Shown here: piece after piece, positions 1 through 64,000 of the stretch
How positions within the stretch are numbered: the first letter of the stretch is position 1
Layout of the letters: each line of letters starts with the position of its first letter
DNA from: Paracoccaceae bacterium
GTDB lineage: Bacteria > Pseudomonadota > Alphaproteobacteria > Rhodobacterales > Rhodobacteraceae
Direction: 5' to 3'
Length of the DNA stretch: 64,000 bases
Assembly (NCBI GenBank): GCA_024742695.1
Contig: JANSXY010000004.1
Location: forward strand, 124,001 to 188,000
Notes under the pieces: generated by a model
The model's input: only the letters and a program-made list of their open reading frames with translations
What the model was told of the DNA's origin: nothing
Databases searched by the model: none
Program-made: the position numbers and the translations under genes

Positions 1-7
1 CCGCACC

Positions 8-442
8 CTAGGCCAGCAGCGTCGCCATCCGCCGGAGCGCCGCCTGGTAGCCCTCGGTGCCGAGACCGGCGATCACACCATCGGCGCGGAGGCTCACGTA
101 GGAATGGTGGCGAAAGCTCTCGCGCTTGTGGATGTTCGAGATATGCACCTCGATCACCGGGCCGTCGAAGGCGTTCAGCGCATCGAGGATCGCGATCGAG
201 GTATGGCTGTAGGCGCCGGGGTTGATGACGATTCCCTGCGCCTCGCTGCGGGCGCGGTGGATCATCTCGACGATCTCGCCCTCGTGGTTGGACTGCGCGT
301 GTTCCACCGTCAGGCCCAGCGTCTCGCCCAGCGCGCGGCAGGCGGCGGCGACATCGTCGAGGGTTTCGCGGCCGTAGATCTCCGGCTGGCGATGTCCCAG
401 CAGGTTCAGGTTCGGACCGTTCAGAATCAGGATCGTCGTCAT
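8..442 (-). CDS. aroQ: Type II 3-dehydroquinate dehydratase
   Basis: Converts 3-dehydroquinate to 3-dehydroshikimate in the shikimate pathway; the type II enzyme is a cytoplasmic dodecamer. The 144-aa product opens with the family signature [13 protein letters not shown], followed by the catalytic-tyrosine segment PEIYG, the [12 protein letters not shown] loop and [17 protein letters not shown] with the catalytic histidine. The length is typical. I start at the ATG at 442 because homology begins there; an upstream in-frame ATG at 514 would add 24 residues of Arg/Gly-rich, non-conserved sequence. The stop lies 8 bases from the window edge, so downstream operon partners are not visible. Assignment is firm. 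Confidence 0.96.
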
Positions 443-532
443 CGCGTCGTGGCCTTTCCGGGGCTCGGCATCGGTGCCCCGGCCAGTCCTAGCCGCGCCG
501 GCCCGTCCGGGCAAGCGGCGCGCGCGGGACGT

Positions 533-937
533 TCAGTTCCGCCGTGTCGCGCGGTACAGCGCCAGGGTCCGCCGCGCGAGCTCGGCCAACCCGTCGGCCT
601 CGCAGGCGGGATCGTCCGCCACCGCCTCGGCGATCGCGAGCGCGATCTCCAGCGTGCCGCCATAGTGCCTCAGGCCGGCGGCATAGGCCTGCCCGCGCGC
701 GATATCCGACATCAGCGTGACCCCGCATATCCGCGTGGCACGCTCCGGCCCGTGCGAGTTCAGCGTTTCCAGGAACAACGCGTCATGATCGGCGACGAAG
801 ATCCCGCAGGTCTCGGGCTCAAGCCCGGTAATCTCGTGCACGATGCTCGCGCATTGGCCGAGAAGCATGATCCTGTCGTTCGGCATATAGGACATGGGCG
901 TTACGATCAGTTGTTTCGAAAAAAGTAACGACGTCAT
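533..937 (-). CDS. Hypothetical protein, 134 aa
   Basis: I do not recognise this family. The product is soluble-looking and acidic, with no membrane segment or clear signal peptide, and contains four cysteines spread along the chain. It has a helical C-terminal half rich in Ala, Leu and Glu. It lies 90 bases upstream of aroQ on the same strand and could share a transcript. The start at 937 is preceded by a weak AAGGG-type ribosome site; an internal ATG at 895 (MSYMPNDR) is an alternative with no visible ribosome site. Codon use resembles its neighbours and the reading frame is clean, which supports a real gene. Function unknown. Confidence 0.6.
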   Translation of the reverse strand: MTSLLFSKQLIVTPMSYMPNDRIMLLGQCASIVHEITGLEPETCGIFVADHDALFLETLNSHGPERATRICGVTLMSDIARGQAYAAGLRHYGGTLEIALAIAEAVADDPACEADGLAELARRTLALYRATRRN

Positions 938-1049
938 GCCCTTTCGTTCAACCCATTGAAACTCCTATATACCTATGCGTAGGGATACAGTCGTTTGCGC
1001 TGAAAAACGGCCGCCGGGCCCTCTGGAGATCCGAAAGTCGGGCGCGGCG

Positions 1050-1523
1050 TTACTCTTCGGTCGTTGCCGGAAGTACGAGCGGCGCGCGAGACAGGGCGTT
1101 GCCGGCCGACGCGGCCTTTTCCAGGAGTTCCATCAGGCGGGCGCGCTCGCCCGCGTCGAGGCCGCCGAGGATGTCGTCCTGCAGGCCAGCCACCACGGGC
1201 GCGAGTTCCGTGACAAGCGCCGCGCCCGCCCCGGTCAGCTTCAGAACGCGCGAGCGGCGGTCGCGATCGTTGACGGCGCGCTCGACCAGCCCCTTGGATT
1301 CCAGCCGGTCCACGACGCCGCCGATGGTCACCCGGTCGTAGGCGATCAGCCCGGCCAGCGTGGCCTGGTCGATGCCGGGGTGATCGGCCAGCGTGGCCAG
1401 CGCGGCATATTGCACCGGCGTTACGTCATGGCCGCCGACGGCCATGCGATCCGCGAAGACCGAGGTGGAGATCTGGTGCAGGCGCCGGACAAGATGGCCC
1501 GGCATTCCGTGGATCGACGACAT
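1050..1523 (-). CDS. MarR-family transcriptional regulator
   Basis: A winged-helix regulator of about 157 residues. Visible MarR features are the dimerisation helices at both ends, the recognition region QATLAGLIAYDRVTIGGVVD and the wing VERAVNDRDRRSRVLKLT, whose DxRxR pattern is the family hallmark. It is divergent from the gentisate operon, with 112 bases between the two starts, and a perfect inverted repeat there overlaps the operon's -10 element. By family precedent it would repress the operon until an aromatic ligand (gentisate or 3-hydroxybenzoate) binds; this is inference. I chose the ATG at 1523; the longer frame reaching 1637 would read through the shared promoter. Confidence 0.88.
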   Translation of the reverse strand: MSSIHGMPGHLVRRLHQISTSVFADRMAVGGHDVTPVQYAALATLADHPGIDQATLAGLIAYDRVTIGGVVDRLESKGLVERAVNDRDRRSRVLKLTGAGAALVTELAPVVAGLQDDILGGLDAGERARLMELLEKAASAGNALSRAPLVLPATTEE

Positions 1524-1575
1524 CTGCGGCGCTTCCAAGGCGAAGACGCGCCCATGTAGCGGCCCGCGCGGGTGG

Positions 1576-1605
1576 TTGACAAGGTGGATATGATAAGCAT
1601 ACTTA
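1576..1605 (+). promoter_or_regulatory. Promoter and candidate MarR operator for the gentisate operon
   Basis: A perfect -35 hexamer TTGACA (1576-1581) is followed after 16 bases by CATACT (1598-1603), a 4/6 match to the -10 consensus. The perfect inverted repeat TAAGCATACTTA (1594-1605) covers the -10. A repressor bound there would block polymerase. A strong ribosome site, GGAGGAG, lies just before the ATG at 1636. Confidence 0.6.
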
Positions 1606-1635
1606 CCGTTATCCGGATCGGAGGAGGAGATCACC

Positions 1636-2685
1636 ATGTCGACTGCGCTGGGAACGCTGGAGGAACTGCCCGAGGATTACCGCGCGGCGATGGCCGAGGC
1701 CGGGGTTGCCCCGCTTTGGCCGATGATGCGCAACCTGCTGCCGCACGGCGCGCCGAAGCCGGTGACGGCCTCGGGGCACTGGTCCTACCCGGCGCTGCGG
1801 CCCTTGCTGTTGCGCGCCGGCGACCTCACGCCGGTGGAAAAGGCCGAACGCCGTGTGCTGGTGCTGTCCGATCCCGGCCGCGGCGCGGGGGCGATGCTGG
1901 CCACGCCGTCGATCTACGTCGGCATGCAGCTTCTGCTGCCGGGAGAGACCGCGCCCGCCCATGTCCACACGCCTTCGGCGGTGCGGATCGTGGTCGAGGG
2001 GCAGGGCGGCTATACCGTCGTCGATGGCGAGAAACTGCCGATGGAAGAGGGCGACCTGGTGCTGACGCCGGGCGGTGAATGGCACGATCACGGCCACGAG
2101 GGCACGGAACCGGTGATCTGGCTCGACGCGCTGGACCTGCCCCTGTTCGTCTATCTCGAAGGTTCCTACGCGACCGAGGGGCCGTTGCAGGCGCAGCGCA
2201 ACCGGCCCGATGCCAGCCAGGTGGAATACCTGTCCGCCGGGCTCGCCCCGGCGCGGCGGCGCGGCGGCGGGGCGCGGCGCTACCCGATGATGCGCTATCC
2301 CTGGGCCCGCACGGAGGCCGCGCTGCGCGAGATGGCGCGCTGGGCTGGCGACGGGCCAGGGAACGGGCCGGTGGAAATGGACTACGTCAATCCCGAAACC
2401 GGCGACGACGTGCTGCCCACGATGGGGTTCACCGCGATGATGCTGCGGCCGGGCGAGGCGCAATCGCCGCCACGCCTGTCGACCTCGGCGGTGTTCCATG
2501 TCGTGCGCGGCCGCGGCCGGTCGGTGATCGACGGCGTCACCCATGCCTGGGGCCCGAAGGACGTGTTCACCGCCCCCTGTTTCGCCGAGATCGACCACCT
2601 GGCGGAGGACGAAGCCTTCCTCGTCCGCATCCATGACCGGCCGTTGCAGGACAAGCTGGGCTATTACGAGGAGCGCGCGCGATGA
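1636..2685 (+). CDS. Gentisate 1,2-dioxygenase
   Basis: Bicupin Fe(II) ring-cleavage enzyme converting gentisate (2,5-dihydroxybenzoate) to maleylpyruvate. The 349-aa length is typical. The N-terminal cupin carries the metal ligands: His109 and His111 in PAHVHTPSAVR and His150 or His152 in GGEWHDHGH. A second cupin with fewer histidines follows at about residues 240-335. It is the first gene of a three-gene operon, overlaps the next by 4 bases (ATGA), and has a strong ribosome site. The neighbouring fumarylpyruvate hydrolase and 3-hydroxybenzoate hydroxylase support gentisate over a related 1-hydroxy-2-naphthoate or salicylate substrate. Confidence 0.9.
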   Translation: MSTALGTLEELPEDYRAAMAEAGVAPLWPMMRNLLPHGAPKPVTASGHWSYPALRPLLLRAGDLTPVEKAERRVLVLSDPGRGAGAMLATPSIYVGMQLLLPGETAPAHVHTPSAVRIVVEGQGGYTVVDGEKLPMEEGDLVLTPGGEWHDHGHEGTEPVIWLDALDLPLFVYLEGSYATEGPLQAQRNRPDASQVEYLSAGLAPARRRGGGARRYPMMRYPWARTEAALREMARWAGDGPGNGPVEMDYVNPETGDDVLPTMGFTAMMLRPGEAQSPPRLSTSAVFHVVRGRGRSVIDGVTHAWGPKDVFTAPCFAEIDHLAEDEAFLVRIHDRPLQDKLGYYEERAR

Positions 2686-3380
2686 CCGACTACCTGTTCC
2701 CGCCGGCCCCGGTGCCGGCGCTGCCCGTCGCGGGCGAGGCCGCGCTGTACCCGGTGCGGCGGATCTTCTGCGTCGGGCGCAACTACGTCGAACACGCGAA
2801 GGAAATGGGCCAGGAGGTGGACCGCGAGGCGCCGTTCTACTTCACCAAGTCGCCCTCGACCCTGACACTGTCCGGCGCCACCGTGCCCTATCCGCCGGGG
2901 ACCGAGAACTTCCATCACGAGATGGAACTGGTGGTCGCGCTCGGCGCGCCGGCGTTCCGCGTCGCGGCGGCCGAGGCGGACGCGGCGGTCTACGGCTATG
3001 CTTGCGGGCTCGACATGACGCGGCGCGACCTGCAACTGAAGGAACGCGCGAAACAGCGGCCCTGGGACACCGGCAAGGATGTCGAGCATTCCGCCGTGAT
3101 GGGCGCGATCACCAAGGCCGCCGACATGGCGGCGATCGGGCCGCAGCGCATTCACCTTTCGGTCAATGGCGAGACGCGGCAGGACGCGCATCTGTCCGAT
3201 CTGGTCTGGTCGGTGCCGGAGATCGTCGCGCATCTCTCGACGCTTTATCACCTCGGGCCGGGCGACCTGATCTTCACCGGCACGCCGGCCGGTGTCGGGC
3301 CGGTGGTGGCCGGTGACGCGATCGAGGGCGGGATCGACGGGCTGGCGCCGGTCCGCCTGACGCTTGGCGCGGCGGAGTGA
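2682..3380 (+). CDS. Fumarylpyruvate hydrolase (FAH family)
   Basis: Member of the fumarylacetoacetate hydrolase fold, 232 aa, predicted to hydrolyse fumarylpyruvate to fumarate and pyruvate. Family landmarks are IFCVGRNYVEHAKEMG, the metal-binding acids in HHEMELVVALG and the Asp in YGYACGLDMTRRDLQ, and the C-terminal GDLIFTGTPAGVGPV. It overlaps the dioxygenase upstream and the hydroxylase downstream by 4 bases each, indicating translational coupling. No maleylpyruvate isomerase is present in the operon, so this enzyme might act on maleylpyruvate directly or depend on an isomerase encoded elsewhere. Confidence 0.9.
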   Translation: MTDYLFPPAPVPALPVAGEAALYPVRRIFCVGRNYVEHAKEMGQEVDREAPFYFTKSPSTLTLSGATVPYPPGTENFHHEMELVVALGAPAFRVAAAEADAAVYGYACGLDMTRRDLQLKERAKQRPWDTGKDVEHSAVMGAITKAADMAAIGPQRIHLSVNGETRQDAHLSDLVWSVPEIVAHLSTLYHLGPGDLIFTGTPAGVGPVVAGDAIEGGIDGLAPVRLTLGAAE

Positions 3381-4597
3381 CGGCGATGGGCAGGCCGGTG
3401 ATCATCGCGGGCGGCGGCATCGGCGGGCTCGCCGCGGCGATCGGGCTGGCGCAGAAGGGCCACGCCTCGGTCGTGCTGGAAAAGGCGCGGCAGCTTGGCG
3501 AGATCGGTGCGGGCATCCAGCTTGGCCCGAACGCCTTTCACGCCTTCGACTGGCTCGGCGTCGGCGACGCGGCCCGCGCGATGGCCGTGTATATCGACAG
3601 CCTGCGGCTGATGGATGCCCTGTCGGGGGACGAGATCACCCGCATCCCGCTGGATGACGCGTTCCGCTCGCGCTTCGGCAACCCCTATGCCGTGGTGCAT
3701 CGGGGCGAGTTGCATGGCGTGTTCCTGCGTGCCTGCATGGAGCATCCGCTGGTGGAACTGCGCACCTCGGCCGAGGTCGTCGACTACGAGCAGGACGGCG
3801 CATCCGTCACCGCGATCCTGGCCGATGGCGGCCGGGTGACCGGCGGCGCGCTGATCGGGGCCGACGGGCTTTGGTCGAACATCCGCAAGCGGCTGATCGG
3901 CGATGGCGCGCCGCGGGTATCGGGCCACACCACCTATCGCAGCGTGATCCCGGTCGAGGACATGCCCGAGGATCTGCGCTGGAACGCGGCGACGCTCTGG
4001 GCCGGCCCGAAGTGCCATATCGTGCATTACCCGCTGTCCGGCTGGAAACTGTTCAACCTCGTGGTCACCTATCACAACGACGCGCCGGAACCGGTCGCTG
4101 GCCAGCCCGTCAGCCATGACGAGGTGCGCCGCGGCTTCGACCATGTCGCGCCGGTGGCGCGGCAGGTGATCGAGCGCGGCCGAGACTGGAAGCTCTGGGT
4201 GCTGTGCGACCGCGATCCGGTCATGGACTGGGTCGACGGGCGCGTGGCGCTGCTGGGCGACGCGGCGCATCCGATGCTGCAATACTTCGCGCAGGGCGCC
4301 TGCATGGCGATGGAGGATGCCGTGGCGCTGGCGCACGAGATGGCCGCCGCCGGGGGCGATGCCGCTGCCGCGCTGCCCGCCTATGCCGCCCGGCGGCGGC
4401 TGCGCACCGCGCGGGTGCAGCTGCAATCGCGCGAGATCGGCCAGCACATCTACCATCCCGCCGGTGCCCATGCCGCACTGCGCAACGCCGTCATGCGGGC
4501 CAAGTCGCCGGCGGACTGGTACGATGCGGTCGATTGGCTTTACGGGTCCACCGGCGTCGAGGGCGCGATCTCGGCCGAAACGCGCGAGGCCGGCTAG
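3377..4597 (+). CDS. 3-hydroxybenzoate 6-hydroxylase (FAD monooxygenase)
   Basis: Single-component class A flavin monooxygenase of 406 aa. The N-terminal dinucleotide fold is GGGIGGLAAAIGLAQKG, the middle has GADGLWSNIRK with the conserved DG, and the second FAD motif is VALLGDAAHPMLQYFAQG. With a gentisate dioxygenase two genes upstream, the likely reaction is para-hydroxylation of 3-hydroxybenzoate to gentisate using NAD(P)H and O2. Salicylate hydroxylases share the fold, so substrate is inferred from context. Translation may start at GTG 3377 (GTGA overlap) or ATG 3386. The stop overlaps the stop of the convergent kinase gene by 4 bases. Confidence 0.86.
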   Translation: MTAMGRPVIIAGGGIGGLAAAIGLAQKGHASVVLEKARQLGEIGAGIQLGPNAFHAFDWLGVGDAARAMAVYIDSLRLMDALSGDEITRIPLDDAFRSRFGNPYAVVHRGELHGVFLRACMEHPLVELRTSAEVVDYEQDGASVTAILADGGRVTGGALIGADGLWSNIRKRLIGDGAPRVSGHTTYRSVIPVEDMPEDLRWNAATLWAGPKCHIVHYPLSGWKLFNLVVTYHNDAPEPVAGQPVSHDEVRRGFDHVAPVARQVIERGRDWKLWVLCDRDPVMDWVDGRVALLGDAAHPMLQYFAQGACMAMEDAVALAHEMAAAGGDAAAALPAYAARRRLRTARVQLQSREIGQHIYHPAGAHAALRNAVMRAKSPADWYDAVDWLYGSTGVEGAISAETREAG

Positions 4598-7278
4598 ACG
4601 GCCGGCATCCCGGCCGCCGCGCGGATTTCCGTTTCCGTGCCGCTCCAGTACACGGCGATGTCCTCGACATGCGGCGCGACGGCGGAGGGGCCGCCGGACC
4701 GTGCCAGGCCTTCGCAGCGCCGCATGAGATCCGCCAGCCCGGCGGCCCCCATCACCGCGCTCGATCCGGCGACGATGTGGATCGTTTCGGCAAGCCCCTC
4801 CGCCTCGGCCCGGCGAACCTGGTCGAGGATCGCGGCGATCCGCTCTTCCGTCTCCGTGAGGTAGCGCTGCGCGAGACTTGCAAAAGCCTCTGGCCCCAGC
4901 ATTTCGCGGGCCTCGTCCAGCACCGCGCTGTCAAGGATGGAGGTGGACGCGGTTTCATCGGCCGCCGGCTCCGGCCCCGCGACAGCGGCGGCGGCGGCAT
5001 CGTCGGCCTCGGTCGCGCCGATCGTACGGACCAGCGCGTCGAAGGTGACGGGCTTGGTCAGCACGGTTTCCATCCCGCTGTCCTCGAATTCCTCGATATC
5101 CTCCCTCAGCGCATGCGCGGTCACCGCCACCAGCCGCGCCCCTGCCGACGGTCCGCCCGACGTGCGAATCCGTTCCGACGCCTCCAGCCCGTCCATCTCG
5201 GGCATCGAGATGTCCATCAGGATCAGGTCGAAGGCGTGCTGACCGGCCAGCTGCACCGCCTGGCGGCCGTTCTCGGCGATCACCACCCGGTGGCCGAGGG
5301 TTTGCAGCATCTCGCGCAGGACGATGCGGTTGACCTCGTTGTCCTCGGCCACGAGCACGTCAAGCGGCTTGCCCGAGGCCCTGCGCAGCGATTTCGCGCC
5401 CTGACGCGGCAGGGTGGCGCGGGCCTCGGCCAGGGCCGGCTCCTGCGGATCGGCCGGGCGGAACCGCGCGGTGAACCAGAAGGTGCTGCCCTTGCCGACG
5501 GAACTGACGACGCCGATCTCGCCGCCCATCGCCTCGACCGCCCGGCGCGCGATGCCAAGGCCCAGCCCGGTGCCCTCGGCCCGGCGGCTGAAGGAATCGT
5601 CGACCTGCTCGAAATTCTCGAAGATCCGCGTCTGCTTGTCGAACGGGATGCCGATGCCGGTATCCGTCACCTCGAAGCGCAGCAACAGCGTGTCGCTCTG
5701 CTCCTCGGCCTCGATCAGGGCGCGCACGGTCACCCGGCCGTTCTCGGTGAACTTGATCGCGTTGCCGATCAGGTTGATCAGCACCCGCGACAGAAGCCTC
5801 TGGTAGCCGTGCAACTGCCGGTCGTCGAGCTCCGGCGCAAGCCTGACCCCAAGGCTGTTGCCCCGCGCCTTGGCCAGCGGCTGGCTCTGCGCCACGATAT
5901 CGGCGGTGAGCCGCGCGAGATCGAAGGACACGGCGCGGTCGATCTGCTGACCGTCTTCCAACCGCGTGAGTTCCAGCACGTCGCCGATCTGGTCCAGCGC
6001 GGTGTTGGAACAGGACCGCGCGATCGTCAGGAATTGCGCCTGCTTGGCCGACAGCCGGGTCGTCCGCTCGACAACGTCGAGCGCGGCGATCACCCCGTTG
6101 AGCGGCGTGCGCATCTCGTGGCTCATCACCGCAAGGAACCGCGACTTCGCCCGCGCGCTCTGCATCGCGTCATCGCGCGCCTGGCGCAGCGTGTTCTCGA
6201 TCCGGATCCGGTCCGAGACGTCGCGCACGAAGCCGATGAAGATCGGATCGCCATCGGCGTTGCGATCCGACACGACCGCGGCCTCCACGGGAAACTCGCG
6301 CCCGTCGCGCCGCATCGCGGTCAGAAGAACGCGGCCCTTGTTGGCGACATTGCCCTGCCCGGTCCTCAGGAATCGCAGCATGGCGTTGCGATGGTCGTCG
6401 CGGAACCGTTCGGGAAGGCACATCGCGCCCATGTCGCGGCCCAGCGCCTCGTCGGGCGTGTAGCCGAAGATCATCGCCGCGGCGGAGTTGAAATGCGTCA
6501 CCCGGCCCTCGGCGTCGAGCACGATCACCGCATCGAGCGAGGCCTCGATCATCGTCCTGAGGTTGGAAATCGCGCGTTCGGCCATCTGCGCGCGGGTTTC
6601 GAGGCCGCGGTAGAGCAGCGCCAGCACCCACACGATCCCGACCAGAACCGGGATCATCACCACCGCGATCAGCGAGAAGTTCGACAAAAGCTGCTTCAGG
6701 TCGGCCCGATCGTCCGTCGCGCGGCGGATCATCTCCTGCAGGCCGGTCACCGCGAAATGACGCACCATGGTCTGGTTCTCGGCGAGTTCGGCCTTCAGCG
6801 TACCAAGCTCGGCGCGCAACGCTTCATCGTCCTGGTCGATGGTCGCGGCACGCGCCTTGACGTAGCCGCGCATCCAGTTCCAGGCCGCGATCAGCCTGTC
6901 GTCGCCCGCGGCGTCAAAGCCGAAATCGCGCCCCTCGATCACCGCGACGCGGCTGTAGGTGATGTCGAAGGCGCGGCGCACCTCGGCGAGTTCCGCGGCC
7001 GCGTCCGCGCCTGCCGACACCGCGGTCGCGTCGGCCAGGGCCGTGCGCAGCCGCAAGAAGTCGACCTCGATCTGGCTGATGATCCATGTCGTGTTGTCCG
7101 ACTGGGCGGTTTGCAACCTCTCGAGCTGGCTGTTCACCCGGCCCGAATAGTCGGACATCACCGAGATCCCGACGACCAGCAGCACCACCAGCGGCACGAC
7201 CCCCAGCAGGACCGGCCGATCACGCAGCCGGTCGCGCAGGGCGTCAAGGCGCCCGCCGTTGGCCGCGCTGTCCGTCAC
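4594..7278 (-). CDS. Hybrid sensor histidine kinase with PAS, receiver and HPt domains
   Basis: An 894-aa membrane phosphorelay protein. Membrane segments at about 24-42 and 203-223 enclose a periplasmic helical sensor domain of about 160 residues. A PAS domain (240-360), a HisKA domain with His387 in SHEMRTPLNG, an ATPase domain (NAIKF, DTGIGIP, GTGLGLGI), a receiver with Asp689 and Lys742, and a C-terminal HPt with His834 in HIVAGSSAVMGA follow. The whole relay except the output regulator is therefore in one chain. It begins with GTG at 7278 in a 4-base GTGA overlap with the upstream periplasmic protein gene. The divergent LuxR-type regulator at 8073 is the obvious phosphate acceptor (inference). 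Its ligand is unknown. Confidence 0.94.
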   Translation of the reverse strand: MTDSAANGGRLDALRDRLRDRPVLLGVVPLVVLLVVGISVMSDYSGRVNSQLERLQTAQSDNTTWIISQIEVDFLRLRTALADATAVSAGADAAAELAEVRRAFDITYSRVAVIEGRDFGFDAAGDDRLIAAWNWMRGYVKARAATIDQDDEALRAELGTLKAELAENQTMVRHFAVTGLQEMIRRATDDRADLKQLLSNFSLIAVVMIPVLVGIVWVLALLYRGLETRAQMAERAISNLRTMIEASLDAVIVLDAEGRVTHFNSAAAMIFGYTPDEALGRDMGAMCLPERFRDDHRNAMLRFLRTGQGNVANKGRVLLTAMRRDGREFPVEAAVVSDRNADGDPIFIGFVRDVSDRIRIENTLRQARDDAMQSARAKSRFLAVMSHEMRTPLNGVIAALDVVERTTRLSAKQAQFLTIARSCSNTALDQIGDVLELTRLEDGQQIDRAVSFDLARLTADIVAQSQPLAKARGNSLGVRLAPELDDRQLHGYQRLLSRVLINLIGNAIKFTENGRVTVRALIEAEEQSDTLLLRFEVTDTGIGIPFDKQTRIFENFEQVDDSFSRRAEGTGLGLGIARRAVEAMGGEIGVVSSVGKGSTFWFTARFRPADPQEPALAEARATLPRQGAKSLRRASGKPLDVLVAEDNEVNRIVLREMLQTLGHRVVIAENGRQAVQLAGQHAFDLILMDISMPEMDGLEASERIRTSGGPSAGARLVAVTAHALREDIEEFEDSGMETVLTKPVTFDALVRTIGATEADDAAAAAVAGPEPAADETASTSILDSAVLDEAREMLGPEAFASLAQRYLTETEERIAAILDQVRRAEAEGLAETIHIVAGSSAVMGAAGLADLMRRCEGLARSGGPSAVAPHVEDIAVYWSGTETEIRAAAGMPAV

Positions 7279-7814
7279 CGCGTCTCGACGGTCAGTTCGA
7301 CAAGCTGCCAGATCGAACGGGCATAGACCAGTTCGGTCTGGTACTCGGGTCCGGAGTCATAGGGATAGACGACCCAAAGCGGCCCGTTCTCGCGGATGCC
7401 GAAGGGTTCACCGTCGATCATCCGGGCGACGATCGGCGCCTCTTCGGTCAGTTCGTCGCGATCGAACTCGACGACGTAGTCGTTGATCGCGCGGGCCGAC
7501 ACCGCGTCGCCCGTCGCACCGACGGCGTCCAGCACCGAGGCAAGGGTGGGGCCGGTGAAGGCGACCTCGCGATCGTTGGTCCAGATCGTGGTGGTGGTGA
7601 AGCTGACCTGCGGCAGCGCCGCCAGCATCGCGTCGTCGAAAACCGCACCCTCGGGGGCGTTGCTTGCGCCGATCGCTCCGGTCACGGTCAGCAGGACCGG
7701 GCCCTCGGGCGCGGCCAGATCGCCGGCCAGCGCGGCCGCGGGCAGGGTCGCGGACAGCGCGGTCAGCACCGTGGCGACGACAGGGCCAGTCGGAAGGCAG
7801 CTGGCAATGTGCAT
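7275..7814 (-). CDS. Periplasmic molybdopterin-oxidoreductase-fold protein, putative accessory sensor
   Basis: A 179-aa exported protein with a signal peptide ending near AALAGD (residues 26-32). The mature part, for example LLTVTGAIGASNA, the hydrophobic FTGPTLASVLDAVG segment and a C-terminal PLWVVYPYDSGPEYQ, resembles the small oxidoreductase molybdopterin-binding (sulfite-oxidase-like) fold. No cysteine exists in the mature region to coordinate molybdenum, so an enzymatic role is doubtful. The gene overlaps the hybrid kinase by 4 bases, and the two must be co-translated. It may be a solute-binding partner for the kinase's periplasmic domain. The start at 7814 is preceded by GGGAG eight bases upstream. 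Confidence 0.7.
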   Translation of the reverse strand: MHIASCLPTGPVVATVLTALSATLPAAALAGDLAAPEGPVLLTVTGAIGASNAPEGAVFDDAMLAALPQVSFTTTTIWTNDREVAFTGPTLASVLDAVGATGDAVSARAINDYVVEFDRDELTEEAPIVARMIDGEPFGIRENGPLWVVYPYDSGPEYQTELVYARSIWQLVELTVETR

Positions 7815-7893
7815 TCGTTCATCTCCCGTTGGGGTGCAGGTAACGCCCGAAACACTAGGGATTGCACCCTACCGTAAGAATATAAACCAAAGT

Positions 7894-7908
7894 ATGATCC
7901 AAGATCAT
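7894..7908. promoter_or_regulatory. Inverted repeat between the divergent kinase operon and response regulator
   Basis: ATGATC-CAA-GATCAT is a perfect 6-base inverted repeat inside the AT-rich 258-base gap between the start codons at 7814 and 8073. It is a candidate binding site for the LuxR-type regulator, which would fit autoregulation. The rest of the gap is AT-rich promoter-like sequence without an open frame. Confidence 0.4.
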
Positions 7909-8072
7909 TGGGATGAATGAATTCAAATTTGGTGAATTGAACCTTGCCAGATCAAGGGATGCGTTTCAGTAGTTGAGATATACTTCAGCACTGTAGTTTA
8001 CCTGAAGTTGTTTAAGCCCGCCCATTCGTCAACAGGCGTTGCAGCGGCCAGGAGTATGGAGATGACGGTGCC

Positions 8073-8711
8073 ATGACTGATTCGAGCACTGGAGACCACC
8101 TGTCGGTGCTGATCGCCGACGACCATCAGCTGATCCGCGAGATGGTCGAGATGTACCTCAAGTCGCAGCCCGACATCGAGGTGGCGCTGTCCGACAGCCT
8201 TGCCTCGACGCTTGCCGCCTGCAGTGAACGGGACGGGTTCGACGTGATCATGCTTGATCTCGCGATGCCGGGGATGGCCGGGCTGGCGGGGGTCGAGAAG
8301 GTGATCGCGGCCAACAACGGCAAGCCGGTCGTGCTGTTTTCCGGCAATGCCTCGCGCGAGACCGTGAACCAGGCGATCGCGATGGGGGCGAGGGGCTACA
8401 TTCCCAAGACCCTGCCCGCGAAATCGCTGACCAACGCGATCCGGTTCGTGGCGGCCGGCGAAACCTTCCTGCCGATGAGCTACGTGATGGACGATCAGCC
8501 CACGCCGGAACAGCAGGGCTGGAACCTGTCCGCGCAGGAGACGCGGGTGCTCAAGAAGCTGTGCGAAGGCAAGACGAACAAGGAAATCGCGCGCGAGATG
8601 GAACTGTCGGAAGTTACCATCAAGATGTACATGCGCTCGATCTGTTCCCGCCTGGGGGCGAAGAACCGCACCCATGCCGCGATGATCGCCAACCAGCACT
8701 GCCTGGTCTGA
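8073..8711 (+). CDS. LuxR/NarL-family response regulator
   Basis: A 212-aa two-component output protein. The receiver has the acidic pair Asp16-Asp17, phospho-acceptor Asp62 in VIMLDLAMPG, a Ser in VVLFSGNAS and Lys112 in YIPKTLPAKS. The C-terminal HTH (about 148-205) contains LSAQETRVLKKLCEG, TNKEIAREMELSEVTIKMYM and RSICSRLGAKNRTHA, the NarL/FixJ signature. It is divergent from the operon for the periplasmic protein and the hybrid kinase, so pairing with that kinase's HPt domain is likely. The ATG at 8073 is the first codon consistent with the receiver; a GGAG sits further upstream. Confidence 0.93.
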   Translation: MTDSSTGDHLSVLIADDHQLIREMVEMYLKSQPDIEVALSDSLASTLAACSERDGFDVIMLDLAMPGMAGLAGVEKVIAANNGKPVVLFSGNASRETVNQAIAMGARGYIPKTLPAKSLTNAIRFVAAGETFLPMSYVMDDQPTPEQQGWNLSAQETRVLKKLCEGKTNKEIAREMELSEVTIKMYMRSICSRLGAKNRTHAAMIANQHCLV

Positions 8712-8732
8712 CGTCGCCGCCGGGTGCCCGGC

Positions 8733-9299
8733 TCAGGGCTGTGTCTCGCGCCGGGATCTGCCGGGGAAGTTCCGCGCCTGCCACAGAAGGTTGTTGACGG
8801 CGGCTTCGGCCAGCGCGACCTCCATCGCCGGCGCGGAAACCGGCGCGCGCAGCGTGACGTCGCAGATCGCGAGGCGTTCGGCCGTGAAATCGTTGAACCG
8901 GACCTCGCCGGAAATCACGATCACCGGCAACGACGGATGCCTGCGCCGCAGGTCGCCCAGCCGATCCACCACGGACGCCGGGCCGCCGAAGCCGTCGATA
9001 TCGACGATCAGCATTGCGAAGGCCGCGCGATGCGCCATCAACTCGCCGATGGCGAGGCCGAAGCCCTCGACCGGCACGCAGCGGTAGCCCGCCGCGTGCA
9101 GCCACGCGCCAACCGGGGAGGCCGCGCCGGAATCGGCCGCCGCGTATAGCACCGGGCGGCGGTCCGCGGCGGCCTGTGGCCGCGGCTCGCGCGGCGTCGC
9201 ACGGGGCGCGGGCGGCCGCCGATCCTCTGCCGGGCGGCGGACCAGTCGGGCGAGGCGCTGCAACAGGGTCGGGCGGCGGGTGCGGCTGTCGGCCTGCAT
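8733..9299 (-). CDS. Stand-alone receiver-like protein with substituted lysine
   Basis: A 188-aa protein with a basic, proline/arginine-rich N-terminal 50 residues and a response-regulator-like fold after that. The Asp site is present (Asp100 in MLIVDIDGFGG) and the Ser/Thr site is Ser130 in VIVISGEV, but the lysine expected in the beta-5 strand is Arg151 (CDVTLRAP), and only one of the two acidic pocket residues is seen (Asp56). No DNA-binding or enzymatic domain follows. It may act as a phosphate sink or a partner-binding module. It follows the 64-aa gene with a 13-base gap and is convergent with the response regulator, 22 bases away. Function uncertain. Confidence 0.65.
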   Translation of the reverse strand: MQADSRTRRPTLLQRLARLVRRPAEDRRPPAPRATPREPRPQAAADRRPVLYAAADSGAASPVGAWLHAAGYRCVPVEGFGLAIGELMAHRAAFAMLIVDIDGFGGPASVVDRLGDLRRRHPSLPVIVISGEVRFNDFTAERLAICDVTLRAPVSAPAMEVALAEAAVNNLLWQARNFPGRSRRETQP

Positions 9300-9312
9300 G
9301 CCCCAGCCCCTG

Positions 9313-9507
9313 TCAGGCGCGCCGCGGGGGAATCGCGATCACGTCGCAGGCCCCGTCGACCGGTTCGGTATCGTCCAGTTCGTCCAGCATCGGGGCGATG
9401 CGGTCGGCCGTTCGGGTCAATTCCCCGCGGATCTCCGCAAGGTCGTTGCGCAGCGCGTAGTCGATCATGTCGTCCAGCACCGCAGAAATCCAGGCATGTT
9501 GGTTCAT
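9313..9507 (-). CDS. Small acidic protein, 64 aa
   Basis: I do not recognise a named family. The product is acidic and probably helical over residues 3-45 (MIDYALRNDLAEIRGEL), with a short basic C-terminus ending in RRA. It has no membrane segment. It is the first gene of a two-gene unit with the receiver-like protein 13 bases downstream. The preceding 180 bases are AT-rich and look like a promoter region. A regulatory or anchoring role for the degenerate receiver is possible but unsupported. Confidence 0.55.
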   Translation of the reverse strand: MNQHAWISAVLDDMIDYALRNDLAEIRGELTRTADRIAPMLDELDDTEPVDGACDVIAIPPRRA

Positions 9508-9643
9508 GCGGATGACTCTCTGCTCGAATTTAAAAACCTGCCACCGGCTCAGTGTTTTGGAAGCGTTTGTTGATGCCGGATAAGGTTAACAATTACATAA
9601 TTCGAACCAGGGCGGACACACACGTTAGTATGGTAAGTGCTAT

Positions 9644-9678
9644 CTAAAGTATGTAACTACATACTTTAGTGTAGTTAC
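9644..9678. promoter_or_regulatory. Two overlapping, mutually exclusive inverted repeats
   Basis: Arm CTAAAGTATGTA (9644-9655) and its exact complement (9658-9669) form a 26-base inverted repeat with a 2-base centre. A second perfect repeat, GTAACTAC (9653-9660) with GTAGTTAC (9671-9678) around a 10-base loop, shares the right arm. The two hairpins cannot form together. They lie in an AT-rich stretch 137 bases upstream of the 64-aa gene and about 330 bases before the decarboxylase. Either a dimeric-repressor operator or a structural switch would fit. Confidence 0.6.
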
Positions 9679-10011
9679 CTTTGACGCCCGCCCATCGCGG
9701 CGCCTGATGGCCGGATCGGTCGGAAAGACCCGTGATCGCACCGGCGGCATGGGGTTCCGTTCGACGTGCGCGGGTATCAAGTTCCGATCACGGCCTCTGT
9801 TCGTCCGAAGGCCGTGTCCGGCGCAGGGCGCGGTCCCTTCGGGCATCGCGGGGGTTCCTCCGGTTCCCGCATGTCGCGCGTGTAGACGCGGTCGCGGAAC
9901 CCTCAGGGGCTGACCGGCCCGGCCGAAAGTCTGGCCGCCGCGGTTCCCCCGGCCCTTGATCCAGTGCCCCCGTGGCCCTATACACCCGGCTTCGCGGCGG
10001 CGGGGGCAGGC
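9679..10011 (+). other. GC-rich leader of the carboxynorspermidine genes, with a nested hairpin
   Basis: No convincing gene lies in this 333-base stretch; a short Arg-rich frame at 9707-9913 looks like chance. The segment 9862-9901 can fold as GGTTCC (9862-9867) with GGAACC (9896-9901), enclosing CGCGT-GTAG-ACGCG (9877-9890). Other GGTTCC-type repeats occur nearby at 9855 and 9752. This could be a structured leader of the polyamine genes, but I recognise no known riboswitch. Confidence 0.35.
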
Positions 10012-11109
10012 ATGATTCAGACACCCTACTACCTGATCGACATCGCCCGGCTTCAGGCCAACATGGCCAGGGTCGCAAGGCTGCGCGACCTGTCCGGCGC
10101 GAAGGCGTTGCTGGCGCTGAAATGCTTCGCCACATGGTCGGTCTTCGACCGAATGCGCCCGCATATGGATGGCACGACCTCCTCCTCGCTTTACGAATTG
10201 CGGCTGGGTCGCGAGAAGTTCGGCGGCGAAACGCATGCCTATTCGGTGGCCTGGGCCGATCACGAGATCGACGAGGCGGTGGGATATGCCGACAAGATCA
10301 TCTTCAACACCATCGGCCAGCTCGACCGGTTCGAGGCCCGCGCCCAGGGCATCCAGCGCGGGCTGCGGCTCAATCCCGGCATTTCCACCTCGGGCTTCGA
10401 CCTTGCCGATCCGGCGCGGCCGTTCTCGCGGCTGGGCGAATGGGATAGCGCGAAGATCGCCACGGTGATCGACCGGATTTCCGGCTTCATGATCCACTAC
10501 AACTGCGAGAACGCCGATTTCGGCCTGTTCGACCGGCAACTGACGGATATCGAGAACCGGTTCGGCAACCTGCTGGGCCAGGTGCAATGGGTCAGCCTGG
10601 GCGGCGGCATCCATTTCACCGGCGAGGGCTATCCGCTGGAGGCGCTGGCCGCGCGGCTGCGCGCCTTCGCCGACCGCTTCGGCGTGCAGGTCTATCTCGA
10701 ACCGGGCGAGGCGGCGATCACCAGGGCCGCGACGCTGGAGGTCACCGTTCTCGACACGCTCGACAACGGCAAGCAGCTTGCCATCGTCGACAGCTCGATC
10801 GAGGCGCACATGCTCGATCTGCTGATCTACCGCGAACCGGCCAAGGTGCTGCCGAACGCCGGCCCGCACCGGTTCATGATCTGCGGCAAGTCCTGCCTGG
10901 CCGGCGACATCTTCGGCGAGTTCGATTTCCCCGAACCGCTGAAACCGGGCGACCGGCTGTCGATCCAGGACGCGGCCGGTTACACGATGGTCAAGAAAAA
11001 CTGGTTCAACGGCGTGAAGATGCCGTCGATCGCGATCCGCGAGACGGACGGAACGGAACGGTTGGTCAGGTCGTTCGGCTACGAGGATTTCGCCGCGGCC
11101 CTGTCCTGA
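10012..11109 (+). CDS. nspC: Carboxynorspermidine decarboxylase
   Basis: PLP-dependent fold III decarboxylase that converts carboxynorspermidine or carboxyspermidine to norspermidine or spermidine. The 365-aa product shows the PLP lysine Lys37 in LLALKCFATWSVFD, HYNCENADF, the glycine-rich SLGGGIHFTGEGYP phosphate loop, YLEPGEAAI and the catalytic cysteine region FMICGKSCLAGDIFGEF. The start ATG at 10012 follows GGGGGCAGG; a longer frame from 9964 adds non-conserved sequence. It precedes the dehydrogenase by 36 bases, and the pair forms the bacterial alternative spermidine route from aspartate semialdehyde and a diamine. Confidence 0.93.
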   Translation: MIQTPYYLIDIARLQANMARVARLRDLSGAKALLALKCFATWSVFDRMRPHMDGTTSSSLYELRLGREKFGGETHAYSVAWADHEIDEAVGYADKIIFNTIGQLDRFEARAQGIQRGLRLNPGISTSGFDLADPARPFSRLGEWDSAKIATVIDRISGFMIHYNCENADFGLFDRQLTDIENRFGNLLGQVQWVSLGGGIHFTGEGYPLEALAARLRAFADRFGVQVYLEPGEAAITRAATLEVTVLDTLDNGKQLAIVDSSIEAHMLDLLIYREPAKVLPNAGPHRFMICGKSCLAGDIFGEFDFPEPLKPGDRLSIQDAAGYTMVKKNWFNGVKMPSIAIRETDGTERLVRSFGYEDFAAALS

Positions 11110-11145
11110 GGTCCGCCCCGCCAGCCCCAGGCATAGGAGACTGAC

Positions 11146-12387
11146 GTGAAAAGGAACGTGCTCATCATCGGCGCCGGCGGCGTCGCCCAGGTCACCGCGC
11201 ACAAATGCGCGCAGAACAACGACATCCTCGGCGATCTGCACATCGCCTCGCGCACGAAGGCGAAATGCGACGCGATCATCGACAGCGTGCACGAGAAGGG
11301 CGCGATGAAGCGGCCGGGCGTGTTCGAGGCGCACGCGCTTGACGCGACGGATACCGCCGCCGTCGCCTCGCTGATCCGCCGCACCGGCGCGCAGATCGTC
11401 ATCAACGTCGGCTCCGCCTTCGTCAACATGTACGTGCTGGAGGCCTGCCTCGAGACCGGCGCGGCCTACATGGACACCGCGATCCACGAGGAACCCGACA
11501 GGATCTGCGAGGATCCGCCGTGGTACGCCAACCACGAATGGAAGCGCCGCGCGCGCTGCAAGGAGGCCGGTGTCACCGCGATCCTCGGCGTGGGGTTCGA
11601 CCCCGGCGTGGTCAACGCCTTTGCCCGGCTGGCGGAGGACGACTATCTCGACACCATCGCCTCGATCGACATCGTCGACATCAATGCAGGCAGCCACGGC
11701 AAGTACTTCGCGACGAATTTCGACCCCGAGATCAACTTCCGCGAATTCACCGGCACCGTCTGGTCCTGGCAGAACGGCGAGTGGCAGGCCAACAGGATGT
11801 TCGAGATCGGCCGCGATTGGGATCTGCCGGTCGTCGGCACACAGCGCGCCTACATGACCGGCCATGACGAGATCCACTCGCTTTCGGCCCGCTACCCGCA
11901 GGCCGACGTGCGGTTCTGGATGGGCTTCGGCGAGCACTACATCAACGTCTTCACGGTGCTGAAGAACCTCGGGCTTCTGTCCGAACAGCCGGTCACCACG
12001 GCCGAAGGGCTGGAGGTCGTGCCGCTGAAGGTGGTGAAGGCGGTGCTGCCCGATCCGGCCTCGCTCGCGCCGGGCTACACCGGCAAGACCTGCATCGGCG
12101 ATCTGGTGAAGGGCACCAGGGATGGCCAGCCCGCCGAGGTCTTCGTCTACAACGTCGCCGACCACAAGGAAGCCTACGAGGAGGTCGGCAGTCAGGGCAT
12201 CTCCTACACCGCCGGCGTGCCCCCGGTCGCCGCCGCGATCCTGATCGCCAACGGCACCTGGGACGTTGGCGAGATGAAGAACGTCGAGGATCTGCCGCCG
12301 AAGCCGTTCCTCGAGGTGCTGGACAGGCTCGGGTTGCCGACGCGGGTAAAGGATGCCGCCGGCGACCGGCCGGTGACCTACGGCTGA
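11146..12387 (+). CDS. Carboxynorspermidine dehydrogenase (saccharopine dehydrogenase family)
   Basis: NADPH-dependent enzyme that condenses aspartate semialdehyde with 1,3-diaminopropane or putrescine to form carboxynorspermidine or carboxyspermidine. The 413-aa product starts with the Rossmann motif VLIIGAGGVAQVTAHKCAQ and contains the family segments INVGSAFVNMYVLEACLETG, YMDTAIHE and ILGVGFDPGVVNAFARLA. It starts at GTG 11146 (MKRNV), after the spacer GGAGACTGAC. The gene sits 36 bases after the decarboxylase, whose substrate it makes. Saccharopine dehydrogenase proper is unlikely given that neighbour. Confidence 0.92.
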   Translation: MKRNVLIIGAGGVAQVTAHKCAQNNDILGDLHIASRTKAKCDAIIDSVHEKGAMKRPGVFEAHALDATDTAAVASLIRRTGAQIVINVGSAFVNMYVLEACLETGAAYMDTAIHEEPDRICEDPPWYANHEWKRRARCKEAGVTAILGVGFDPGVVNAFARLAEDDYLDTIASIDIVDINAGSHGKYFATNFDPEINFREFTGTVWSWQNGEWQANRMFEIGRDWDLPVVGTQRAYMTGHDEIHSLSARYPQADVRFWMGFGEHYINVFTVLKNLGLLSEQPVTTAEGLEVVPLKVVKAVLPDPASLAPGYTGKTCIGDLVKGTRDGQPAEVFVYNVADHKEAYEEVGSQGISYTAGVPPVAAAILIANGTWDVGEMKNVEDLPPKPFLEVLDRLGLPTRVKDAAGDRPVTYG

Positions 12388-12556
12388 TCGGTCCGGGGCC
12401 GGGATCGGTGCGCCGACGCAGAGGCGGCCGCGTTAACCGATCCGACTCGCAATGCTGCTTTCTTGGCGCGCGTCGGGCGAAGCCACGGGGCGGCGCGCCC
12501 GAATTGTGCCATGAACGCCCGGTAATGCTCGGGAACGGAAACGGAGGATCGGCGAG

Positions 12557-13033
12557 ATGACCAGCACTGCACCTGCGCCCGCCGCGACGCTCGGCTGGCT
12601 CGGCTTCGCGACAGGCGCGGCCGCGCTTATCCTGACGCTGGTGGTCTTCTGGGCCGGCCCGTTCGCGCCGCAGCAGGCGGCCGGGGTCAGCCTTGGCGAA
12701 CTGGCCGCCGATATCGCGAAGTCGGCGGCCCGATCCGTCGCCGGGCAGCCGCAGCCGGGGCCGGTGGCCCAGCCCAGAACGATCGACGACTATCTGGAGA
12801 TCGGCGTCGCGCTGCTGGCCGGGCTGGCCATCATTCTGGGCGTCGCGTCGTTCGTCCGGCACGAACGCAAGCGCGCGGCGCTGTCGGGGATCGCCCTGGG
12901 CGGGCTGGCGGTGGGTATCCAGATCTTCGCCTGGTCGATCATGATGATCGTCGGCGCCCTGGTGATCTTTGGCATCATGGCCGCGCTGCGCGACACCTTC
13001 GGGGACATCTTCGGCGGCCTGTTCGGCGGCTAG
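12557..13033 (+). CDS. Small integral membrane protein, 158 aa
   Basis: No named family recognised. Hydrophobic segments are at about 10-33 (LGWLGFATGAAALILTLVVF), 80-102 (EIGVALLAGLAIILGVASFV) and 108-145, the last probably two helices, ending with a glycine/phenylalanine tail IFGGLFGG. A proline/glutamine-rich loop (65-78) links the first two. The ribosome site is GGAGG ahead of the ATG at 12557. It faces the GbsR-like regulator gene convergently with only 30 bases between, and shows no operon partner on its own strand. Confidence 0.65.
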   Translation: MTSTAPAPAATLGWLGFATGAAALILTLVVFWAGPFAPQQAAGVSLGELAADIAKSAARSVAGQPQPGPVAQPRTIDDYLEIGVALLAGLAIILGVASFVRHERKRAALSGIALGGLAVGIQIFAWSIMMIVGALVIFGIMAALRDTFGDIFGGLFGG

Positions 13034-13063
13034 CCGCCGCGATCGCGCGGCGCCCCGCCGATC

Positions 13064-13582
13064 TCAGCCCTTTTTTTTCTTCTTTTTCTTCTTCTTCTCG
13101 CCGCTATCCCCGGCGCTGTCTTCCTCGCCCGCGATCTCGGCGCGCAGCGCGGCGGGATCGAGATGGCCCAGGCCCTCCATCCACCCGCCCAGCGCGTCGA
13201 GCATCGCGGCAAGATCGACGGCGCGCGGGTCGTCGCCCAGGGCGGCCAGCCGGTCGCGCGCCGGGGCGATATCGCGCCGCGCACGTTCGGCCAGCAGGGT
13301 GCCGAGAATCTGCCACGGATCGGCCGGGGCCGAGAAATACTCTTTCCGGTCACCCGGCGCGCGCAGCACGCTCACCAGGCCCCAAAGCCGGAGTTCCTTC
13401 AGCGCGGTCGAGACATTGGAGCGGGAGATCCCCACCTGCTCGACCAGATCGTCGGCGCAGGGCGCGCTGGCCGAGCGCCAGATCGCGGCGAAACACTGGC
13501 CCGCCGGCCGGCTGAGGCCGAAACGGCCGGCGAATTCCGCGAATACCGTCTCGATCCCGTCGCGCGTCGCGTTCATTTCCAT
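13064..13582 (-). CDS. GbsR/MarR-like regulator with a polylysine C-terminus
   Basis: A 172-aa winged-helix protein of the GbsR type. The HTH lies at about 35-75 (CADDLVEQVGISRSNVSTAL, LRLWGLVSVLRAPGDRKEYF). A helical C-terminal half follows. It ends with nine consecutive lysines and a glycine, encoded by a purine tract including eight A residues in the coding strand (T8 at 13071-13078). A single-base slip there would change only the tail and stop. Family members respond to choline or other osmoprotectants, but no such genes are adjacent, so its target is unknown. It is 75 bases upstream of the aminotransferase stop and faces the membrane protein. Confidence 0.8.
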   Translation of the reverse strand: MEMNATRDGIETVFAEFAGRFGLSRPAGQCFAAIWRSASAPCADDLVEQVGISRSNVSTALKELRLWGLVSVLRAPGDRKEYFSAPADPWQILGTLLAERARRDIAPARDRLAALGDDPRAVDLAAMLDALGGWMEGLGHLDPAALRAEIAGEEDSAGDSGEKKKKKKKKKG

Positions 13583-13657
13583 CCCCAGCGCCGATGCCCG
13601 GCGCCGCCAGACTAGCGCCGGGCGGCGCGGCCGTCACCCTGTCCGATCGCCCGTCGG

Positions 13658-15010
13658 TCAGGCGGCCGCGAAGCCCGCATCGAGCGCGGCGAGGATCACG
13701 TCGATCTCGTCGGCCGTGATCGTCAGCGGCGGCGACATCAGGATGTTGTGCGCCCCGAGCCGGACCATCGCGCCGGCTTCGTAGGCGGCCTTGTGAATCC
13801 GCTTCATCGTCCCGGCGTCCATCGGCGTCTTCGCGGCGCGGTCCGAAACGATCTCGATCCCGGTCATCAGGCCGTGGCCGCCGCGCACGTCGCCGATGAT
13901 GTCGTGCTTCTCCGCAAGTTTCAGGACGCCGTCGTAAAGCTGGGTGCCGCGGGCGGCGGCGTTTTCGTTCAGCTTCAGGCGCTGCAACTCTCCGACATTC
14001 GCGATCGCGCCGGCGGCGCAGACCGGGTGCGCGGAATAGGTGTAGCCGTGCCAGATCGCCGCCTCGGCCGCCGGGGCGGTTTCGAACACCTCGGCCACGT
14101 GATCGGCGATCATCACCGCCCCGAACGGCAGGTAGCCCGAGGTGATGCCCTTGGCGGTGGACATCAGGTCGGGCCTGACCCCCCAGTGCCGCGAACCGGT
14201 CCAGTCGCCGGTGCGACCGAAGCCGGTGATCACCTCGTCGGCGATCATCAGGATGCCGTAGCGGGTGCAGATCTCGCGCAGCTTCGGCATGAAGCTTTCG
14301 TGCGGCACGATCACCCCGCCGGCGCCGAGGATCGGCTCCATGATGAAGGCGGCGATGGTGTTCGCGCCCTGGAACTCGATCTCGTCGACCATCTGCGCGG
14401 CGATCCGGTCGGCGAGCTTCGCCGGATCGGTCTCGTCATAGGGGTTGCGGTAGGGGTAGGGCGCGGGCAGGTGGAAGCAGCCGGGCAGAAGCGGTTCGTA
14501 GCCGATCCGGAAGCGGTTGTTGCCGTTCACGCTGGCGCCGCCGAAATGGGTGCCGTGATAGCCCTTCTTGAGGCTCAGGAACTTGGTGCGCCCCGGTTCG
14601 CCCTTGATCCGGTGATACTGCCGCGCCAGCCGCAGGCAGGTTTCCACGCTGTCGGATCCGCCCGAGGTGAAGAAGGCGCGCACCATCCCGTCGGGTTCGA
14701 AGAACTCGCGCAGCATCCAGCTGAGCTCGATCGCCTTGTCGTTCGACGAGCCGGCGAAGGCGGAGTAGTAGGGCAGTTCGAACAACTGGTCGGCGATGGC
14801 CTGTTTCACCGTGTCGTTCGAATAGCCGATGTTGACGCACCACAGCCCGCCCACGGCGTCGACGGTGGAATGGCCGTCGATATCGAAGATCCGCACGCCT
14901 TCCGCCCGGGTGATGATCGTCGGCGCGTTCGCCATCACCTCGCCCGGCGCGCCCATCGGGTGCCACATGTGGCGGGCATTGTTTTCCTTGAGGAAATTGG
15001 AATCTTTCAT
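13658..15010 (-). CDS. Class III aminotransferase (omega-amino acid/diamine:pyruvate type)
   Basis: PLP fold I transaminase of 450 aa. The PLP-binding Lys287 is in STAKGITSGYLPFGA, Asp258 in MIADEVITGFGRTG and the FTSGGSDSVETCLRLARQ phosphate-binding loop is at 114-131. Family members move an amino group from omega-amino acids, diamines such as putrescine, or taurine to pyruvate or glyoxylate. It is last in a minus-strand run after allA, 74 bases away, so it may be co-transcribed with urate catabolism and could use glyoxylate as acceptor; this is inference. A gapless paralogue lies at 48099-49463. Exact substrate cannot be assigned. Confidence 0.88.
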   Translation of the reverse strand: MKDSNFLKENNARHMWHPMGAPGEVMANAPTIITRAEGVRIFDIDGHSTVDAVGGLWCVNIGYSNDTVKQAIADQLFELPYYSAFAGSSNDKAIELSWMLREFFEPDGMVRAFFTSGGSDSVETCLRLARQYHRIKGEPGRTKFLSLKKGYHGTHFGGASVNGNNRFRIGYEPLLPGCFHLPAPYPYRNPYDETDPAKLADRIAAQMVDEIEFQGANTIAAFIMEPILGAGGVIVPHESFMPKLREICTRYGILMIADEVITGFGRTGDWTGSRHWGVRPDLMSTAKGITSGYLPFGAVMIADHVAEVFETAPAAEAAIWHGYTYSAHPVCAAGAIANVGELQRLKLNENAAARGTQLYDGVLKLAEKHDIIGDVRGGHGLMTGIEIVSDRAAKTPMDAGTMKRIHKAAYEAGAMVRLGAHNILMSPPLTITADEIDVILAALDAGFAAA

Positions 15011-15084
15011 GGCGGGCCTCGGCCTGATCGGGTGAACCGGCGCAGCCTACTGCCGGGCCCGTGGCCTGCCAAGGGGCATTCGGC

Positions 15085-15576
15085 TCAGCCCGCCGCGATC
15101 ATCCAGGGTTCGGCCAGCGGGTATTCCTCGAGGTTGGCGCCCGGACCGATCCGGTCGACGACCGCGAACAGGCCCGGCGCGGCGAGCGGGGTCAGCACCC
15201 CGTGCCAGGTGCCGCGCAGCAGGTTGATCCCCTGCCCCGGCGCGGTGAGGAAAGCGCGCGGGATGCCGGGGCGGCCACCCTCGTCGGGCGCGACGGTGAC
15301 GAGGAAGGGATGCGCGTGCATCGGCACGAAGGCCTGCGCGCCGTCGGGGTGGCGTTCCAGAAGATCGAGCGCGTAGGGCAGGCGCCGCGGTTCTGCCAGG
15401 AAGACGGAAATGCCGGCCCGGCCGTCCGCGTCGAAGGCCAGCCGCGCCCGGTCGTGCCAGCGCCCGCAAAGACCCCGGTTGATGATCCGGTCGGGCGGGC
15501 CGGCGGCCTCCAGCACGTCGCCGAAGGGGGCGAAGGCCTCGGGCGTCAGCGGTTCGGTTCGTATCGTGCGGGACAT
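15085..15576 (-). CDS. allA: Ureidoglycolate lyase
   Basis: Splits (S)-ureidoglycolate to glyoxylate and urea, the last step of allantoin breakdown. The 163-aa cupin-like product begins RTIRTEPLTPEAFAPFGDV and contains the conserved FVPMHAHPFLVTVAP and GTWHGVLTPL segments. The start ATG at 15576 removes 32 proline/alanine-rich, non-conserved residues of a longer frame that would run into the upstream repeat. It follows allE on the same strand after a 102-base gap that holds a GC-rich hairpin element. Confidence 0.9.
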   Translation of the reverse strand: MSRTIRTEPLTPEAFAPFGDVLEAAGPPDRIINRGLCGRWHDRARLAFDADGRAGISVFLAEPRRLPYALDLLERHPDGAQAFVPMHAHPFLVTVAPDEGGRPGIPRAFLTAPGQGINLLRGTWHGVLTPLAAPGLFAVVDRIGPGANLEEYPLAEPWMIAAG

Positions 15577-15611
15577 TCCTGCCTCCGGCGTCGGTGTGGT
15601 GGCGGGTGCGC

Positions 15612-15675
15612 GGGGGGCTGTCTGCCCCCCGGCCGGCTGCGCCGGCGCCCCCCGAGGATATTTGACGACCAAAAT
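15612..15675. repeat. GC-rich hairpin element, candidate Rhodobacteraceae intergenic repeat
   Basis: GGGGGGC-TGTCT-GCCCCCC (15612-15630) and GCCGGC-TGC-GCCGGC (15632-15646) are followed by CCCCCCGAGGATATTTGACG. Similar C-rich sequence followed by GAGGATATTT and an AAATG or AAGATG motif recurs between genes in this bacterial family, from memory rather than a search. Only one copy is present in this window. Confidence 0.45.
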
Positions 15676-15678
15676 GGA

Positions 15679-16521
15679 TCAGGCGGCGGGACCGAAGGCA
15701 CCGGGGCCGCGCAACCGGGCGTGGCGGTTGACATCCTTGTAGAGCAGGTAGCGGAACCGGCCCGGCCCGGCGGCGATGCAGGCCTGCGGGCAGAAGGCGC
15801 GCAGCCACATGAAATCGCCCGCCTCGACCTCGTGCCAGTCGCGGTTGAGCTTGTAGACGGCGCGGCCTTCCAGCACGTAGAGCCCGTGCTCCATCACGTG
15901 GGTTTCCTCGAACGGGATGCGGCCGCCGGGTTCGAAGGTGACGATGTTGACATGCATGTCGTGGGAAAGGTCGGCCGGGTCGGCGAAGCGGGTGGTGGCC
16001 CATCGGCCCTCGGTGCCCGGCATCGGGACCGGCGGGATGCCGGCCTCGTCGGTGACGAAGGCGGCGGGCGGGGCGAGGCCCGGCGCGGGTTCCCAGAGCT
16101 TGCGGATCCAGTGGAAGCTGGCCGCGGTGTCGCCGGGGTTCGAAAGCCGCCAGTCGCTGCCGGGCGGCAGGTAGGCGTAGCCGCCCGGGCCGAGATCGTG
16201 CACCGCGGCGCCGATCGTCAGCCGCGGCGCGCCTTCGGTGACGAACAGCACGCCCTCGGCACCGGTGTCGGGTTCCGGCGCGTCGGAACCGCCGCCGGGC
16301 GCGACCTCCATCACGTAGTGGCTGAAGGTTTCGGCGAAGCCGGTGAGCGGGCGCGCGATGATCCAGGCGCGCGTGCCGGCCCAGCCCGGCAGCAGGCTGG
16401 TGACGATATCGGAAAAGACGCCGCGCGGGATCAGGGCGTAGGCCTCGGTGAAGATGGCGCGGCCGGTCATCAGTTGCGTCTGCGGCGGCAGGCCGCCGGA
16501 CGGGGCGTGGTATCCGGTCAT
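15679..16521 (-). CDS. allE: (S)-ureidoglycine aminohydrolase
   Basis: Mn-dependent bicupin that deaminates ureidoglycine to (S)-ureidoglycolate and ammonia. The 280-aa length is typical. The C-terminal cupin carries the metal and substrate residues in IPFEETHVMEHGLYVLEG, YKLNRDWHEVEAGDFMWLRA and FCPQACIAAG. The gene starts inside the end of the upstream PuuE-UraD gene (4-base overlap) and is followed by allA. Its presence implies the route via allantoate amidohydrolase rather than allantoicase, yet no such hydrolase gene is in this window. Confidence 0.92.
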   Translation of the reverse strand: MTGYHAPSGGLPPQTQLMTGRAIFTEAYALIPRGVFSDIVTSLLPGWAGTRAWIIARPLTGFAETFSHYVMEVAPGGGSDAPEPDTGAEGVLFVTEGAPRLTIGAAVHDLGPGGYAYLPPGSDWRLSNPGDTAASFHWIRKLWEPAPGLAPPAAFVTDEAGIPPVPMPGTEGRWATTRFADPADLSHDMHVNIVTFEPGGRIPFEETHVMEHGLYVLEGRAVYKLNRDWHEVEAGDFMWLRAFCPQACIAAGPGRFRYLLYKDVNRHARLRGPGAFGPAA

Positions 16522-17933
16522 GGCAGCATCTCCCTGAGCCGCAACTCGGCGATCCGTTCGACCTGGCGGCAGGCCTCGGCCAGTTCCGTGGCGCTGTCCT
16601 GTTCCAGCCGGCGTTCGAAGGCGGCGAGGATCTGCGCCTTGGTATGGTCGCGCACGGCGATGATGAACGGAAAGCCGTGGCGCGCCACGTAGGCCGCGTT
16701 CAGCGCCTCGAAGCGGGCGCGTTCGGCGTCGGTCAGCGCGTCAAGCCCGGCGGCGGCCTGTTCGGCGGTCGACTCCGCCGTCAGGCGCCGCGCCTGCGCG
16801 AGCTTGCCGGCGAGGTCGGGATGGGCGCGCAACACGCCCAGCCGCTCATCGGTCGTGGCGCTGCGGAAGATCCGGGCGAGCGCGTTGTGCAGCCCCGCCG
16901 CCCGGTCATGCGCCGGGCCGAGTTCGAAATCGAAGGCCCGTTCGGCGATCCAGGGCGAATGTTCGAAGACGCCGCCGAACCGGGCCACGAAACCGGCGCG
17001 ATCCATGCGGCTGGGCCGATCCCGGCGCCGGGGCGGATGCGTGGCGGTCCAGTGCCGGGCGATGTCGATCCGCCGCGCGAACCACACGCCATCCTGCGCC
17101 GCCGCGTGGTCGAGGAAGCGCATCAGCCCCATGATCCGGCCCGGACGGCCGATCAGGCGGCAGTGCAGGCCGATCGACATCATCCCGGGCCGACCCGCCT
17201 GGCCCTCGGCGTAGAGGCAATCGAAGGTGTCGCGGAGGTAGTGGAAGAAATGATCCCCGGTGTTGAAGCCCTGCGGCGTGGCAAACCGCATGTCGTTGGC
17301 GTCGAGCGTGTAGGGGATGATCAGCTGATCCCGGTCGCCGATCTCGGTCCACCAGGGCAGATCGTCGTCATAGCTGTCGGAAATCCACTCGAACCCGCCG
17401 GCTTCGGCCACCAGCCGCACGGTGTTTTCCGAACAGCGCCCGGTGTACCAGCCGGTGGGCCGCGCCCCCGTCACCTCGGCATGCAGGCGGATCGCCTCGG
17501 CGATCGCGGCGCGTTCCTCGGCCTCGGGCATGTCCTTGTGCTCGACCCACTTCAGCCCGTGCGAGGCGATTTCCCACTCGGCCGCCTGCATCGCGCGCAC
17601 CTGTTCGGGGCTGCGCGCCAGCGCCGTGGCGACGCCGTAGACGGTGACGGGAATTCCGCGCTGCGTGAACAGCCTGTGCAGCCGCCAGAACCCGGCGCGC
17701 GCCCCGTAGTCGTAGATCGATTCCATGTTCCAGTGCCGCTGGCCGGGCCAGGGCTGCGCGCCGACGATCTCGGACAGGAACGCCTCGGAGGCGGCATCGC
17801 CATGCAGCAGGCAGTTCTCGCCGCCCTCTTCGTAGTTCAGCACGATCTGCACGGCGATCCGCGCGCCGCCGGGCCAGGCCGCGTCGGGCGGGGTGGGGCC
17901 ATGGCCGATCAGGTCGCGGGGGTAGCGGGTCAT
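16518..17933 (-). CDS. puuE-uraD: Allantoinase PuuE fused to OHCU decarboxylase UraD
   Basis: A 471-aa bifunctional enzyme. Residues 1 to about 300 are the metal-independent, polysaccharide-deacetylase-fold allantoinase (LNYEEGGENCLLHGD, EIASHGLKWVEHKDM, IGLHCRLIGRPGRI). Residues from about 305 are OHCU decarboxylase (FGGVFEHSPWIAERAF, LRAHPDLAGKLAQ, FEALNAAYVARHGFPFIIAV). Together they take OHCU to (S)-allantoin and then to allantoate. Fusion of these two steps is known in proteobacteria. The gene is divergent from uraH, with 148 bases between starts, and heads puuE-uraD, allE, allA. Confidence 0.93.
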   Translation of the reverse strand: MTRYPRDLIGHGPTPPDAAWPGGARIAVQIVLNYEEGGENCLLHGDAASEAFLSEIVGAQPWPGQRHWNMESIYDYGARAGFWRLHRLFTQRGIPVTVYGVATALARSPEQVRAMQAAEWEIASHGLKWVEHKDMPEAEERAAIAEAIRLHAEVTGARPTGWYTGRCSENTVRLVAEAGGFEWISDSYDDDLPWWTEIGDRDQLIIPYTLDANDMRFATPQGFNTGDHFFHYLRDTFDCLYAEGQAGRPGMMSIGLHCRLIGRPGRIMGLMRFLDHAAAQDGVWFARRIDIARHWTATHPPRRRDRPSRMDRAGFVARFGGVFEHSPWIAERAFDFELGPAHDRAAGLHNALARIFRSATTDERLGVLRAHPDLAGKLAQARRLTAESTAEQAAAGLDALTDAERARFEALNAAYVARHGFPFIIAVRDHTKAQILAAFERRLEQDSATELAEACRQVERIAELRLREMLP

Positions 17934-18081
17934 CTGGATCCCTTGCGCGGAGTGACGATGCGAGGATAACGCCCGATCCTCGCGCCGATTGTCAAAAAGC
18001 GCCAGAAGCTGTTTTCGCGATCCGGGCTTGCACGGGCGGGCGGAAGGGTCGAGTCTGGCCGCAGGCGACGGGGAGAGCGAG

Positions 18082-18438
18082 ATGGCCGGTTACCTGACGA
18101 CGCATGTTCTGGATACCGCCCGCGGCTGCCCGGCCGCCGGGCTGAGGATCGCGCTTTACGCGGTCAGCGGCAATTCGCATCGCAAGATCGCCGAGGCCGT
18201 GACCAATGCCGACGGGCGCACCGACGCGCCGATCCTGCCGGAAGGAAAGTTCGCCGCCGGCATCTACGAGCTGGTCTTCTTCGCGGGCGATTACCTGCGC
18301 GCCACCGGGCAGGCCGGGGCCGAACCGCTGTTTCTCGACCAGGTGCCGATCCGCTTCGGCATGGCCGATCCCGCGGCGCATTACCACGTGCCGCTCCTGC
18401 TGTCGCCGTTCGGCTATTCGACCTACCGCGGCAGCTGA
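18082..18438 (+). CDS. uraH: 5-hydroxyisourate hydrolase
   Basis: Transthyretin-like enzyme that opens 5-hydroxyisourate to OHCU. The 118-aa product begins with the family start [13 protein letters not shown], has the active-site segment ending [19 protein letters not shown] and the diagnostic C-terminal YRGS. The ATG at 18082 is preceded by GGGAGAG; a longer frame from 17989 adds non-conserved sequence and no signal peptide. Its 3' end overlaps the convergent LysR gene by 16 bases. Confidence 0.95.
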
Positions 18439-19355
18439 AGCGCCCCTGTCGCGCGGGCCAGGTCGGCGCGGATTCGCGGGATCAGGAAATCGCAGAACAC
18501 CCCGATCTTCGGCTCGCGCAGCCGGCGATGCGTGGACAGGCAGGCCAGTTGCACCGGCAGCGGCGGCGTGGCGGTGGCGACCGGCACGAGCCGGCCGTCG
18601 CGCAGATACTCCGCCACTTCGAAGACCGGCTTCAGCACGATGCCGTGTCCGTCCAGCGCCCAGCCGGTCAGCACGTCACCGTCGTCGCTTTCGAACGGGC
18701 CGGAGATCTCGTAGCGCCGCGCGCCGTCCGGGGTGTCCAGCGTCCAGCGGAACTCGCGCGCGCCGGGAAACCGCAGGTTCAGGCAATCGTGCCGGTCGCG
18801 CACCAGCGCCTCGCCATCGGCCGGCATGCCGCGGCGCTCGACATAGGCAGGCGCCGCGCACAGCACCCGCGGGCAGTCCGCGATCGCGCGGATCGCCAGC
18901 GTCGAATCCTCCGGCCGGCCAAGGTGAATGGCGACGTCGAGCCCTTCGGCGGTGACGTCGATCTTCCGGTCCGACAGCCGCAGCCGCAGGTCGATCTCGG
19001 GGTAGGCGGCCTTGAAGTCCGGCACGTGCGGCGCGACGAACCGGCGGCCGACACCCAGCGGCGCGGCGACGAACAGGGTGCCGCGCGGCCCCCGCGTGAC
19101 GCCGGCGACGGCGGCCTCGGCTTCGGCCACCGCGTCCAGCACCTTCTGCGCCCCGGCGTAGAACAGCCGCCCGCTTTCGGTGGGCTTCAGGCTGCGCGTG
19201 GTGCGGTTGAACAGGCGCACATTCAGGTGGCGTTCGAGTTCGGCGATGCGTGCCGAAGCGACGGCGGGCGAGGTGCGTTGGTCGCGCGCGGCCGCGCTCA
19301 TGCTTCCAAGCTCGTAGACGCGCACGAACATGCGTAGGGTGTTGAGGTAGGACAT
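18423..19355 (-). CDS. LysR-family transcriptional regulator
   Basis: A 310-aa regulator with an N-terminal HTH ([20 protein letters not shown]) and a periplasmic-binding-fold effector domain. It starts at 19355; a longer frame to 19541 would enter the puuD gene and is rejected. It is divergent from puuD, with 115 bases between starts, and converges on uraH, so it is placed to control urate catabolism. The ligand is likely urate or a product of it, by context only. The first HTH residues are typical of the family. Confidence 0.88.
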
Positions 19356-19400
19356 CGCGAACCGGTCCGCCGATTTTGCGGGGTTGTTTGAAAGTGCTGA

Positions 19401-19418
19401 GATATTGGCAGGGTTATC
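19401..19418. promoter_or_regulatory. Candidate LysR-type binding site
   Basis: GATA-N10-TATC (19401-19418) is a short dyad between the LysR gene and puuD and includes a T-N11-A-like arrangement typical of LysR sites. It lies 53 bases before the puuD start and 46 bases from the LysR start. Evidence is weak because short dyads occur by chance. Confidence 0.3.
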
Positions 19419-19470
19419 ATGAAGGCGGGCGCCGGTATAGCGTTGCGCCGGCAAGCGGCGAGGGTGCGAG

Positions 19471-20721
19471 ATGATCGACTGGATAATGTTGGGAGACTGG
19501 GCGGAGTTCGCGGTGCGATGGCTGCACGTGATCACCGCCATCGCCTGGATCGGCTCGTCGTTCTACTTCATCGCGCTCGACCTCGGGCTGCTGCCCTCGA
19601 CCGACCGCCGCCAGGGCGTTCATGGCGAGGCCTGGCAGGTGCATGGCGGCGGGTTCTACCACATCCGGAAATACCTGGTCGCGCCCGACCGCATGCCCGA
19701 CGACCTGACCTGGTTCAAATGGGAAAGCTACGCCACCTGGCTGTCGGGCTTCGCGATGCTGGTGCTGGTCTACTATGTCGGGGCGGAGTTCTACCTCGTC
19801 GATCCCGAGGTGATGGAAATCCCGGCCTGGGCCGCGATCGCGATCTCGCTGGCCTCGCTCGGCCTCGGCTGGCTCGCCTATGACGCGATCTGCAAGTCGC
19901 GCTTCGGCGACGACAATTCCCGCTTGATGATCGGGCTCTACCTGATCCTCGTGGTGCTGGCCTGGGGCTACACGCAGGTGTTCTCGGGCCGCGCGGCGCT
20001 TCTGCATCTGGGCGCGCTGACCGCCACGATCATGTCGGCGAACGTGTTCCTGGTCATCATTCCGAACCAGAAGATCGTGGTCGCGGACCTGATCGCGGGC
20101 CGCCAGCCCGATCCGAAATACGGCAAGATCGCCAAACAGCGGTCGACGCACAACAACTACCTGACCCTGCCGGTGATCTTCCTGATGCTGTCGAACCACT
20201 ACCCGCTGGCCTACGCGACGGAGTGGAACTGGGTGATCGCCAGCCTGGTGTTCCTGATGGGCGTGACGATCCGGCACTATTTCAACACCATGCACGCCCG
20301 CAGGGGCCGGCCGAACTGGACCTGGGCGGCCACCGCGGCGCTCTTTGCCGCGATCGTCTGGCTCTCGCAGGCGCCGGGCGCACGGCCCTGGCTCGACGCG
20401 GCCGGGGCGGAGGAGGCGGGGCTGACCGGCGCCGCCGCGCGCTACGCCGCCGCGCCGGGGTTCGAGGAGGTCGCCGACATCGTGCTTGGCCGCTGCTCGA
20501 TGTGCCATGCCGCCGAACCCGGCTGGCCCGGCCTCGGCCATCCGCCCAAGGGCGTGGTGCTGGAAACCCCCGCCCAGGTCGCGGCCGAGGCGCGGCGGAT
20601 CTATCTGCAATCCGGTCTCAGCCGGGCGATGCCGCCGGCCAACCTCAGCTACATGGAACCGGCCGAACGCGCCGCCATCGTCGCCTGGGTCCGCGCCGCC
20701 GAGGGCCGCGCCGGGGGCTGA
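19471..20721 (+). CDS. puuD: Membrane urate hydroxylase with cytochrome c domain
   Basis: Converts urate to 5-hydroxyisourate in the inner membrane, passing electrons to a C-terminal haem instead of making peroxide. The 416-aa product has an N-terminal multi-helix domain of the PuuD/urate-oxidase-N type (WLHVITAIAWIGSSFYFIALD, and further helices at about 88-108, 118-138, 150-170, 178-200, 232-255) and a periplasmic cytochrome c domain with Cys342-Ser-Met-Cys345-His346 and a MPPANLSYM methionine ligand. It starts the urate route whose later enzymes surround it. Downstream, hairpins separate it from galM. Confidence 0.93.
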   Translation: MIDWIMLGDWAEFAVRWLHVITAIAWIGSSFYFIALDLGLLPSTDRRQGVHGEAWQVHGGGFYHIRKYLVAPDRMPDDLTWFKWESYATWLSGFAMLVLVYYVGAEFYLVDPEVMEIPAWAAIAISLASLGLGWLAYDAICKSRFGDDNSRLMIGLYLILVVLAWGYTQVFSGRAALLHLGALTATIMSANVFLVIIPNQKIVVADLIAGRQPDPKYGKIAKQRSTHNNYLTLPVIFLMLSNHYPLAYATEWNWVIASLVFLMGVTIRHYFNTMHARRGRPNWTWAATAALFAAIVWLSQAPGARPWLDAAGAEEAGLTGAAARYAAAPGFEEVADIVLGRCSMCHAAEPGWPGLGHPPKGVVLETPAQVAAEARRIYLQSGLSRAMPPANLSYMEPAERAAIVAWVRAAEGRAGG

Positions 20722-20733
20722 GAACCCGCGCGC

Positions 20734-20847
20734 CCTGCCTATCGGGCAGGTTCCCCGCCCCCTCGGGGGCGGGGGAAGGGGGTGGGGGGAGGATCGAGCC
20801 CGCGGAAAACCGCGGGCTCTCCTTGGGCGCGGCCAACGGGCCGCGCC
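20734..20847. terminator. Array of hairpins between convergent puuD and galM
   Basis: Four stem-loops occur in the 184-base gap: CCTGCC-TATCG-GGCAGG near 20734; a C-rich/G-rich stem around CCCCGCCCCC near 20752-20776; GAGCCCGCGG-AAAA-CCGCGGGCTC (20796-20819), followed by TCCTT; and GGCGCGGCC-AACG-GGCCGCGCC (20826-20847). The third is the best terminator candidate. No gene is visible in the gap. Confidence 0.5.
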
Positions 20848-20905
20848 GCGCGGGCCCGCCCGGCCCGCGCGCACGCCGAAGGCGAACCCGGCCCGTGGCG
20901 GCGGG

Positions 20906-21907
20906 TCACCCGATCCTGGCGAAGCTCATCCGGCTGTGTTGCACCCGCGTCTCGTCCGGCCCGAGGTCGATCGGCGGAAAGCCCGGATGGTGGCAGGCGT
21001 CGGGCCACAGTTGCGGTTCCAGCGCGATCCCGGCGCGGGGCCCGTAGGGCTGGCCGGACAGGCCGATCATCGGCGCGGTGTCCATCCGCGGCGCGTCATG
21101 CACCTGCAGCCCCGGTTCGGTGGTCGCCAGCGCAAGCGTCACGCCTTTCGCGCCTTCCAGTCGCGCCACCTCGGTCAGGGGTCGCGGCGCATCGGCCAGG
21201 CAGAGGTTGAGATCGAGGTCGCGCGCGGTGTCGAGGCCCTGGCCCGCGCGGAAATCGAACCGGCTGCCCGCCACCCTCGGCAAGGCGCCGGTCGGGATCA
21301 GCGCGGCGTCCGTCTCGGTGTAGCGCTCCGCCGCGACGGTCAGCCGGTGGCCAGAGATGTCGGGCGCGCCGTCGAGGTTCCAGTAGGGATGCGGGGCGAG
21401 GTTGACCAGCGTCGCCCGGTCGGTGGTGGCCGACAGCCGCAGATCGAGCGTCGCGGGCGCGGACAGGCTGTAGTCGGCCACCAGCCGGCGATTGCCGGGG
21501 AACCCCTCGTCGCCGTCGGGCAGGTCGAGGGTGAAGACCGCGCGCGTGGCGGTGGCCTCGGCCAGTGCCCAGTTGCGCCGGTGACAGCCCCGCGGCCCGC
21601 CATGCAGGGTGGTGCGGCCCGCCTCGTTGGCGACCAGGCGGTGCCTGCGCCCGGCGATCACGGCTTCGGCCCCGGCGATCCGGTTCGCCACCGGCCCGAC
21701 GACCGGTCCGAAATTCGCCATCGAACCGAGATACCCGTCCAGCGTGGGAGAGCCGAGCACCAGCGGCCACGGCGTCCCCGCGAGCCGGACATCGTGCAGC
21801 CGCGCCCCCCAGGTCAGAAGCCGTACCGACAGCGCGCCGGCGGCGAGGGTGACAAGCTGCACCGTCTCGCCCTCCGGCGTGTTTCCGAAACCGCGCAGGT
21901 CCGCCAT
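20906..21907 (-). CDS. galM: Aldose 1-epimerase
   Basis: Mutarotase interconverting alpha and beta anomers of aldoses. The 333-aa product has the beta-sandwich family features: GSPTLDGYLGSMANFGPVVG, the conserved NGI-type GPVANRI, the catalytic histidine region LAPHPYWNLDG and the acidic residue in GIALEPQLWPDACHHPGF. It is next to znuA on the same strand (57-base gap) but shows no link to zinc uptake. Its 3' end faces puuD across the hairpin array. Confidence 0.92.
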   Translation of the reverse strand: MADLRGFGNTPEGETVQLVTLAAGALSVRLLTWGARLHDVRLAGTPWPLVLGSPTLDGYLGSMANFGPVVGPVANRIAGAEAVIAGRRHRLVANEAGRTTLHGGPRGCHRRNWALAEATATRAVFTLDLPDGDEGFPGNRRLVADYSLSAPATLDLRLSATTDRATLVNLAPHPYWNLDGAPDISGHRLTVAAERYTETDAALIPTGALPRVAGSRFDFRAGQGLDTARDLDLNLCLADAPRPLTEVARLEGAKGVTLALATTEPGLQVHDAPRMDTAPMIGLSGQPYGPRAGIALEPQLWPDACHHPGFPPIDLGPDETRVQHSRMSFARIG

Positions 21908-21964
21908 TCGCCACCCCCGATCCGCACCGATGATGCGCCGGGCGGGGTGGTGGCGTCCAGCCCG

Positions 21965-23020
21965 TCAGCCGGCGTCGAGGCAGTCGATCAGCGTGTCGGC
22001 CATCCCGGTCAGCAGCGCGGCGTAAAGCCCCGGTCCGGGCGGCAGGGTGCTGCCCGCCGGATCGAGCGTGCCGCCGATCCGGACATCGGTGCCCTCCGCC
22101 ACGGTGAGAACCAGGGCCGGATCGTGCTGGGCTTCCGGGAAGGCACAGACCACGCCGCCCTCGGCAAGCTCGGCGCGCAGTTCGGCCAGCCGGGCGGCGC
22201 CGGGCGCCGCGGCGTCGCCCAGCGCGATGCTGCCGGCCACCGTGAGACCGTAGTGCCCGGCGAAATAGCCGTAGGCGTCGTGGAACACGGTAAAGGGCCT
22301 GTCGGCCACCGTCTTGAGCCTGGCGGCCAGCGCGGTGTCCAGCGCCGCGATCCCGGCGTCCGCGGCCGCGGCATTGGCGGCGTAGGCGGCGGCGTTGGCC
22401 GGATCGGCGGCGGAGAGCTCGGCGGCGATCACCGCCAGCCAGGTCCGGGCGTTCGCGGGGTCGAGCCAGGCATGCGGATCGAGGCCGCTATGGTCGTGGC
22501 CGTCATGTCCATCCGCCTCGGCATGGTCGTGGTCATGGTCATGGTCGTGGGCATCTTCGCCGGCATGGTCGTGCCCGTCATCGTCGTGCCCGTGGTCGTC
22601 ATGCCCGTGGTCGTCATGCCCGTGGTCGCCGTGCCCGTCGTCGTCATGCCCATGCGCGTCGTGATCATGCGCGCCGGTCTCGCCGAATTCGCGGCGGAAG
22701 GTGCCGTCGGCCCCGATCAGGTCCACCGCCTTCGCGGACCCGCCGATCCCGTCGAGCGTCCGGTCGAGCCAGGGGGTCAGGTCCGGCCCGATCCAGAACA
22801 CGAGGTCCGCCTGCGCCACCGCGCGGGCCTGGCTGGGCCGCAGCTGGTAGGTGTGGGCGTTGCCGCCGGTCTCCAGCAGAAGCTCCGCCTCGCCCAGATC
22901 GCCGAGAACCTGCAGCACGAGCGAATGGACCGGGGGAATGTCGGTCACGACCCGCGGCACCTCGGCCGCGGCGGCGACGGGGGCGAGAAACGCAAGGCTC
23001 AGCGTCGTTGGGCGGATCAT
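21965..23020 (-). CDS. znuA: Zinc ABC transporter, substrate-binding protein
   Basis: Periplasmic zinc receptor of the ZnuABC importer. The 351-aa precursor has a signal peptide ending near VAAAAEV and the cluster A-1 features VVTDIPPVHSLVLQVLG, DLVFWIGPDLTPWLD, HAWLDPANARTW and FHDAYGYFAGHYGL. A histidine/aspartate-rich charged loop spans about residues 113-180, a typical low-affinity zinc store in this family. It is divergent from zur with two Zur-box-like dyads in the shared promoter, so it should be repressed when zinc is plentiful. Confidence 0.96.
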   Translation of the reverse strand: MIRPTTLSLAFLAPVAAAAEVPRVVTDIPPVHSLVLQVLGDLGEAELLLETGGNAHTYQLRPSQARAVAQADLVFWIGPDLTPWLDRTLDGIGGSAKAVDLIGADGTFRREFGETGAHDHDAHGHDDDGHGDHGHDDHGHDDHGHDDDGHDHAGEDAHDHDHDHDHAEADGHDGHDHSGLDPHAWLDPANARTWLAVIAAELSAADPANAAAYAANAAAADAGIAALDTALAARLKTVADRPFTVFHDAYGYFAGHYGLTVAGSIALGDAAAPGAARLAELRAELAEGGVVCAFPEAQHDPALVLTVAEGTDVRIGGTLDPAGSTLPPGPGLYAALLTGMADTLIDCLDAG

Positions 23021-23062
23021 TCGATACTCCTGTCAACTTGTGCCGGTTGCGGGCCTCATCTA

Positions 23063-23077
23063 TGTTATGACATAACG
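23063..23077. promoter_or_regulatory. Zur box between znuA and zur
   Basis: GTTATG-A-CATAAC (23064-23076) is a perfect dyad matching the TGTTATA/TATAACA-type Zur operator. It lies 43 bases from the znuA start and 34 from the zur start, so one dimer could control both directions. Confidence 0.8.
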
Positions 23078-23089
23078 TGTCAAGCCAAA

Positions 23090-23106
23090 ATGTGATAAGG
23101 TAACAT
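23090..23106. promoter_or_regulatory. Second, weaker Zur-box-like dyad
   Basis: ATGTGATAAGGTAACAT has ATGT and ACAT ends and imperfect inner arms. It ends 4 bases before the zur start and follows the stronger box by 12 bases. This is compatible with a second Zur dimer that would also block ribosome access. Confidence 0.5.
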
Positions 23107-23110
23107 CCGC

Positions 23111-23605
23111 GTGCCCGATCCCGATGCCGCGACGGCGCTTGCCTTCGCCGACCACGATCATCGCCGCTGCGCCGCCGCCGCGCTGGCCGAGGCGGATCGC
23201 CTCGCCGCCGAACGTGGCCTGCGGCTGACCCCGGTGCGGCGCCGGGCGTTGGAGATATTGCTGGAGGCGCATCGCGCGATGGGCGCCTACGAGGTGCTCG
23301 ACCGGCTGGCCGAAGCCGGGTTCGGCCGCCAGCCGCCGGTCGCCTACCGGGCGCTCGATTTCCTCGTGGAGCAGGGTTTCGCGCATCGGATCCGCCGGCT
23401 CAACGCCTTCGCCGCCTGCCTGCACCCGGCCGAGAATCACAGCCCCGCGTTCTTCATCTGCCGCGCCTGCGACCATGTCGCCGAGGCGCCGGGCGCGGCG
23501 GTGCGCGGCGCCTTGGAAGGCGTGGCCGGCAGCCTCGGCTTCGTCGTCGAACGTGCGACGGTGGAGGCCGTGGGCCTGTGCCCCGCCTGCCGGGCGGGCG
23601 CGTGA
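23111..23605 (+). CDS. zur: Zinc uptake regulator (Fur family)
   Basis: Zinc-sensing repressor of the znu genes. The 164-aa product has a Fur-type winged helix (LRLTPVRRRALEILLEAHRA, GAYEVLDRLAEAGFGRQPPVAYRAL), structural zinc cysteines in FICRACDHVAE and LCPACRAGA, and a histidine in AENHSPAFFICR. It uses GTG at 23111, as no suitable ATG occurs. The stop overlaps the znuC ATG (TGATG), so it is co-translated with znuC and znuB. The order znuA, then divergent zur-znuC-znuB, is common in this group. Confidence 0.94.
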   Translation: MPDPDAATALAFADHDHRRCAAAALAEADRLAAERGLRLTPVRRRALEILLEAHRAMGAYEVLDRLAEAGFGRQPPVAYRALDFLVEQGFAHRIRRLNAFAACLHPAENHSPAFFICRACDHVAEAPGAAVRGALEGVAGSLGFVVERATVEAVGLCPACRAGA

Positions 23606-24387
23606 TGCCCGCTCTGATCGAGGCGCGGGGGCTGACGGTGCGGTTCGGCGGGGCCACGGTGCTCGACCGGGTCGACATCGCCGTGATGCCCGGCGAGATC
23701 GTCACCATCGTCGGCCCGAACGGTTCGGGAAAGTCCACGCTGGTCCGGGGGCTGATCGGGTTGCAGCCGCTGGCCGCCGGCGGGGTGACGCGTAAGCCCG
23801 GGCTGAGGATCGGCTACGTGCCGCAACGGCTTCATATCGACGCCGGGCTGCCGCTGACGGTGCGCCGCTTCCTGTCGCTGCCCGCACGGGTGACCGACGG
23901 CGCGGCGGCCGAGGCGCTGGCGCGCTGCGGCGTGCCGGGGCTGGAGGCGCGGCAGATGGCGGGCCTGTCGGGCGGGCAGTTCCAGCGTGTGCTGCTGGCG
24001 CGCGCGCTTCTGGCGCGGCCCGAGATCCTGATCCTCGACGAGCCCACCCAGGGGCTCGACCAGCCCGGCACCGCCGCCTTCTACCGGCTGATCGAGGAGG
24101 TCCGCGCCACCACCGGCGCGGCGGTGCTGATGGTCAGCCACGACCTGCACGTGGTGATGTCGGCCTCCGACCGGGTGATCTGCCTGAACGGCCACGTGTG
24201 TTGCGAGGGTGCGCCCAGCGTCGTCTCCGCCGCGCCGGAATACCGGGCGCTGTTCGGGCTGGGCACGCGCGGGGCCTTCGCGCTCTACCGCCACGAACAC
24301 GACCACGAACACGATCATGACCACGGCCATGGCCACGATCACGCCCATCCCCATCACCTGGCCGCGGAGGGCGAGGATGCTCGATGA
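23605..24387 (+). CDS. znuC: Zinc ABC transporter, ATPase subunit with histidine-rich tail
   Basis: Energises ZnuB. The 260-aa product carries Walker A GPNGSGKST, the Q-loop YVPQRL, signature LSGGQFQRVLLARALL, Walker B ILILDEPT and the H-loop VSHDLH. Its unusual feature is the final 31 or so residues, a run alternating His, Glu and Asp and ending HHLAAEGEDAR, which resembles the histidine loop of ZnuA but on the cytoplasmic side. This tail may buffer zinc or bind it to regulate the ATPase. The 3' end overlaps znuB by 11 bases. Confidence 0.95.
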   Translation: MPALIEARGLTVRFGGATVLDRVDIAVMPGEIVTIVGPNGSGKSTLVRGLIGLQPLAAGGVTRKPGLRIGYVPQRLHIDAGLPLTVRRFLSLPARVTDGAAAEALARCGVPGLEARQMAGLSGGQFQRVLLARALLARPEILILDEPTQGLDQPGTAAFYRLIEEVRATTGAAVLMVSHDLHVVMSASDRVICLNGHVCCEGAPSVVSAAPEYRALFGLGTRGAFALYRHEHDHEHDHDHGHGHDHAHPHHLAAEGEDAR

Positions 24388-25165
24388 TTTCCTCGCCCGC
24401 GCGGCGCTGGCGGGCATCGGCCTGTCGCTGGCGACCGGGCCGCTGGGCTGTTTCGTGGTCTGGCGGCGGATGGCCTATTTCGGCGACGCGACGGCCCATG
24501 CCGCGATCCTCGGCGTGGCGCTGGCCTTCGGCTTCGGCATCTCGATCTATGCCGGGACGCTGGCGATGGCGCTGGTCATGGCGGTGCTGGTGACGCGGCT
24601 GGCCGCGCGCGGGCACGCGATGGATACCGCGCTGGGGGTGCTGGCGCATTCCGCGCTGGCCTTCGGCCTTGTCGCCGCGGCGTTGCAGCCGGGCCTGCGG
24701 GTGGACCTGTCGGCCTACCTGTTCGGCGACATCCTGGCGGTCAGCCGTGCCGATCTGGCCGTGGTCTGGGGCGGGGCGCTGGCGGTCGCCGGGCTGATCG
24801 TCTGGCGTTGGCAGGCGCTTCTGACCGCGACCCTGAACGAGGAACTGGCCATGGCCGCGGGGCTTGATCCGCGCCGCGAACAGGCGGTGCTCACGCTGGC
24901 GCTGGCCGTCGTCGTCGCGGTGTCGATCAAGATCGTCGGCGCGCTGCTGATCGCCTCGCTGCTGATCATCCCGGCCGCAGCCGCGCGGGCCGGCGCGCGC
25001 ACGCCCGAGGCGATGGCGGTGGTGGCGGCGGCGCTGGGCATCCTGTCGGCGCTGGGCGGGCTGGGCCTGTCGCTGGGGTTCGACACGCCGGCCGGCGCGT
25101 CGATCATCGCGGTCGCGGCCGTGGTGTTCGCGCTGTCGCTGGCCGTCGGGCGGCGCGGGGCCTAA
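24377..25165 (+). CDS. znuB: Zinc ABC transporter, permease subunit
   Basis: Inner-membrane channel of the ZnuABC importer. The 262-aa product shows the ABC-3 family pattern: about eight hydrophobic helices, GDATAHAAILGVALAFGFG, the AYLFGDILAVSRADL loop and a final helical bundle (VGALLIASLLIIPAAAARAGAR). I start at ATG 24377, inside the end of znuC, which excludes a non-hydrophobic extension from 24209. Its stop overlaps the ugd stop on the opposite strand (25162-25165). Confidence 0.94.
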   Translation: MLDDFLARAALAGIGLSLATGPLGCFVVWRRMAYFGDATAHAAILGVALAFGFGISIYAGTLAMALVMAVLVTRLAARGHAMDTALGVLAHSALAFGLVAAALQPGLRVDLSAYLFGDILAVSRADLAVVWGGALAVAGLIVWRWQALLTATLNEELAMAAGLDPRREQAVLTLALAVVVAVSIKIVGALLIASLLIIPAAAARAGARTPEAMAVVAAALGILSALGGLGLSLGFDTPAGASIIAVAAVVFALSLAVGRRGA

Positions 25166-26466
25166 CGCCCGACGCCGACATAGGCCGCGAAGCCCGCCTT
25201 CGCGGCGTCCGCCGCGTCGTAGACGTTGCGCAGGTCGGCCATCCGGGCGGTGGCCATCGCCGCGGCCAGCCGCTCGAGGTCCAGCGCGCGGAACTCGTTC
25301 CACTCGGTCAGGATCACCAGCACGTCGGCCCCGGCGGCGGCCTCGTAGGCATCTTCCAGCCAGGTGACGCCGGGCAGCAGCGCCTCGCCCTCGCGCCGGC
25401 CCTGCGGATCGACCACCCGCACCTTCGCGCCGCCACCGACCAGCGCCGGCACGATCGTCAGCGCCGGCGCGTCGCGCATGTCGTCGGTATTGGGCTTGAA
25501 GGTCACGCCCAGCACCGCGACCGTCTTGCCGTTGACCGATCCGCCGCACAGGTCCACCACCTTGTCGATCATCCGCCGCTTCACCGCGTCGTTGATCTGG
25601 ATCACCGTCTCGACGATCTGCATCGGCGCGGCATGGTCCTGGCCGATCCGCGCCAGCGCCATCGTGTCCTTCGGAAAGCACGAGCCGCCGTAGCCCGGCC
25701 CGGCATGCAGGAACTTGTTGCCGATCCGGCCATCGAGCCCGATGCCCTTGGCCACCGTCTTGACGTCGGCGCCGACCTTTTCGCACAGCGCCGCGATCTC
25801 GTTGATGAAGGTGATCTTGGTGGCGAGGAAGGCGTTGGCGGCGTACTTGATCATCTCGGCGCTTTCCAGCCCGGTGTAGACGATCGGGAAATCGCGCAGG
25901 AACAGCGGCCGGTAGATTTCCCCCATCACCGCCTTCGCCCGGTCCGAGGTGACGCCGACGACGACGCGGTCGGGGCGCATGAAATCGTCGATCGCCGCGC
26001 CCTCGCGCAGGAACTCTGGGTTCGAGGCGACGTCGAACTCGGCCTCCGGCCGGGCCGCGCGGATCACCTCGGCCACCCTGGCGTTGGTGCCCACCGGCAC
26101 CGTCGATTTCGTCACCACCACCGCGTAGCCGGTCAGCGCATGGGCGATTTCCTCGGCCGCCGCCATCACGTAGCTGAGATCGGCATGGCCGTCGCCGCGC
26201 CGGGTGGGCGTGCCCACCGCGATGAACACCGCCTCCGCCCCGTCGACGGCCTGCGCCAGATCGCCGGTGAAGCTCAACCGCCCGGCGGCGACGTTCTTCG
26301 CCATCAGCACGTCGAGGCCGGGTTCGTAGATCGGCACCTCGCCGCGGGTCAGCATCTCGATCTTGCGCGGATCCTTGTCGACGCAGACGACCTCGTGCCC
26401 GAAATCCGAGAAACACACGCCGGAAACAAGGCCGACGTAGCCCGTGCCGATCATCGCGATCTTCAT
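25162..26466 (-). CDS. ugd: UDP-glucose 6-dehydrogenase
   Basis: Oxidises UDP-glucose to UDP-glucuronate for exopolysaccharide or lipid precursors. The 434-aa product starts with the NAD fold IGTGYVGLVSGVCFSDFG, has the VTKSTVPVGT and NPEFLREG segments, and the catalytic cysteine in GPGYGGSCFPKD. The length is standard. Single gene with 211 bases upstream to the iron dehydrogenase stop; that gap shows no gene or clear hairpin. Ends in a convergent stop overlap with znuB. Confidence 0.95.
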   Translation of the reverse strand: MKIAMIGTGYVGLVSGVCFSDFGHEVVCVDKDPRKIEMLTRGEVPIYEPGLDVLMAKNVAAGRLSFTGDLAQAVDGAEAVFIAVGTPTRRGDGHADLSYVMAAAEEIAHALTGYAVVVTKSTVPVGTNARVAEVIRAARPEAEFDVASNPEFLREGAAIDDFMRPDRVVVGVTSDRAKAVMGEIYRPLFLRDFPIVYTGLESAEMIKYAANAFLATKITFINEIAALCEKVGADVKTVAKGIGLDGRIGNKFLHAGPGYGGSCFPKDTMALARIGQDHAAPMQIVETVIQINDAVKRRMIDKVVDLCGGSVNGKTVAVLGVTFKPNTDDMRDAPALTIVPALVGGGAKVRVVDPQGRREGEALLPGVTWLEDAYEAAAGADVLVILTEWNEFRALDLERLAAAMATARMADLRNVYDAADAAKAGFAAYVGVGR

Positions 26467-26677
26467 CGAAACGCTCCTTCAAACCCTCTGGCGGTCGGCG
26501 GCCGGCAAGGTCCGTTCCGGCCCGCGCCGCGTGACTGCCACGTTCGACGGGGCGATTGCCAGTGTAAAGTGAGCCCTGCAAGGGCGGCGCGCTGCGATAT
26601 GCGGTTCGCCGCCGCCATCGGCGCACCGGGATTCGCGTTGCATCGACCGGCGCGCGGGCCGCGCGCCGGCCGTCGCC
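26467..26677. other. Non-coding gap upstream of ugd
   Basis: This 211-base stretch between the ugd start and the stop of the iron-dependent dehydrogenase gene is GC-rich and holds no convincing frame, repeat or tRNA. It should contain the ugd promoter; a clear -35/-10 pair was not seen. Confidence 0.4.
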
Positions 26678-27826
26678 CTACATGCAGGCGTCGAAGAGCG
26701 CGCGGGTGTTCTCGCGCGTCATCGGGATCGGGTTGCCGCCGCAGGACGGATCTTCCAGCGCCATTTCCGTCAACTCGTCAAGCCGCGCGGCCTCTACCCC
26801 CATCGCGGTGAGGTTGGCGGGGATCGACAGCTCGGCGCGCAGTTCCATGATCCGGTCCATGAACCCGTCGAAGCCGCCCGGGATGCCCAGATAGGCCGCC
26901 GCGCGGGCGATCCTGTCCTCCACCGCCGGGCGGTTGAAGGCCAGAACCATCGGCATCACCACCGCGTTCGTCGTGCCGTGGTGGGTGCCGTAGACCGCGC
27001 CGACCGGGTGGCTGAGCGAATGGATCGCCCCCAGCCCCTTCTGGAACGCCACCGCCCCCATCGCCGCCGCGCTCATCATGTGGGCGCGGGCCTCGATATC
27101 GGTGCCGTCGGCATAGGCGCGGGGCAGGTTCTCGAACACCAGCCGCAGGCCTTCCAGCGCGATGCCCTGGCTCATCGGGTGGTAGTGCGGGCTGCAATAG
27201 GCCTCGAGGCAATGCGCCAGCGCGTCCATGCCGGTTCCGGCGGTGATGAATTTCGGCATCCCAACGGTCAGTTCCGGGTCGCAGATCGTGACGGCGGGCA
27301 GCAGCTTGGGGTGAAAGATGATCTTCTTGCGATGGGTCGCGGAATTCGTCAGCACCCCGGCGCGGCCAACCTCCGATCCGGTGCCCGCCGTGGTCGGCAC
27401 CGCGACGATCGGCGCGATCTTCGCGGCATCCGCCCGCGTCCACCAGTCGCCGACATCCTCGAGATCCCAGACCGGGATGGTCTGGCCGACCATCAGCGCG
27501 ATCATCTTGCCAAGGTCCAGCGCCGATCCGCCGCCGAAACACACCACGCCGTCATGACCGCCGGCGCGATAGGCGGCGATCCCGGCCTCCATGTTCGCCT
27601 CGTTGGGGTTCGGATCGACCTCGGAGAACATCGCGCGGCCCAGCCCCGCGGCGTCGAGCACGTCGAGCGCGGTCGCGGTGATCGGCAGGCTGGCCAGCGC
27701 CCTGTCGGTGACCAGCAGCGGCCGGGCGATGCCGGCGGCCCGGCAATGCTCGGCCAGTTCCGCGATCCGGCCGGGGCCGAACTTGACAGCGGTGGGATAG
27801 GACCAGTTGGCGGTGGGGGCGGTCAT
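26678..27826 (-). CDS. Iron-containing alcohol dehydrogenase
   Basis: Group III (Fe/Zn) NAD(P)-dependent alcohol dehydrogenase, 382 aa. Visible features are GGGSALDLGKMIALM for the dinucleotide, PTTAGTGSEVG, and the metal histidines in GMDALAHCLEAYCSPHYHPMS and LSHPVGAVYGTHHGTTNAVV. It begins at ATG 27826 with a 4-base overlap with the aldehyde dehydrogenase gene; a longer frame to 28426 is not conserved. With the aldehyde dehydrogenase and the GS-like ligase upstream it forms a three-gene run, perhaps handling an amino-alcohol or glutamylated amine. Substrate unknown. Confidence 0.92.
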   Translation of the reverse strand: MTAPTANWSYPTAVKFGPGRIAELAEHCRAAGIARPLLVTDRALASLPITATALDVLDAAGLGRAMFSEVDPNPNEANMEAGIAAYRAGGHDGVVCFGGGSALDLGKMIALMVGQTIPVWDLEDVGDWWTRADAAKIAPIVAVPTTAGTGSEVGRAGVLTNSATHRKKIIFHPKLLPAVTICDPELTVGMPKFITAGTGMDALAHCLEAYCSPHYHPMSQGIALEGLRLVFENLPRAYADGTDIEARAHMMSAAAMGAVAFQKGLGAIHSLSHPVGAVYGTHHGTTNAVVMPMVLAFNRPAVEDRIARAAAYLGIPGGFDGFMDRIMELRAELSIPANLTAMGVEAARLDELTEMALEDPSCGGNPIPMTRENTRALFDACM

Positions 27827-29211
27827 GCTTTCACCTTGCGGAAGTGGTAGGAACGGGGGCGGGTGACCGACAGGTAGCCCAGCTTCGACAGGCCGACGCC
27901 GCGGCCGGTATCCTTGCAGCCGGTCCAGCACACCGCCGGGTCGAGATAGTCGGCGCGGTTGAGGAACACGGTGCCGGTTTCGATCCGGCGCGCCACGTCC
28001 CAGGCGCGATCGGTATCGCCGGTCCAGAGCGAGGCGGTCAGGCCGTAGGGGCTGTCGTTCATCAGCGCCACGGCCTCGTCGTCGCCCTTCACCGGCATGA
28101 TCCCCACGACCGGGCCGAAGCTTTCCTCGGTCATCACCCGCATCGAATGGTCGACGTTCACCAGCACCTGCGGCATCAGGTAGGCGCCGCCATCGTCGGC
28201 GGGGAAGTTCTGTTTCTCGATCAGCGGTTTCGCGCCGGCCGCCACGGCCTCGGCCACCTGCCCGCGCACGGTGTCGGCGAACCGCCTGTGGGCCATCGGG
28301 CCCAGCGTGGTGTCGGCGTCGAACGGGTTGCCGAGGTTCAGCGCGTTGACCCAGCCGACGGCCCTTTCCACGAAATCGTCGAACCGGCTTGCATGCACGT
28401 AGATCCGTTCGATCCCGCAGCAGCACTGGCCGGAGTTGAACATCGCGCCGTCCATCAGCGTGTCCACCGCCCAGTCGAGATCGGCATCGGCCATCACGTA
28501 GCCCGGATCCTTGCCGCCCAGTTCCAGCCCCAGCGCGGTGAAGGTGCCCGCCGCCGCGCGTTCGATCGCCTGCCCGCCGGCGACCGAGCCGGTGAAGTTG
28601 ACGAAGCCGAAGCCGCGTCCGGCGATCAGCGCCTCGGTCACGTCATGGGTCAGAACGAGGTTCTGGAACAGGTCGGCCGGCACGCCCGCCGCATGCAGCG
28701 CCTCGGCGATCCGTTCGCCGACCAGCAGCGTCTGGCTGGCGTGTTTCAGGATCACCGCGTTGCCGGCGACCAGCGCCGGCACGATCGTGTTCATCGCGGT
28801 CATGTAGGGATAGTTCCAGGGCGCGATCACGAAGACCACGCCATGCGGCGCGAATTCCACCCGGCGGCCGAACTGCGCGCTGTCTTCCACCACCATCGGC
28901 GCCAGCGCCTCGGCGGCGATCCCGGTCATGTAGTCGGTGCGCTCGTTCAGCCCGCCGAACTCGCCGCCGAAGCGGGTCGGCCGGCCCATCTGCCAGGCCA
29001 GTTCCTCGACGATCCGCGCCTTGTCGGCGTTGAGCCGCGCGACCGCGTCCCTGACCCGCGCGATCCGGTCCGCGAGCGGCAGCGCCGCCCAGGCGGGCTG
29101 CGCGGCGCGCGCGCGCGCCACGGCGGCCTCGGCCGCGTCGAGCGCCAGGGCCGGGCGTTCGGCATAGACCCGCCCGTCCACGGGCGAGATGCATTGGATC
29201 ATGCGTGTCAT
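27823..29211 (-). CDS. Aldehyde dehydrogenase (NAD(P)-dependent)
   Basis: A 462-aa ALDH superfamily member. It contains VFVIAPWNYPYMTAMNTI, NFTGSVAGGQAIE, the general base region LELGGKDPGYVMADADLD and the catalytic cysteine within FNSGQCCCGIERIYVH. Next to the last is the C-terminal YLDPAVCWTGCKDTGRG. It is between the GS-like gene and the alcohol dehydrogenase; overlap with the latter is 4 bases. It likely oxidises the aldehyde produced by its neighbours. Substrate not determined. Confidence 0.92.
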   Translation of the reverse strand: MTRMIQCISPVDGRVYAERPALALDAAEAAVARARAAQPAWAALPLADRIARVRDAVARLNADKARIVEELAWQMGRPTRFGGEFGGLNERTDYMTGIAAEALAPMVVEDSAQFGRRVEFAPHGVVFVIAPWNYPYMTAMNTIVPALVAGNAVILKHASQTLLVGERIAEALHAAGVPADLFQNLVLTHDVTEALIAGRGFGFVNFTGSVAGGQAIERAAAGTFTALGLELGGKDPGYVMADADLDWAVDTLMDGAMFNSGQCCCGIERIYVHASRFDDFVERAVGWVNALNLGNPFDADTTLGPMAHRRFADTVRGQVAEAVAAGAKPLIEKQNFPADDGGAYLMPQVLVNVDHSMRVMTEESFGPVVGIMPVKGDDEAVALMNDSPYGLTASLWTGDTDRAWDVARRIETGTVFLNRADYLDPAVCWTGCKDTGRGVGLSKLGYLSVTRPRSYHFRKVKA

Positions 29212-29257
29212 GTCACCCTCGTTTCGCGGCCCTCCGGGCCGTCCCGTCTTGCGGCCG

Positions 29258-30622
29258 TCAGGCCCGTTCGAACCCGCGGCGCACCTCCCAGTCGGTCACC
29301 ACGCGGTTCTGTTCCTCGATTTCCCAGCGGGCGGAGCGGTAATAGTGTTCCACCACATCGGCGCCGAAGGCGCGGGTCAGCATCTCGCTGTCCTTCATCA
29401 TCTCCGCCGCCTCGGCCAGCGTGCCCGGGACCGAGCGGGCCTGCCCGGCCTGGTAGATGTCGCCCTTGGTCACCGGCTCCAGTTCCAGCATCTGCTCGAC
29501 GCCTTCGAGCCCGGCCGCCAGAAGCGCGGCCATCGCCAGATAGGGGTTGAGATCGGCGCCGCCGATCCGGCATTCCACCCGCACCGCCTTGGTGCCCTCG
29601 CCGCAGACCCGGAACCCGGCGGTGCGATTGTCAAGGCTCCAGACCGCCTTGGTCGGCGCGAACAGGCCGACGACGAAGCGCTTGTAGCTGTTCACATAGG
29701 GGGCCAGGAAGAACGTGAGTTCGCGCGCGAAGGCCAGCTGCCCGGCGATGTAATGGCGCATCAGCGCCGACATGCCGTGTTCGGCCTTCTCGTCGAGGAA
29801 GGCGTTCTTGCCGCCCTTCCACAGCGACTGGTGGATATGGCTGGACGATCCGGCGCGGTCGGTGTGGTACTTCGCCATGAAGGTCGCGGCGTGGCCATGC
29901 TGGTTGGCGATGTCCTTCACGCCCATCTTCACCAGCGTGTGCATGTCGGCGGTGTCGAGCGCGTCGGAATACTTGACGTTCAGTTCCTCCTGCCCGGCCT
30001 CGGCCTCGCCCTTGGAATTCTCCACGAGGATGCCGGCGTCGTAGAGCCCGTTGCGGATCGCCCGCATCACGCCCTCTTCCTTCGAGGTGCCGAAGATCGA
30101 GTAGTCGATGTTGTAGCGCGCCAGCGTCTGCATGTCGCGGTAGCCGGCGTCGTGCAACGCGTCGAAGCCTTGCTCGAACAGGAAGAACTCCAGCTCGGAG
30201 GCCATCATCGGCGTCAGCCCCATCGCCTCGGCCCGCGCGATCTGGCGCTTCAGGATCGTGCGCGGCGAATGCGGCACCTCTTCATGGGTATGGTGGTCGA
30301 GCACGTCGCACATCACCAGCGCGGTGCCCGGCAGCCACGGGATCCGGCGCAGCGTCGACAGGTCGGGCTTCATCGTGTAGTCGCCGTAGCCCGCCTCCCA
30401 ACTCGTCGCGCGATAGCCCTGCACCGTGTTCATCTCGATGTCGGTCGCGAGCAGGTAGTTGCAGCAATGGGTTTCCTGCCAGGCGCCGTCGACGAAATGC
30501 CGCGCGTGAAAGCGTTTGCCCTGAAGCCGCCCCTGCATGTCGACAAGGCACACCAGCACCGTGTCGATCTCGCCCGAGGCCACGGCCTTCTTGAGCGCGT
30601 CGAAAGTCAAGTTTGCGGGCAT
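29258..30622 (-). CDS. Glutamine-synthetase-family ligase (possible gamma-glutamylamine synthetase)
   Basis: ATP-dependent ligase of 454 aa. GS landmarks are MASELEFFLFEQG (metal glutamates), GSSSHIHQSLW, NSYKRFVVGLFAPT and RVECRIGGADLNPYLA. It is PuuA-like, lacks the adenylylation loop context of GlnA and is not next to glnB. Members join glutamate to an amine such as putrescine, ethanolamine or isopropylamine. The following ALDH and Fe-dehydrogenase suggest an amine route, yet no gamma-glutamyl hydrolase is adjacent here. Substrate unknown; GlnA itself is unlikely. Confidence 0.85.
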   Translation of the reverse strand: MPANLTFDALKKAVASGEIDTVLVCLVDMQGRLQGKRFHARHFVDGAWQETHCCNYLLATDIEMNTVQGYRATSWEAGYGDYTMKPDLSTLRRIPWLPGTALVMCDVLDHHTHEEVPHSPRTILKRQIARAEAMGLTPMMASELEFFLFEQGFDALHDAGYRDMQTLARYNIDYSIFGTSKEEGVMRAIRNGLYDAGILVENSKGEAEAGQEELNVKYSDALDTADMHTLVKMGVKDIANQHGHAATFMAKYHTDRAGSSSHIHQSLWKGGKNAFLDEKAEHGMSALMRHYIAGQLAFARELTFFLAPYVNSYKRFVVGLFAPTKAVWSLDNRTAGFRVCGEGTKAVRVECRIGGADLNPYLAMAALLAAGLEGVEQMLELEPVTKGDIYQAGQARSVPGTLAEAAEMMKDSEMLTRAFGADVVEHYYRSARWEIEEQNRVVTDWEVRRGFERA

Positions 30623-30705
30623 GTCTGCCTCCCTTCCCCGTCGTCCCGGCCAAGCAGGGCTGCGCCGTGGCCCGCCCTCTTCGCCCTTGTCATCTCCCCG
30701 TCGCC

Positions 30706-31959
30706 CTAGCGATAGTGCCGCCGCGCGGCCTGCGCCAGAGCAAACTGGCCGGTTTCGCCCGGCAACGGCAGGCGCAGCCAGCCGGCATCATGCTCCACCC
30801 GGTCGCAACCGGCGAACCGTGCCAGCCGGTCGAGTTCCGCCGCCAACCGGTCGGCCCGGCCCCGGCCCATCGCCACCCCTGGTTCGGGCCAGAAGGCGCG
30901 GACCGCCAGAACCCCCGCGCCGCGCCGGGCCCGGGTGTCGATCCGGCCGATCAGCCGGTCGCCCTCCAGCACCGGGAAGACGTAGTAGCCGTAGCGCCGC
31001 TGCGGTTCCGGCACGAAGACCTCGATCCGGTAGGAAAAGCCGAACAGCCGTTCCGCCCGCGCCCGGTCGCGCAACGCCGGATCGAAGGGCGACAGCACCC
31101 TGATCCTGCGCCCCGGTTGCGGCAGCGCCGCCGCCCCCGCCACCGTGCCGGGGCGCGCCCAGGCGCGGCGCAGGCGGCCGTCCGCGCCCTCGATTTCAAC
31201 CGCTTCGATTTCGCCCCGCCGCGCGGCGGCGTCGCACCAGCCGCGTGCCTCGGCGGGCGTCACGAGGGCGAAGAACGCGGCCAGTTCGCCCGATGTGGCG
31301 AAGCCCAGCCGATCCAGCGCGGCACGGCAGGCCCAGTCCGCCGTTTCGGCCGGCGTCGCGGCGGCCACCGGCGGATAGACCCGTTCGGCGAGATCGAAGA
31401 GCTTCGCGAAACCCTCGCGCCGGGTCACCGCCAGCCGCCCGGTGCGCCACAGGTAGTCGATCGCGGTCTTCGACGGGTGCCAGTCCCACCAGCCGCCGGT
31501 GCCGCGCGCCTCGTCGGCGCCGACCGCGCCGGTGCCGCAGGGGCCGTGGCCGCGGATATGGTCCAGCACCTCGTCCAGCTTGTCCTCGAACCCGCCGCCC
31601 TGCCATTGCCGGAACTTCTGCCTGAGCCGCTCCGCCTCGCGGGTGAAGCGCAGCTTCCAGTAGGGCAGGAACGCCATCGGGATCACCGAGGCGTCATGCG
31701 TCCAGTGTTCGAAGAGCACACGGTCGCGATCGGCCAGCCGGCGCAGCCGGTCGGGCCGGTAGCCCGGCGCGCGCGTCCACAGGATCATGTCATGCGCGCG
31801 GGCCACGGTGTTGATGCTGTCGACCTGCACGAAACCCAGCCGATGCACGAGATCGGCGATCTCGCCGGGCCGCTGGCCGCCGCGCGGCGGGTCGAGCAGC
31901 GCGTGCCGGTCCAGAAACAGCCGCCGTGCCGCGGCATTGGGCAGGACCGGGGTCTTCAT
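30706..31959 (-). CDS. YcaQ-family winged-helix DNA glycosylase
   Basis: A 417-aa protein of the HTH_42/YcaQ family, of which E. coli YcaQ unhooks interstrand DNA crosslinks. It has the family QVDSINTVARAHDMILWTR motif at about residues 45-62, a WWDWHPSKTAIDYLWRTGRL winged-helix segment and C-terminal RRYGYYVFPVLEGDRLIGRID. The QxD catalytic motif is intact. It is upstream of the GS gene on the same strand (83-base gap) and unrelated to it by function. Confidence 0.88.
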   Translation of the reverse strand: MKTPVLPNAAARRLFLDRHALLDPPRGGQRPGEIADLVHRLGFVQVDSINTVARAHDMILWTRAPGYRPDRLRRLADRDRVLFEHWTHDASVIPMAFLPYWKLRFTREAERLRQKFRQWQGGGFEDKLDEVLDHIRGHGPCGTGAVGADEARGTGGWWDWHPSKTAIDYLWRTGRLAVTRREGFAKLFDLAERVYPPVAAATPAETADWACRAALDRLGFATSGELAAFFALVTPAEARGWCDAAARRGEIEAVEIEGADGRLRRAWARPGTVAGAAALPQPGRRIRVLSPFDPALRDRARAERLFGFSYRIEVFVPEPQRRYGYYVFPVLEGDRLIGRIDTRARRGAGVLAVRAFWPEPGVAMGRGRADRLAAELDRLARFAGCDRVEHDAGWLRLPLPGETGQFALAQAARRHYR

Positions 31960-32190
31960 CCCGTCACCCCGTCACCCCGCGCCGACCGGCGGGGGCGGTG
32001 GCTTTGCCGGGTGCGGCCGTCACGGACGATCATGCGGGGGCCTCCGGGCCAGGCGGGACGATGCGGTGCAGACTGCCCGCGCCGGCGCCCGGCGGCAAGC
32101 GCTCCGGCCCGGCTTCGGCGCCTGCCGGCGCCGCGCCCGTTGGGCTCGGCCGCGCCTTCGGCGCGGCGGCCGGGTGGAACGCGGCGGATC
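31960..32190. other. GC-rich gap with short inverted repeats
   Basis: The 231-base gap between the YcaQ-family gene and the ABC ATPase stop has no gene. A stem CCGCGCC-TTC-GGCGCGG near 32150-32167 could terminate the ABC operon that ends at 32191, transcribed on the minus strand. Confidence 0.35.
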
Positions 32191-32835
32191 TCAGGCGGGC
32201 TGCAACCGAACCACCGGGCCGGCCGCCGCCTCGGCATCGGCGGCATCGTGGCTGACCAGCAGCGCCGGAACCGCCGCCTGCCGCAGATGATCGAAGACGA
32301 AGCGCCGCAACTCCGCCCGCCGGTCGGTATCGAGCCGCGAGAACGGCTCGTCCAGCAACAGCGCGCGGGGCCGGGCCAGCAGCGCCCGCATCAGCGCCAC
32401 GCGCGCCCGCTCGCCGCCCGACAGGGTCGCCGGGTCGCGGTGCTCGAACCCCGTGAGGCCCGCCGCCTCCAGCGCCGCGGCCACCGCCGCCCGCCGGGCT
32501 GCGCGGCCCTGCACCTCGGGCGCGAGGCCGAAGCCGAGGTTCTGGCCGACCGACAGGTGCGGAAACAGCAGCGCGTCCTGGAACATCAGGCCGATGCGCC
32601 GGGCCTCGGCCGGCCGGGCCAGCACATCGGCACCGTCCAGCGTGACCCGGCCCGACACAAGGTCACCGGGGCCCAGATGGCCGCCGATCGCGGCCAGAAG
32701 GCTGGACTTGCCCGCACCGGACGGCGCCATCACCGTTGTGACCGTGCCGGGTGGCACGGTCAGGCTGACCGGCGCGAACAGCGGCGCGGCGGCCCCGGCC
32801 CGCGTGACGCTCACCGCCTCCAGCGCCAGCGTCAT
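32191..32835 (-). CDS. ynjD: ABC transporter ATP-binding protein (YnjD type)
   Basis: A 214-aa ATPase with Walker A APSGAGKSS, Q-loop LMFQDALLFPHLSV, signature LSGGERARVALMRAL, Walker B ALLLDEPFSRLD and H-loop VSHDAAD. It overlaps the permease gene by 4 bases and is last in transcription order. Similarity in gene order and subunits to E. coli ynjBCD is the reason for the name. The substrate of that system is not established. Confidence 0.82.
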   Translation of the reverse strand: MTLALEAVSVTRAGAAAPLFAPVSLTVPPGTVTTVMAPSGAGKSSLLAAIGGHLGPGDLVSGRVTLDGADVLARPAEARRIGLMFQDALLFPHLSVGQNLGFGLAPEVQGRAARRAAVAAALEAAGLTGFEHRDPATLSGGERARVALMRALLARPRALLLDEPFSRLDTDRRAELRRFVFDHLRQAAVPALLVSHDAADAEAAAGPVVRLQPA

Positions 32836-34517
32836 GCCGCGCCCCTGCCGATCAGGCCACGACGATTGGCGAAGAGCCGGCCGGGCAGCCACAGCGCCAG
32901 CGCGAAGCCCAGCATCGGCAGCACCGCCTGAAGGACCGCCGTGACCGCCGCCAGCCGCCGGTCGACGCCGGTGGCCAGCGTCACCGCCTCGGTCGTCAGC
33001 GTCGCGACCCGGCCCGCGCCCAAAAGCAGCGTGGGCAGGTATTGCGCGACCGAGACGGCAAGGCCGATCGCCGCCGCCGCCATCAGCGGGCCGGCCAGGA
33101 CCGGCAGCTTCACCGTGAAAAGCCGCCGCCAAGGCCCGGCCCCCAGCGCCGCGGCGGTGGCGGGCAACCGCGGGTCGAGCCCGCGCCACGGCCCGGACAG
33201 CGCGATCAGCACGTAGGGAAAGGCGAACAGAAGCTGCGCCCAGATCACCGCCGCCGCGCCGCCGGGCAGGCCGAGCGCCAGCGCGCTGGCCGTTACGCCG
33301 TAGAGGAACCCGACCTGCGGCAGCAGAAGCGGCAGCACGGCCAGCGCCACGGCCCAGCGCGCGCGCGGCATCGCGCCGCGATCCTCCGCCTCCAGCCAGC
33401 CGATGGCGAGCGCGAGCGCGGCCAGCGTCACCGCCGCGCCGATCCCCAGCGTCGCCAGCGCCGGTTCGCCCCAGCCAGCGGCCGGTTGCGCCCAGGCCGC
33501 GGCGCTCAAGCTTGCGGGCAGCGGATCGGGAAAGCGCCAGCGCCCGGCGACGGACCACAGCGCCAGCACCGCCAGCGCGGCGATCCCGGCCAGCCAGGCC
33601 AGGCCCGCCAGGGCCGCCCCGGCCGCGAGCGTCGCCCGCGGCCCCCGGCGCCGTCCGGCCAGCGGCAGGGCGCGGGCGGCCATGCCCGCCAGCCGCTCCC
33701 CCGCCAGCCAGGCCAGCGCGGCCAGCGCCGTGAGCCCCAGCATCGCCACCGCGCCGGCCGCGGCGGGCAGCATCCCGGCCGGATCGGGCGCGACCATCCA
33801 GCGCATCACCGCCACCGCCATCGGCGGCGGAGTCGCCGGACCCAGCAGGATCGCCATGTCGACGACCGAGACGGCGAAGGCCAGCGTCACGAAGACCGGC
33901 AGCCGGATCAGCCGATAGGCCTGCGGCAGGATCAGGAAGGCCCAGACCGCGGCGGGGCGGTAGCCCAGCGCGCGGCCCTCGGCCATCGCCTGCGCTACCG
34001 GCAGTTGCCGCAGCGCCGCGATCAGGACGAACAGAAGGAACGGCAGTTCCTTGACGACCAGCCCGGCGGCCAGCGCCAGCCCGGCGGGGTCGTTCACCGT
34101 GGCCAGGTCGGGCGGGCGCTGCCAGCCGGTCGCCCAGGGCGAGGCCAGCCGCGCCAGCCAGCCCGAGGGTGCGAGAAGGAACGCCAGCCCCACCGCCATC
34201 GCCGCGTGCGGCGCGGCCAGAAGCGGCGCCAGCGCCCGCGCCGCCGCGCCCGACGACAGGCGCGGCCACAGCGCCGCCGCCGCGGCCATCGCGGCCAGAA
34301 GCGCCAGCGCCGTGGCGCCCAGCCCGGTCGCAAGCGACAGCCACAGGCTGCGGCCAAGGCCGGGCAGCGCGGCCAGGTCGCGCCACGGATCGAGGCTGGG
34401 GCCGGTGAACCCCAGCGCCGGCAGATGGCCGAAGGCCGCCGCCAGGGTGCCGGCCAGCCCCGCCAGAACCGGCAGCACGATCGCCAGCGCGACCAGCGGC
34501 GGCACCAGCCGGATCAT
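32832..34517 (-). CDS. ynjC: ABC transporter permease, two fused permease halves (YnjC type)
   Basis: A 561-aa membrane protein with two repeats of the binding-protein-dependent permease domain, roughly residues 55-270 and 345-555, each with about six helices. The EAA loops appear as EGRALGYRPAAVWAFLILPQ and AALGAGPWRRLFTVKLPVLAG. Fused permeases of this length occur in the iron/thiamine/YnjC class. I start at ATG 34517, at the ATGA overlap with ynjB; the frame extending to 35018 would enter ynjB. Inner-membrane channel for an unknown solute. Confidence 0.87.
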   Translation of the reverse strand: MIRLVPPLVALAIVLPVLAGLAGTLAAAFGHLPALGFTGPSLDPWRDLAALPGLGRSLWLSLATGLGATALALLAAMAAAAALWPRLSSGAAARALAPLLAAPHAAMAVGLAFLLAPSGWLARLASPWATGWQRPPDLATVNDPAGLALAAGLVVKELPFLLFVLIAALRQLPVAQAMAEGRALGYRPAAVWAFLILPQAYRLIRLPVFVTLAFAVSVVDMAILLGPATPPPMAVAVMRWMVAPDPAGMLPAAAGAVAMLGLTALAALAWLAGERLAGMAARALPLAGRRRGPRATLAAGAALAGLAWLAGIAALAVLALWSVAGRWRFPDPLPASLSAAAWAQPAAGWGEPALATLGIGAAVTLAALALAIGWLEAEDRGAMPRARWAVALAVLPLLLPQVGFLYGVTASALALGLPGGAAAVIWAQLLFAFPYVLIALSGPWRGLDPRLPATAAALGAGPWRRLFTVKLPVLAGPLMAAAAIGLAVSVAQYLPTLLLGAGRVATLTTEAVTLATGVDRRLAAVTAVLQAVLPMLGFALALWLPGRLFANRRGLIGRGAA

Positions 34518-35695
34518 TCGGCGGTCAGCCGCACCCAGTCCTCGGTGATCCGGGTCATCCAGCTGGGATGCGGTTCGGGCAATGTCGGGCCGAGATCGTC
34601 GAGCGTGGGCAGCGCCGGGGCGGTGGGCAGCGCGGCGAAGGCGGCGCGTTGCGCCGCGTCCAGCCGCGCCGGGTCGAGCACCGAATAGCTGCCCAGCACC
34701 GTGATGTCCTGCATCCGGGCCTGCACGGCGGGGTCGAGCAGCAGGTTCGCCACCACCATCGCGCCCGCGCGATGCGCGGCGTTGAACGGGATCGCGACGA
34801 AGCTGATGTTGCCCAGGCTGCCGCCCTCGGGCACGAAGACCCGCACGCTGTCGGGCAAAAGCCCCTGTTCGACCAGCGCCGCCGGCGCGGCCGGGTCGAA
34901 GGCCATCGCGATATCCACCTCGCCATCGTCCAGAAGCCGGAACTGCGCGCTTTCGTTTTCCGGGAACGTCCTGCCGCCGCGCCACAGGTTCGAGCGGAGC
35001 CGCGCATACCAGTCCCACAGCGGCGCGGTCTGCGTGCCGTAGGCGGCCTCCGTCACCGGGGCCAGCAGCGCGGCCGGATCGGGTGCAAGCTCCACCAGCG
35101 CCTGCTTGAGAAAGGTCGCGCCCATGAAGTTGCCGGCCACCGGATGGGTCAGGCGGCCGGGGTTCGCCGCCGCCCAGTCGGCCAGCGCCGCCATGCTGGC
35201 GGGCGGGTTCGGCAGCGTCGCGCTGTCATGCACCAGCACGAAGCGCGCCAGCCGCCAGGGGCTTTCCATCCCCTCGACCGGCACGGTGAAATCCAGGCTG
35301 GCCGCCGCGCCCGGGGAAAGATCGACATAGGCCGCGTTCGGCAGGTCGGCGACGAAGGGACCGTGCAACAGCCCCTGGTCCTTCATCGCGAGGAAGTTCG
35401 GCCCGTTGATCCAGATCATGTCGACCGCGCCGCCCTCGGCCACGCCCGCGGCCTTCTCGGCCACGACGCGGGTGACCGCCTCGGCGGTGTCGGCGAGCTT
35501 CACCTGCGCGATCGAGACGCCGTGCCGGCGCTCGGCCTCGGCACCGATCCAGGCGATGAAATCGTTGGTGCGCTGGTCCCCGCCCCAGGCGTGCCAGTAG
35601 ACGGTCTGGCCGCGCGCGGCGTCGAGCGTGGCCTGCCAGTCGGCCAACGCGGGTGTGGCGAGGGAAAGCGCGAGGGCGGCGGCGACAAGGCGCAT
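34514..35695 (-). CDS. ynjB: ABC transporter substrate-binding protein (YnjB type)
   Basis: A periplasmic binding protein of 393 aa with a signal peptide ending near ATPALADW. The mature part starts WQATLDAARGQTVYWHAWGG and has the family segments INGPNFLAMKDQGLLHGP and GGSLGNISFVAIPFNA. YnjB-like proteins resemble spermidine/iron-binding proteins. It is first of the ynjBCD genes, 53 bases after the phosphatidyltransferase. Start ATG 35695 chosen for its signal peptide; the longer frame is not conserved. Confidence 0.85.
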   Translation of the reverse strand: MRLVAAALALSLATPALADWQATLDAARGQTVYWHAWGGDQRTNDFIAWIGAEAERRHGVSIAQVKLADTAEAVTRVVAEKAAGVAEGGAVDMIWINGPNFLAMKDQGLLHGPFVADLPNAAYVDLSPGAAASLDFTVPVEGMESPWRLARFVLVHDSATLPNPPASMAALADWAAANPGRLTHPVAGNFMGATFLKQALVELAPDPAALLAPVTEAAYGTQTAPLWDWYARLRSNLWRGGRTFPENESAQFRLLDDGEVDIAMAFDPAAPAALVEQGLLPDSVRVFVPEGGSLGNISFVAIPFNAAHRAGAMVVANLLLDPAVQARMQDITVLGSYSVLDPARLDAAQRAAFAALPTAPALPTLDDLGPTLPEPHPSWMTRITEDWVRLTAE

Positions 35696-35748
35696 GGAAC
35701 CTCCGATTCTGGTACGGAATGAAAGACTGTCAGGCGGGTGCGGGGCTG

Positions 35749-36360
35749 TCACGGGTCGGAGAACGCGCGCCAGCCGGCGGCCCAGCGGGTCAGCGTGGTC
35801 ACCGCGCAGGCCGCGGCGAAGACATAGGCGATAAGCGGGAAGGCCGCCGGAAACAGGCACATGGCGGCGAGGGCGGCGATCGTCTCGGCGCCTTCGGTTA
35901 GGCCGCCGAGATAGAAGATGCCCTTGCTGGGATAGGCGCTCGCCCGCAGACCGCGCTGCGCGGCGACGGCGGAGAACGCCAGGAACGACGATCCGGTGCC
36001 GACGAAGGCGGCGATCAGCACGGCGGCGGGCAGGGCGTTGCGTTCGGGATCGGCCAGCGCGAAACCCAGCGGCACCAGCGCGTAGAACAGGAAATCCAGC
36101 GCGATGTCGAGAAACGCGCCGCGATCCGTCGGCCCGGTGATCCGCGCCACCGCCCCGTCCAGCCCGTCGGCCAGCCGGTTGGCAAGGATGAAGAGCAACG
36201 CGAGGCCATAGGCCCCGAAGGCCAGCGCCGGGACCGCTAGGCAGCCCACCACGAAGCCGGCCACGGTGATCCGGTCGGCGCCGATGCCGCGCCGTGCCAG
36301 CCAGTCGGCGGGCGGGGCCAGCAGCCGGCGCTGCACCGGCAGGATCGCGGCGTCGATCAT
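35749..36360 (-). CDS. CDP-alcohol phosphatidyltransferase family protein (YnjF-like)
   Basis: A 203-aa membrane enzyme with the complete CDP-alcohol motif D65-x2-D68-G69-x2-A72-R73-x7-G81-x3-D85-x3-D89 between hydrophobic helices. These enzymes transfer a phosphatidyl group from CDP-diacylglycerol to an alcohol, or a related reaction. E. coli keeps a family member, ynjF, next to ynjBCDE, which supports linkage here. It overlaps the flavoprotein gene by 4 bases. The alcohol acceptor is unknown. Confidence 0.86.
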   Translation of the reverse strand: MIDAAILPVQRRLLAPPADWLARRGIGADRITVAGFVVGCLAVPALAFGAYGLALLFILANRLADGLDGAVARITGPTDRGAFLDIALDFLFYALVPLGFALADPERNALPAAVLIAAFVGTGSSFLAFSAVAAQRGLRASAYPSKGIFYLGGLTEGAETIAALAAMCLFPAAFPLIAYVFAAACAVTTLTRWAAGWRAFSDP

Positions 36361-37922
36361 CCGCGCCTCCAGGCGTGGAAGCGGGCCAGCAGGCGCATCA
36401 GGGTCGGGTTGACATGCGCGCGCCGCCATTCCCCGGCCGCGTATTTCGCGGCCTCCGAGAAGGTCGGGTAGGGATGGATCGTGCCGAGGATCCGGTTCAG
36501 CCCGATGCCGTGTTTCATCGCCAGCGTGAATTCGGCCAGAAGCTCGCCGGCATGGGCGCCGACGATGGTGGCGCCGAGGATCCGGTCCTTGCCCGGCGGG
36601 GTCAGCACCTTGACGAAGCCCTCCGCGGCGCCCTCGGCGATGGCGCGGTCGAGATCGTCGATGCCGTAGCGCGTGACCTCGCAGGCGATGCCCCTGTCCC
36701 GCGCCTCGGCCTCGTTGAGCCCGACGCGGGCGACCTCGGGATCGGTGAAGGTGACCGCCGGGATCACCCGGTAATCGGCGCGGAACCGCTTGAGGTCTCC
36801 GAACAGCGCGTTGACCGCGGCGAACCAGGCCTGGTGCGCGGCGACATGGGTGAACTGGTAGGGCCCGGCGGCATCGCCGGCAACATGGATCGAGGGATGC
36901 ACCGTCTGCAGGAAAGCGTCGGTCTCGATCACCCGACCGGCGGGGATGCCAAGCTCTTCCAGCCCGAAGCCTGCGGTCCGGGCGGCGCGGCCGGTGGCCA
37001 CGACGATCTCGTCGAAGCCGATCCGCCGGCGCGCGCCATCCTGCTCGATCTCGATCCACTTGCCGCTCTCGTCGGTGCCGCAGGCCAGGGCCTTCGCGCC
37101 GGTCAGCACCGCCACCCCGTCGGCGGCCAGCGACCGGGCGACATGGTCGGACACCTCCTCATCCTCGCGCACCAGCAGCCGGGGCGCCATTTCCACCTGC
37201 GTGACCGCGCTGCCCAGCCGCTGGAAGGCCTGCGACAGCTCGCAGCCGATCGGACCGCCGCCCAGCACGACGAGACGGGCGGGCGGGGCCTCGCGCCCGT
37301 CCATCGCGTCCCACAGCGTGTCGGAGGTGAGCGGGCCGACCGAGTCGATCCCCGGCAGCGGCGGGATCACCGGCGCGGCGCCGGTCGCCAGCACGATCGC
37401 CCGCGCCGTCAGCCGCCGGGTTTCGCCATCGGCCAGCGCCACCTCGACCGTCCAGGGATCGATCAGCCGGGCATGGCCGGCCAGCACCTCGACCCCCAGC
37501 CCCTCGTAGCGTTCCGCCGAATCGTGCGGCTCGATCTCGGCGATCACCCGACGGACCCGCGCCATGACCTCGGCAAACGGGATGCCGGGCGTGGCGGGGC
37601 TCAGCCCCCAGCGGTCGGCCCGCCGCATGTCCTGCGCGGCGCGGGCGGCGCGGATCAGCGCCTTGGAGGGCACGCAGCCGGTGTTCAGGCAGTCGCCGCC
37701 CAGCCGGTGACCCTCCACCAGCGTGACCTTCGCCTTCACCGCCGCCGCGATATAGGCGGTCACCAGCCCGGCCGAACCGCCGCCGATCACGATCAGGTTG
37801 CGATCGAATCGGGCGGGCTTGCGCCAGGGTCCGGGGGGGCCGGCAGGGGTGACGAAGGGCAGGCGCATCTGGCGGCTTTCGGTGGCGGCCTCTCGGGCCA
37901 GGTCCCCGAGGCTTAGCGGCAT
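36357..37922 (-). CDS. Disulfide-reductase-like FAD/NAD(P) oxidoreductase
   Basis: A 521-aa class I pyridine nucleotide-disulfide oxidoreductase, closest in type to mercuric reductase or dihydrolipoamide dehydrogenase. FAD motif VIGGGSAGLVTAYIAA, redox pair Cys78-Leu-Asn-Thr-Gly-Cys83, NAD fold LVVLGGGPIGCELSQAFQ, VHVAGDAAGPYQF-type second FAD motif and the C-terminal HPYPTFSEA. The catalytic His of the His-Glu dyad is in TIHPYPTFSEAAKY. No metal-binding cysteine pair at the C-terminus, so not MerA proper. It is the first gene of the ynj-like run. Confidence 0.85.
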   Translation of the reverse strand: MPLSLGDLAREAATESRQMRLPFVTPAGPPGPWRKPARFDRNLIVIGGGSAGLVTAYIAAAVKAKVTLVEGHRLGGDCLNTGCVPSKALIRAARAAQDMRRADRWGLSPATPGIPFAEVMARVRRVIAEIEPHDSAERYEGLGVEVLAGHARLIDPWTVEVALADGETRRLTARAIVLATGAAPVIPPLPGIDSVGPLTSDTLWDAMDGREAPPARLVVLGGGPIGCELSQAFQRLGSAVTQVEMAPRLLVREDEEVSDHVARSLAADGVAVLTGAKALACGTDESGKWIEIEQDGARRRIGFDEIVVATGRAARTAGFGLEELGIPAGRVIETDAFLQTVHPSIHVAGDAAGPYQFTHVAAHQAWFAAVNALFGDLKRFRADYRVIPAVTFTDPEVARVGLNEAEARDRGIACEVTRYGIDDLDRAIAEGAAEGFVKVLTPPGKDRILGATIVGAHAGELLAEFTLAMKHGIGLNRILGTIHPYPTFSEAAKYAAGEWRRAHVNPTLMRLLARFHAWRRG

Positions 37923-38005
37923 GGCCGCGCACGAGGTAGCAAAATGGCCGTGATTTGGCCGACACATTTCTCAACCCGGTTCACGGAAAACGGCGCGGCG
38001 GCGGT

Positions 38006-39244
38006 TCAGGCCCCGGCGGCGATCCGGCCTTCCGCCAGCCATGCGTCCAGCACCTCCAGCACCCGCTCGGCGAAGGCCGCGTCGTTGATATGTGCGTCCA
38101 GTTCCACGAGGCGGACGTTCCCGGGGCAGTGCGCGCGGATCTCCTCGATGAAGGCGGCGAGGCCCTCGGGGTCGCGCAGCGGGCCGCCGGGGCGGTCCCA
38201 TTCGTTGCAGCCCCGCACCGGCAGGATCAGCGTCGTCGGACCCGTCGCGCCCGCCAGTTTCGCACAGATCTCGCGCGCCATCTCGCGCCGCTGCCCGGCC
38301 GTCATCATCACCGAGGACAGGAGCCGGTTGTGGGCATGCACCTCCTGCCCCGCCACCCGCGGCGGAACCGGCTGCCAGCCGACGAAATCCACCAGGTCGT
38401 AGCAGCCCGGCGCGACGATCTGCGGAATGCCGGCGCGCCCGGCCGCGGTCATCCGGTCGGGCCCGGCGGAAATCGAGGATCCCATCAGGTGATTGCCCAC
38501 CTCCTGCGGCGCGAAATCCATCACCGCGGCGAACCGGCCCTCGGCCGCGAGGCTTTCGAAGGCGCGCCCGCCCATGCCGGTGGCGTGGAACACCGCCACC
38601 TCGAAGCCGCGCGCCTCGAGCGCGGGTTTCAGCGCCACCATGTAGCGCAGCACGGTCTTGCCGAAGCTGGTCATCCCGATCATCGGCCTGCCGGTGTCGG
38701 GCGGTTCGACCGCCCGCGCCGCGCCCAGCACGGCGCCCGCCGCCTGGCTGAGCGAGGCCTTGCAGACCGAGTTCAGCCCGTAAAGCCCGCCCGCCCAGAG
38801 GATCATCTGGATGTCGGCGGGCAGGCGTTCCGGCGGGATCAGCGGCGAGAACGAGACCGTCGAGACGATGTATTTCGGCACCCCGAGCGGCAGCGCCGAG
38901 CAGACGTCGAGCGCCAGGTCGGTGCCCATCGTGCCGCCGAGCACCAGCACCCCATCGACACGCCCGGCGCCGTGCAGCCGCGCCGCCTGAAGCGCCGCGC
39001 CGCGCGCCATGATCTGCATCGCGACATTCTCGTCGCCGCTGTCGACGGCCTCGGCGATGGTATGGCCGCCCGCGGCGGCGACCTCGTGCTTGGACAGGTC
39101 CGTGGGCCGCGACGGATCGCCCAGAACGCTGACGTCCATCGTGATGACCCGGCCGCCCTGAGCACGGATCACATCGGCGAGGTAGGCCAGTTCGGCCTCC
39201 TTGGTGTCGTAGGTGCCGACCAGCAGGATGGTCTTGTCGGTCAT
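38006..39244 (-). CDS. UPF0261 (Tm-1-like ATP-binding) protein
   Basis: A 412-aa protein of the UPF0261 family, which includes the plant Tm-1 virus-resistance protein. It begins TILLVGTYDTKEAELAYLAD and contains GGTMGTDLALDVCSALP, GVPKYIVSTVSFSPLIP, MTSFGKTVLRYMVALKP and VFHATGMGGRAFESL. Function of bacterial members is not established. In many genomes a TIM-barrel partner protein follows; none is seen here. It is 13 bases downstream of the PuuC-like ALDH on the same strand. Confidence 0.87.
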   Translation of the reverse strand: MTDKTILLVGTYDTKEAELAYLADVIRAQGGRVITMDVSVLGDPSRPTDLSKHEVAAAGGHTIAEAVDSGDENVAMQIMARGAALQAARLHGAGRVDGVLVLGGTMGTDLALDVCSALPLGVPKYIVSTVSFSPLIPPERLPADIQMILWAGGLYGLNSVCKASLSQAAGAVLGAARAVEPPDTGRPMIGMTSFGKTVLRYMVALKPALEARGFEVAVFHATGMGGRAFESLAAEGRFAAVMDFAPQEVGNHLMGSSISAGPDRMTAAGRAGIPQIVAPGCYDLVDFVGWQPVPPRVAGQEVHAHNRLLSSVMMTAGQRREMAREICAKLAGATGPTTLILPVRGCNEWDRPGGPLRDPEGLAAFIEEIRAHCPGNVRLVELDAHINDAAFAERVLEVLDAWLAEGRIAAGA

Positions 39245-39257
39245 GCCGCGCCCCCCG

Positions 39258-40742
39258 TCAAAGTTTGATCCAGGCCGTCTTGAGGTTGAGATACTTGTCG
39301 AAGGCATGCAGCGACTTGTCGGACCCGTTGCCCGATTGCCCGACCCCGCCCAGCGGCACGGTGAGGTCCGAGCCGCCGTAGGTGTTGACATGGACGACCC
39401 CGGCCCTGATCCGGCCGACCATCCGGTGCGCGCGGGACAGGCTGGCGGTCCAGACCGCCGCGGCGAGGCCGTAGTCGGTGCCGTTGGCCAGCGCGACGGC
39501 CTCGTCCTCGGTGTCGAAGGCCTGCACCGTCAGGACCGGGCCGAACACCTCTTCGCGCACGATCCGGTCGTCCTGCGCCACGCCCGCGACGATGGTCGGC
39601 GCCATGTAGGTGCCGCCGGTCTCGGCGAGGATGCGCTGCCCGCCCGTCACGATCCGCCGCCCCGCCGCGCGGGCCTCGTCGACGAAGGCCAGAACCCGCG
39701 CCAGCTGGGGTTCGGAGTTCACCGCCCCGGCCTGCGTCGCCGGGTCGAGCGGATCGCCGACCTGCATCGCGGCGGCCGCGGTTGCGAGTTTCGCGACGAA
39801 GGCGTCGTGGATGCCTCGCTCCACCAGAAGGCGCGATCCGGCGATGCAGACCTGACCGGAGTTTCGGAAGATCCCCGCGGCCGAGACCCGCGCGGCCTCG
39901 TCGAGGTCGGGCGCGTCGGCGAAGACGATGTTGGGCGACTTGCCCCCGAGTTCCAGATAGACGCGCTTGAGGTTCGAGCGCGCCGCGGCCTCCAGCAGCT
40001 TGCGGCCGGTGGCGCCCGAGCCGGTGAAGGCCAGCACGTCGACCTGCATCGAGGCCGCCAGCGCCGCGCCCACCACCGGCCCCTCGCCGGTGACGACGTT
40101 CAGCACGCCGGCGGGCAGCCCGGCCTCCAGCGCCAGTTCCGCCAGCCGCAGGAGCGTGAGCGAGGCGGTCTCGGCCGGCTTCACCACCATCGTGCAGCCC
40201 GCGGCCAGTGCCGGGCCGATCTTCCACGCGCCGATCATCAGCGGAAAGTTCCACGGCACGATCGCGGCGACCACGCCCGCCGGTTCGCGATGCACCAGCC
40301 CCAGGGTGCCGGGCGCGGTCGGCGCGACCTCGCCCGAAAGCTTGTCGATCGCCTCGGCGTAGTAGCGGATCGTCGCCTCGGCGCTCAGCGGTTCGGCCTT
40401 GTAGGCCATCGTGATCTCGGTGCCGTTGTCGCGCACGCCCAGCACCGCGAGTTCGTCGGCATGGGCGCGGATCAGATCGGCCCAGCGCAGCAGGACGGCC
40501 TTGCGCGCCGCCGGCGCGAGGCCCGACCAGCGGCCGTCGTCGAAGGCCCGGCGCGCGGCGGCGACGGCGGCCCCGGCATCCTCCGCCGTGCCCTTCGGGA
40601 TCGTGGTCAGCACCCGCCCGTCGATCGGCGAGACGACATCGAGCACGGCGCCATCCGAGGCGCCGCGCCGCGCCCCGTCGATGACATGGGCCCCGGCGGG
40701 CACGGGCCGGTTTCGCAGGGCGGCGATGGCGGCTGTGTCCAC
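39258..40742 (-). CDS. PuuC-like aldehyde dehydrogenase
   Basis: A 494-aa NAD(P)-dependent ALDH. It contains VPWNFPLMIGAWKIGPAL, FTGSGATGRKLLEAAA, LELGGKSPNIVFADA and the catalytic cysteine in FRNSGQVCIAGSRL. The C-terminal GQSGNGSDKSLHAFDKYL resembles gamma-glutamyl-gamma-aminobutyraldehyde dehydrogenase PuuC. It starts at GTG 40742, with GAGGA seven bases upstream. It is divergent from tctC and shares its regulatory gap; the downstream UPF0261 gene is 13 bases away. With the GS-like ligase and amidotransferase at 45281-47283, it supports a glutamylated amine route. Confidence 0.88.
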   Translation of the reverse strand: MDTAAIAALRNRPVPAGAHVIDGARRGASDGAVLDVVSPIDGRVLTTIPKGTAEDAGAAVAAARRAFDDGRWSGLAPAARKAVLLRWADLIRAHADELAVLGVRDNGTEITMAYKAEPLSAEATIRYYAEAIDKLSGEVAPTAPGTLGLVHREPAGVVAAIVPWNFPLMIGAWKIGPALAAGCTMVVKPAETASLTLLRLAELALEAGLPAGVLNVVTGEGPVVGAALAASMQVDVLAFTGSGATGRKLLEAAARSNLKRVYLELGGKSPNIVFADAPDLDEAARVSAAGIFRNSGQVCIAGSRLLVERGIHDAFVAKLATAAAAMQVGDPLDPATQAGAVNSEPQLARVLAFVDEARAAGRRIVTGGQRILAETGGTYMAPTIVAGVAQDDRIVREEVFGPVLTVQAFDTEDEAVALANGTDYGLAAAVWTASLSRAHRMVGRIRAGVVHVNTYGGSDLTVPLGGVGQSGNGSDKSLHAFDKYLNLKTAWIKL

Positions 40743-40765
40743 GTGGTCCTCACTGGTTCAAAAAA

Positions 40766-40783
40766 TGATCCATCGGTATTAAA
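40766..40783. promoter_or_regulatory. Operator-like site proximal to the aldehyde dehydrogenase
   Basis: On the minus strand this site reads TTTAATACCGATGGATCA. It matches the plus-strand sequence TTTGATACTAATGGTTCA at 40860-40877 at 14 of 18 positions. Two similar sites in opposite orientation across a divergent promoter suggest one regulator controlling both operons. The IclR protein at 47284 is a candidate. Confidence 0.5.
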
Positions 40784-40828
40784 ATTTGGGACCGGCACGG
40801 CGGACCTGTCAAGCGCCAAAAAAATCCG

Positions 40829-40878
40829 TTGACAGAGGGTTTCGACGGACCTCAGACTATTTGATACTAATGGTTCAA
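40829..40878 (+). promoter_or_regulatory. tctCBA promoter with operator-like site
   Basis: A perfect TTGACA at 40829-40834 is followed by CAGACT 18 bases later, a weak -10 candidate. The dyad TTGATACTAATGGTTCAA (40861-40878), related to the site near the ALDH start, lies just downstream, where a bound repressor would block elongation. The tctC ribosome site AGGGAG starts at 40891. Confidence 0.45.
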
Positions 40879-40901
40879 TAAATAAACCCCAGGGAGTGAA
40901 C

Positions 40902-41840
40902 ATGTCCTTCAATGCCAAGGCCATCCTGGCCACCCTCGCCGTGGGTCTCGCCGGACCCGTTCTTGCCGAGTATCCCGAACAGCCGGTGACCTTCATCGTG
41001 CCCTGGCCGCCCGGCGATCTCGAGGACGTGCTGACCCGGATGATCGCCGAGGATTTCCAGGCCGAGTACGGCGTGCCGGCCGCGGTGGTGAACCGGCCCG
41101 GCGGCGGCGGCGGTCCGTTCCCCGGCGCCATCGACGTGGCGACCGCGCCGGCGGACGGCTACACCATCGGCTCGTTCGTGCCGGCGGTGCCGCTGATCGG
41201 GCACGAGATCGACATCCCCGAACTGACGCCGGAGCGGTTCGACCCGATCGGCATCTTCCTGACCTATCCCTTCGTCATCGCCACCTCGCAGGACGCGCCC
41301 TATGCCACGATGGCGGAACTGGCGGCCCACGCGAAGGAAAACGACGTGTTCCTCGGCCATTTCGGCGACGTCCTGACGCCGACGCAGGTGACCAAGGCGC
41401 TGGCGGCGAACATGGGCTTCGAATGGGGCGGCGACGCGGCCTTCGACGCGCTCGACTGCAACACGCTGGCCTCGGGCGACGCCGACGTGATCAACACCAC
41501 GCTTCAGCTGATCCTGCCCTGCCTCGACAGCGTGAACGTGCTGCTGTCGATCACCGGCGAGCGGATCTCGCTGGTGCCCGATACGCCGACCATCGGCGAG
41601 GTCGACGCGGCCCTCGACATCTCGCTGTGGAACGGGCTGTTCGTGGTCAAGGACACGCCCGAGGACGTGCGCGCGAAGATCGCCGCCGTCGCCGAACGCA
41701 CGGTGATGAGCGACCGCGCGCAGGCGTTGGCCGCCGAAACCGGCGCGCTGGTCTACTGGCTGGATGCCGCGGAAAGCGCCGCGGTGATCGAGGCAGACCG
41801 CGCCACGCTCGCCACGATCAGCGCGGCGCTGGGGCAGTGA
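40902..41840 (+). CDS. tctC: Tripartite tricarboxylate transporter, substrate-binding protein
   Basis: Periplasmic receptor of a TctCBA-type importer, 312 aa, with a signal peptide ending near AGPVLAEY. Family features are EQPVTFIVPWPPGDLED, VNRPGGGGGPFPGAIDVATAPADGYTIG and FFxx-type C-terminal segments (WNGLFVVKDTPEDV). These receptors bind carboxylates, from citrate and tripropionate to aromatic acids. ATG 40902 is preceded by AGGGAG at five bases, better than GTG 40896. It begins the plus-strand unit tctC-tctB-tctA-P450 and onward. Confidence 0.9.
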   Translation: MSFNAKAILATLAVGLAGPVLAEYPEQPVTFIVPWPPGDLEDVLTRMIAEDFQAEYGVPAAVVNRPGGGGGPFPGAIDVATAPADGYTIGSFVPAVPLIGHEIDIPELTPERFDPIGIFLTYPFVIATSQDAPYATMAELAAHAKENDVFLGHFGDVLTPTQVTKALAANMGFEWGGDAAFDALDCNTLASGDADVINTTLQLILPCLDSVNVLLSITGERISLVPDTPTIGEVDAALDISLWNGLFVVKDTPEDVRAKIAAVAERTVMSDRAQALAAETGALVYWLDAAESAAVIEADRATLATISAALGQ

Positions 41841-41898
41841 TCCCGGCCGGGGCGCCCGCGCGGGCGCCCCGTCCACACAGTCCGACGGGGGGCAGGGC

Positions 41899-42432
41899 AT
41901 GGATTTCGGCGACTCGCTTCAGACCCGGACCAGAACCTCGGGCCAGGTCATCTTCGTTCTGGCCGGGCTGGTCGCGACCCTGTTCCTGCTGTCGCAACTG
42001 ACCGGCCAGACCGAGTGGTCCGACCGCGCGCGCAACATCGCCAGCCAGCCGCGACTTTGGCCTGCCGTCGCGCTGATCGTGATGCTCGCGGGTTTCGGCG
42101 CGCAGTTCTGGCGGCTGCGTCGCCGGCGCCCCAACCTGCTCGACCGGCTCGAGATGCGGCGCTGGGCGGAGCCGGTGGAATACCTGCTGTGGTTCATGGC
42201 CTTCGTCCTGGCGGTGCCGGTGCTGGGCTTCCTGCCGATGAGCATCGTCTTCGCCTGCACCCTGACCTGGCGGCTGGGCTACCGGACGCGGGGCATGCTG
42301 GGTCTCGCCGCCGCCTTCGCCCTTGGCGTCGTCATCCTGTTCAAGGGGTTCCTGGGCGTGAACATCCCGGGCGCGGCGATCTACCAGGCCCTGCCTGACG
42401 GGTTGCGCGGCTTCTTCCTGACCTACCTGTGA
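41899..42432 (+). CDS. tctB: Tripartite tricarboxylate transporter, small membrane subunit
   Basis: The 177-aa TctB subunit has four predicted helices: about 16-35, 51-70, 90-115 and 123-145, in agreement with the family's four-helix topology. It sits between tctC and tctA, 58 bases after tctC, and overlaps tctA by TGATG or GTGA. Sequence of TctB proteins is poorly conserved; the order is decisive. Confidence 0.88.
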   Translation: MDFGDSLQTRTRTSGQVIFVLAGLVATLFLLSQLTGQTEWSDRARNIASQPRLWPAVALIVMLAGFGAQFWRLRRRRPNLLDRLEMRRWAEPVEYLLWFMAFVLAVPVLGFLPMSIVFACTLTWRLGYRTRGMLGLAAAFALGVVILFKGFLGVNIPGAAIYQALPDGLRGFFLTYL

Positions 42433-44036
42433 TGGACCTGTTTCTTTCCGCCATCGATGTTCTGGCCCGGTGGGACGTGGCGCTGGCGCTGTTCGTGGGG
42501 GCGATCGGCGGCGTCGCGATCGGCGCGATCCCCGGTGTCGGCCCGGCGGTGGCGATCGCGATCCTGCTGCCGGCGACCTTCTCGATGGACCCGATCGTCG
42601 GCCTCACGCTGCTTCTGGGAATCTACGGATCGTCGATGTTCGGCGGCGCGATACCGGCGATCCTGATCAACACGCCGGGCACCGCCGTCAACGCGCTGAC
42701 CACCTATGACGGCTTTCCGATGACGCAGCGCGGCGAGGGGCGGCGCGCCCTGTCGCTGGCCTATTCCAGCAGCTTCCTCGGCGGCATCTTCTCGGTGCTG
42801 TGCCTGATCCTGCTGTCGCCGGTCCTGGCGCGGATCGCGCCGATGTTCGGCTCGCGCGAGATCTTTCTCGCGGCGCTGCTGGGGATCATCCTGGTGGTGG
42901 TGGCGCATCGCGGGCAGATGGCCGTCGCCGCCGCGCTGGCGGGGTTCGGCATCCTGATCGGCACCGTGGGGCTGGAACCGGCCGCGTATACCCGCCGCTT
43001 CACCTTCGGGCAAAGCTGGCTTGCCAGCGGCTTCGATCTGATCGTCGTGGTGCTGGGCCTGTTCGCGCTCAGCCAGGCCTTCCTGCTTCTGACCATGGAC
43101 GACGAGAAGATCCGGTTGCCGCGGTCGCGCGGCTCGATCCTGCAGGGCTTTCGCGAACTGGCGCGGCATCCGCGCGTCGCCGGCGTCTCGGCCAGTTTCG
43201 GCGTGCTGATGGGGATGATCCCCGGCGTCGGCGAGTTCACCGCGCAGTTCATGTCCTACACCTCGGCGCGCAAGCTGTCGAAGACGCCCGAGGCCTTCGG
43301 GCATGGCTCGTCCGAGGGGCTGATCGCCTCGGAGACCGCGAACAACGCGGTTCCCGCGGCGGCGATGATCCCGCTTCTTGCGCTGGGCATCCCCGGCGAG
43401 GCGCTGACCGCGATGATGCTGTCGGTGTTCTACGTCCACAACGTCGTGCCGGGCCCGGGGCTGTTCCAGAACGACATGGATTTCGTCGTCGCGCTCTACC
43501 TCGCGCTGCTCGCGCTCAACGTGATCGTGCTGGTGTTCCTGCTGGTGTCGACCGGCTGGCTGGTGCATCTGACCCGGATTCCCAACCGGTTCCTCGGCAT
43601 GTGCATCATGTTGCTGAGCTTCGTGGGCATCTACTCGATCCGCAACTCGGCGGTGGACTGCATCATCGCCGCCGTCTTCGGCCTGCTGGGCTACGTCCTG
43701 AAACGGCTGAACCTGCCGATCGTGCCGATCATCCTCGGGATGGTGCTGGGCGGGATCATGGAGGTGAAGTTCCGCGCGGCGATGGCGCGGGTGCGCACGC
43801 CCTGGGAATTCATCGAGCGACCGATCGCGATGCTGCTGTTCGTCGTGATCGTCCTGATCGTGCTGTCCACCGCCTGGCGGGTTTGGCGCGAATGGGCGCC
43901 GGTGGATCGGCGATCGCCGCAGAAGAAGGCCGCGCGGGCCTTCGTCGGCCGGATCCGGGGGCGGACGACGCGGCATTTCGAAAACCGCCTGAAACGGCAG
44001 CGAAGGACTAGGTTCTATGACCATATGGGCTCCTGA
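42432..44036 (+). CDS. tctA: Tripartite tricarboxylate transporter, large membrane subunit
   Basis: The 534-aa channel subunit with about twelve membrane helices. Diagnostic segments are AIPGVGPAVAIAILLPATFS, LLGIYGSSMFGGAIPAILIN, TPGTAVNALTTYDGFPMTQ and VASETANNAVPAAAMIPLLA-like sequence. A short Arg/Lys-rich tail ends the chain. The TGATG overlap favours ATG 42432 over GTG 42429. Its last 20 bases overlap the P450 start, coupling uptake to catabolism. Confidence 0.95.
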   Translation: MDLFLSAIDVLARWDVALALFVGAIGGVAIGAIPGVGPAVAIAILLPATFSMDPIVGLTLLLGIYGSSMFGGAIPAILINTPGTAVNALTTYDGFPMTQRGEGRRALSLAYSSSFLGGIFSVLCLILLSPVLARIAPMFGSREIFLAALLGIILVVVAHRGQMAVAAALAGFGILIGTVGLEPAAYTRRFTFGQSWLASGFDLIVVVLGLFALSQAFLLLTMDDEKIRLPRSRGSILQGFRELARHPRVAGVSASFGVLMGMIPGVGEFTAQFMSYTSARKLSKTPEAFGHGSSEGLIASETANNAVPAAAMIPLLALGIPGEALTAMMLSVFYVHNVVPGPGLFQNDMDFVVALYLALLALNVIVLVFLLVSTGWLVHLTRIPNRFLGMCIMLLSFVGIYSIRNSAVDCIIAAVFGLLGYVLKRLNLPIVPIILGMVLGGIMEVKFRAAMARVRTPWEFIERPIAMLLFVVIVLIVLSTAWRVWREWAPVDRRSPQKKAARAFVGRIRGRTTRHFENRLKRQRRTRFYDHMGS

Positions 44037-45273
44037 GGACGACGGTTTCGCCGATCTGAGCTCGCACGACGCGTTCGCGGCGGGCGCGCCCTACAACACC
44101 TTCGCCCGGCTGCGGCGCGAGGCCCCGTGCCACTGGTCGGACCTGCCGGGGGGGCAGGGCTACTGGTCGATCACCCGTCATGCCGACATCGTGCAGATGA
44201 TCCGCGATACCGAGACCTTCTCTTCGGCGCGCGGCATCCGGATGGAGGATCAGACCCACGAGGAATACATGGCCCGCCGTACCTTCCAGGAAACGGACGG
44301 GGAGGAGCACCGGAAGGTGCGCATGAAGGTGGTCAAGGCGTTCTCGCCGCAGGTCGTCGCCGGTTTCGAGGGCCAGATCCGCGACCTGTGCGGCCCGATC
44401 CTCGACCGGGCGCTGGAAATGGGAACCTTCGACGCCACCCGCGATGTCGCCCGCGAGTTGCCGATGCGGATGCTGGGCCAGATTCTCGGCGTTCCGGACG
44501 AGGATCTGCCGTGGCTCGTCGACAAGGGCGACGCGCTGATGGCGAATTCCGATCCCGACTTCACCGATCACGTCGTCGATCGCATGGAGACCGACGCCTA
44601 CCGCCTGATGCCGTTCAACTCGCCCGCCGGCGCCGAGCTTTACGACTACGCCCGCCGGCTGATGGAACGCAAGAACGCCACCGGCGACACCAACGGCATC
44701 CTGCATCTGATCCTGCAGCCCGACGAGACCGGCGAGACGATCTCGGATACCGAGTTCCGCAACTTCTTCTGCCTGCTGGTCGCCGCCGGCAACGACACCA
44801 CCCGCTATTCCATCGCCGCCGGCATCCAGGCGCTGGCGCGCCAGGACGGGCTGCTGGGCGAGATGAAGTCGGGCGCGGTCTGGGGAACCGCCGCCGACGA
44901 GATCGTGCGCTGGGCCTCGCCGGCCAGCTATTTCCGCCGCACCGCGATGCGCGATGTCGAGGTGCATGGCCAGACGATCCGCGCCGGCGACAAGGTGCTC
45001 TACTGGTTCGTCTCGGCCAACCGCGACGAAGAGATGTTCCCCGATCCCTACCGCCTCGACCTGTCGCGCAAGCCCAACCGGCAGCTGGGCTGGGGCCAGG
45101 GCGGGCCGCATGTCTGCCTTGGCATGCACCTGGCCCGGCTTGAGGTGCGGGTTCTGTTCGAGGAACTCGTCGCGCGCATCCGCGGCATCGAACCGGCCGG
45201 CGAGGAAGCCTTTGTCCGGTCGAACTTCGTCAACGGCATCAAGCGGATGCCCGTCACCGTCATCCCGAGCTGA
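44017..45273 (+). CDS. Cytochrome P450
   Basis: A 418-aa soluble P450. The I-helix is AAGNDTTRYS (oxygen activation acid Asp260, Thr261), ExxR is Glu295-x-x-Arg298, and the haem cysteine is Cys367 in WGQGGPHVCLGMHLAR. The spacing fits the CYP124/125-like loop, but the usual phenylalanine is Trp359. The start overlaps tctA by 20 bases and the GS-like gene follows after 7 bases, so it is part of the operon. It is likely to hydroxylate or oxidatively cleave the imported compound or its glutamylated form. Substrate and redox partners are not evident; no ferredoxin gene is present nearby. Confidence 0.95.
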   Translation: MTIWAPEDDGFADLSSHDAFAAGAPYNTFARLRREAPCHWSDLPGGQGYWSITRHADIVQMIRDTETFSSARGIRMEDQTHEEYMARRTFQETDGEEHRKVRMKVVKAFSPQVVAGFEGQIRDLCGPILDRALEMGTFDATRDVARELPMRMLGQILGVPDEDLPWLVDKGDALMANSDPDFTDHVVDRMETDAYRLMPFNSPAGAELYDYARRLMERKNATGDTNGILHLILQPDETGETISDTEFRNFFCLLVAAGNDTTRYSIAAGIQALARQDGLLGEMKSGAVWGTAADEIVRWASPASYFRRTAMRDVEVHGQTIRAGDKVLYWFVSANRDEEMFPDPYRLDLSRKPNRQLGWGQGGPHVCLGMHLARLEVRVLFEELVARIRGIEPAGEEAFVRSNFVNGIKRMPVTVIPS

Positions 45274-45280
45274 GGCCAAG

Positions 45281-46573
45281 ATGCCCGACCGCCTGCGCGC
45301 CCTGTTCATCGATCACCTGTCGATCGCCCGCGGCAAGTACCTGCCCGCGGCCAAGATCGCCGATGCCTCCACCCGCTTCGCCCGCGCCACCTTCGCCGTG
45401 CACTACGACCGCGACCTGATGCTCGACGCGCCGCACACGCAGGTGCGCGACGGTGCGCCGGACATGGAACTGCGCTGGCAGGCCGCCGACATCCGCCCCG
45501 GCTGGGAAACCGGCACCCAGGTCGTGCTGGGCGACCTGCACGACGCGGCGGGCGCGCCGCTGTCGCTGTGCCCGCGCGGCGCGCTGAAACGCGCCATCGC
45601 CGCCTGGCAGGCGCACGGGCTGACGCCGATGCTGGGGATCGAGCTGGAGGCCTATGCCTTGCAGGGGGGCGAGGACGGCCGGCTTCGGCCCTACGACACG
45701 CCCGGCGCGGTGGTCTACGGCACCGGCCCGTTTTCCGATCCGATCCGGATCAACGACGTGATCTGGCGCAAGGCCGAGGAAATCGGCCTGCGCCTTGAGT
45801 TGATCACCGCCGAGTATGACACGCCGCAGTTCGAGTACACGCTGTGCTTCGACGAGGCGCTGAAGGCGGTGGACGATGTCGTCCTGTTCCGGCAGATGGC
45901 GCGGGAACTCGCCCTCGACCACGGGATCGTCCTGACCTTCCTGCCCAAGCCGCTGTCGGAAACCGGCGGTTCGGGAATGCATATCAACTTTTCCTTCCGC
46001 GACGCCGAGGGCCGCAACGCGCTGGCGAACGGCCCGGTGGGCGGGCCCGACCATCTGAACGATCTGGCGCGCGGCTGCCTTGCCGGGCTGGTGCATCATC
46101 ACAAGGGGCTGGCGGGGCTGGTGGCGCCCACCGCCGGCTCCTATCGCCGGCTGCAACCGGCCAGCCTTTCGGGCTACTGGAAGAACTGGGGCGGCGACCA
46201 TCGCGGCGTCACCACCCGCGTCTCCGGCGAGGGTGGAGCGAAGGCGCGGCTGGAACACCGGATGGCCGACGCCAGCGCCAATCCCTATACCGCCGCCGCC
46301 GCCGTCCTGCAGGCCGCCCGGCTGGGATACGAGGCCGGGCTGACCCTGCCGCCGATGGAAACCGGCGACGGTTTCGACCGCACCGACGCCCGCGAGGGGG
46401 TGGCCGGCAACCTGCGGATGGCGGTCCGCGACCTGGTGGCCGACCGCGCGCTCGGCGAGGCCGTGGGCGCGGAACTGGTGGAGCACCACGCCTTCATGAA
46501 GGAGCACGAGTTCCGCAAGACCCGCGATCTGGAGCCCGACGCGATGCTCGATTTCTACGTCTGGTTCGTCTGA
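45281..46573 (+). CDS. GS-like ligase (putative gamma-glutamylamine synthetase)
   Basis: A 430-aa glutamine-synthetase-family ligase. It has MLGIELEAYALQGG (metal glutamates), GGSGMHINFSFRDA, GSYRRLQPAS, the KARLEHRMADASANPY arginine/glutamate segment and an intact C-terminal barrel. It lacks GlnA features such as the adenylylation tyrosine context. In the Puu and isopropylamine pathways, homologues join glutamate to an amine. It is between the P450 and the amidotransferase, with a 1-base overlap to the latter, which would remove the glutamate again. This pairing is the main evidence for a glutamylated intermediate. Confidence 0.88.
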   Translation: MPDRLRALFIDHLSIARGKYLPAAKIADASTRFARATFAVHYDRDLMLDAPHTQVRDGAPDMELRWQAADIRPGWETGTQVVLGDLHDAAGAPLSLCPRGALKRAIAAWQAHGLTPMLGIELEAYALQGGEDGRLRPYDTPGAVVYGTGPFSDPIRINDVIWRKAEEIGLRLELITAEYDTPQFEYTLCFDEALKAVDDVVLFRQMARELALDHGIVLTFLPKPLSETGGSGMHINFSFRDAEGRNALANGPVGGPDHLNDLARGCLAGLVHHHKGLAGLVAPTAGSYRRLQPASLSGYWKNWGGDHRGVTTRVSGEGGAKARLEHRMADASANPYTAAAAVLQAARLGYEAGLTLPPMETGDGFDRTDAREGVAGNLRMAVRDLVADRALGEAVGAELVEHHAFMKEHEFRKTRDLEPDAMLDFYVWFV

Positions 46574-47283
46574 TGCATCTGGCGCTTCTGGTCACCAATA
46601 CCGACGACAGCGCCTTCGCGCTGGCCCGGCCGCTGGACGACGCCAAGTTCGCGGCGCTGATCGCCGAGGCGCGCCCGGCATGGCGGCTGTCGCCCTTCTG
46701 GGTCTGCCGGGGAACGTTTCCGGCCGATCTGTCGGGCTTCGACGGCGTGATGATCGGCGGCAGCCCCGCCTCGGTGACCGAGGCGGCGCCGTGGATGCAA
46801 CGGCTGGAGGCGCTGGTCCGCGAGACCGTCGCCGCCCGGCTGCCGCTGTTCGGCGCCTGTTTCGGCCACCAGATCGTCGCGCGCGCGCTTGGCGTGCCGG
46901 TCACCCGCAACCCCGGCGGCTGGGCGCACGGGCTGATCGAGATGCGCCGCACGGGGCGGGCGCCGTGGTCGGGGCCGGAACCGACGCTGCGGCTTTACGG
47001 GTCGCATATCGAACAGGTCGCGCGGCTGCCGGACGGGGCCGTGGGGCTTTACGAAAGCCCCGGCTGCCCGGTCGCGGGGTTCGCCATCGGCGGCCATGTC
47101 TTCACGGTGCAGCATCACCCCGAGATGACGCGGGACTTCATCGCCGATCTCGTCGACGAATACGCATCCCATGTCGGCGATGCCGTGACGCGGCAGGCGC
47201 GGGCCTCGATCGCGCGGGCGCCGGCCGATCGCCAGGCCTTCGCGGAAGAGATCGCGGCCTTCTTCGAGAACGCGGGGCGCTAG
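46573..47283 (+). CDS. Class I glutamine amidotransferase-like hydrolase
   Basis: A 236-aa protein with the GATase triad: Cys96 in LFGACFGHQIVA, His182 and Glu184 in VQHHPEMTRDF. Stand-alone members include PuuD-type gamma-glutamyl hydrolases, although those have the S26/C26 subtype with different surroundings. It directly follows the ligase (TGATG), and the IclR gene starts right after its stop. It probably hydrolyses the gamma-glutamyl bond formed by the ligase; alternatively it could provide ammonia to a synthase, but no such partner is adjacent. No signal peptide. Confidence 0.85.
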   Translation: MHLALLVTNTDDSAFALARPLDDAKFAALIAEARPAWRLSPFWVCRGTFPADLSGFDGVMIGGSPASVTEAAPWMQRLEALVRETVAARLPLFGACFGHQIVARALGVPVTRNPGGWAHGLIEMRRTGRAPWSGPEPTLRLYGSHIEQVARLPDGAVGLYESPGCPVAGFAIGGHVFTVQHHPEMTRDFIADLVDEYASHVGDAVTRQARASIARAPADRQAFAEEIAAFFENAGR

Positions 47284-48102
47284 ATGGGTACGATCAGCAA
47301 GGCGTTGGATCTGCTTGAATACTTCCGCTCCGATCGGTCGGAGATCGGGCTGAGCGAATTCGTGCGGCTGAGCGGCCGCGACAAGGCGACGGTGCATCGG
47401 CATCTGACCGAACTGGAAGGCAAGGGCTTTCTCGAACAGCATCCGGTCAGCCGCGCCTACCGCCTTGGGCCGGCGGTCCTGCGCCTGTCGGCGCTGCGCG
47501 AGGCCAGCTTTCCGGTGCGCCGGCTCTTGACCCCGATCGTGGCCGACCTGTCGGAGGCGGTGGGCGAACTGGCGCATGCATCGCTCTTGCAGGGCAACGC
47601 ACTGTCGCCGGTGGCCCATGCCGATCCCTGCCTGCACGGGGTGCAGGTGCATTTCGACCCCGCCGAGATGCTGCCGCTGCATGCCACGGCATCGGGCCTT
47701 GCCGCGCTGGCCTTCGGACCCGAGGAGTGGCGGGAGCGGATGCTGGCGCGCCCGCTTGGCAGGTTCACCGGCAAGACCGTCGCGGACGCGGCCGGCCTGC
47801 GCGACCGGATCGACACGACCCGGCGTTTCGGCCTCTCGATGTCGGCCGGCACCTTCGACGAGGAGGTGACATCGCTTGGCGCACCGTTGTTCGCCGATGG
47901 GGCGCGGCTGGCCGGGGCGCTGGCCGTGGCGGTGCCTTCGGCGCGTGCCCGACCCGAGCGGCTGGAGGAGATCGCCGGGCGGCTGCTCCGGTCGGCCGCC
48001 CGCGCCTCGACCTCGCTGGGCGGCACCGTTGCCAGGGCCCCGCAATCGCCGCCCGCCGCCTTCGCCGACTGGATGCGGCGCGAACTGGAGTACGTGACAT
48101 GA
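47284..48102 (+). CDS. IclR-family transcriptional regulator
   Basis: A 272-aa regulator with an N-terminal winged helix (GLSEFVRLSGRDKATVHRHL) and an effector domain containing GQLAHASLLQGNAL-like and AGTFDEEVTSLGAPLF sequence. It lies within the catabolic operon, directly after the amidotransferase stop and overlapping the aminotransferase by 4 bases, so it is made along with the enzymes it probably controls. The two operator-like sites at 40766 and 40860 are candidate targets. Confidence 0.9.
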   Translation: MGTISKALDLLEYFRSDRSEIGLSEFVRLSGRDKATVHRHLTELEGKGFLEQHPVSRAYRLGPAVLRLSALREASFPVRRLLTPIVADLSEAVGELAHASLLQGNALSPVAHADPCLHGVQVHFDPAEMLPLHATASGLAALAFGPEEWRERMLARPLGRFTGKTVADAAGLRDRIDTTRRFGLSMSAGTFDEEVTSLGAPLFADGARLAGALAVAVPSARARPERLEEIAGRLLRSAARASTSLGGTVARAPQSPPAAFADWMRRELEYVT

Positions 48103-49463
48103 AAGACGCGAATTTCCTGAAGGAAAACAACGCTCGCCACCTCTGGCACCCGATGGCGCACCCGGCCGACAGCCTTGCGAACCCGCCCGACATCATCGTT
48201 GACGGCGAAGGCGTGCGAATCCGCGATATCGATGGCAACACGGTGATCGACGCGGTGGGCGGGCTGTGGAACGTGAACCTCGGCTATTCCTGCGATCCGA
48301 TCAAGCAGGCGATCACCGCGCAGCTTGACCGGCTGCCCTATTATTCGATCTTTCGCGGCACGACCAACGATCTGGTCATCGAGCTGAGCTGGATGCTGCG
48401 CGAGTTCTTCGCGCCGGACGGCCTGTCGCGCGCGTTCTTCACCTCCGGCGGCTCCGACGGCGTGGAAATCGCGCTGCGCCTGGCGCGGCAGTATCACAAG
48501 ATCCGGGGCGAGGCCGGGCGGGTGAAGTTCCTCAGCCTGAAGAAGGGCTACCACGGCACCCATACCCTCGGCGCCTCGGTGAACGGCAACGCCAACTTCC
48601 GCACCCAGTACGAACCGCTGATGCCGGGCTGCTACCATATCCCCGCGCCCTACACCTACCGCAACCCGTTCGGCGAAAGCGACCCGGCGAGGCTTGCGCA
48701 GCTCTGCCTCGCCGCGCTCGAGGACGAGATCGCGTTCCAGGATCCCGCGACCATCGCGGCGATGATCATGGAGCCGGTGCTGGGCGCCGGCGGCGTGATC
48801 CCGCCGCACGAAAGCTTCATGCCCGGCGTGCGCGAGATCTGCGCGCGGCACGGCATCCTGCTGATCGCCGACGAGGTCATCACCGGCTACGGACGCACCG
48901 GGGCCTGGACCGGCGCGCGCCGGTTCGGCGTGCAGCCCGACATGGCGGTGACCGCCAAGGCCATCACCAACGGCTATTTCCCGTTCGGCGCGGTGATGAT
49001 CGGCGATGCCGTGGCCGAGGTTTTCGAAGCCGACACCACGGGCCGGGCGGCGATCGGATCGGGCTATACCTATTCCGGTCATCCGGTCGGCGCGGCGGCT
49101 GCCATCGCCTGCCTGCGGGAAACGCTGCGCCTTGGTGTCAAGGACAACGCCGCCGACCGGGGCGCGCAGCTTTACGCCGGGCTGCAAGGGCTGAAGGCCG
49201 CGCACCCGGGGATCGTCGGCGACGTGCGCGGCGGCTACGGGTTGATGTGCGCGCTGGAACTTGTGGCCGATCCGGACAGCAAGGCCCCGATCGACAAGCG
49301 CGCCATCGCGCGCGTCCACCGCGCGACCTACGAGGCGGGCGTGATGGTGCGCGTTTCGGGGCCGAACGTCATCCTGTCGCCGCCGCTGGTCCTGACCGAG
49401 GCGGACGTGGCCGCGATCGTGGCCGCGCTCGACATCGGTCTCGCGGCGGGCGTCGCGGCCTGA
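48099..49463 (+). CDS. Class III aminotransferase, paralogue of the enzyme at 13658
   Basis: A 454-aa PLP fold I transaminase. Lys287 is in VTAKAITNGYFPFGA and Asp258 in LIADEVITGYGRTG; the first ~300 residues align without gaps with the gene at 13658-15010. It begins at ATG 48099 in an ATGA overlap with iclR. In this cluster it would move an amino group from the amine released by the amidotransferase, or from an omega-amino acid, to pyruvate or another keto acid. Substrate unknown. The following 262 bases are empty. Confidence 0.9.
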   Translation: MKDANFLKENNARHLWHPMAHPADSLANPPDIIVDGEGVRIRDIDGNTVIDAVGGLWNVNLGYSCDPIKQAITAQLDRLPYYSIFRGTTNDLVIELSWMLREFFAPDGLSRAFFTSGGSDGVEIALRLARQYHKIRGEAGRVKFLSLKKGYHGTHTLGASVNGNANFRTQYEPLMPGCYHIPAPYTYRNPFGESDPARLAQLCLAALEDEIAFQDPATIAAMIMEPVLGAGGVIPPHESFMPGVREICARHGILLIADEVITGYGRTGAWTGARRFGVQPDMAVTAKAITNGYFPFGAVMIGDAVAEVFEADTTGRAAIGSGYTYSGHPVGAAAAIACLRETLRLGVKDNAADRGAQLYAGLQGLKAAHPGIVGDVRGGYGLMCALELVADPDSKAPIDKRAIARVHRATYEAGVMVRVSGPNVILSPPLVLTEADVAAIVAALDIGLAAGVAA

Positions 49464-49725
49464 CCGGCGGGCAAGGCGGGGGCCGGGTGCCCGCCAGTGC
49501 CGCGGGCTGTGCGGATGATGCGCACCGCAACGACCCGGCCGATCCGGCGCGACGCCGGGCCGCGGGCGGTTCCGGCAAGGGCGGCCGCGCGTTCGCGACC
49601 GGCGCCGGCGCGCGGCGGACGCCAAGGGGGCAGGGCCGGCGCGGCACCGCCCCGGACCGCGACAGCCCGCCATCGCGTGGCGCACCGCCGGCAGTCGCGA
49701 CGCGTGGATCTTGCGGGTTGGATCA
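49464..49725. other. GC-rich gap before tRNA-Thr
   Basis: This 262-base gap between the aminotransferase stop and the tRNA gene holds only a low-complexity Arg/Ala/Pro frame. I see no gene, strong hairpin or promoter. Confidence 0.4.
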
Positions 49726-49800
<75 letters not shown>

Positions 49801-49907
49801 CCGCGCGCGGCGTGTTAGTCGCAATCGCGGAACGACGCAAGCGCAATCTGGCCGCTCTCCGGCCGGCATCTGGACGCCCGCGCGGGCGCGGGTTAAGCAG
49901 CGTCAGC

Positions 49908-50093
49908 ATGGATCGCTCGACCCCCAGATCTCCTTCCGGCGGAAGCACCCGCGCCGAGACCGGCAGCCGCGAGGATCGGCTGAAGGCGGCGCTGAAGGCC
50001 AATCTCGCGCGGCGCAAGGCGCAGGCGCGGGCCCGCGCGGGGGAGGACGCGGGGCGGGAGGCCGTGAACGAGGACGACAACGGGCAGGGCTGA
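49908..50093 (+). CDS. Small basic conserved protein upstream of murA, 61 aa
   Basis: A 61-aa product rich in Arg, Ala and Lys with a helical core [20 protein letters not shown]. It ends 7 bases before murA. Similar short Ala/Arg helical proteins precede murA in related bacteria, from memory. ATG at 49908 opens the conserved part; the longer frame to 49497 crosses the tRNA and is rejected. Function unknown. Confidence 0.6.
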
Positions 50094-50100
50094 GGGCGCG

Positions 50101-51372
50101 ATGGATCAGATCATTGTGACGGGCAATGGCCCGCTGGACGGCGAGATTCCGATCGCGGGCGCCAAGAACGCCTGCCTGACGCTGATGCCCGCCGCGCTGC
50201 TGTCCGACGAGCCGCTGACGCTGACCAACGCGCCGCGCCTGTCGGACATCCGGACGATGACCGCGCTTCTGCAGTCGCTGGGCGCCGAAGTGGCCGCGCT
50301 GCAGGGCGGGCAGGTGCTGGCGATGGCCGGGCATGCGCTGAACGGCGCGCGGGCGGACTACGACATCGTGCGCAAGATGCGTGCCTCGATCCTCGTTCTG
50401 GGCCCGCTGCTGGCGCGCACCGGGCAGGCCGTCGTCTCGCTGCCCGGCGGCTGCGCGATCGGGGCGCGGCCGGTCGACCTGCATCTGGCCGCGCTGGAGG
50501 CGATGGGCGCCGAGATGGAACTGCGCGACGGCTATGTCCATGCCAAGGCGCCGGCGGGCGGGCTGCGCGGCGCGGTGTTCGAATTTCCCCTCGTCTCCGT
50601 CGGGGCGACGGAGAACGCGCTGATGGCGGCGGTGCTGGCCCGCGGGACCACGGTTCTCAGGAACGCCGCGCGCGAGCCAGAGATCGCCGATCTGGCCCGC
50701 TGCCTGCGCCGGATGGGCGCCCGGATCGAGGGCGAGGGCAGTGCCGAGATCACCGTCGAGGGGGTCGACCGTCTGGGCGGCGCCACCCATCCCGTCGTCG
50801 TCGACCGGATCGAGCTGGGCACCTACATGCTGGCCCCGGCGATCTGCGGCGGGTCGGTCGAATGCCTTGGCGGGCGGATCGACCTTGTGGGGGCGTTCTG
50901 CGAGAGGCTCGACGCCGCCGGCATCTCGGTGTCCGAGACGGACCGTGGGCTGAAGGTCGAACGCCGCAACGGCCGGGTCGCCGCGGTCGACGTGGTGACT
51001 GAACCCTTCCCCGGTTTCCCGACCGATCTGCAGGCGCAGATGATGGCGCTGATGTGCACCGCCGAGGGCACAAGCCGGCTGGAAGAGCGGATCTTCGAGA
51101 ACCGCTTCATGCACGCGCCGGAACTGATGCGGATGGGCGCGCGGATCGAGGTGCATGGCGGCACCGCCACCGTCACCGGTGTGGAGCGGCTGAAGGGCGC
51201 GCCGGTGATGGCGACCGACCTGCGCGCCTCGGTCAGCCTGATCCTCGCCGCGCTGGCGGCCGAGGGCGAAACCGTCGTCAGCCGGGTCTATCATCTCGAC
51301 CGCGGCTACGAGCGGGTCGAGGAAAAGCTGTCGGCGGTGGGCGCGAAGATCGAGAGGGTCCGGGGCGGATGA
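50101..51372 (+). CDS. murA: UDP-N-acetylglucosamine 1-carboxyvinyltransferase
   Basis: First committed step of peptidoglycan synthesis: transfers enolpyruvate from PEP to UDP-GlcNAc in the cytoplasm. The 423-aa length is typical. It has [19 protein letters not shown], the active-site Cys118 in [16 protein letters not shown] (the fosfomycin target), and C-terminal [19 protein letters not shown]. It overlaps the DUF2948 gene by 4 bases. Confidence 0.98.
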
Positions 51373-51848
51373 CGGGGGATGCGCGGTTTTCCGAGGGCGC
51401 CGAGGCGGCGCTGAGCCTTGGCGCGGCGACGCCGGAGGATCTGAAGGTTCTGTCCGCGCTGGTGCAGGACGCGGTGCTGACGGCGGCCGATATCGGGTTC
51501 GACCGCCGCGCCCGGCGGCTGGTGCTGCTGGTCAACCGGTTCCGCTGGGAGGATCGCGCCGCGGCCGAACGCCAGGGCCGGCCGTTCGAACGGGTCCGCA
51601 GCCTGCTGATCATCGACGATGTCGGCCGGGTCGCAAGCCAGGGCTTCGACCGCGGCGACGGCGACACGGTGCTGTCGGTCCTGTCGCTGGGCTGGGAACC
51701 GGGCGAGGATGGCACCGGCCGGGTCGAGATCGTTCTGGCCGGCGACGGCGCGATCGCGGCCGTGGCCGAATGCCTGAACGTCACGCTGCGCGACGTCAGC
51801 CGGCCCTATGCCGCACCCTCGGGCAAGGCGCCCGGCCACCCGGACTGA
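51369..51848 (+). CDS. DUF2948 family protein
   Basis: A 159-aa protein with the family core [41 protein letters not shown] and [20 protein letters not shown]. Members are restricted mostly to alphaproteobacteria and have no known function. It overlaps murA by 4 bases; hisD follows after 64 bases. The order murA-DUF2948-hisD is conserved in the family. Confidence 0.9.
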
Positions 51849-51912
51849 CTCCTCGCGGCTTGAGGGGCGCGCGGCCCTTCGCTAAGGGAAGGCGAGCCAA
51901 GGAGTCCCGCCG

Positions 51913-53223
51913 ATGCCCGTGTTCCTGTCCACCGCCGATGCCGGGTTCGAACTGGCCTTCCGTGCGCTCTTGTCGGCGAAGCGGGAAGACGCGCCCGATG
52001 TCGACGCCGCGGTGGCGGCAATCATCGACGAGGTGCGGGACCGCGGCGACGCGGCGCTGATCGAACTGACCGAACGCTTCGACCGGCTGCGGCTGACGCC
52101 GGAGACCCTGGCCTTTTCCGAGGCCGAGATCGACGCGGCCTGCGCGAAGGTGTCCGCGGAGGACCGAGACGCGCTGGAACTCGCCGCCGAACGGATCCGC
52201 GCCTACCACGTGCGGCAGATGCCGGAGGATGCGCGCTGGACCGATCCCGAGGGCGCGACGCTGGGCTGGCGCTGGACGCCGGTCGCGGCGGCGGGGCTTT
52301 ACGTGCCCGGCGGGCTGGCTTCCTACCCCTCGTCGGTGCTGATGAACGCGATCCCGGCGCGGGTGGCGGGGGTGGAGCGGCTGGTGATCTGCGCGCCCAC
52401 GCCCGACGGCGTGGCGAACCCGCTGGTCTTGCTCGCGGCGCGGCTGTCGGGTGTGGAAACCGTCTACCGGATCGGCGGGGCGCAGGCGATCGCCGCACTG
52501 GCCTGGGGGACCGAGACCATCGCGCCGGTGGACAAGATCACCGGGCCGGGCAACGCCTATGTCGCGGCGGCCAAGCGCCGGGTCTTCGGCAGGGTCGGGA
52601 TCGACATGATCGCCGGGCCGTCCGAGATCCTCGTGATCGCCGACGGCGCCAACGATCCCGACTGGATCGCGCTCGACCTGCTCAGCCAGGCCGAGCATGA
52701 CGAAAGCGCGCAGGCGATCCTGGTGACGACCGATGCCGCCTTCGGCCGGGCCGTCGCGGCGGCGGTCGACCGGCGGCTGGAGATGCTGGAGCGGCGGGCC
52801 ATCGCCGGCGCCTCGTGGCGCGACCACGGCGCGGTGATCGTGGTGCGCGACCTGTCCGAGGCCGCCGAGATTTCCGACCGGGTGGCGCCGGAGCATCTGG
52901 AGCTGTGCGTGGCCGAGCCCGAGGCGCTGGCCGGCCGCATCCGCCATGCCGGCGCGATCTTCCTGGGGGCCTTCACGCCCGAGGCGATCGGCGACTACAT
53001 CGGCGGGCCGAACCACGTTCTGCCGACCGCGCGTTCGGCCCGGTTTTCCTCGGGCCTCAGCGTGATGGATTTCCTCAAGCGCACGACGCTGGCGCGGATG
53101 ACGCCGGGCGCGCTGGCCGCGATCGGCCCGGCGGCGGAGCGGTTGGCGATGTCCGAAAGCCTTCAGGCGCACGGGTTGAGCGTGCGCGCCCGGCTTGACC
53201 GCCTGAACGAGGGAGGAACCTGA
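51913..53223 (+). CDS. hisD: Histidinol dehydrogenase
   Basis: Catalyses the last two oxidations of histidine biosynthesis, from histidinol to histidine, with Zn and two NAD. The 436-aa product shows YVPGGLASYPSSVLMNAIPA, the IGGAQAIAALAWGTETI segment, DMIAGPSEILVIADG and the catalytic acid/base in VAPEHLELCV. It overlaps the UPF0262 gene by 1 base (TGATG). No other his genes are in the window. Confidence 0.97.
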   Translation: MPVFLSTADAGFELAFRALLSAKREDAPDVDAAVAAIIDEVRDRGDAALIELTERFDRLRLTPETLAFSEAEIDAACAKVSAEDRDALELAAERIRAYHVRQMPEDARWTDPEGATLGWRWTPVAAAGLYVPGGLASYPSSVLMNAIPARVAGVERLVICAPTPDGVANPLVLLAARLSGVETVYRIGGAQAIAALAWGTETIAPVDKITGPGNAYVAAAKRRVFGRVGIDMIAGPSEILVIADGANDPDWIALDLLSQAEHDESAQAILVTTDAAFGRAVAAAVDRRLEMLERRAIAGASWRDHGAVIVVRDLSEAAEISDRVAPEHLELCVAEPEALAGRIRHAGAIFLGAFTPEAIGDYIGGPNHVLPTARSARFSSGLSVMDFLKRTTLARMTPGALAAIGPAAERLAMSESLQAHGLSVRARLDRLNEGGT

Positions 53224-53702
53224 TGTCGCGCATCTGCCATATCGAGATCGACGATTCCTCGCTGCCGCCGCCGACGCCGGAGATCGAGCAGGAACGCCGC
53301 GTGGCGGTCTTCGATCTGCTGGAGGACAACAGCTTCGATCTGCCCGCCAAGGGCGACGGGCCGGCGCCCGAGGGGCCGTTCCGGCTGGCGCTGTCGATCC
53401 GCGAGGGCCGGCTGGTCTTCGACATCGCCACGGAAGCCGAGGAGAAGGTGGCGGAATTCCACCTGTCGCTGGGTCCGTTCCGGCAGGTGGTGAAGGATTA
53501 CTTCCAGATCTGCGAAAGCTATTTCGAGGCGGTGAAACGCCTGCCGCCCAGCCAGATCGAGGCGATCGACATGGCCCGGCGCGGCATCCACAACGAGGGC
53601 GCGCGGGTCTTGCAGGAGCGGCTGGAGGGCAAGGCCGACCTCGATATCGACACCGCGCGCCGGCTCTTCACCCTGATCTGCGTGTTGCATTGGGGGGGCT
53701 GA
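53223..53702 (+). CDS. UPF0262 family protein
   Basis: A 159-aa conserved protein beginning RICHIEIDDSSLPPPTPEI and containing FHLSLGPFRQVVKDYFQIC and ARRGIHNEGARVLQERLEG. It is typical of alphaproteobacteria, follows hisD and precedes a low-molecular-weight phosphatase, a conserved order. It has no known function. Confidence 0.9.
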   Translation: MSRICHIEIDDSSLPPPTPEIEQERRVAVFDLLEDNSFDLPAKGDGPAPEGPFRLALSIREGRLVFDIATEAEEKVAEFHLSLGPFRQVVKDYFQICESYFEAVKRLPPSQIEAIDMARRGIHNEGARVLQERLEGKADLDIDTARRLFTLICVLHWGG

Positions 53703-53706
53703 CGAG

Positions 53707-54186
53707 GTGGGCGGGCGGCTTCCCCATTCGGTCCTGTTCTGCTGCGACCACAATTCCGTCCGCTCCCCCATGGCCGAAGGGATCATGAAGAAGTTCTACG
53801 GCCACGATTGCTACGTGCAGTCGGTGGGCGTGCGCAGCGACATGGAGATCGACGGTTTCGCCATTGCCGCCTGCCAGGAGATCGGCGTGGAACTGTCGCG
53901 CCATCGCACCCGCAGCTTCGACGAGATGGAGGACTGGGGCGACGACCTGTCTGGCTTCGACCTGGTGATCGCGCTGTCGCCGGCCAGCCAGCGCCGCGCG
54001 CTGGAACTGACCCGCTACTTCCACCTCGATGTCGAATACTGGCCGATCCTCGACCCCACCGGCATCGGTGACGCGCGCGAGGCGAAATTGGCCGCTTACA
54101 GGAAGACGCGCGACCAGATTCGCGACAGGATCGTGGCGCGGTTCGGCCCGCCAACCCATGCGCCGGAACAGGAGACGGGACCATGA
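53707..54186 (+). CDS. Low-molecular-weight protein phosphatase family protein
   Basis: A 159-aa protein with the CX5R phosphate loop Cys13-Asp-His-Asn-Ser-Val-Arg19 (LFCCDHNSVRSPMAEG) and the general acid region in YWPILDPTGIGD. Family members dephosphorylate tyrosine or reduce arsenate. It starts at GTG 53707, 4 bases after the UPF0262 stop. It overlaps the NTF2-like gene by 4 bases. Confidence 0.88.
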   Translation: MGGRLPHSVLFCCDHNSVRSPMAEGIMKKFYGHDCYVQSVGVRSDMEIDGFAIAACQEIGVELSRHRTRSFDEMEDWGDDLSGFDLVIALSPASQRRALELTRYFHLDVEYWPILDPTGIGDAREAKLAAYRKTRDQIRDRIVARFGPPTHAPEQETGP

Positions 54187-54584
54187 CGACGAAAGACGTG
54201 ATCGCAGCCTATTTCGACGCCTTCAACGCGGGCGATGTCGACGCGATGCTGGCGCTGCTCGACACCGACGTGGAACACCATGTCAACGAGGGCGGCATCC
54301 GGCGCGGCAAGATCGCCTTTGCCGAATTCTGCGCCCACATGAACCACTGCTACCGCGAACGGCTGACCGATATCGTGGTCTTCGCCAGCGAGGATGGCAG
54401 CCGCGCGGCGGCGGAATTCACCGTGAACGGCACCTATCTGGCAACCGATACGGGCCTGCCCGAAGCCAGGGGCCAGACCTACGTGCTGCCGGCGGGATCG
54501 TTCTTTGCGCTTGCCAACGGCAAGATCACGCGGGTGACGACCTATTACAACCTCAAGGACTGGATGCGGCAGGTCTCGGCATGA
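54183..54584 (+). CDS. NTF2-like (SnoaL/ketosteroid isomerase-type) protein
   Basis: A 133-aa cone-fold protein starting TTKDVIAAYFDAFNAGDVDAM and containing VEHHVNEGGIRRGKIAFAEF, with a hydrophobic C-terminal TYVLPAGSFFALANGKITRV. It is annotated in relatives as ketosteroid-isomerase-related; its substrate is unknown. First of a three-gene module with GNAT and a carbon-nitrogen hydrolase, joined by 4-base overlaps on both sides. Confidence 0.85.
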   Translation: MTTKDVIAAYFDAFNAGDVDAMLALLDTDVEHHVNEGGIRRGKIAFAEFCAHMNHCYRERLTDIVVFASEDGSRAAAEFTVNGTYLATDTGLPEARGQTYVLPAGSFFALANGKITRVTTYYNLKDWMRQVSA

Positions 54585-55168
54585 GTGTCGAGGTCTTCGC
54601 GCTGCGCGGCGAGGCGCTGGGCGCGGCGCTCGATGACGTGGCGCGATTGCGGATCGAGGTGTTCCGCGCCTTTCCCTACCTCTACGACGGCGATGCGGCC
54701 TACGAACGGCGCTACCTTGCCCCCTACCGCGACGCGGCGGACGCGATCCTCGTCGGCGCCTTCGACGGCGCGCGGCTTGTCGGCGCCTCGACCGGGACGC
54801 CGATGGAGGATCACGCCGAGGAATTCGGCGCGGCCTTCGCGAAGGCCGGCGTGCCGATGGACCAGGTGTTCTACTGCGCCGAGTCGGTGCTGCTGCCCGA
54901 GTACCGCGGCCGCGGCATCGGGCACGCGTTCTTCGACCAGCGCGAGGCGCATGCGCGCGGGCTGGGGCGCAAGTACGCGGCCTTCTGCGGTGTGATCCGG
55001 CCCGCCGACCATCCCGCGCGGCCGGCGGATTACCGGCCGCTCGATGCATTCTGGCGCAAGCGCGGCTACGAGAAGCTCGACGACGTGGTGGCGGAGTATT
55101 CGTGGAAAGACCTCGGCGACACGGTCGAGACCGCGAAACCCCTTCAATTCTGGATGCGCAAGCTGTGA
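54581..55168 (+). CDS. GNAT-family N-acetyltransferase
   Basis: A 195-aa GNAT acetyltransferase. The acetyl-CoA site is LPEYRGRGIGHAFFDQREAHA (motif A), followed by GRKYAAFCGVIRPADHPARP and a C-terminal FWRKRGYEKLDDVV. The acceptor is unknown; related proteins neighbour or fuse to nitrilase-family hydrolases. It overlaps both neighbours by 4 bases. Start ATG 54581. Confidence 0.88.
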   Translation: MSVEVFALRGEALGAALDDVARLRIEVFRAFPYLYDGDAAYERRYLAPYRDAADAILVGAFDGARLVGASTGTPMEDHAEEFGAAFAKAGVPMDQVFYCAESVLLPEYRGRGIGHAFFDQREAHARGLGRKYAAFCGVIRPADHPARPADYRPLDAFWRKRGYEKLDDVVAEYSWKDLGDTVETAKPLQFWMRKL

Positions 55169-56073
55169 ACGGAACGAAACTGACCGTGGCCGCCGCCGCC
55201 TACCCGCTGGACAGGCTGGCCGACTGGACCGCCTACGAGGCGAAGCTGTCGGACTGGGTGGCGCAGGCCGCCGGGCAGGGGGCCGATCTTCTGGTCTTTC
55301 CGGAATACGGCGCGATGGAACTGGCGTCGCTTGGCGGCGCGAATGTCGCCGCCGATCTCGAGGGCAGCCTGCGCGAGGTGGCGCGGCATCGCGACGCGAT
55401 GGAGGCGCTGCATGCCCGTCTCGCCGCGGCCCACGATGTGCATATCCTGTGCGGTTCCGGCCCGGTCTACACCGGCGCGCGCCCGGTGAACCGCGCCAGC
55501 CTGTTCGGCCCCGAGGGGCTGATCGGCCACCAGGACAAGGCGATCATGACCCGCTTCGAGCGCGAGGACTGGGACGTGGTGCCGGGCGACGGGCTGACGG
55601 TGTTCGAGACCGCGCTGGGGCGGATCGGAGTGCTGATCTGCTATGACAGCGAGTTCCCGCTACTGGGCCGGACGCTGGCCGAGGCCGGCGTGGAAATCCT
55701 GCTGGTGCCCTCCGCGACCGAGGCGTTGGCGGGCTTCACCCGCGTGCGCGTCGGCGCGATGGCGCGCGCGCTGGAAGGCCAGTGCATCGCCGTTCACGCC
55801 CCGGTGGTGGGTGAGGCGCCCTGGTGCGCGGGAATGGAGGAAAATACCGGTCGCGCCTCGGTCTACGGGCCGCCGGACCGGGGCTTTCCGGCCACCGGCA
55901 TCTTCGCCGAGGGTGCGCTGGGCGCAGCCGGCTGGGTGCTGGCCGAGGTCGACCGCGCGGCCGTCGCCGAGGTGCGCCGCGACGGCGCGGTGCTGAATTT
56001 TCTGCACTGGGCGGAACAGGCTGATCGGCGCGGCCTGCGGCACTGCGGCGGCGGCGGCGCACAAAACGCTTGA
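55165..56073 (+). CDS. Carbon-nitrogen hydrolase (nitrilase superfamily)
   Basis: A 302-aa hydrolase with the Glu47-Lys125-Cys159 triad in FPEYGAMELA, GHQDKAIMTRFE and LICYDSEFP. It should cleave an amide, N-carbamoyl or similar bond. GTG 55165 overlaps the GNAT stop (GTGA). With the acetyltransferase and NTF2-like protein it might act on an acetylated or amidated metabolite. It ends 68 bases before infA. Confidence 0.9.
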   Translation: MNGTKLTVAAAAYPLDRLADWTAYEAKLSDWVAQAAGQGADLLVFPEYGAMELASLGGANVAADLEGSLREVARHRDAMEALHARLAAAHDVHILCGSGPVYTGARPVNRASLFGPEGLIGHQDKAIMTRFEREDWDVVPGDGLTVFETALGRIGVLICYDSEFPLLGRTLAEAGVEILLVPSATEALAGFTRVRVGAMARALEGQCIAVHAPVVGEAPWCAGMEENTGRASVYGPPDRGFPATGIFAEGALGAAGWVLAEVDRAAVAEVRRDGAVLNFLHWAEQADRRGLRHCGGGGAQNA

Positions 56074-56141
56074 AAACCGGGGGTTCCCGGCGCATTTAAG
56101 GCGCGCCCGCGGATTGGCGGGCGCGCAAGAACGGAGCGAAC

Positions 56142-56360
56142 ATGGCCAAGGAAGAAGGACTCGAATTTCCGGGCGTCGTGAAGGAACTCCTGCCGAACGC
56201 GACGTTCAGGGTCGAGCTCGAAAACGGCCATGAAATCATCGCGACGATGGCAGGCAAGATGCGCAAGAACCGGATCCGGGTTCTTGCCGGCGACCGCGTT
56301 CAGGTCGAGATGACGCCATATGACCTGTCCAAGGGGCGGATCAATTACCGCTTCAAGTGA
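56142..56360 (+). CDS. infA: Translation initiation factor IF-1
   Basis: The 72-aa OB-fold factor that binds the ribosomal A site with IF-2 and IF-3. It starts [20 protein letters not shown] and has [23 protein letters not shown]. An ACGGAGCGAAC ribosome site precedes it. Its last 41 bases overlap the only ATG usable for maf. Confidence 0.98.
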
Positions 56361-56961
56361 CGATGCGACGGGGGGCGGCCGCCCGCGGCTGATCCTCGGT
56401 TCCGCCTCGCCCCGGCGGCGCGAGCTTCTGGCGCAACTCGGCATCGTCGCCGACGAGGTGCGCCCGCCCGAGATCGACGAGACGCCGGCGCGTGGCGAAC
56501 TGCCCCGCCCCTATTGCGCCCGGATGGCCGCCGAGAAGGCCGCCGCCGTGCCGGCCGTGCCCGGCGAGATCGTGCTTTGTGCCGATACCACCGTGGCGAT
56601 GGGGCGGCGCATCCTGGGAAAGCCCGCCGATGCCGGCGAGGCGGCCGAGTTCCTGCTGGCGATGGCGGGCCGGCGGCACCGGGTGATCACCGCGGTGGCC
56701 GTGGCGCGCGACGGCCGTCTTTGGGAACGCGTGGTCGAGACGCAGGTGAAGATGAAGCGGCTGTCGGACATCGAACTCAATGCCTATCTCGCCTCGGGCG
56801 AGTGGCAGGGCAAGGCCGGGGCCTACGGCATCCAGGGCCTGGCCGGGGCCTTCGTGCCCTGGATCCAGGGGTCCTACTCCGCGGTCATGGGGCTGCCGGT
56901 GGCCGAAACCGCGACGCTGCTGACGGCGGCGGGCTATCCGGTATGGGGGGCGAAGGCATGA
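56320..56961 (+). CDS. maf: Maf-like nucleoside triphosphate pyrophosphatase
   Basis: House-cleaning enzyme that hydrolyses dTTP/UTP-type or m7GTP nucleotides. The 213-aa frame has [36 protein letters not shown], and [25 protein letters not shown]. Conserved sequence begins near residue 24. The only conventional start is ATG 56320, inside infA by 41 bases in another frame; a rare ATT (56344) or CTG start is possible. Overlaps the RNase E/G gene by 4 bases. Confidence 0.88.
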
Positions 56962-58016
56962 AGGGCCGGGTGGTTGTGCTGGGCCGGCTTGCCGGGCGCG
57001 GTGCGGCGGCGCTGATGGTCGACGGCCGGCTGGAAGACCTGCTGATCGATCCGCCGGAGGAGGTGGGCCCGCTGCCCGGCGCGATCTTCCGCGCCCGCGC
57101 GGGGCGGCCGATGAAGGGCCAGGGCGGCATGTTCGTCGATCTGCCCGGCGGCCAGACGGGATTCCTGCGCGACACCCGCGGGATCGCGCCCGGCGCGCCG
57201 GTCCTGGTGCAGCTGTCCGCGCCGGCCGAGCCCGGCAAGGCGCCGCCGGTCAGCCGAAGGATCCTGTTCAAGTCGCGCCACGCGATCGTCACGCCCGGCG
57301 CACCGGGCCTGAACATCTCGCGCCGGATCGACGAACCCGGGGCCCGCGCACGGCTGACGGAGCTGGCCGGGGCGGCGATGGCCGGCGCGGCCGAAGACAT
57401 GGGCCTGATCCTGCGCTCGGCCGCCGAATGGGCCGGGGACGAAGCGGTGCGCGACGACATCGTCCAGATGCGGCAGCTGGCGGAACAGGTGATCGCCGAC
57501 AGCGCCGGCCCGCCGGAACTGCTGGTCGACGGCCCGGACGCGGCCGAAACCGCCTGGCGTGACTGGGCCGATCCGCCGCCCGACGCGGTGGAGGAGGGCG
57601 AGGACGCCTTCGCCCGCACCGGCGCCGCCGATGCCGTCGAAGACTTGCTGGCCCCGCGCGTCATCCTGCCCGGCGGCGCGTCGATGTGGGTGGAACCGAC
57701 CCGCGCGCTGGTCGCCATCGACGTCAACACCGGTGGCGATTCCTCGCCCGCGGCGGGGCTGAAGGCCAATATCGCCGCCGCGCGCGACCTGCCCCGCCAG
57801 TTGCGCCTGCGCGGTCTCGGCGGCATGGTGGTGGTCGATTTCGCGCCGATGCCGAAACGCGACCGCGTGACGCTGGAACAGCAGTTGCGCACCGCCTTCC
57901 GCGGCGAGGCGGCGGAAACCACGCTGGCGGGCTGGACCCCGCTGGGCAACATGGAAATCCAGCGCAAGCGCGATCGCTGGCCGCTGGCATGGCTTCTGGG
58001 GAAGGGCGCGCGATGA
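56958..58016 (+). CDS. Ribonuclease E/G family protein (short form)
   Basis: A 352-aa RNase E/G-like protein. The catalytic metal sites are Asp255 in [11 protein letters not shown] and Asp294 in [22 protein letters not shown] is the S1-like part. It is shorter than RNase G (about 490 aa) and lacks the Cys-rich zinc link and the C-terminal scaffold. It occurs between maf and yacG in relatives. It overlaps both neighbours by 4 bases. Confidence 0.87.
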
Positions 58017-58189
58017 CCTGCCCGATCTGCGGCAAGGCCACCGATCCGGCCTACCGCCCGTTCTGCGGCAAGCGCTGCGCCGACATCGACCTCGGCCGGT
58101 GGCTGACGGACGGCTACGTCATCCCCGGCGATGCGCCGGAGGCGGCGGAGGAGGAACCGCCCACGGACCCGCCGCATCGCCCGCATTGA
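58013..58189 (+). CDS. yacG: DNA gyrase inhibitor YacG
   Basis: A 58-aa zinc finger protein with four cysteines in CPICGK and FCGKRCADIDLGRW, ending in a proline-rich acidic tail. E. coli YacG binds GyrB and inhibits gyrase. It overlaps the RNase E/G gene by 4 bases. It is followed by tRNA-Phe. Confidence 0.93.
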   Translation: MTCPICGKATDPAYRPFCGKRCADIDLGRWLTDGYVIPGDAPEAAEEEPPTDPPHRPH

Positions 58190-58296
58190 GCCGCCGCAGC
58201 GCCCGCATTGAGCCGCCGGGCGCGCGCAAAGGCACTGGACAGCGCGCGCCGCGTCGCCTATTACGCGTCGGGCCGCCCTTGGGCGGCGCGACAGGT

Positions 58297-58372
58297 GCCC
58301 AGATAGCTCAGTTGGTAGAGCAGCGGATTGAAAATCCGCGTGTCGCTGGTTCGATTCCGGCTCTGGGCACCA
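58297..58372 (+). tRNA. tRNA-Phe (anticodon GAA)
   Basis: Acceptor GCCCAGA/TCTGGGC, D-arm GCTCAGTTGGTAGAGC, anticodon stem GCGGA/TCCGC with loop TTGAAAA (anticodon GAA), and TpsiC arm GCTGGTTCGATTCCGGC, with discriminator A and encoded CCA. It is the end of the murA-yacG block in many relatives. Confidence 0.97.
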
Positions 58373-58679
58373 CTTTTCACCGATAACCGCTTGCCGCGAT
58401 TGAAGAAAGCTTCGGTCGGAGCGCACATGAATCCCGCATCCGGTCACACGCAGCCTCTTTCGGTGCCGAAGCGGAATGGCGCCTTCCATTTCAACGGAAG
58501 GGCCCCGAAGCATGCAGCCCAAGCGCTTGGAGCCATGAGCCGAGTTCGGTTGGCCGTCTCGCGCAACCGGGCCCCTGTTCAACCAGGATCATGCCACCGG
58601 AGGCATGCCGCCTGTCAGGTCCGGCCGACCCGAGCCCGGTTCGTCATCCGCAGAGCGGATCGCCACGTAGTGGCGGCGT
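58373..58679. other. Non-coding gap after tRNA-Phe
   Basis: This 307-base stretch has no convincing gene; a low-complexity frame from 58328 is a tRNA shadow. Small dyads are CCTTCC-N8-GGAAGG (58482-58501) and CGCCAC-GTA-GTGGCG (58661-58675); the latter lies just after the DUF3291 stop and may terminate that gene. Confidence 0.4.
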
Positions 58680-59147
58680 TCAGGCTACGGACCCGCTCGG
58701 CCTGGAGTTCTTGTACTTGAAATCATACGCCGCATCCGTCGGTCCGTTTTCGCGCAGGGACACCAGCTTCTCCTTGCCCTCGATCAGATCGGGAACGTGC
58801 CCGGCCTTGACCGGCCAGATCACGTGAGAGGCGACATCCATGGGCTCGAACCATTCGGCCCGGCGCGCCAGGAAGCGACCATGCACCGTGTTGTGTACGA
58901 AACGCTCGAAATCCTCGAAGCTTTCCCAGACGGACAGGGTTGCGAGCGCGACATCGGGGCGCCCGAACAAGCGGCCGGCGTCATTCCGGGGCAGATCGAG
59001 GTCTTCACCCTTCAGCCGCCACACGAAGCCCCTGGACCTGTCCGCCACCGCGTTGACACGATCCGTGTTGTTCTCGAAGCCGGCAATGCGTGGGTCGCCG
59101 GGCGGGTGAAGCAGGTAGCCCATGTTCATCTGTGCAATGTGCTGCAT
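58680..59147 (-). CDS. DUF3291 domain protein
   Basis: A 155-aa protein with the DUF3291 core HPPGDPRIAGFENNTDRVNAV, LSVWESFEDFERFVHNTVHG and WFEPMDVASHVIWPV. The fold resembles antibiotic biosynthesis monooxygenases (ABM). ATG 59147 is preceded by GGAG at six bases, better than ATG 59159. It is divergent from the AcoR-like regulator, 177 bases apart, and may share control with the flavin monooxygenase. Confidence 0.85.
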   Translation of the reverse strand: MQHIAQMNMGYLLHPPGDPRIAGFENNTDRVNAVADRSRGFVWRLKGEDLDLPRNDAGRLFGRPDVALATLSVWESFEDFERFVHNTVHGRFLARRAEWFEPMDVASHVIWPVKAGHVPDLIEGKEKLVSLRENGPTDAAYDFKYKNSRPSGSVA

Positions 59148-59324
59148 CGAAGGCTCCATGTCCGGGGTCGGGGCCAGAAGACGGTGCTCTTCCACCGCGC
59201 GGGGGTCAAGTTTGCGATGCCGTGCGCACTTGTCCCCGGCCTTCCGGCCGGCGCGAAGCGACGCTGATGCAACGGGCGTTTTGCGATTGACCGTGCGTGT
59301 AGTAGCCTTCCCGCGAGGTGACGC

Positions 59325-61067
59325 ATGCGCGACAGGGATCACGTCAAGGAGATCGACCGGGTTCTGAACGGTGAAGAGACCGGCCGGGATCTGCTTGTCG
59401 CCGAAAGCTGGCGCCGCTGCGTGGAAAGCTACGGCATGGATCCGACCCGACCGGACCCGGCCTATATCGTCTCCGAGGCGCAGCTGCGCGAGCACCGGGA
59501 ACAATCCGAACAGCTGATCGCCATCGCCCGTTCGGGCCTTCAGGGCCTGTTCCGGCAGGTCGCGGGGCAGAACTACGTTCTGCTGCTGGCCGACGCGAAG
59601 GGGGTCTGCGTCGATTTCTTCGGCGACCCCCGCTTCGAGGACGAGTTGCGCCAGGCCGGGTTGTACCTTGGGTCGGACTGGTCCGAGGATCTTGCGGGCA
59701 CCTGTGGCGTGGGATCGTGTCTGGTGACCGGCCAGGCCCTGACGATCCACCAGGCCGATCACTTTGGCCTCGCCCACACGCCCCTGTCCTGCACCTCTGC
59801 GCCGATCTACGACACCTCGGGGCAACTGACCGCGGTGCTGGACATTTCGCTGCTGCGCTCGCCCAGCCCGAAATCGAGCCAGAACCTTGCCATGTCGCTT
59901 GTGTCGGCCTCCGCCCGCCGGGTCGAGATGGCCAACCTCATGGCCGTCAACCGGCGTGACTGGGTGTTGCGGTTTTCCACCTCGCCCGAGTTCCTCGACG
60001 TCGATCCCGAGGCGGCCGTGGCGCTGGACGGATCGGGCCGGATCATCGGGATGACCAAGGGCGCCGAGCAGCTGGCGCCCGACCGTGGCGGCGCCCTGAT
60101 CGGCCGCCACATCGAGGATCTGCTGGAGTTTTCGCTGGACGATCTGCCGGACCTGATGCGCGGCCGGCCGACGGAGGATCGGGTGCTGCGCCTGAAGGAC
60201 GGCCGCGCCCTGTTCGGCCATGCGATCGCCCCGCAGGCCGCGCCGGTTCCGTCGCGCGACCGTGCCAGGGCCGAACTGGGCGCGCTGGCCGGCATCGCCG
60301 GCCCGGATCCCGGAATGGAACGGCTGGCGCATCAGGCGTCGCGGCTGGCGCGCAGCAAGGTTCCGATCACGATCCTGGGCGAAACCGGCACGGGCAAGGA
60401 ATACCTGGCCCGTGCCATCCATGTCTCGGGCCGGGCCGGGCGCTGGTTTCACATGCTGCGCTGCGCCGGGCTTGGCGCGGAAACGGTCAGGGCGCTGTCC
60501 GAGGCCGCGCCGGGCACCCTTTACCTGCGCGGGATCGACGATCTGCGCCCCGACGCGCAGGATGCCCTGCTTTGGCTGCTCGATGCCCGTGACGACCTGC
60601 GGGTGATCTCCTCCGCCGGGCCGGACCTCGATGCGAACCGCGGCGCTATCCGGGCCGATCTTCTGTTCCGTCTGGCCGGCGCCCGGCTGACCTTGCCGCC
60701 GTTGCGTTTGCGGCGGGATTTCGACTGGGTGCTGCAGCGGCTGTTCCGCCGGCGGGCGCCGGACGAAAGCCGCCTGTCGCCGGCGGCCCGGACCGAGCTT
60801 GCCGGGCGGGCCTGGCCCGGCAACATCCGCGAACTGGCGCATACGCTCGACGTGGCCGTGGCCCTGGCCGAGGGACAGGTGATCGACCTGCCCGATCTGC
60901 CGCCTCCGGCAACGGCGCCGCAACCGGCCACGGCACCGGACCAGGATCTGGAGGCGCTGCTGGCGGCCTGTCGGGGAAACATGTCGCAGGTCGCGCGACG
61001 GCTGGGCGTGAACCGCTCGACCGTGCTGCGGCGGGTGCGCAAGTCCGGGCTGGTGCCACGGGCCTAG
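59325..61067 (+). CDS. AcoR-like Fis-family regulator with degenerate AAA domain
   Basis: A 580-aa regulator. The N-terminal GAF-type sensing domain spans about 55-200, an AAA-like domain about 315-510 has Walker A GETGTGKE (352-359), and a Fis HTH (GNMSQVARRLGVNRSTVLRR) is at 551-570. The region between Cys380 and Gly397, where sigma-54 activators have GAFTGA, is only 16 residues and lacks it. Walker B reads LYLRGIDD rather than LFLDEI. It may therefore regulate without sigma-54. The GxxGxG-rich sequence WPGN and arginine finger remain. FMO gene follows after 152 bases. Confidence 0.87.
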   Translation: MRDRDHVKEIDRVLNGEETGRDLLVAESWRRCVESYGMDPTRPDPAYIVSEAQLREHREQSEQLIAIARSGLQGLFRQVAGQNYVLLLADAKGVCVDFFGDPRFEDELRQAGLYLGSDWSEDLAGTCGVGSCLVTGQALTIHQADHFGLAHTPLSCTSAPIYDTSGQLTAVLDISLLRSPSPKSSQNLAMSLVSASARRVEMANLMAVNRRDWVLRFSTSPEFLDVDPEAAVALDGSGRIIGMTKGAEQLAPDRGGALIGRHIEDLLEFSLDDLPDLMRGRPTEDRVLRLKDGRALFGHAIAPQAAPVPSRDRARAELGALAGIAGPDPGMERLAHQASRLARSKVPITILGETGTGKEYLARAIHVSGRAGRWFHMLRCAGLGAETVRALSEAAPGTLYLRGIDDLRPDAQDALLWLLDARDDLRVISSAGPDLDANRGAIRADLLFRLAGARLTLPPLRLRRDFDWVLQRLFRRRAPDESRLSPAARTELAGRAWPGNIRELAHTLDVAVALAEGQVIDLPDLPPPATAPQPATAPDQDLEALLAACRGNMSQVARRLGVNRSTVLRRVRKSGLVPRA

Positions 61068-61078
61068 CCGGACGCGAT

Positions 61079-61103
61079 GTTGCGCCCTGTTGCGCGCGCA
61101 ACG
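61079..61103. promoter_or_regulatory. Candidate activator site upstream of the flavin monooxygenase
   Basis: TGTTGCGC occurs at 61079-61086 and 61089-61096, and the second copy is part of the perfect palindrome GTTGCGCGCGCAAC (61090-61103). TGTTGC/GCAACA-type dyads are typical upstream sites of AcoR-class regulators. It lies about 117 bases before the FMO start. No convincing -24/-12 sigma-54 promoter follows. Confidence 0.45.
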
Positions 61104-61219
61104 GCATCGGCCGATTTCTACGGCCGCGGATCGGCCTTCCCGAAATTTCTGTGGCCTGAACCGCCGCGGGCCCTCAGGCTCCTTCGCGGGATCAAGACAA
61201 GATCCAATGGGAGGACTAC

Positions 61220-63019
61220 ATGCTCGACACGACCTTGACGGACCAGACCCAGGCCTTCCTGGACAGCTTCGGCCGGGCGCTGGAGGCCGGAGACATCGAT
61301 GCCGCCACCGGGATGTTTCTGGACGACTGCTACTGGCGCGACCTCGTCACCTTCACCTGGAACATCAAGACGATGGAGGGAAAGCCCCAGGTCGCGGACA
61401 TGCTCCGCCACCAGCTGGCTTCCACGAAGCCGACGGGATGGGCGCTGGCAGAGGGGGAACTGCCCAGCGAGGATGGCGGCGTCACGACGGCCTGGATCAG
61501 CTTCGAGACCGCGGTCGCGCGGGGCTACGGGTTGATCCGCCTCAAGGAGGGCAAGATCTGGACCCTGCTGACCACGATGGTGGAACTCAAGGGTCATGAA
61601 GAGCCCAAGGGCTTCGCCCGCCCGCTGGGCGCCAAGCATGGCGCCGGCAAGCATCGCACCACCTGGCTGGAAGAACGTCAGAAGGAAGAGGCCGAGCTGG
61701 GATACAAGACCCAGCCCTATTGCGTGATCATCGGCGGCGGCCAGGGGGGCATCGCCCTTGGCGCGCGCCTGCGCCAGTTGGGCGTGCCCACGATCATCGT
61801 CGAGAAGAACGACCGCCCCGGCGACAGCTGGCGCAACCGCTACAAATCGCTGTGCCTGCACGACCCGGTCTGGTACGACCACCTGCCCTACATCAAGTTT
61901 CCCGAGAACTGGCCGATCTTCAGCCCGAAGGACAAGATCGGCGACTGGCTGGAAATGTACACCAAGGTCATGGAGCTGAACTACTGGACCCGCACCACGG
62001 CCAAATCCGCCAGCTATGACGAGGCCACCGGCGAATGGACGGTGGTGGTGGATCGCGACGGCGAAGAGGTTGTGCTGAAACCCCGGCAGCTTGTGATGGC
62101 CACCGGCATGTCCGGCAAGGCGCGGATGCCGGATTTCCCGGGTATGGAGAGGTTCAAGGGCGATCAACACCACTCCAGCCAGCACCCCGGACCGGACCGG
62201 TATCGGGGCAAGAAGGCGGTTGTCGTCGGCTCCAACAACTCGGCCCACGATATCTGCGCGGCACTGTGGGAAAACGATGTCGACGTGACGATGGTGCAGC
62301 GGTCCTCGACCCATATCGTGCGGTCCGACACGCTGATGGAGGTCGGTCTTGGCGCGCTTTACTCCGAGGAAGCCGTGGCCAATGGCGTCACCACCGAGAA
62401 GGCCGACCTGATCTTCGCCTCGCTGCCCTACCGGATCCTGCACGAATTCCAGATCCCCGCCTATGCCGAGATGAAGAAGCGCGACGCGGCCTTCTACGAG
62501 GGGCTGGAAAAGGCCGGCTTCTGGCTGGACTGGGGCGACGACGACAGCGGGCTGTTCATGAAGTACCTGCGCCGCGGCTCGGGCTACTACATCGACATCG
62601 GCGCCAGCCAGCTGATCATCGACGGCGAGATCAAGCTCAAGCGCGGACAGGTCGTGGAGGTCGACGAGACCGGCGTGATCCTCGACGACGGCACGCATCT
62701 GGATGCCGACGTGATCGTCTACGCCACCGGCTACAACTCGATGAACGGCTGGGTGGCCGACCTGATGGGCCAGGACACGGCGGACCGGCTTGGCAAATGC
62801 TGGGGGCTCGGATCCGACACCACGAAGGATCCCGGCCCCTGGGAAGGCGAGGAACGCAACATGTGGAAGCCGACGCAGGTGCCGGCCCTGTGGATGCACG
62901 GCGGCAACCTGCACCAGTCCCGGCATTATTCCCAGTTCCTGAGCCTGCAGATCAAGGCCCGGATGGAAGGCATTCCGACCCCGGTCTACGGGCTGCAGGA
63001 GGTGCACCACCTGTCCTGA
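61220..63019 (+). CDS. Flavin-containing monooxygenase with N-terminal NTF2-like domain
   Basis: A 599-aa NAD(P)H/FAD monooxygenase. Residues 1 to about 130 form an NTF2/SnoaL-like domain (FLDSFGRALEAGDIDAATGMF); the FMO part begins about 170 with IIGGGQGGIALGARLRQLG, has the NADPH fold VVVGSNNSAHDICAALWEND and ends near LQEVHHLS. The FMO signature HPGPDRYRGKKAVVVG is visible. Class B FMOs oxidise ketones, amines or sulfides. The upstream AcoR-like protein probably regulates it. Start ATG 61220, ribosome site GGGAGG. Confidence 0.9.
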   Translation: MLDTTLTDQTQAFLDSFGRALEAGDIDAATGMFLDDCYWRDLVTFTWNIKTMEGKPQVADMLRHQLASTKPTGWALAEGELPSEDGGVTTAWISFETAVARGYGLIRLKEGKIWTLLTTMVELKGHEEPKGFARPLGAKHGAGKHRTTWLEERQKEEAELGYKTQPYCVIIGGGQGGIALGARLRQLGVPTIIVEKNDRPGDSWRNRYKSLCLHDPVWYDHLPYIKFPENWPIFSPKDKIGDWLEMYTKVMELNYWTRTTAKSASYDEATGEWTVVVDRDGEEVVLKPRQLVMATGMSGKARMPDFPGMERFKGDQHHSSQHPGPDRYRGKKAVVVGSNNSAHDICAALWENDVDVTMVQRSSTHIVRSDTLMEVGLGALYSEEAVANGVTTEKADLIFASLPYRILHEFQIPAYAEMKKRDAAFYEGLEKAGFWLDWGDDDSGLFMKYLRRGSGYYIDIGASQLIIDGEIKLKRGQVVEVDETGVILDDGTHLDADVIVYATGYNSMNGWVADLMGQDTADRLGKCWGLGSDTTKDPGPWEGEERNMWKPTQVPALWMHGGNLHQSRHYSQFLSLQIKARMEGIPTPVYGLQEVHHLS

Positions 63020-63063
63020 CCTGTCAGGCGCGTCCGCCGACACCGAAGGCGGGCGCGCCTGCG

Positions 63064-63085
63064 CCGCCGGCCGTCAGGCCGGCGG
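63064..63085. terminator. Hairpin downstream of the flavin monooxygenase
   Basis: CCGCCGGCC-GTCA-GGCCGGCGG (63064-63085) is a perfect 9-base stem, 45 bases after the FMO stop and before the convergent transporter end. No T-tract follows, so it may be a rho-independent terminator only in part. The rest of the 235-base gap holds no gene. Confidence 0.5.
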
Positions 63086-63254
63086 ATCGGTGGATCGCGC
63101 CACGGGCCGTGGACGTGCGGCGACGCTTCCGACGATGCCGGCACCGACACCTGGGCCGAGACCCGGGCCGGGGAAACCACCGCATCGGGGCGCGATCCCC
63201 GCGGTTCGATGCCCGCCGCGCCGCCCTTGCGGCAAGCGACGGGGGGCCAGCCGC

Positions 63255-64000
63255 TCAGCGCCGGTAGCGCGGGGTCTGGGGTGCCGTGGCCCGTCGCAGC
63301 CGCGCCTCGCGCCAGATCATGTAGAGCCCCGAGGCGAGGATCAGCGCGATCCCGGCCACGGCCACCGCATCGGGCCATTCACCGAAGACCAGAAGCCCCC
63401 AGAGCACCGCGAGCGGCATCGCCACGTATTCGAAGGGCGCCACGACCGCCGCCTCGGCCACCCGGTAGGCCTGGCTGATGAAGAACCCGCCGAAGGACGA
63501 GGCCGCGCCAACCAGCAGCAGCACCAGCCAGTCGGACGGTTCCGGAACCGTCCAGGCCCGGAACAGGAAGTCGAGCGAGGCGTCGCCGGTGCCGGAAAAC
63601 CGCCCGTCGCCCATGAACAGGCCCAGCCCGCCCGAGATCACGATGAAGCTGAGCTGGATGTAGAACGACAGCGCCAGCGCGCTTTCGGTCTTGCCGATGT
63701 AGCGGGTCAGCATGTGCAGCCCGGCATAGCCCACCGCTGCCGCGATCGGCAGCAGCGCGGCGGGCTGGAACACCTCGGTCCCCGGCCGGAGCACGACAAG
63801 GACGCCGACGAATCCCACGGCGATCGCCGCCCAGCGTCGCGGGCCGACCTGCTCCTTGAGGAAGATCACCGAGAACACGGTGATGATCAGCGGCGAGACG
63901 AAGAACAGCGCCACGCCCTCGGCCAAGGGCAGCGCGGCAAGGCCCAGGAAGAAGGTCATGTTGGCGAAAACCACGCAGGCGGCGCGCAGCAGGTGCATCC
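63255..64000 (-). CDS. EamA/DMT-family transporter (5' part outside the window)
   Basis: An inner-membrane drug/metabolite transporter. The visible 248 residues show at least eight hydrophobic helices, including SPLIITVFSVIFLKEQVGPRRW and FEYVAMPLAVLWGLLVFGEWP, the paired EamA repeat signature. The start lies beyond 64000; about 50 residues and perhaps two helices are missing. The substrate is not predictable. Confidence 0.88.
   Translation of the reverse strand, partial: MHLLRAACVVFANMTFFLGLAALPLAEGVALFFVSPLIITVFSVIFLKEQVGPRRWAAIAVGFVGVLVVLRPGTEVFQPAALLPIAAAVGYAGLHMLTRYIGKTESALALSFYIQLSFIVISGGLGLFMGDGRFSGTGDASLDFLFRAWTVPEPSDWLVLLLVGAASSFGGFFISQAYRVAEAAVVAPFEYVAMPLAVLWGLLVFGEWPDAVAVAGIALILASGLYMIWREARLRRATAPQTPRYRR

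Follow-up and report, generated by a model that had tools for sequence, protein, structure and literature searches.

A degenerate AAA+ regulator that has probably left the sigma-54 system, next to a flavin monooxygenase gene of a Paracoccaceae bacterium

Two loops, L1 and L2, distinguish the enhancer-binding proteins (bEBPs) and act on sigma-54, as set out in PMC7175178, and according to PMC2745333 L2 is believed to act largely through L1. Members without the GAFTGA motif are already known: PMC3162934 names DhaR, TyrR, HupR and VpsR and gives DhaR as sigma-70 dependent. PMC10274813 adds the NtrC proteins of R. capsulatus and Caulobacter, and states for R. capsulatus NtrC that ATP binding is needed and hydrolysis is not. 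Here I describe a regulator that goes further in its losses, encoded just before a flavin monooxygenase (FMO) gene in the window, that is, the whole stretch of 64,000 nucleotides of Paracoccaceae bacterium DNA that was analysed (Table 1). No paper on the regulator or on control of the FMO was found among the open-access papers searched.

Table 1. Features of the regulator gene, the operator region and the FMO gene, in window coordinates
Feature	Position	Strand	Basis
GAF/degenerate AAA+/Fis-HTH regulator	59325..61067	+	580 aa, Pfam; AlphaFold2 mean pLDDT 87.5
GAF sensor domain	59514..59933	+	Pfam, residues 64-203
Walker A GETGTGKE, residues 352-359, kept	60378..60401	+	Lys in 38/39 orthologues
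L1/GAFTGA deletion junction, residues 384-396, about 21 residues absent	60474..60512	+	alignment
Walker B Asp-Glu replaced by Arg402-Gly403	60528..60533	+	alignment
L2 (pre-sensor-I loop) deletion junction, residues 418-425, about 12 residues absent	60576..60599	+	alignment
Arginine-finger helix IRADLLFRL, with Arg449 and Arg443	60648..60674	+	residue conservation
Fis-type HTH_8 DNA-binding domain, residues 542-573	60948..61043	+	Pfam
Operator, direct GTTGC half-site on the upstream side	61079..61083	+	
Palindromic operator core GTTGCGCGCGCAAC	61089..61102	+	
TGG block at a fixed distance past the operator, possible core promoter part (tentative)	61152..61154	+	column information 0.76-0.91 bits, operator-anchored gap-free alignment
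GGAGG ribosome-binding site of the FMO	61210..61214	+	purine-rich block ahead of the start codon in the alignment
FMO, SnoaL-FMO type II flavin-dependent/Baeyer-Villiger monooxygenase, JsFMO relative	61220..63019	+	domains, PDB 8acs match, conserved neighbour

Lost and kept parts of the AAA+ domain

The regulator's frame runs from its ATG to its stop codon, at the limits given in Table 1, without a single internal stop, and its product scores above the Pfam cut-offs for PF14532, PF00158, PF25601 and PF02954. Descent from the bEBP AAA+ superfamily is evident in a Sigma54_activat-type fold, P-loop, lid and Fis HTH. In an AlphaFold2 model made with 30 sequences (pTM 0.54), the stretch 22-212 matches E. 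coli DhaR(N) over 184 residues (rmsd 1.6, VIA-align Z 26.2), and residues 319-531 form an AAA+ domain with Z of about 21 to FlrC, NtrX, FleQ and VpsR.

Relatives were collected from 295 genomes of the window's family, from a contig search (best 80 of 570) and from FMO-anchored searches, which together gave at least 39 distinct proteins of the same short form (L032 and L050 were dropped before counting and L007 and L018 kept; cores identical). The dropped L050 (JAFKDC010000004.1), titled Enemella evansiae, an actinobacterial name, has a regulator core identical to that of genome G002; the assembly is probably mislabelled or contaminated. Regular expressions for the GAFTGA and Walker B motifs proved too strict, missing GAYTGA, GSFSGA, NSFTGA and GAFTGG, and motif states were then taken from the alignment.

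Comparison with full-length relatives such as L047 shows an L1 segment of 13 residues, GAETVRALSEAAP, in place of 34, so that about 21 residues are gone, GAFTGA and its flanks included. The Walker B sequence LFLDEIG of the relatives is LYLRGID in the regulator. An earlier, sequence-only reading of this DNA had noted both losses together with an intact Walker A, and the alignment bears it out on all three points. It had missed a second deletion, in L2, where 8 residues stand against 20 in full-length relatives. As both loops act on sigma-54, L2 presumably for the most part through L1, their joint loss is coherent. The L1 deletion is common to all 39 short-form orthologues; the L2 segment measures 7-8 residues in 37 of them and 14 in L016 and L039, compared with 20 in intact relatives. 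The Walker B Asp survives in 2/39 and the Glu in 0/39. Kept are the Walker A Lys (38/39), the sensor-II Arg (39/39), the P-loop glycines, which are invariant across a 42-sequence alignment, Arg449 (39/39) and, in 19/39, Arg443; the last two are the arginine fingers, called R168-like and R162-like after the PspF residues.

Mean pairwise identity among the short forms (n=39) and among seven full-length proteins (L047, L048, L052, L167, L190, L191 and L026) is the same for the N-terminus plus GAF (0.77 and 0.77) and far apart in the middle of the AAA+ core (0.45 versus 0.77), with values of 0.67 versus 0.54 in the lid and 0.73 versus 0.65 in the HTH. Judged by these identities, decay is limited to the AAA+ middle. 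For ten short-form pairs simple NG86, with a dS that often exceeded 1, put dN/dS at 0.08-0.38 for the AAA+ part, at 0.03-0.10 for the GAF part and below 1 in every domain; by this measure the AAA+ remnant is under relaxed yet still purifying selection. A frame error or a dying pseudogene, suggested by motif loss within a catalytic domain, is next to impossible in view of the frame that is open in 39/39 orthologues, their shared deletions, these dN/dS values, and the coupling of the regulator to its operator and FMO in 38/39.

The 39 short forms make up one clade (SH-aLRT 99) in a 71-row tree from which the AAA+ trait columns were left out, a tree of a quick kind with SH-aLRT support only and a long-branch warning among distant rows. 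Its sister (support 96) is L025, which has lost GAFTGA and keeps the Walker B DE and L2. The next group holds the full-length proteins of Nitratireductor (L047), Bradyrhizobium (L048), Achromobacter (L052) and G129 (L026), the last from the window's own family, as well as L027, which has lost L1 independently and reads DK at Walker B. Within the short-form clade, L016 and L039 still have the Asp of Walker B and some of L2. Placed in series, these proteins run from the intact L047, L048 and L206, through L025 (and separately L027) with only L1 lost, to L016 and L039, and finally to the 37/39 from which both Walker B acids and L2 have gone as well. Reading the intermediates in this way, which is not a reconstruction, L1 may have been lost first, the Walker B Glu next, together with L2, and the Asp last.

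The FMO gene, its operator and sigma-54

The FMO aligns with JsFMO (PDB 8acs) over 587 residues (E 1e-287). PMC10028610 describes JsFMO, which oxidises ketones and thioesters, as a type II FMO whose N-terminus is SnoaL-like. An FMO gene lies 3' of the regulator in 38 of the 39 short-form loci; in L033 the best FMO match spans only 200 residues. At the short-form locus L053 (Roseovarius sp. A-2) neither FMO nor operator was found within the 5 kb examined, and the downstream genes there are on the opposite strand and, read from their translations, have the appearance of an HflK/HflC-type pair. SDR and zinc alcohol dehydrogenases are neighbours in the full-length operons L047 and L048, and a zinc alcohol dehydrogenase follows the FMO of the short-form locus L039, a hint at alcohol/ketone oxidation. 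A search for the FMO substrate and the GAF ligand found neither. One genome, G238, carries two different short-form regulators (L022 and L031) with an FMO gene after each. Upstream of the window's regulator, and divergent from it, is a short minus-strand ORF (58680-59150), presumably encoding a small DUF3291-type protein. Two other FMO-adjacent regulators, L193:6953-8131 (G891) and L194 (G956), are about 390 aa long and have GAF and Fis HTH without AAA+ (Pfam domains checked for L193); a search for a sigma-54 site before their FMO genes found none.

Comparing the regions before the FMO genes brings out an operator of the form GTTGC-N5..7-GTTGCN4GCAAC, present at 38/38 short-form loci that have an FMO and at 0/41 other FMO upstream regions, some of which belong to FMO genes that have no regulator of this kind. 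In the window it is GTTGC-N5-GTTGCGCGCGCAAC at 61079-61102, between the regulator and FMO genes, and this is the only window match at up to two mismatches (0.26 expected). The palindrome lies 118-135 bp upstream of the FMO start codon across the short-form loci, and because the step from half-site to palindrome is 10-12 bp, roughly one helical turn, the site may take up an oligomer or at least two dimers. The window's genome has six GTTGCN4GCAAC sites versus one for the reversed control; when a wider regulon was sought in it, the other five sites proved to be without the upstream half-site, which favours a single target. At L027 the palindrome differs and is longer (GTTGCAGCCGCTGCAAC). A scan of 61040-61240 found no sigma-70 consensus promoter or terminator; the missing consensus promoter fits an activator-dependent promoter and is not evidence for one.

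Promoters of the -24/-12 kind were scored with a weight matrix set up by hand from consensus frequencies (p from 100 shuffles, floor 0.01), before the FMO or, for L047 and L048, where the FMO lies inside a longer operon, after the regulator. An earlier, hand-weighted sigma-54 score had been dropped for separating the groups poorly, partly because it covered only the region before the FMO and thus not that operon arrangement. With the matrix, a -24/-12 site is present at 11/11 loci whose regulator has a full-length AAA+ domain (best scores 11.7-21, p<=0.03), counting L200, where the regulator is divided between two frames and has unverified motifs. Among short-form loci 8/38 reach p<=0.05, with a best score of 12.1, and the medians are 15.5 for full-length and 5.5 for short-form loci (Mann-Whitney p ~1e-6). 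Strong sites, unshuffled and outside the 11, also lie 3' of the regulator in the full-length relatives L206, L208 and L209. L206 is an intact orthologue in G129, a genome of the same family as the window's, and there the FMO follows 3 kb downstream. Before the window's FMO no significant site was found (best score 4.9, shuffle p 0.41), in agreement with the sequence-only reading, which had seen no -24/-12 element there, and L027 likewise has no significant sigma-54 site. Six of the eight short-form matches lie inside the operator; five of the eight are an identical CGGCGTTGCGTTTGCA overlapping it, L040 is near-identical, and the others are L009 and L049. At least two of the genomes with this CGGCGTTGCGTTTGCA, G087 and G214, are without sigma-54.

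The distribution of sigma-54 itself points the same way. A sigma-54 domain scores above cut-off in 92 of the 295 family genomes, so rpoN has been lost often and patchily in the window's family. Twenty-five of the 295 have a homologue of the regulator at E<=1e-60, and 19 of these carry the short form. Seven of the 19, with completeness of 99-100%, have no match to Sigma54_DBD or Sigma54_CBD; sigma-54 is present in the other 12/19, the window's own genome included, versus 6/6 genomes with full-length, intermediate or distant forms, numbers too small to decide the matter alone. These seven genomes are comparative grounds for a GAFTGA-less bEBP of the sigma-70 type that works without sigma-54, and since the sigma-54 gene is missing from them, the regulator very probably controls the FMO in another way. 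In the window's genome, where rpoN is present, four of the five other enhancer-binding-type proteins (L002, L003, L005 and L006) are without GAFTGA, and L004 is the only one of the five with the motif (GSFTGA).

A probable mechanism and its rivals

That a protein of this kind does not remodel sigma-54, as was proposed from the sequence alone, is now strongly supported: both loops have gone along with the Walker B acids, sigma-54 is absent from 7/19 short-form genomes, and the window's FMO promoter is without the -24/-12 site that 11/11 full-length loci have. It seems probable that the regulator is a DhaR/AcoR-type protein that has left the sigma-54 system and controls the FMO through its operator with a sigma-70-family polymerase, likeliest as an activator and with a non-hydrolysing AAA+ domain. 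The GAF domain would sense a signal, and the Fis-type HTH would bind the single dedicated operator between the two genes. From a site far enough upstream to leave the core promoter free, the regulator would drive FMO transcription with the sigma-70-family polymerase, a choice of polymerase that I infer by elimination and from the precedents. The AAA+ domain would no longer hydrolyse ATP or contact sigma-54, and would live on as a folded module for oligomerisation that probably binds nucleotide and keeps it and the subunits together, in the manner reported for R. capsulatus NtrC (PMC10274813). Oligomerisation and a GAF ligand are presumed here; binding of ATP without hydrolysis is plausible from the Walker A Lys, the sensor-II Arg and the one arginine finger kept in 39/39. 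More tentatively, the AAA+ motor may have been dismantled stepwise as the regulator-target pair stayed together, its P-loop now serving at a sigma-70 promoter as a switch for assembly that binds ATP or ADP; this would have let many descendants lose sigma-54.

How much of this the AAA+ remnant still contributes is where the readings part. It might do no more than fold and act as a spacer or in dimerisation, within a plain GAF-HTH regulator that binds no nucleotide: its middle evolves fastest (identity 0.45, versus 0.77 in the GAF part), one arginine finger is lost in 20/39, and the FMO-linked L193 and L194 regulators do with GAF and HTH and no AAA+ at all. Relaxed selection on the AAA+ part could also be a sign that the protein need no longer bind nucleotide. 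However, the invariant P-loop glycines, the Walker A Lys (38/39) and the R168-like and sensor-II arginines (each 39/39) exceed what a spacer needs, and I consider this reading rather doubtful. That the regulator acts through sigma-54 after all, for instance in a mixed ring with another, intact activator, is very improbable. The window's genome does have rpoN and the GSFTGA activator L004, and weak GG-N10-GC matches occur at a few loci, but 7/19 short-form genomes have no sigma-54 gene and no -24/-12 site is conserved.

The direction of control is a separate matter, and activation rather than repression is what I infer. TyrR-class proteins both repress and activate, so the regulator could be a sigma-54-independent repressor that leaves its operator when the GAF ligand binds, whereupon a constitutive promoter of the sigma-70 type fires. 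For Caulobacter NtrC, competition with CtrA for sigma-70 promoters is a possibility raised in PMC10274813. An operator 118-135 bp before the FMO start, with the TGG block about 60 bp further downstream, fits an activator better than it does a repressor lying over the core promoter, however; no consensus promoter able to fire unaided was found in 61040-61240, and the full-length orthologues adjoin sigma-54 promoters, which require an activator. Repression therefore looks unlikely.

The same regulator-target pair exists in two states, a sigma-54-driven intact motor and a sigma-54-free dead one, and both occur within one family (G129 and the window's genome). This allows a direct test of how a bEBP gives up remodelling powered by ATP for activation of the ordinary kind, and lets the role of a non-hydrolysing AAA+ domain be tested. 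A type II Baeyer-Villiger/flavin monooxygenase also gains an operator that is defined and a sensor circuit that is likely. In annotations the label "sigma-54-dependent" is best avoided for genes of this sort.

Comparison with known systems

GAFTGA, the Walker B Asp-Glu, L2 and a -24/-12 promoter were each looked for as defining features of a sigma-54-dependent bEBP and none was found, so in function the regulator is not one. The sequence-only reading had named AcoR, DhaR and TyrR-class proteins as the ones to align, and all three differ from the regulator. The AcoR-type sigma-54 activators L047, L048 and L052 share 51-52% identity, collinear domains and a nearby FMO orthologue with the regulator, but keep L1 (GAFTGA; GAYTGA in L052), DE, L2 and the -24/-12 promoter.

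E. coli DhaR, which regulates dihydroxyacetone kinase, resembles the regulator in its GAF-containing N-terminus, its Fis HTH and the loss of both GAFTGA and the Walker B acids (EK for DE). Unlike the regulator it keeps the L2 segment, and it is tied to dhaKLM rather than to an FMO. The best NCBIfam model for the regulator is that of DhaR (NF008485), at 155.1 bits against a cut-off of 551, which places it outside the DhaR equivalog. TyrR and PhhR have also lost GAFTGA and, according to PMC3162934, partner sigma-70; E. coli TyrR, however, keeps both the Walker B DE and the L2 segment. R. capsulatus NtrC and HupR and Caulobacter NtrC are alphaproteobacterial and GAFTGA-less like the regulator, and act at sigma-70 promoters as PMC10274813 describes, but these are response regulators, whereas the sensor here is a GAF domain. 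The regulator is further set apart from that group by having lost L1, L2 and both Walker B acids together. As far as the alignments reach, then, the short-form clade exceeds the losses of DhaR and TyrR, and it does so with full-length orthologues still attached to the same target gene.
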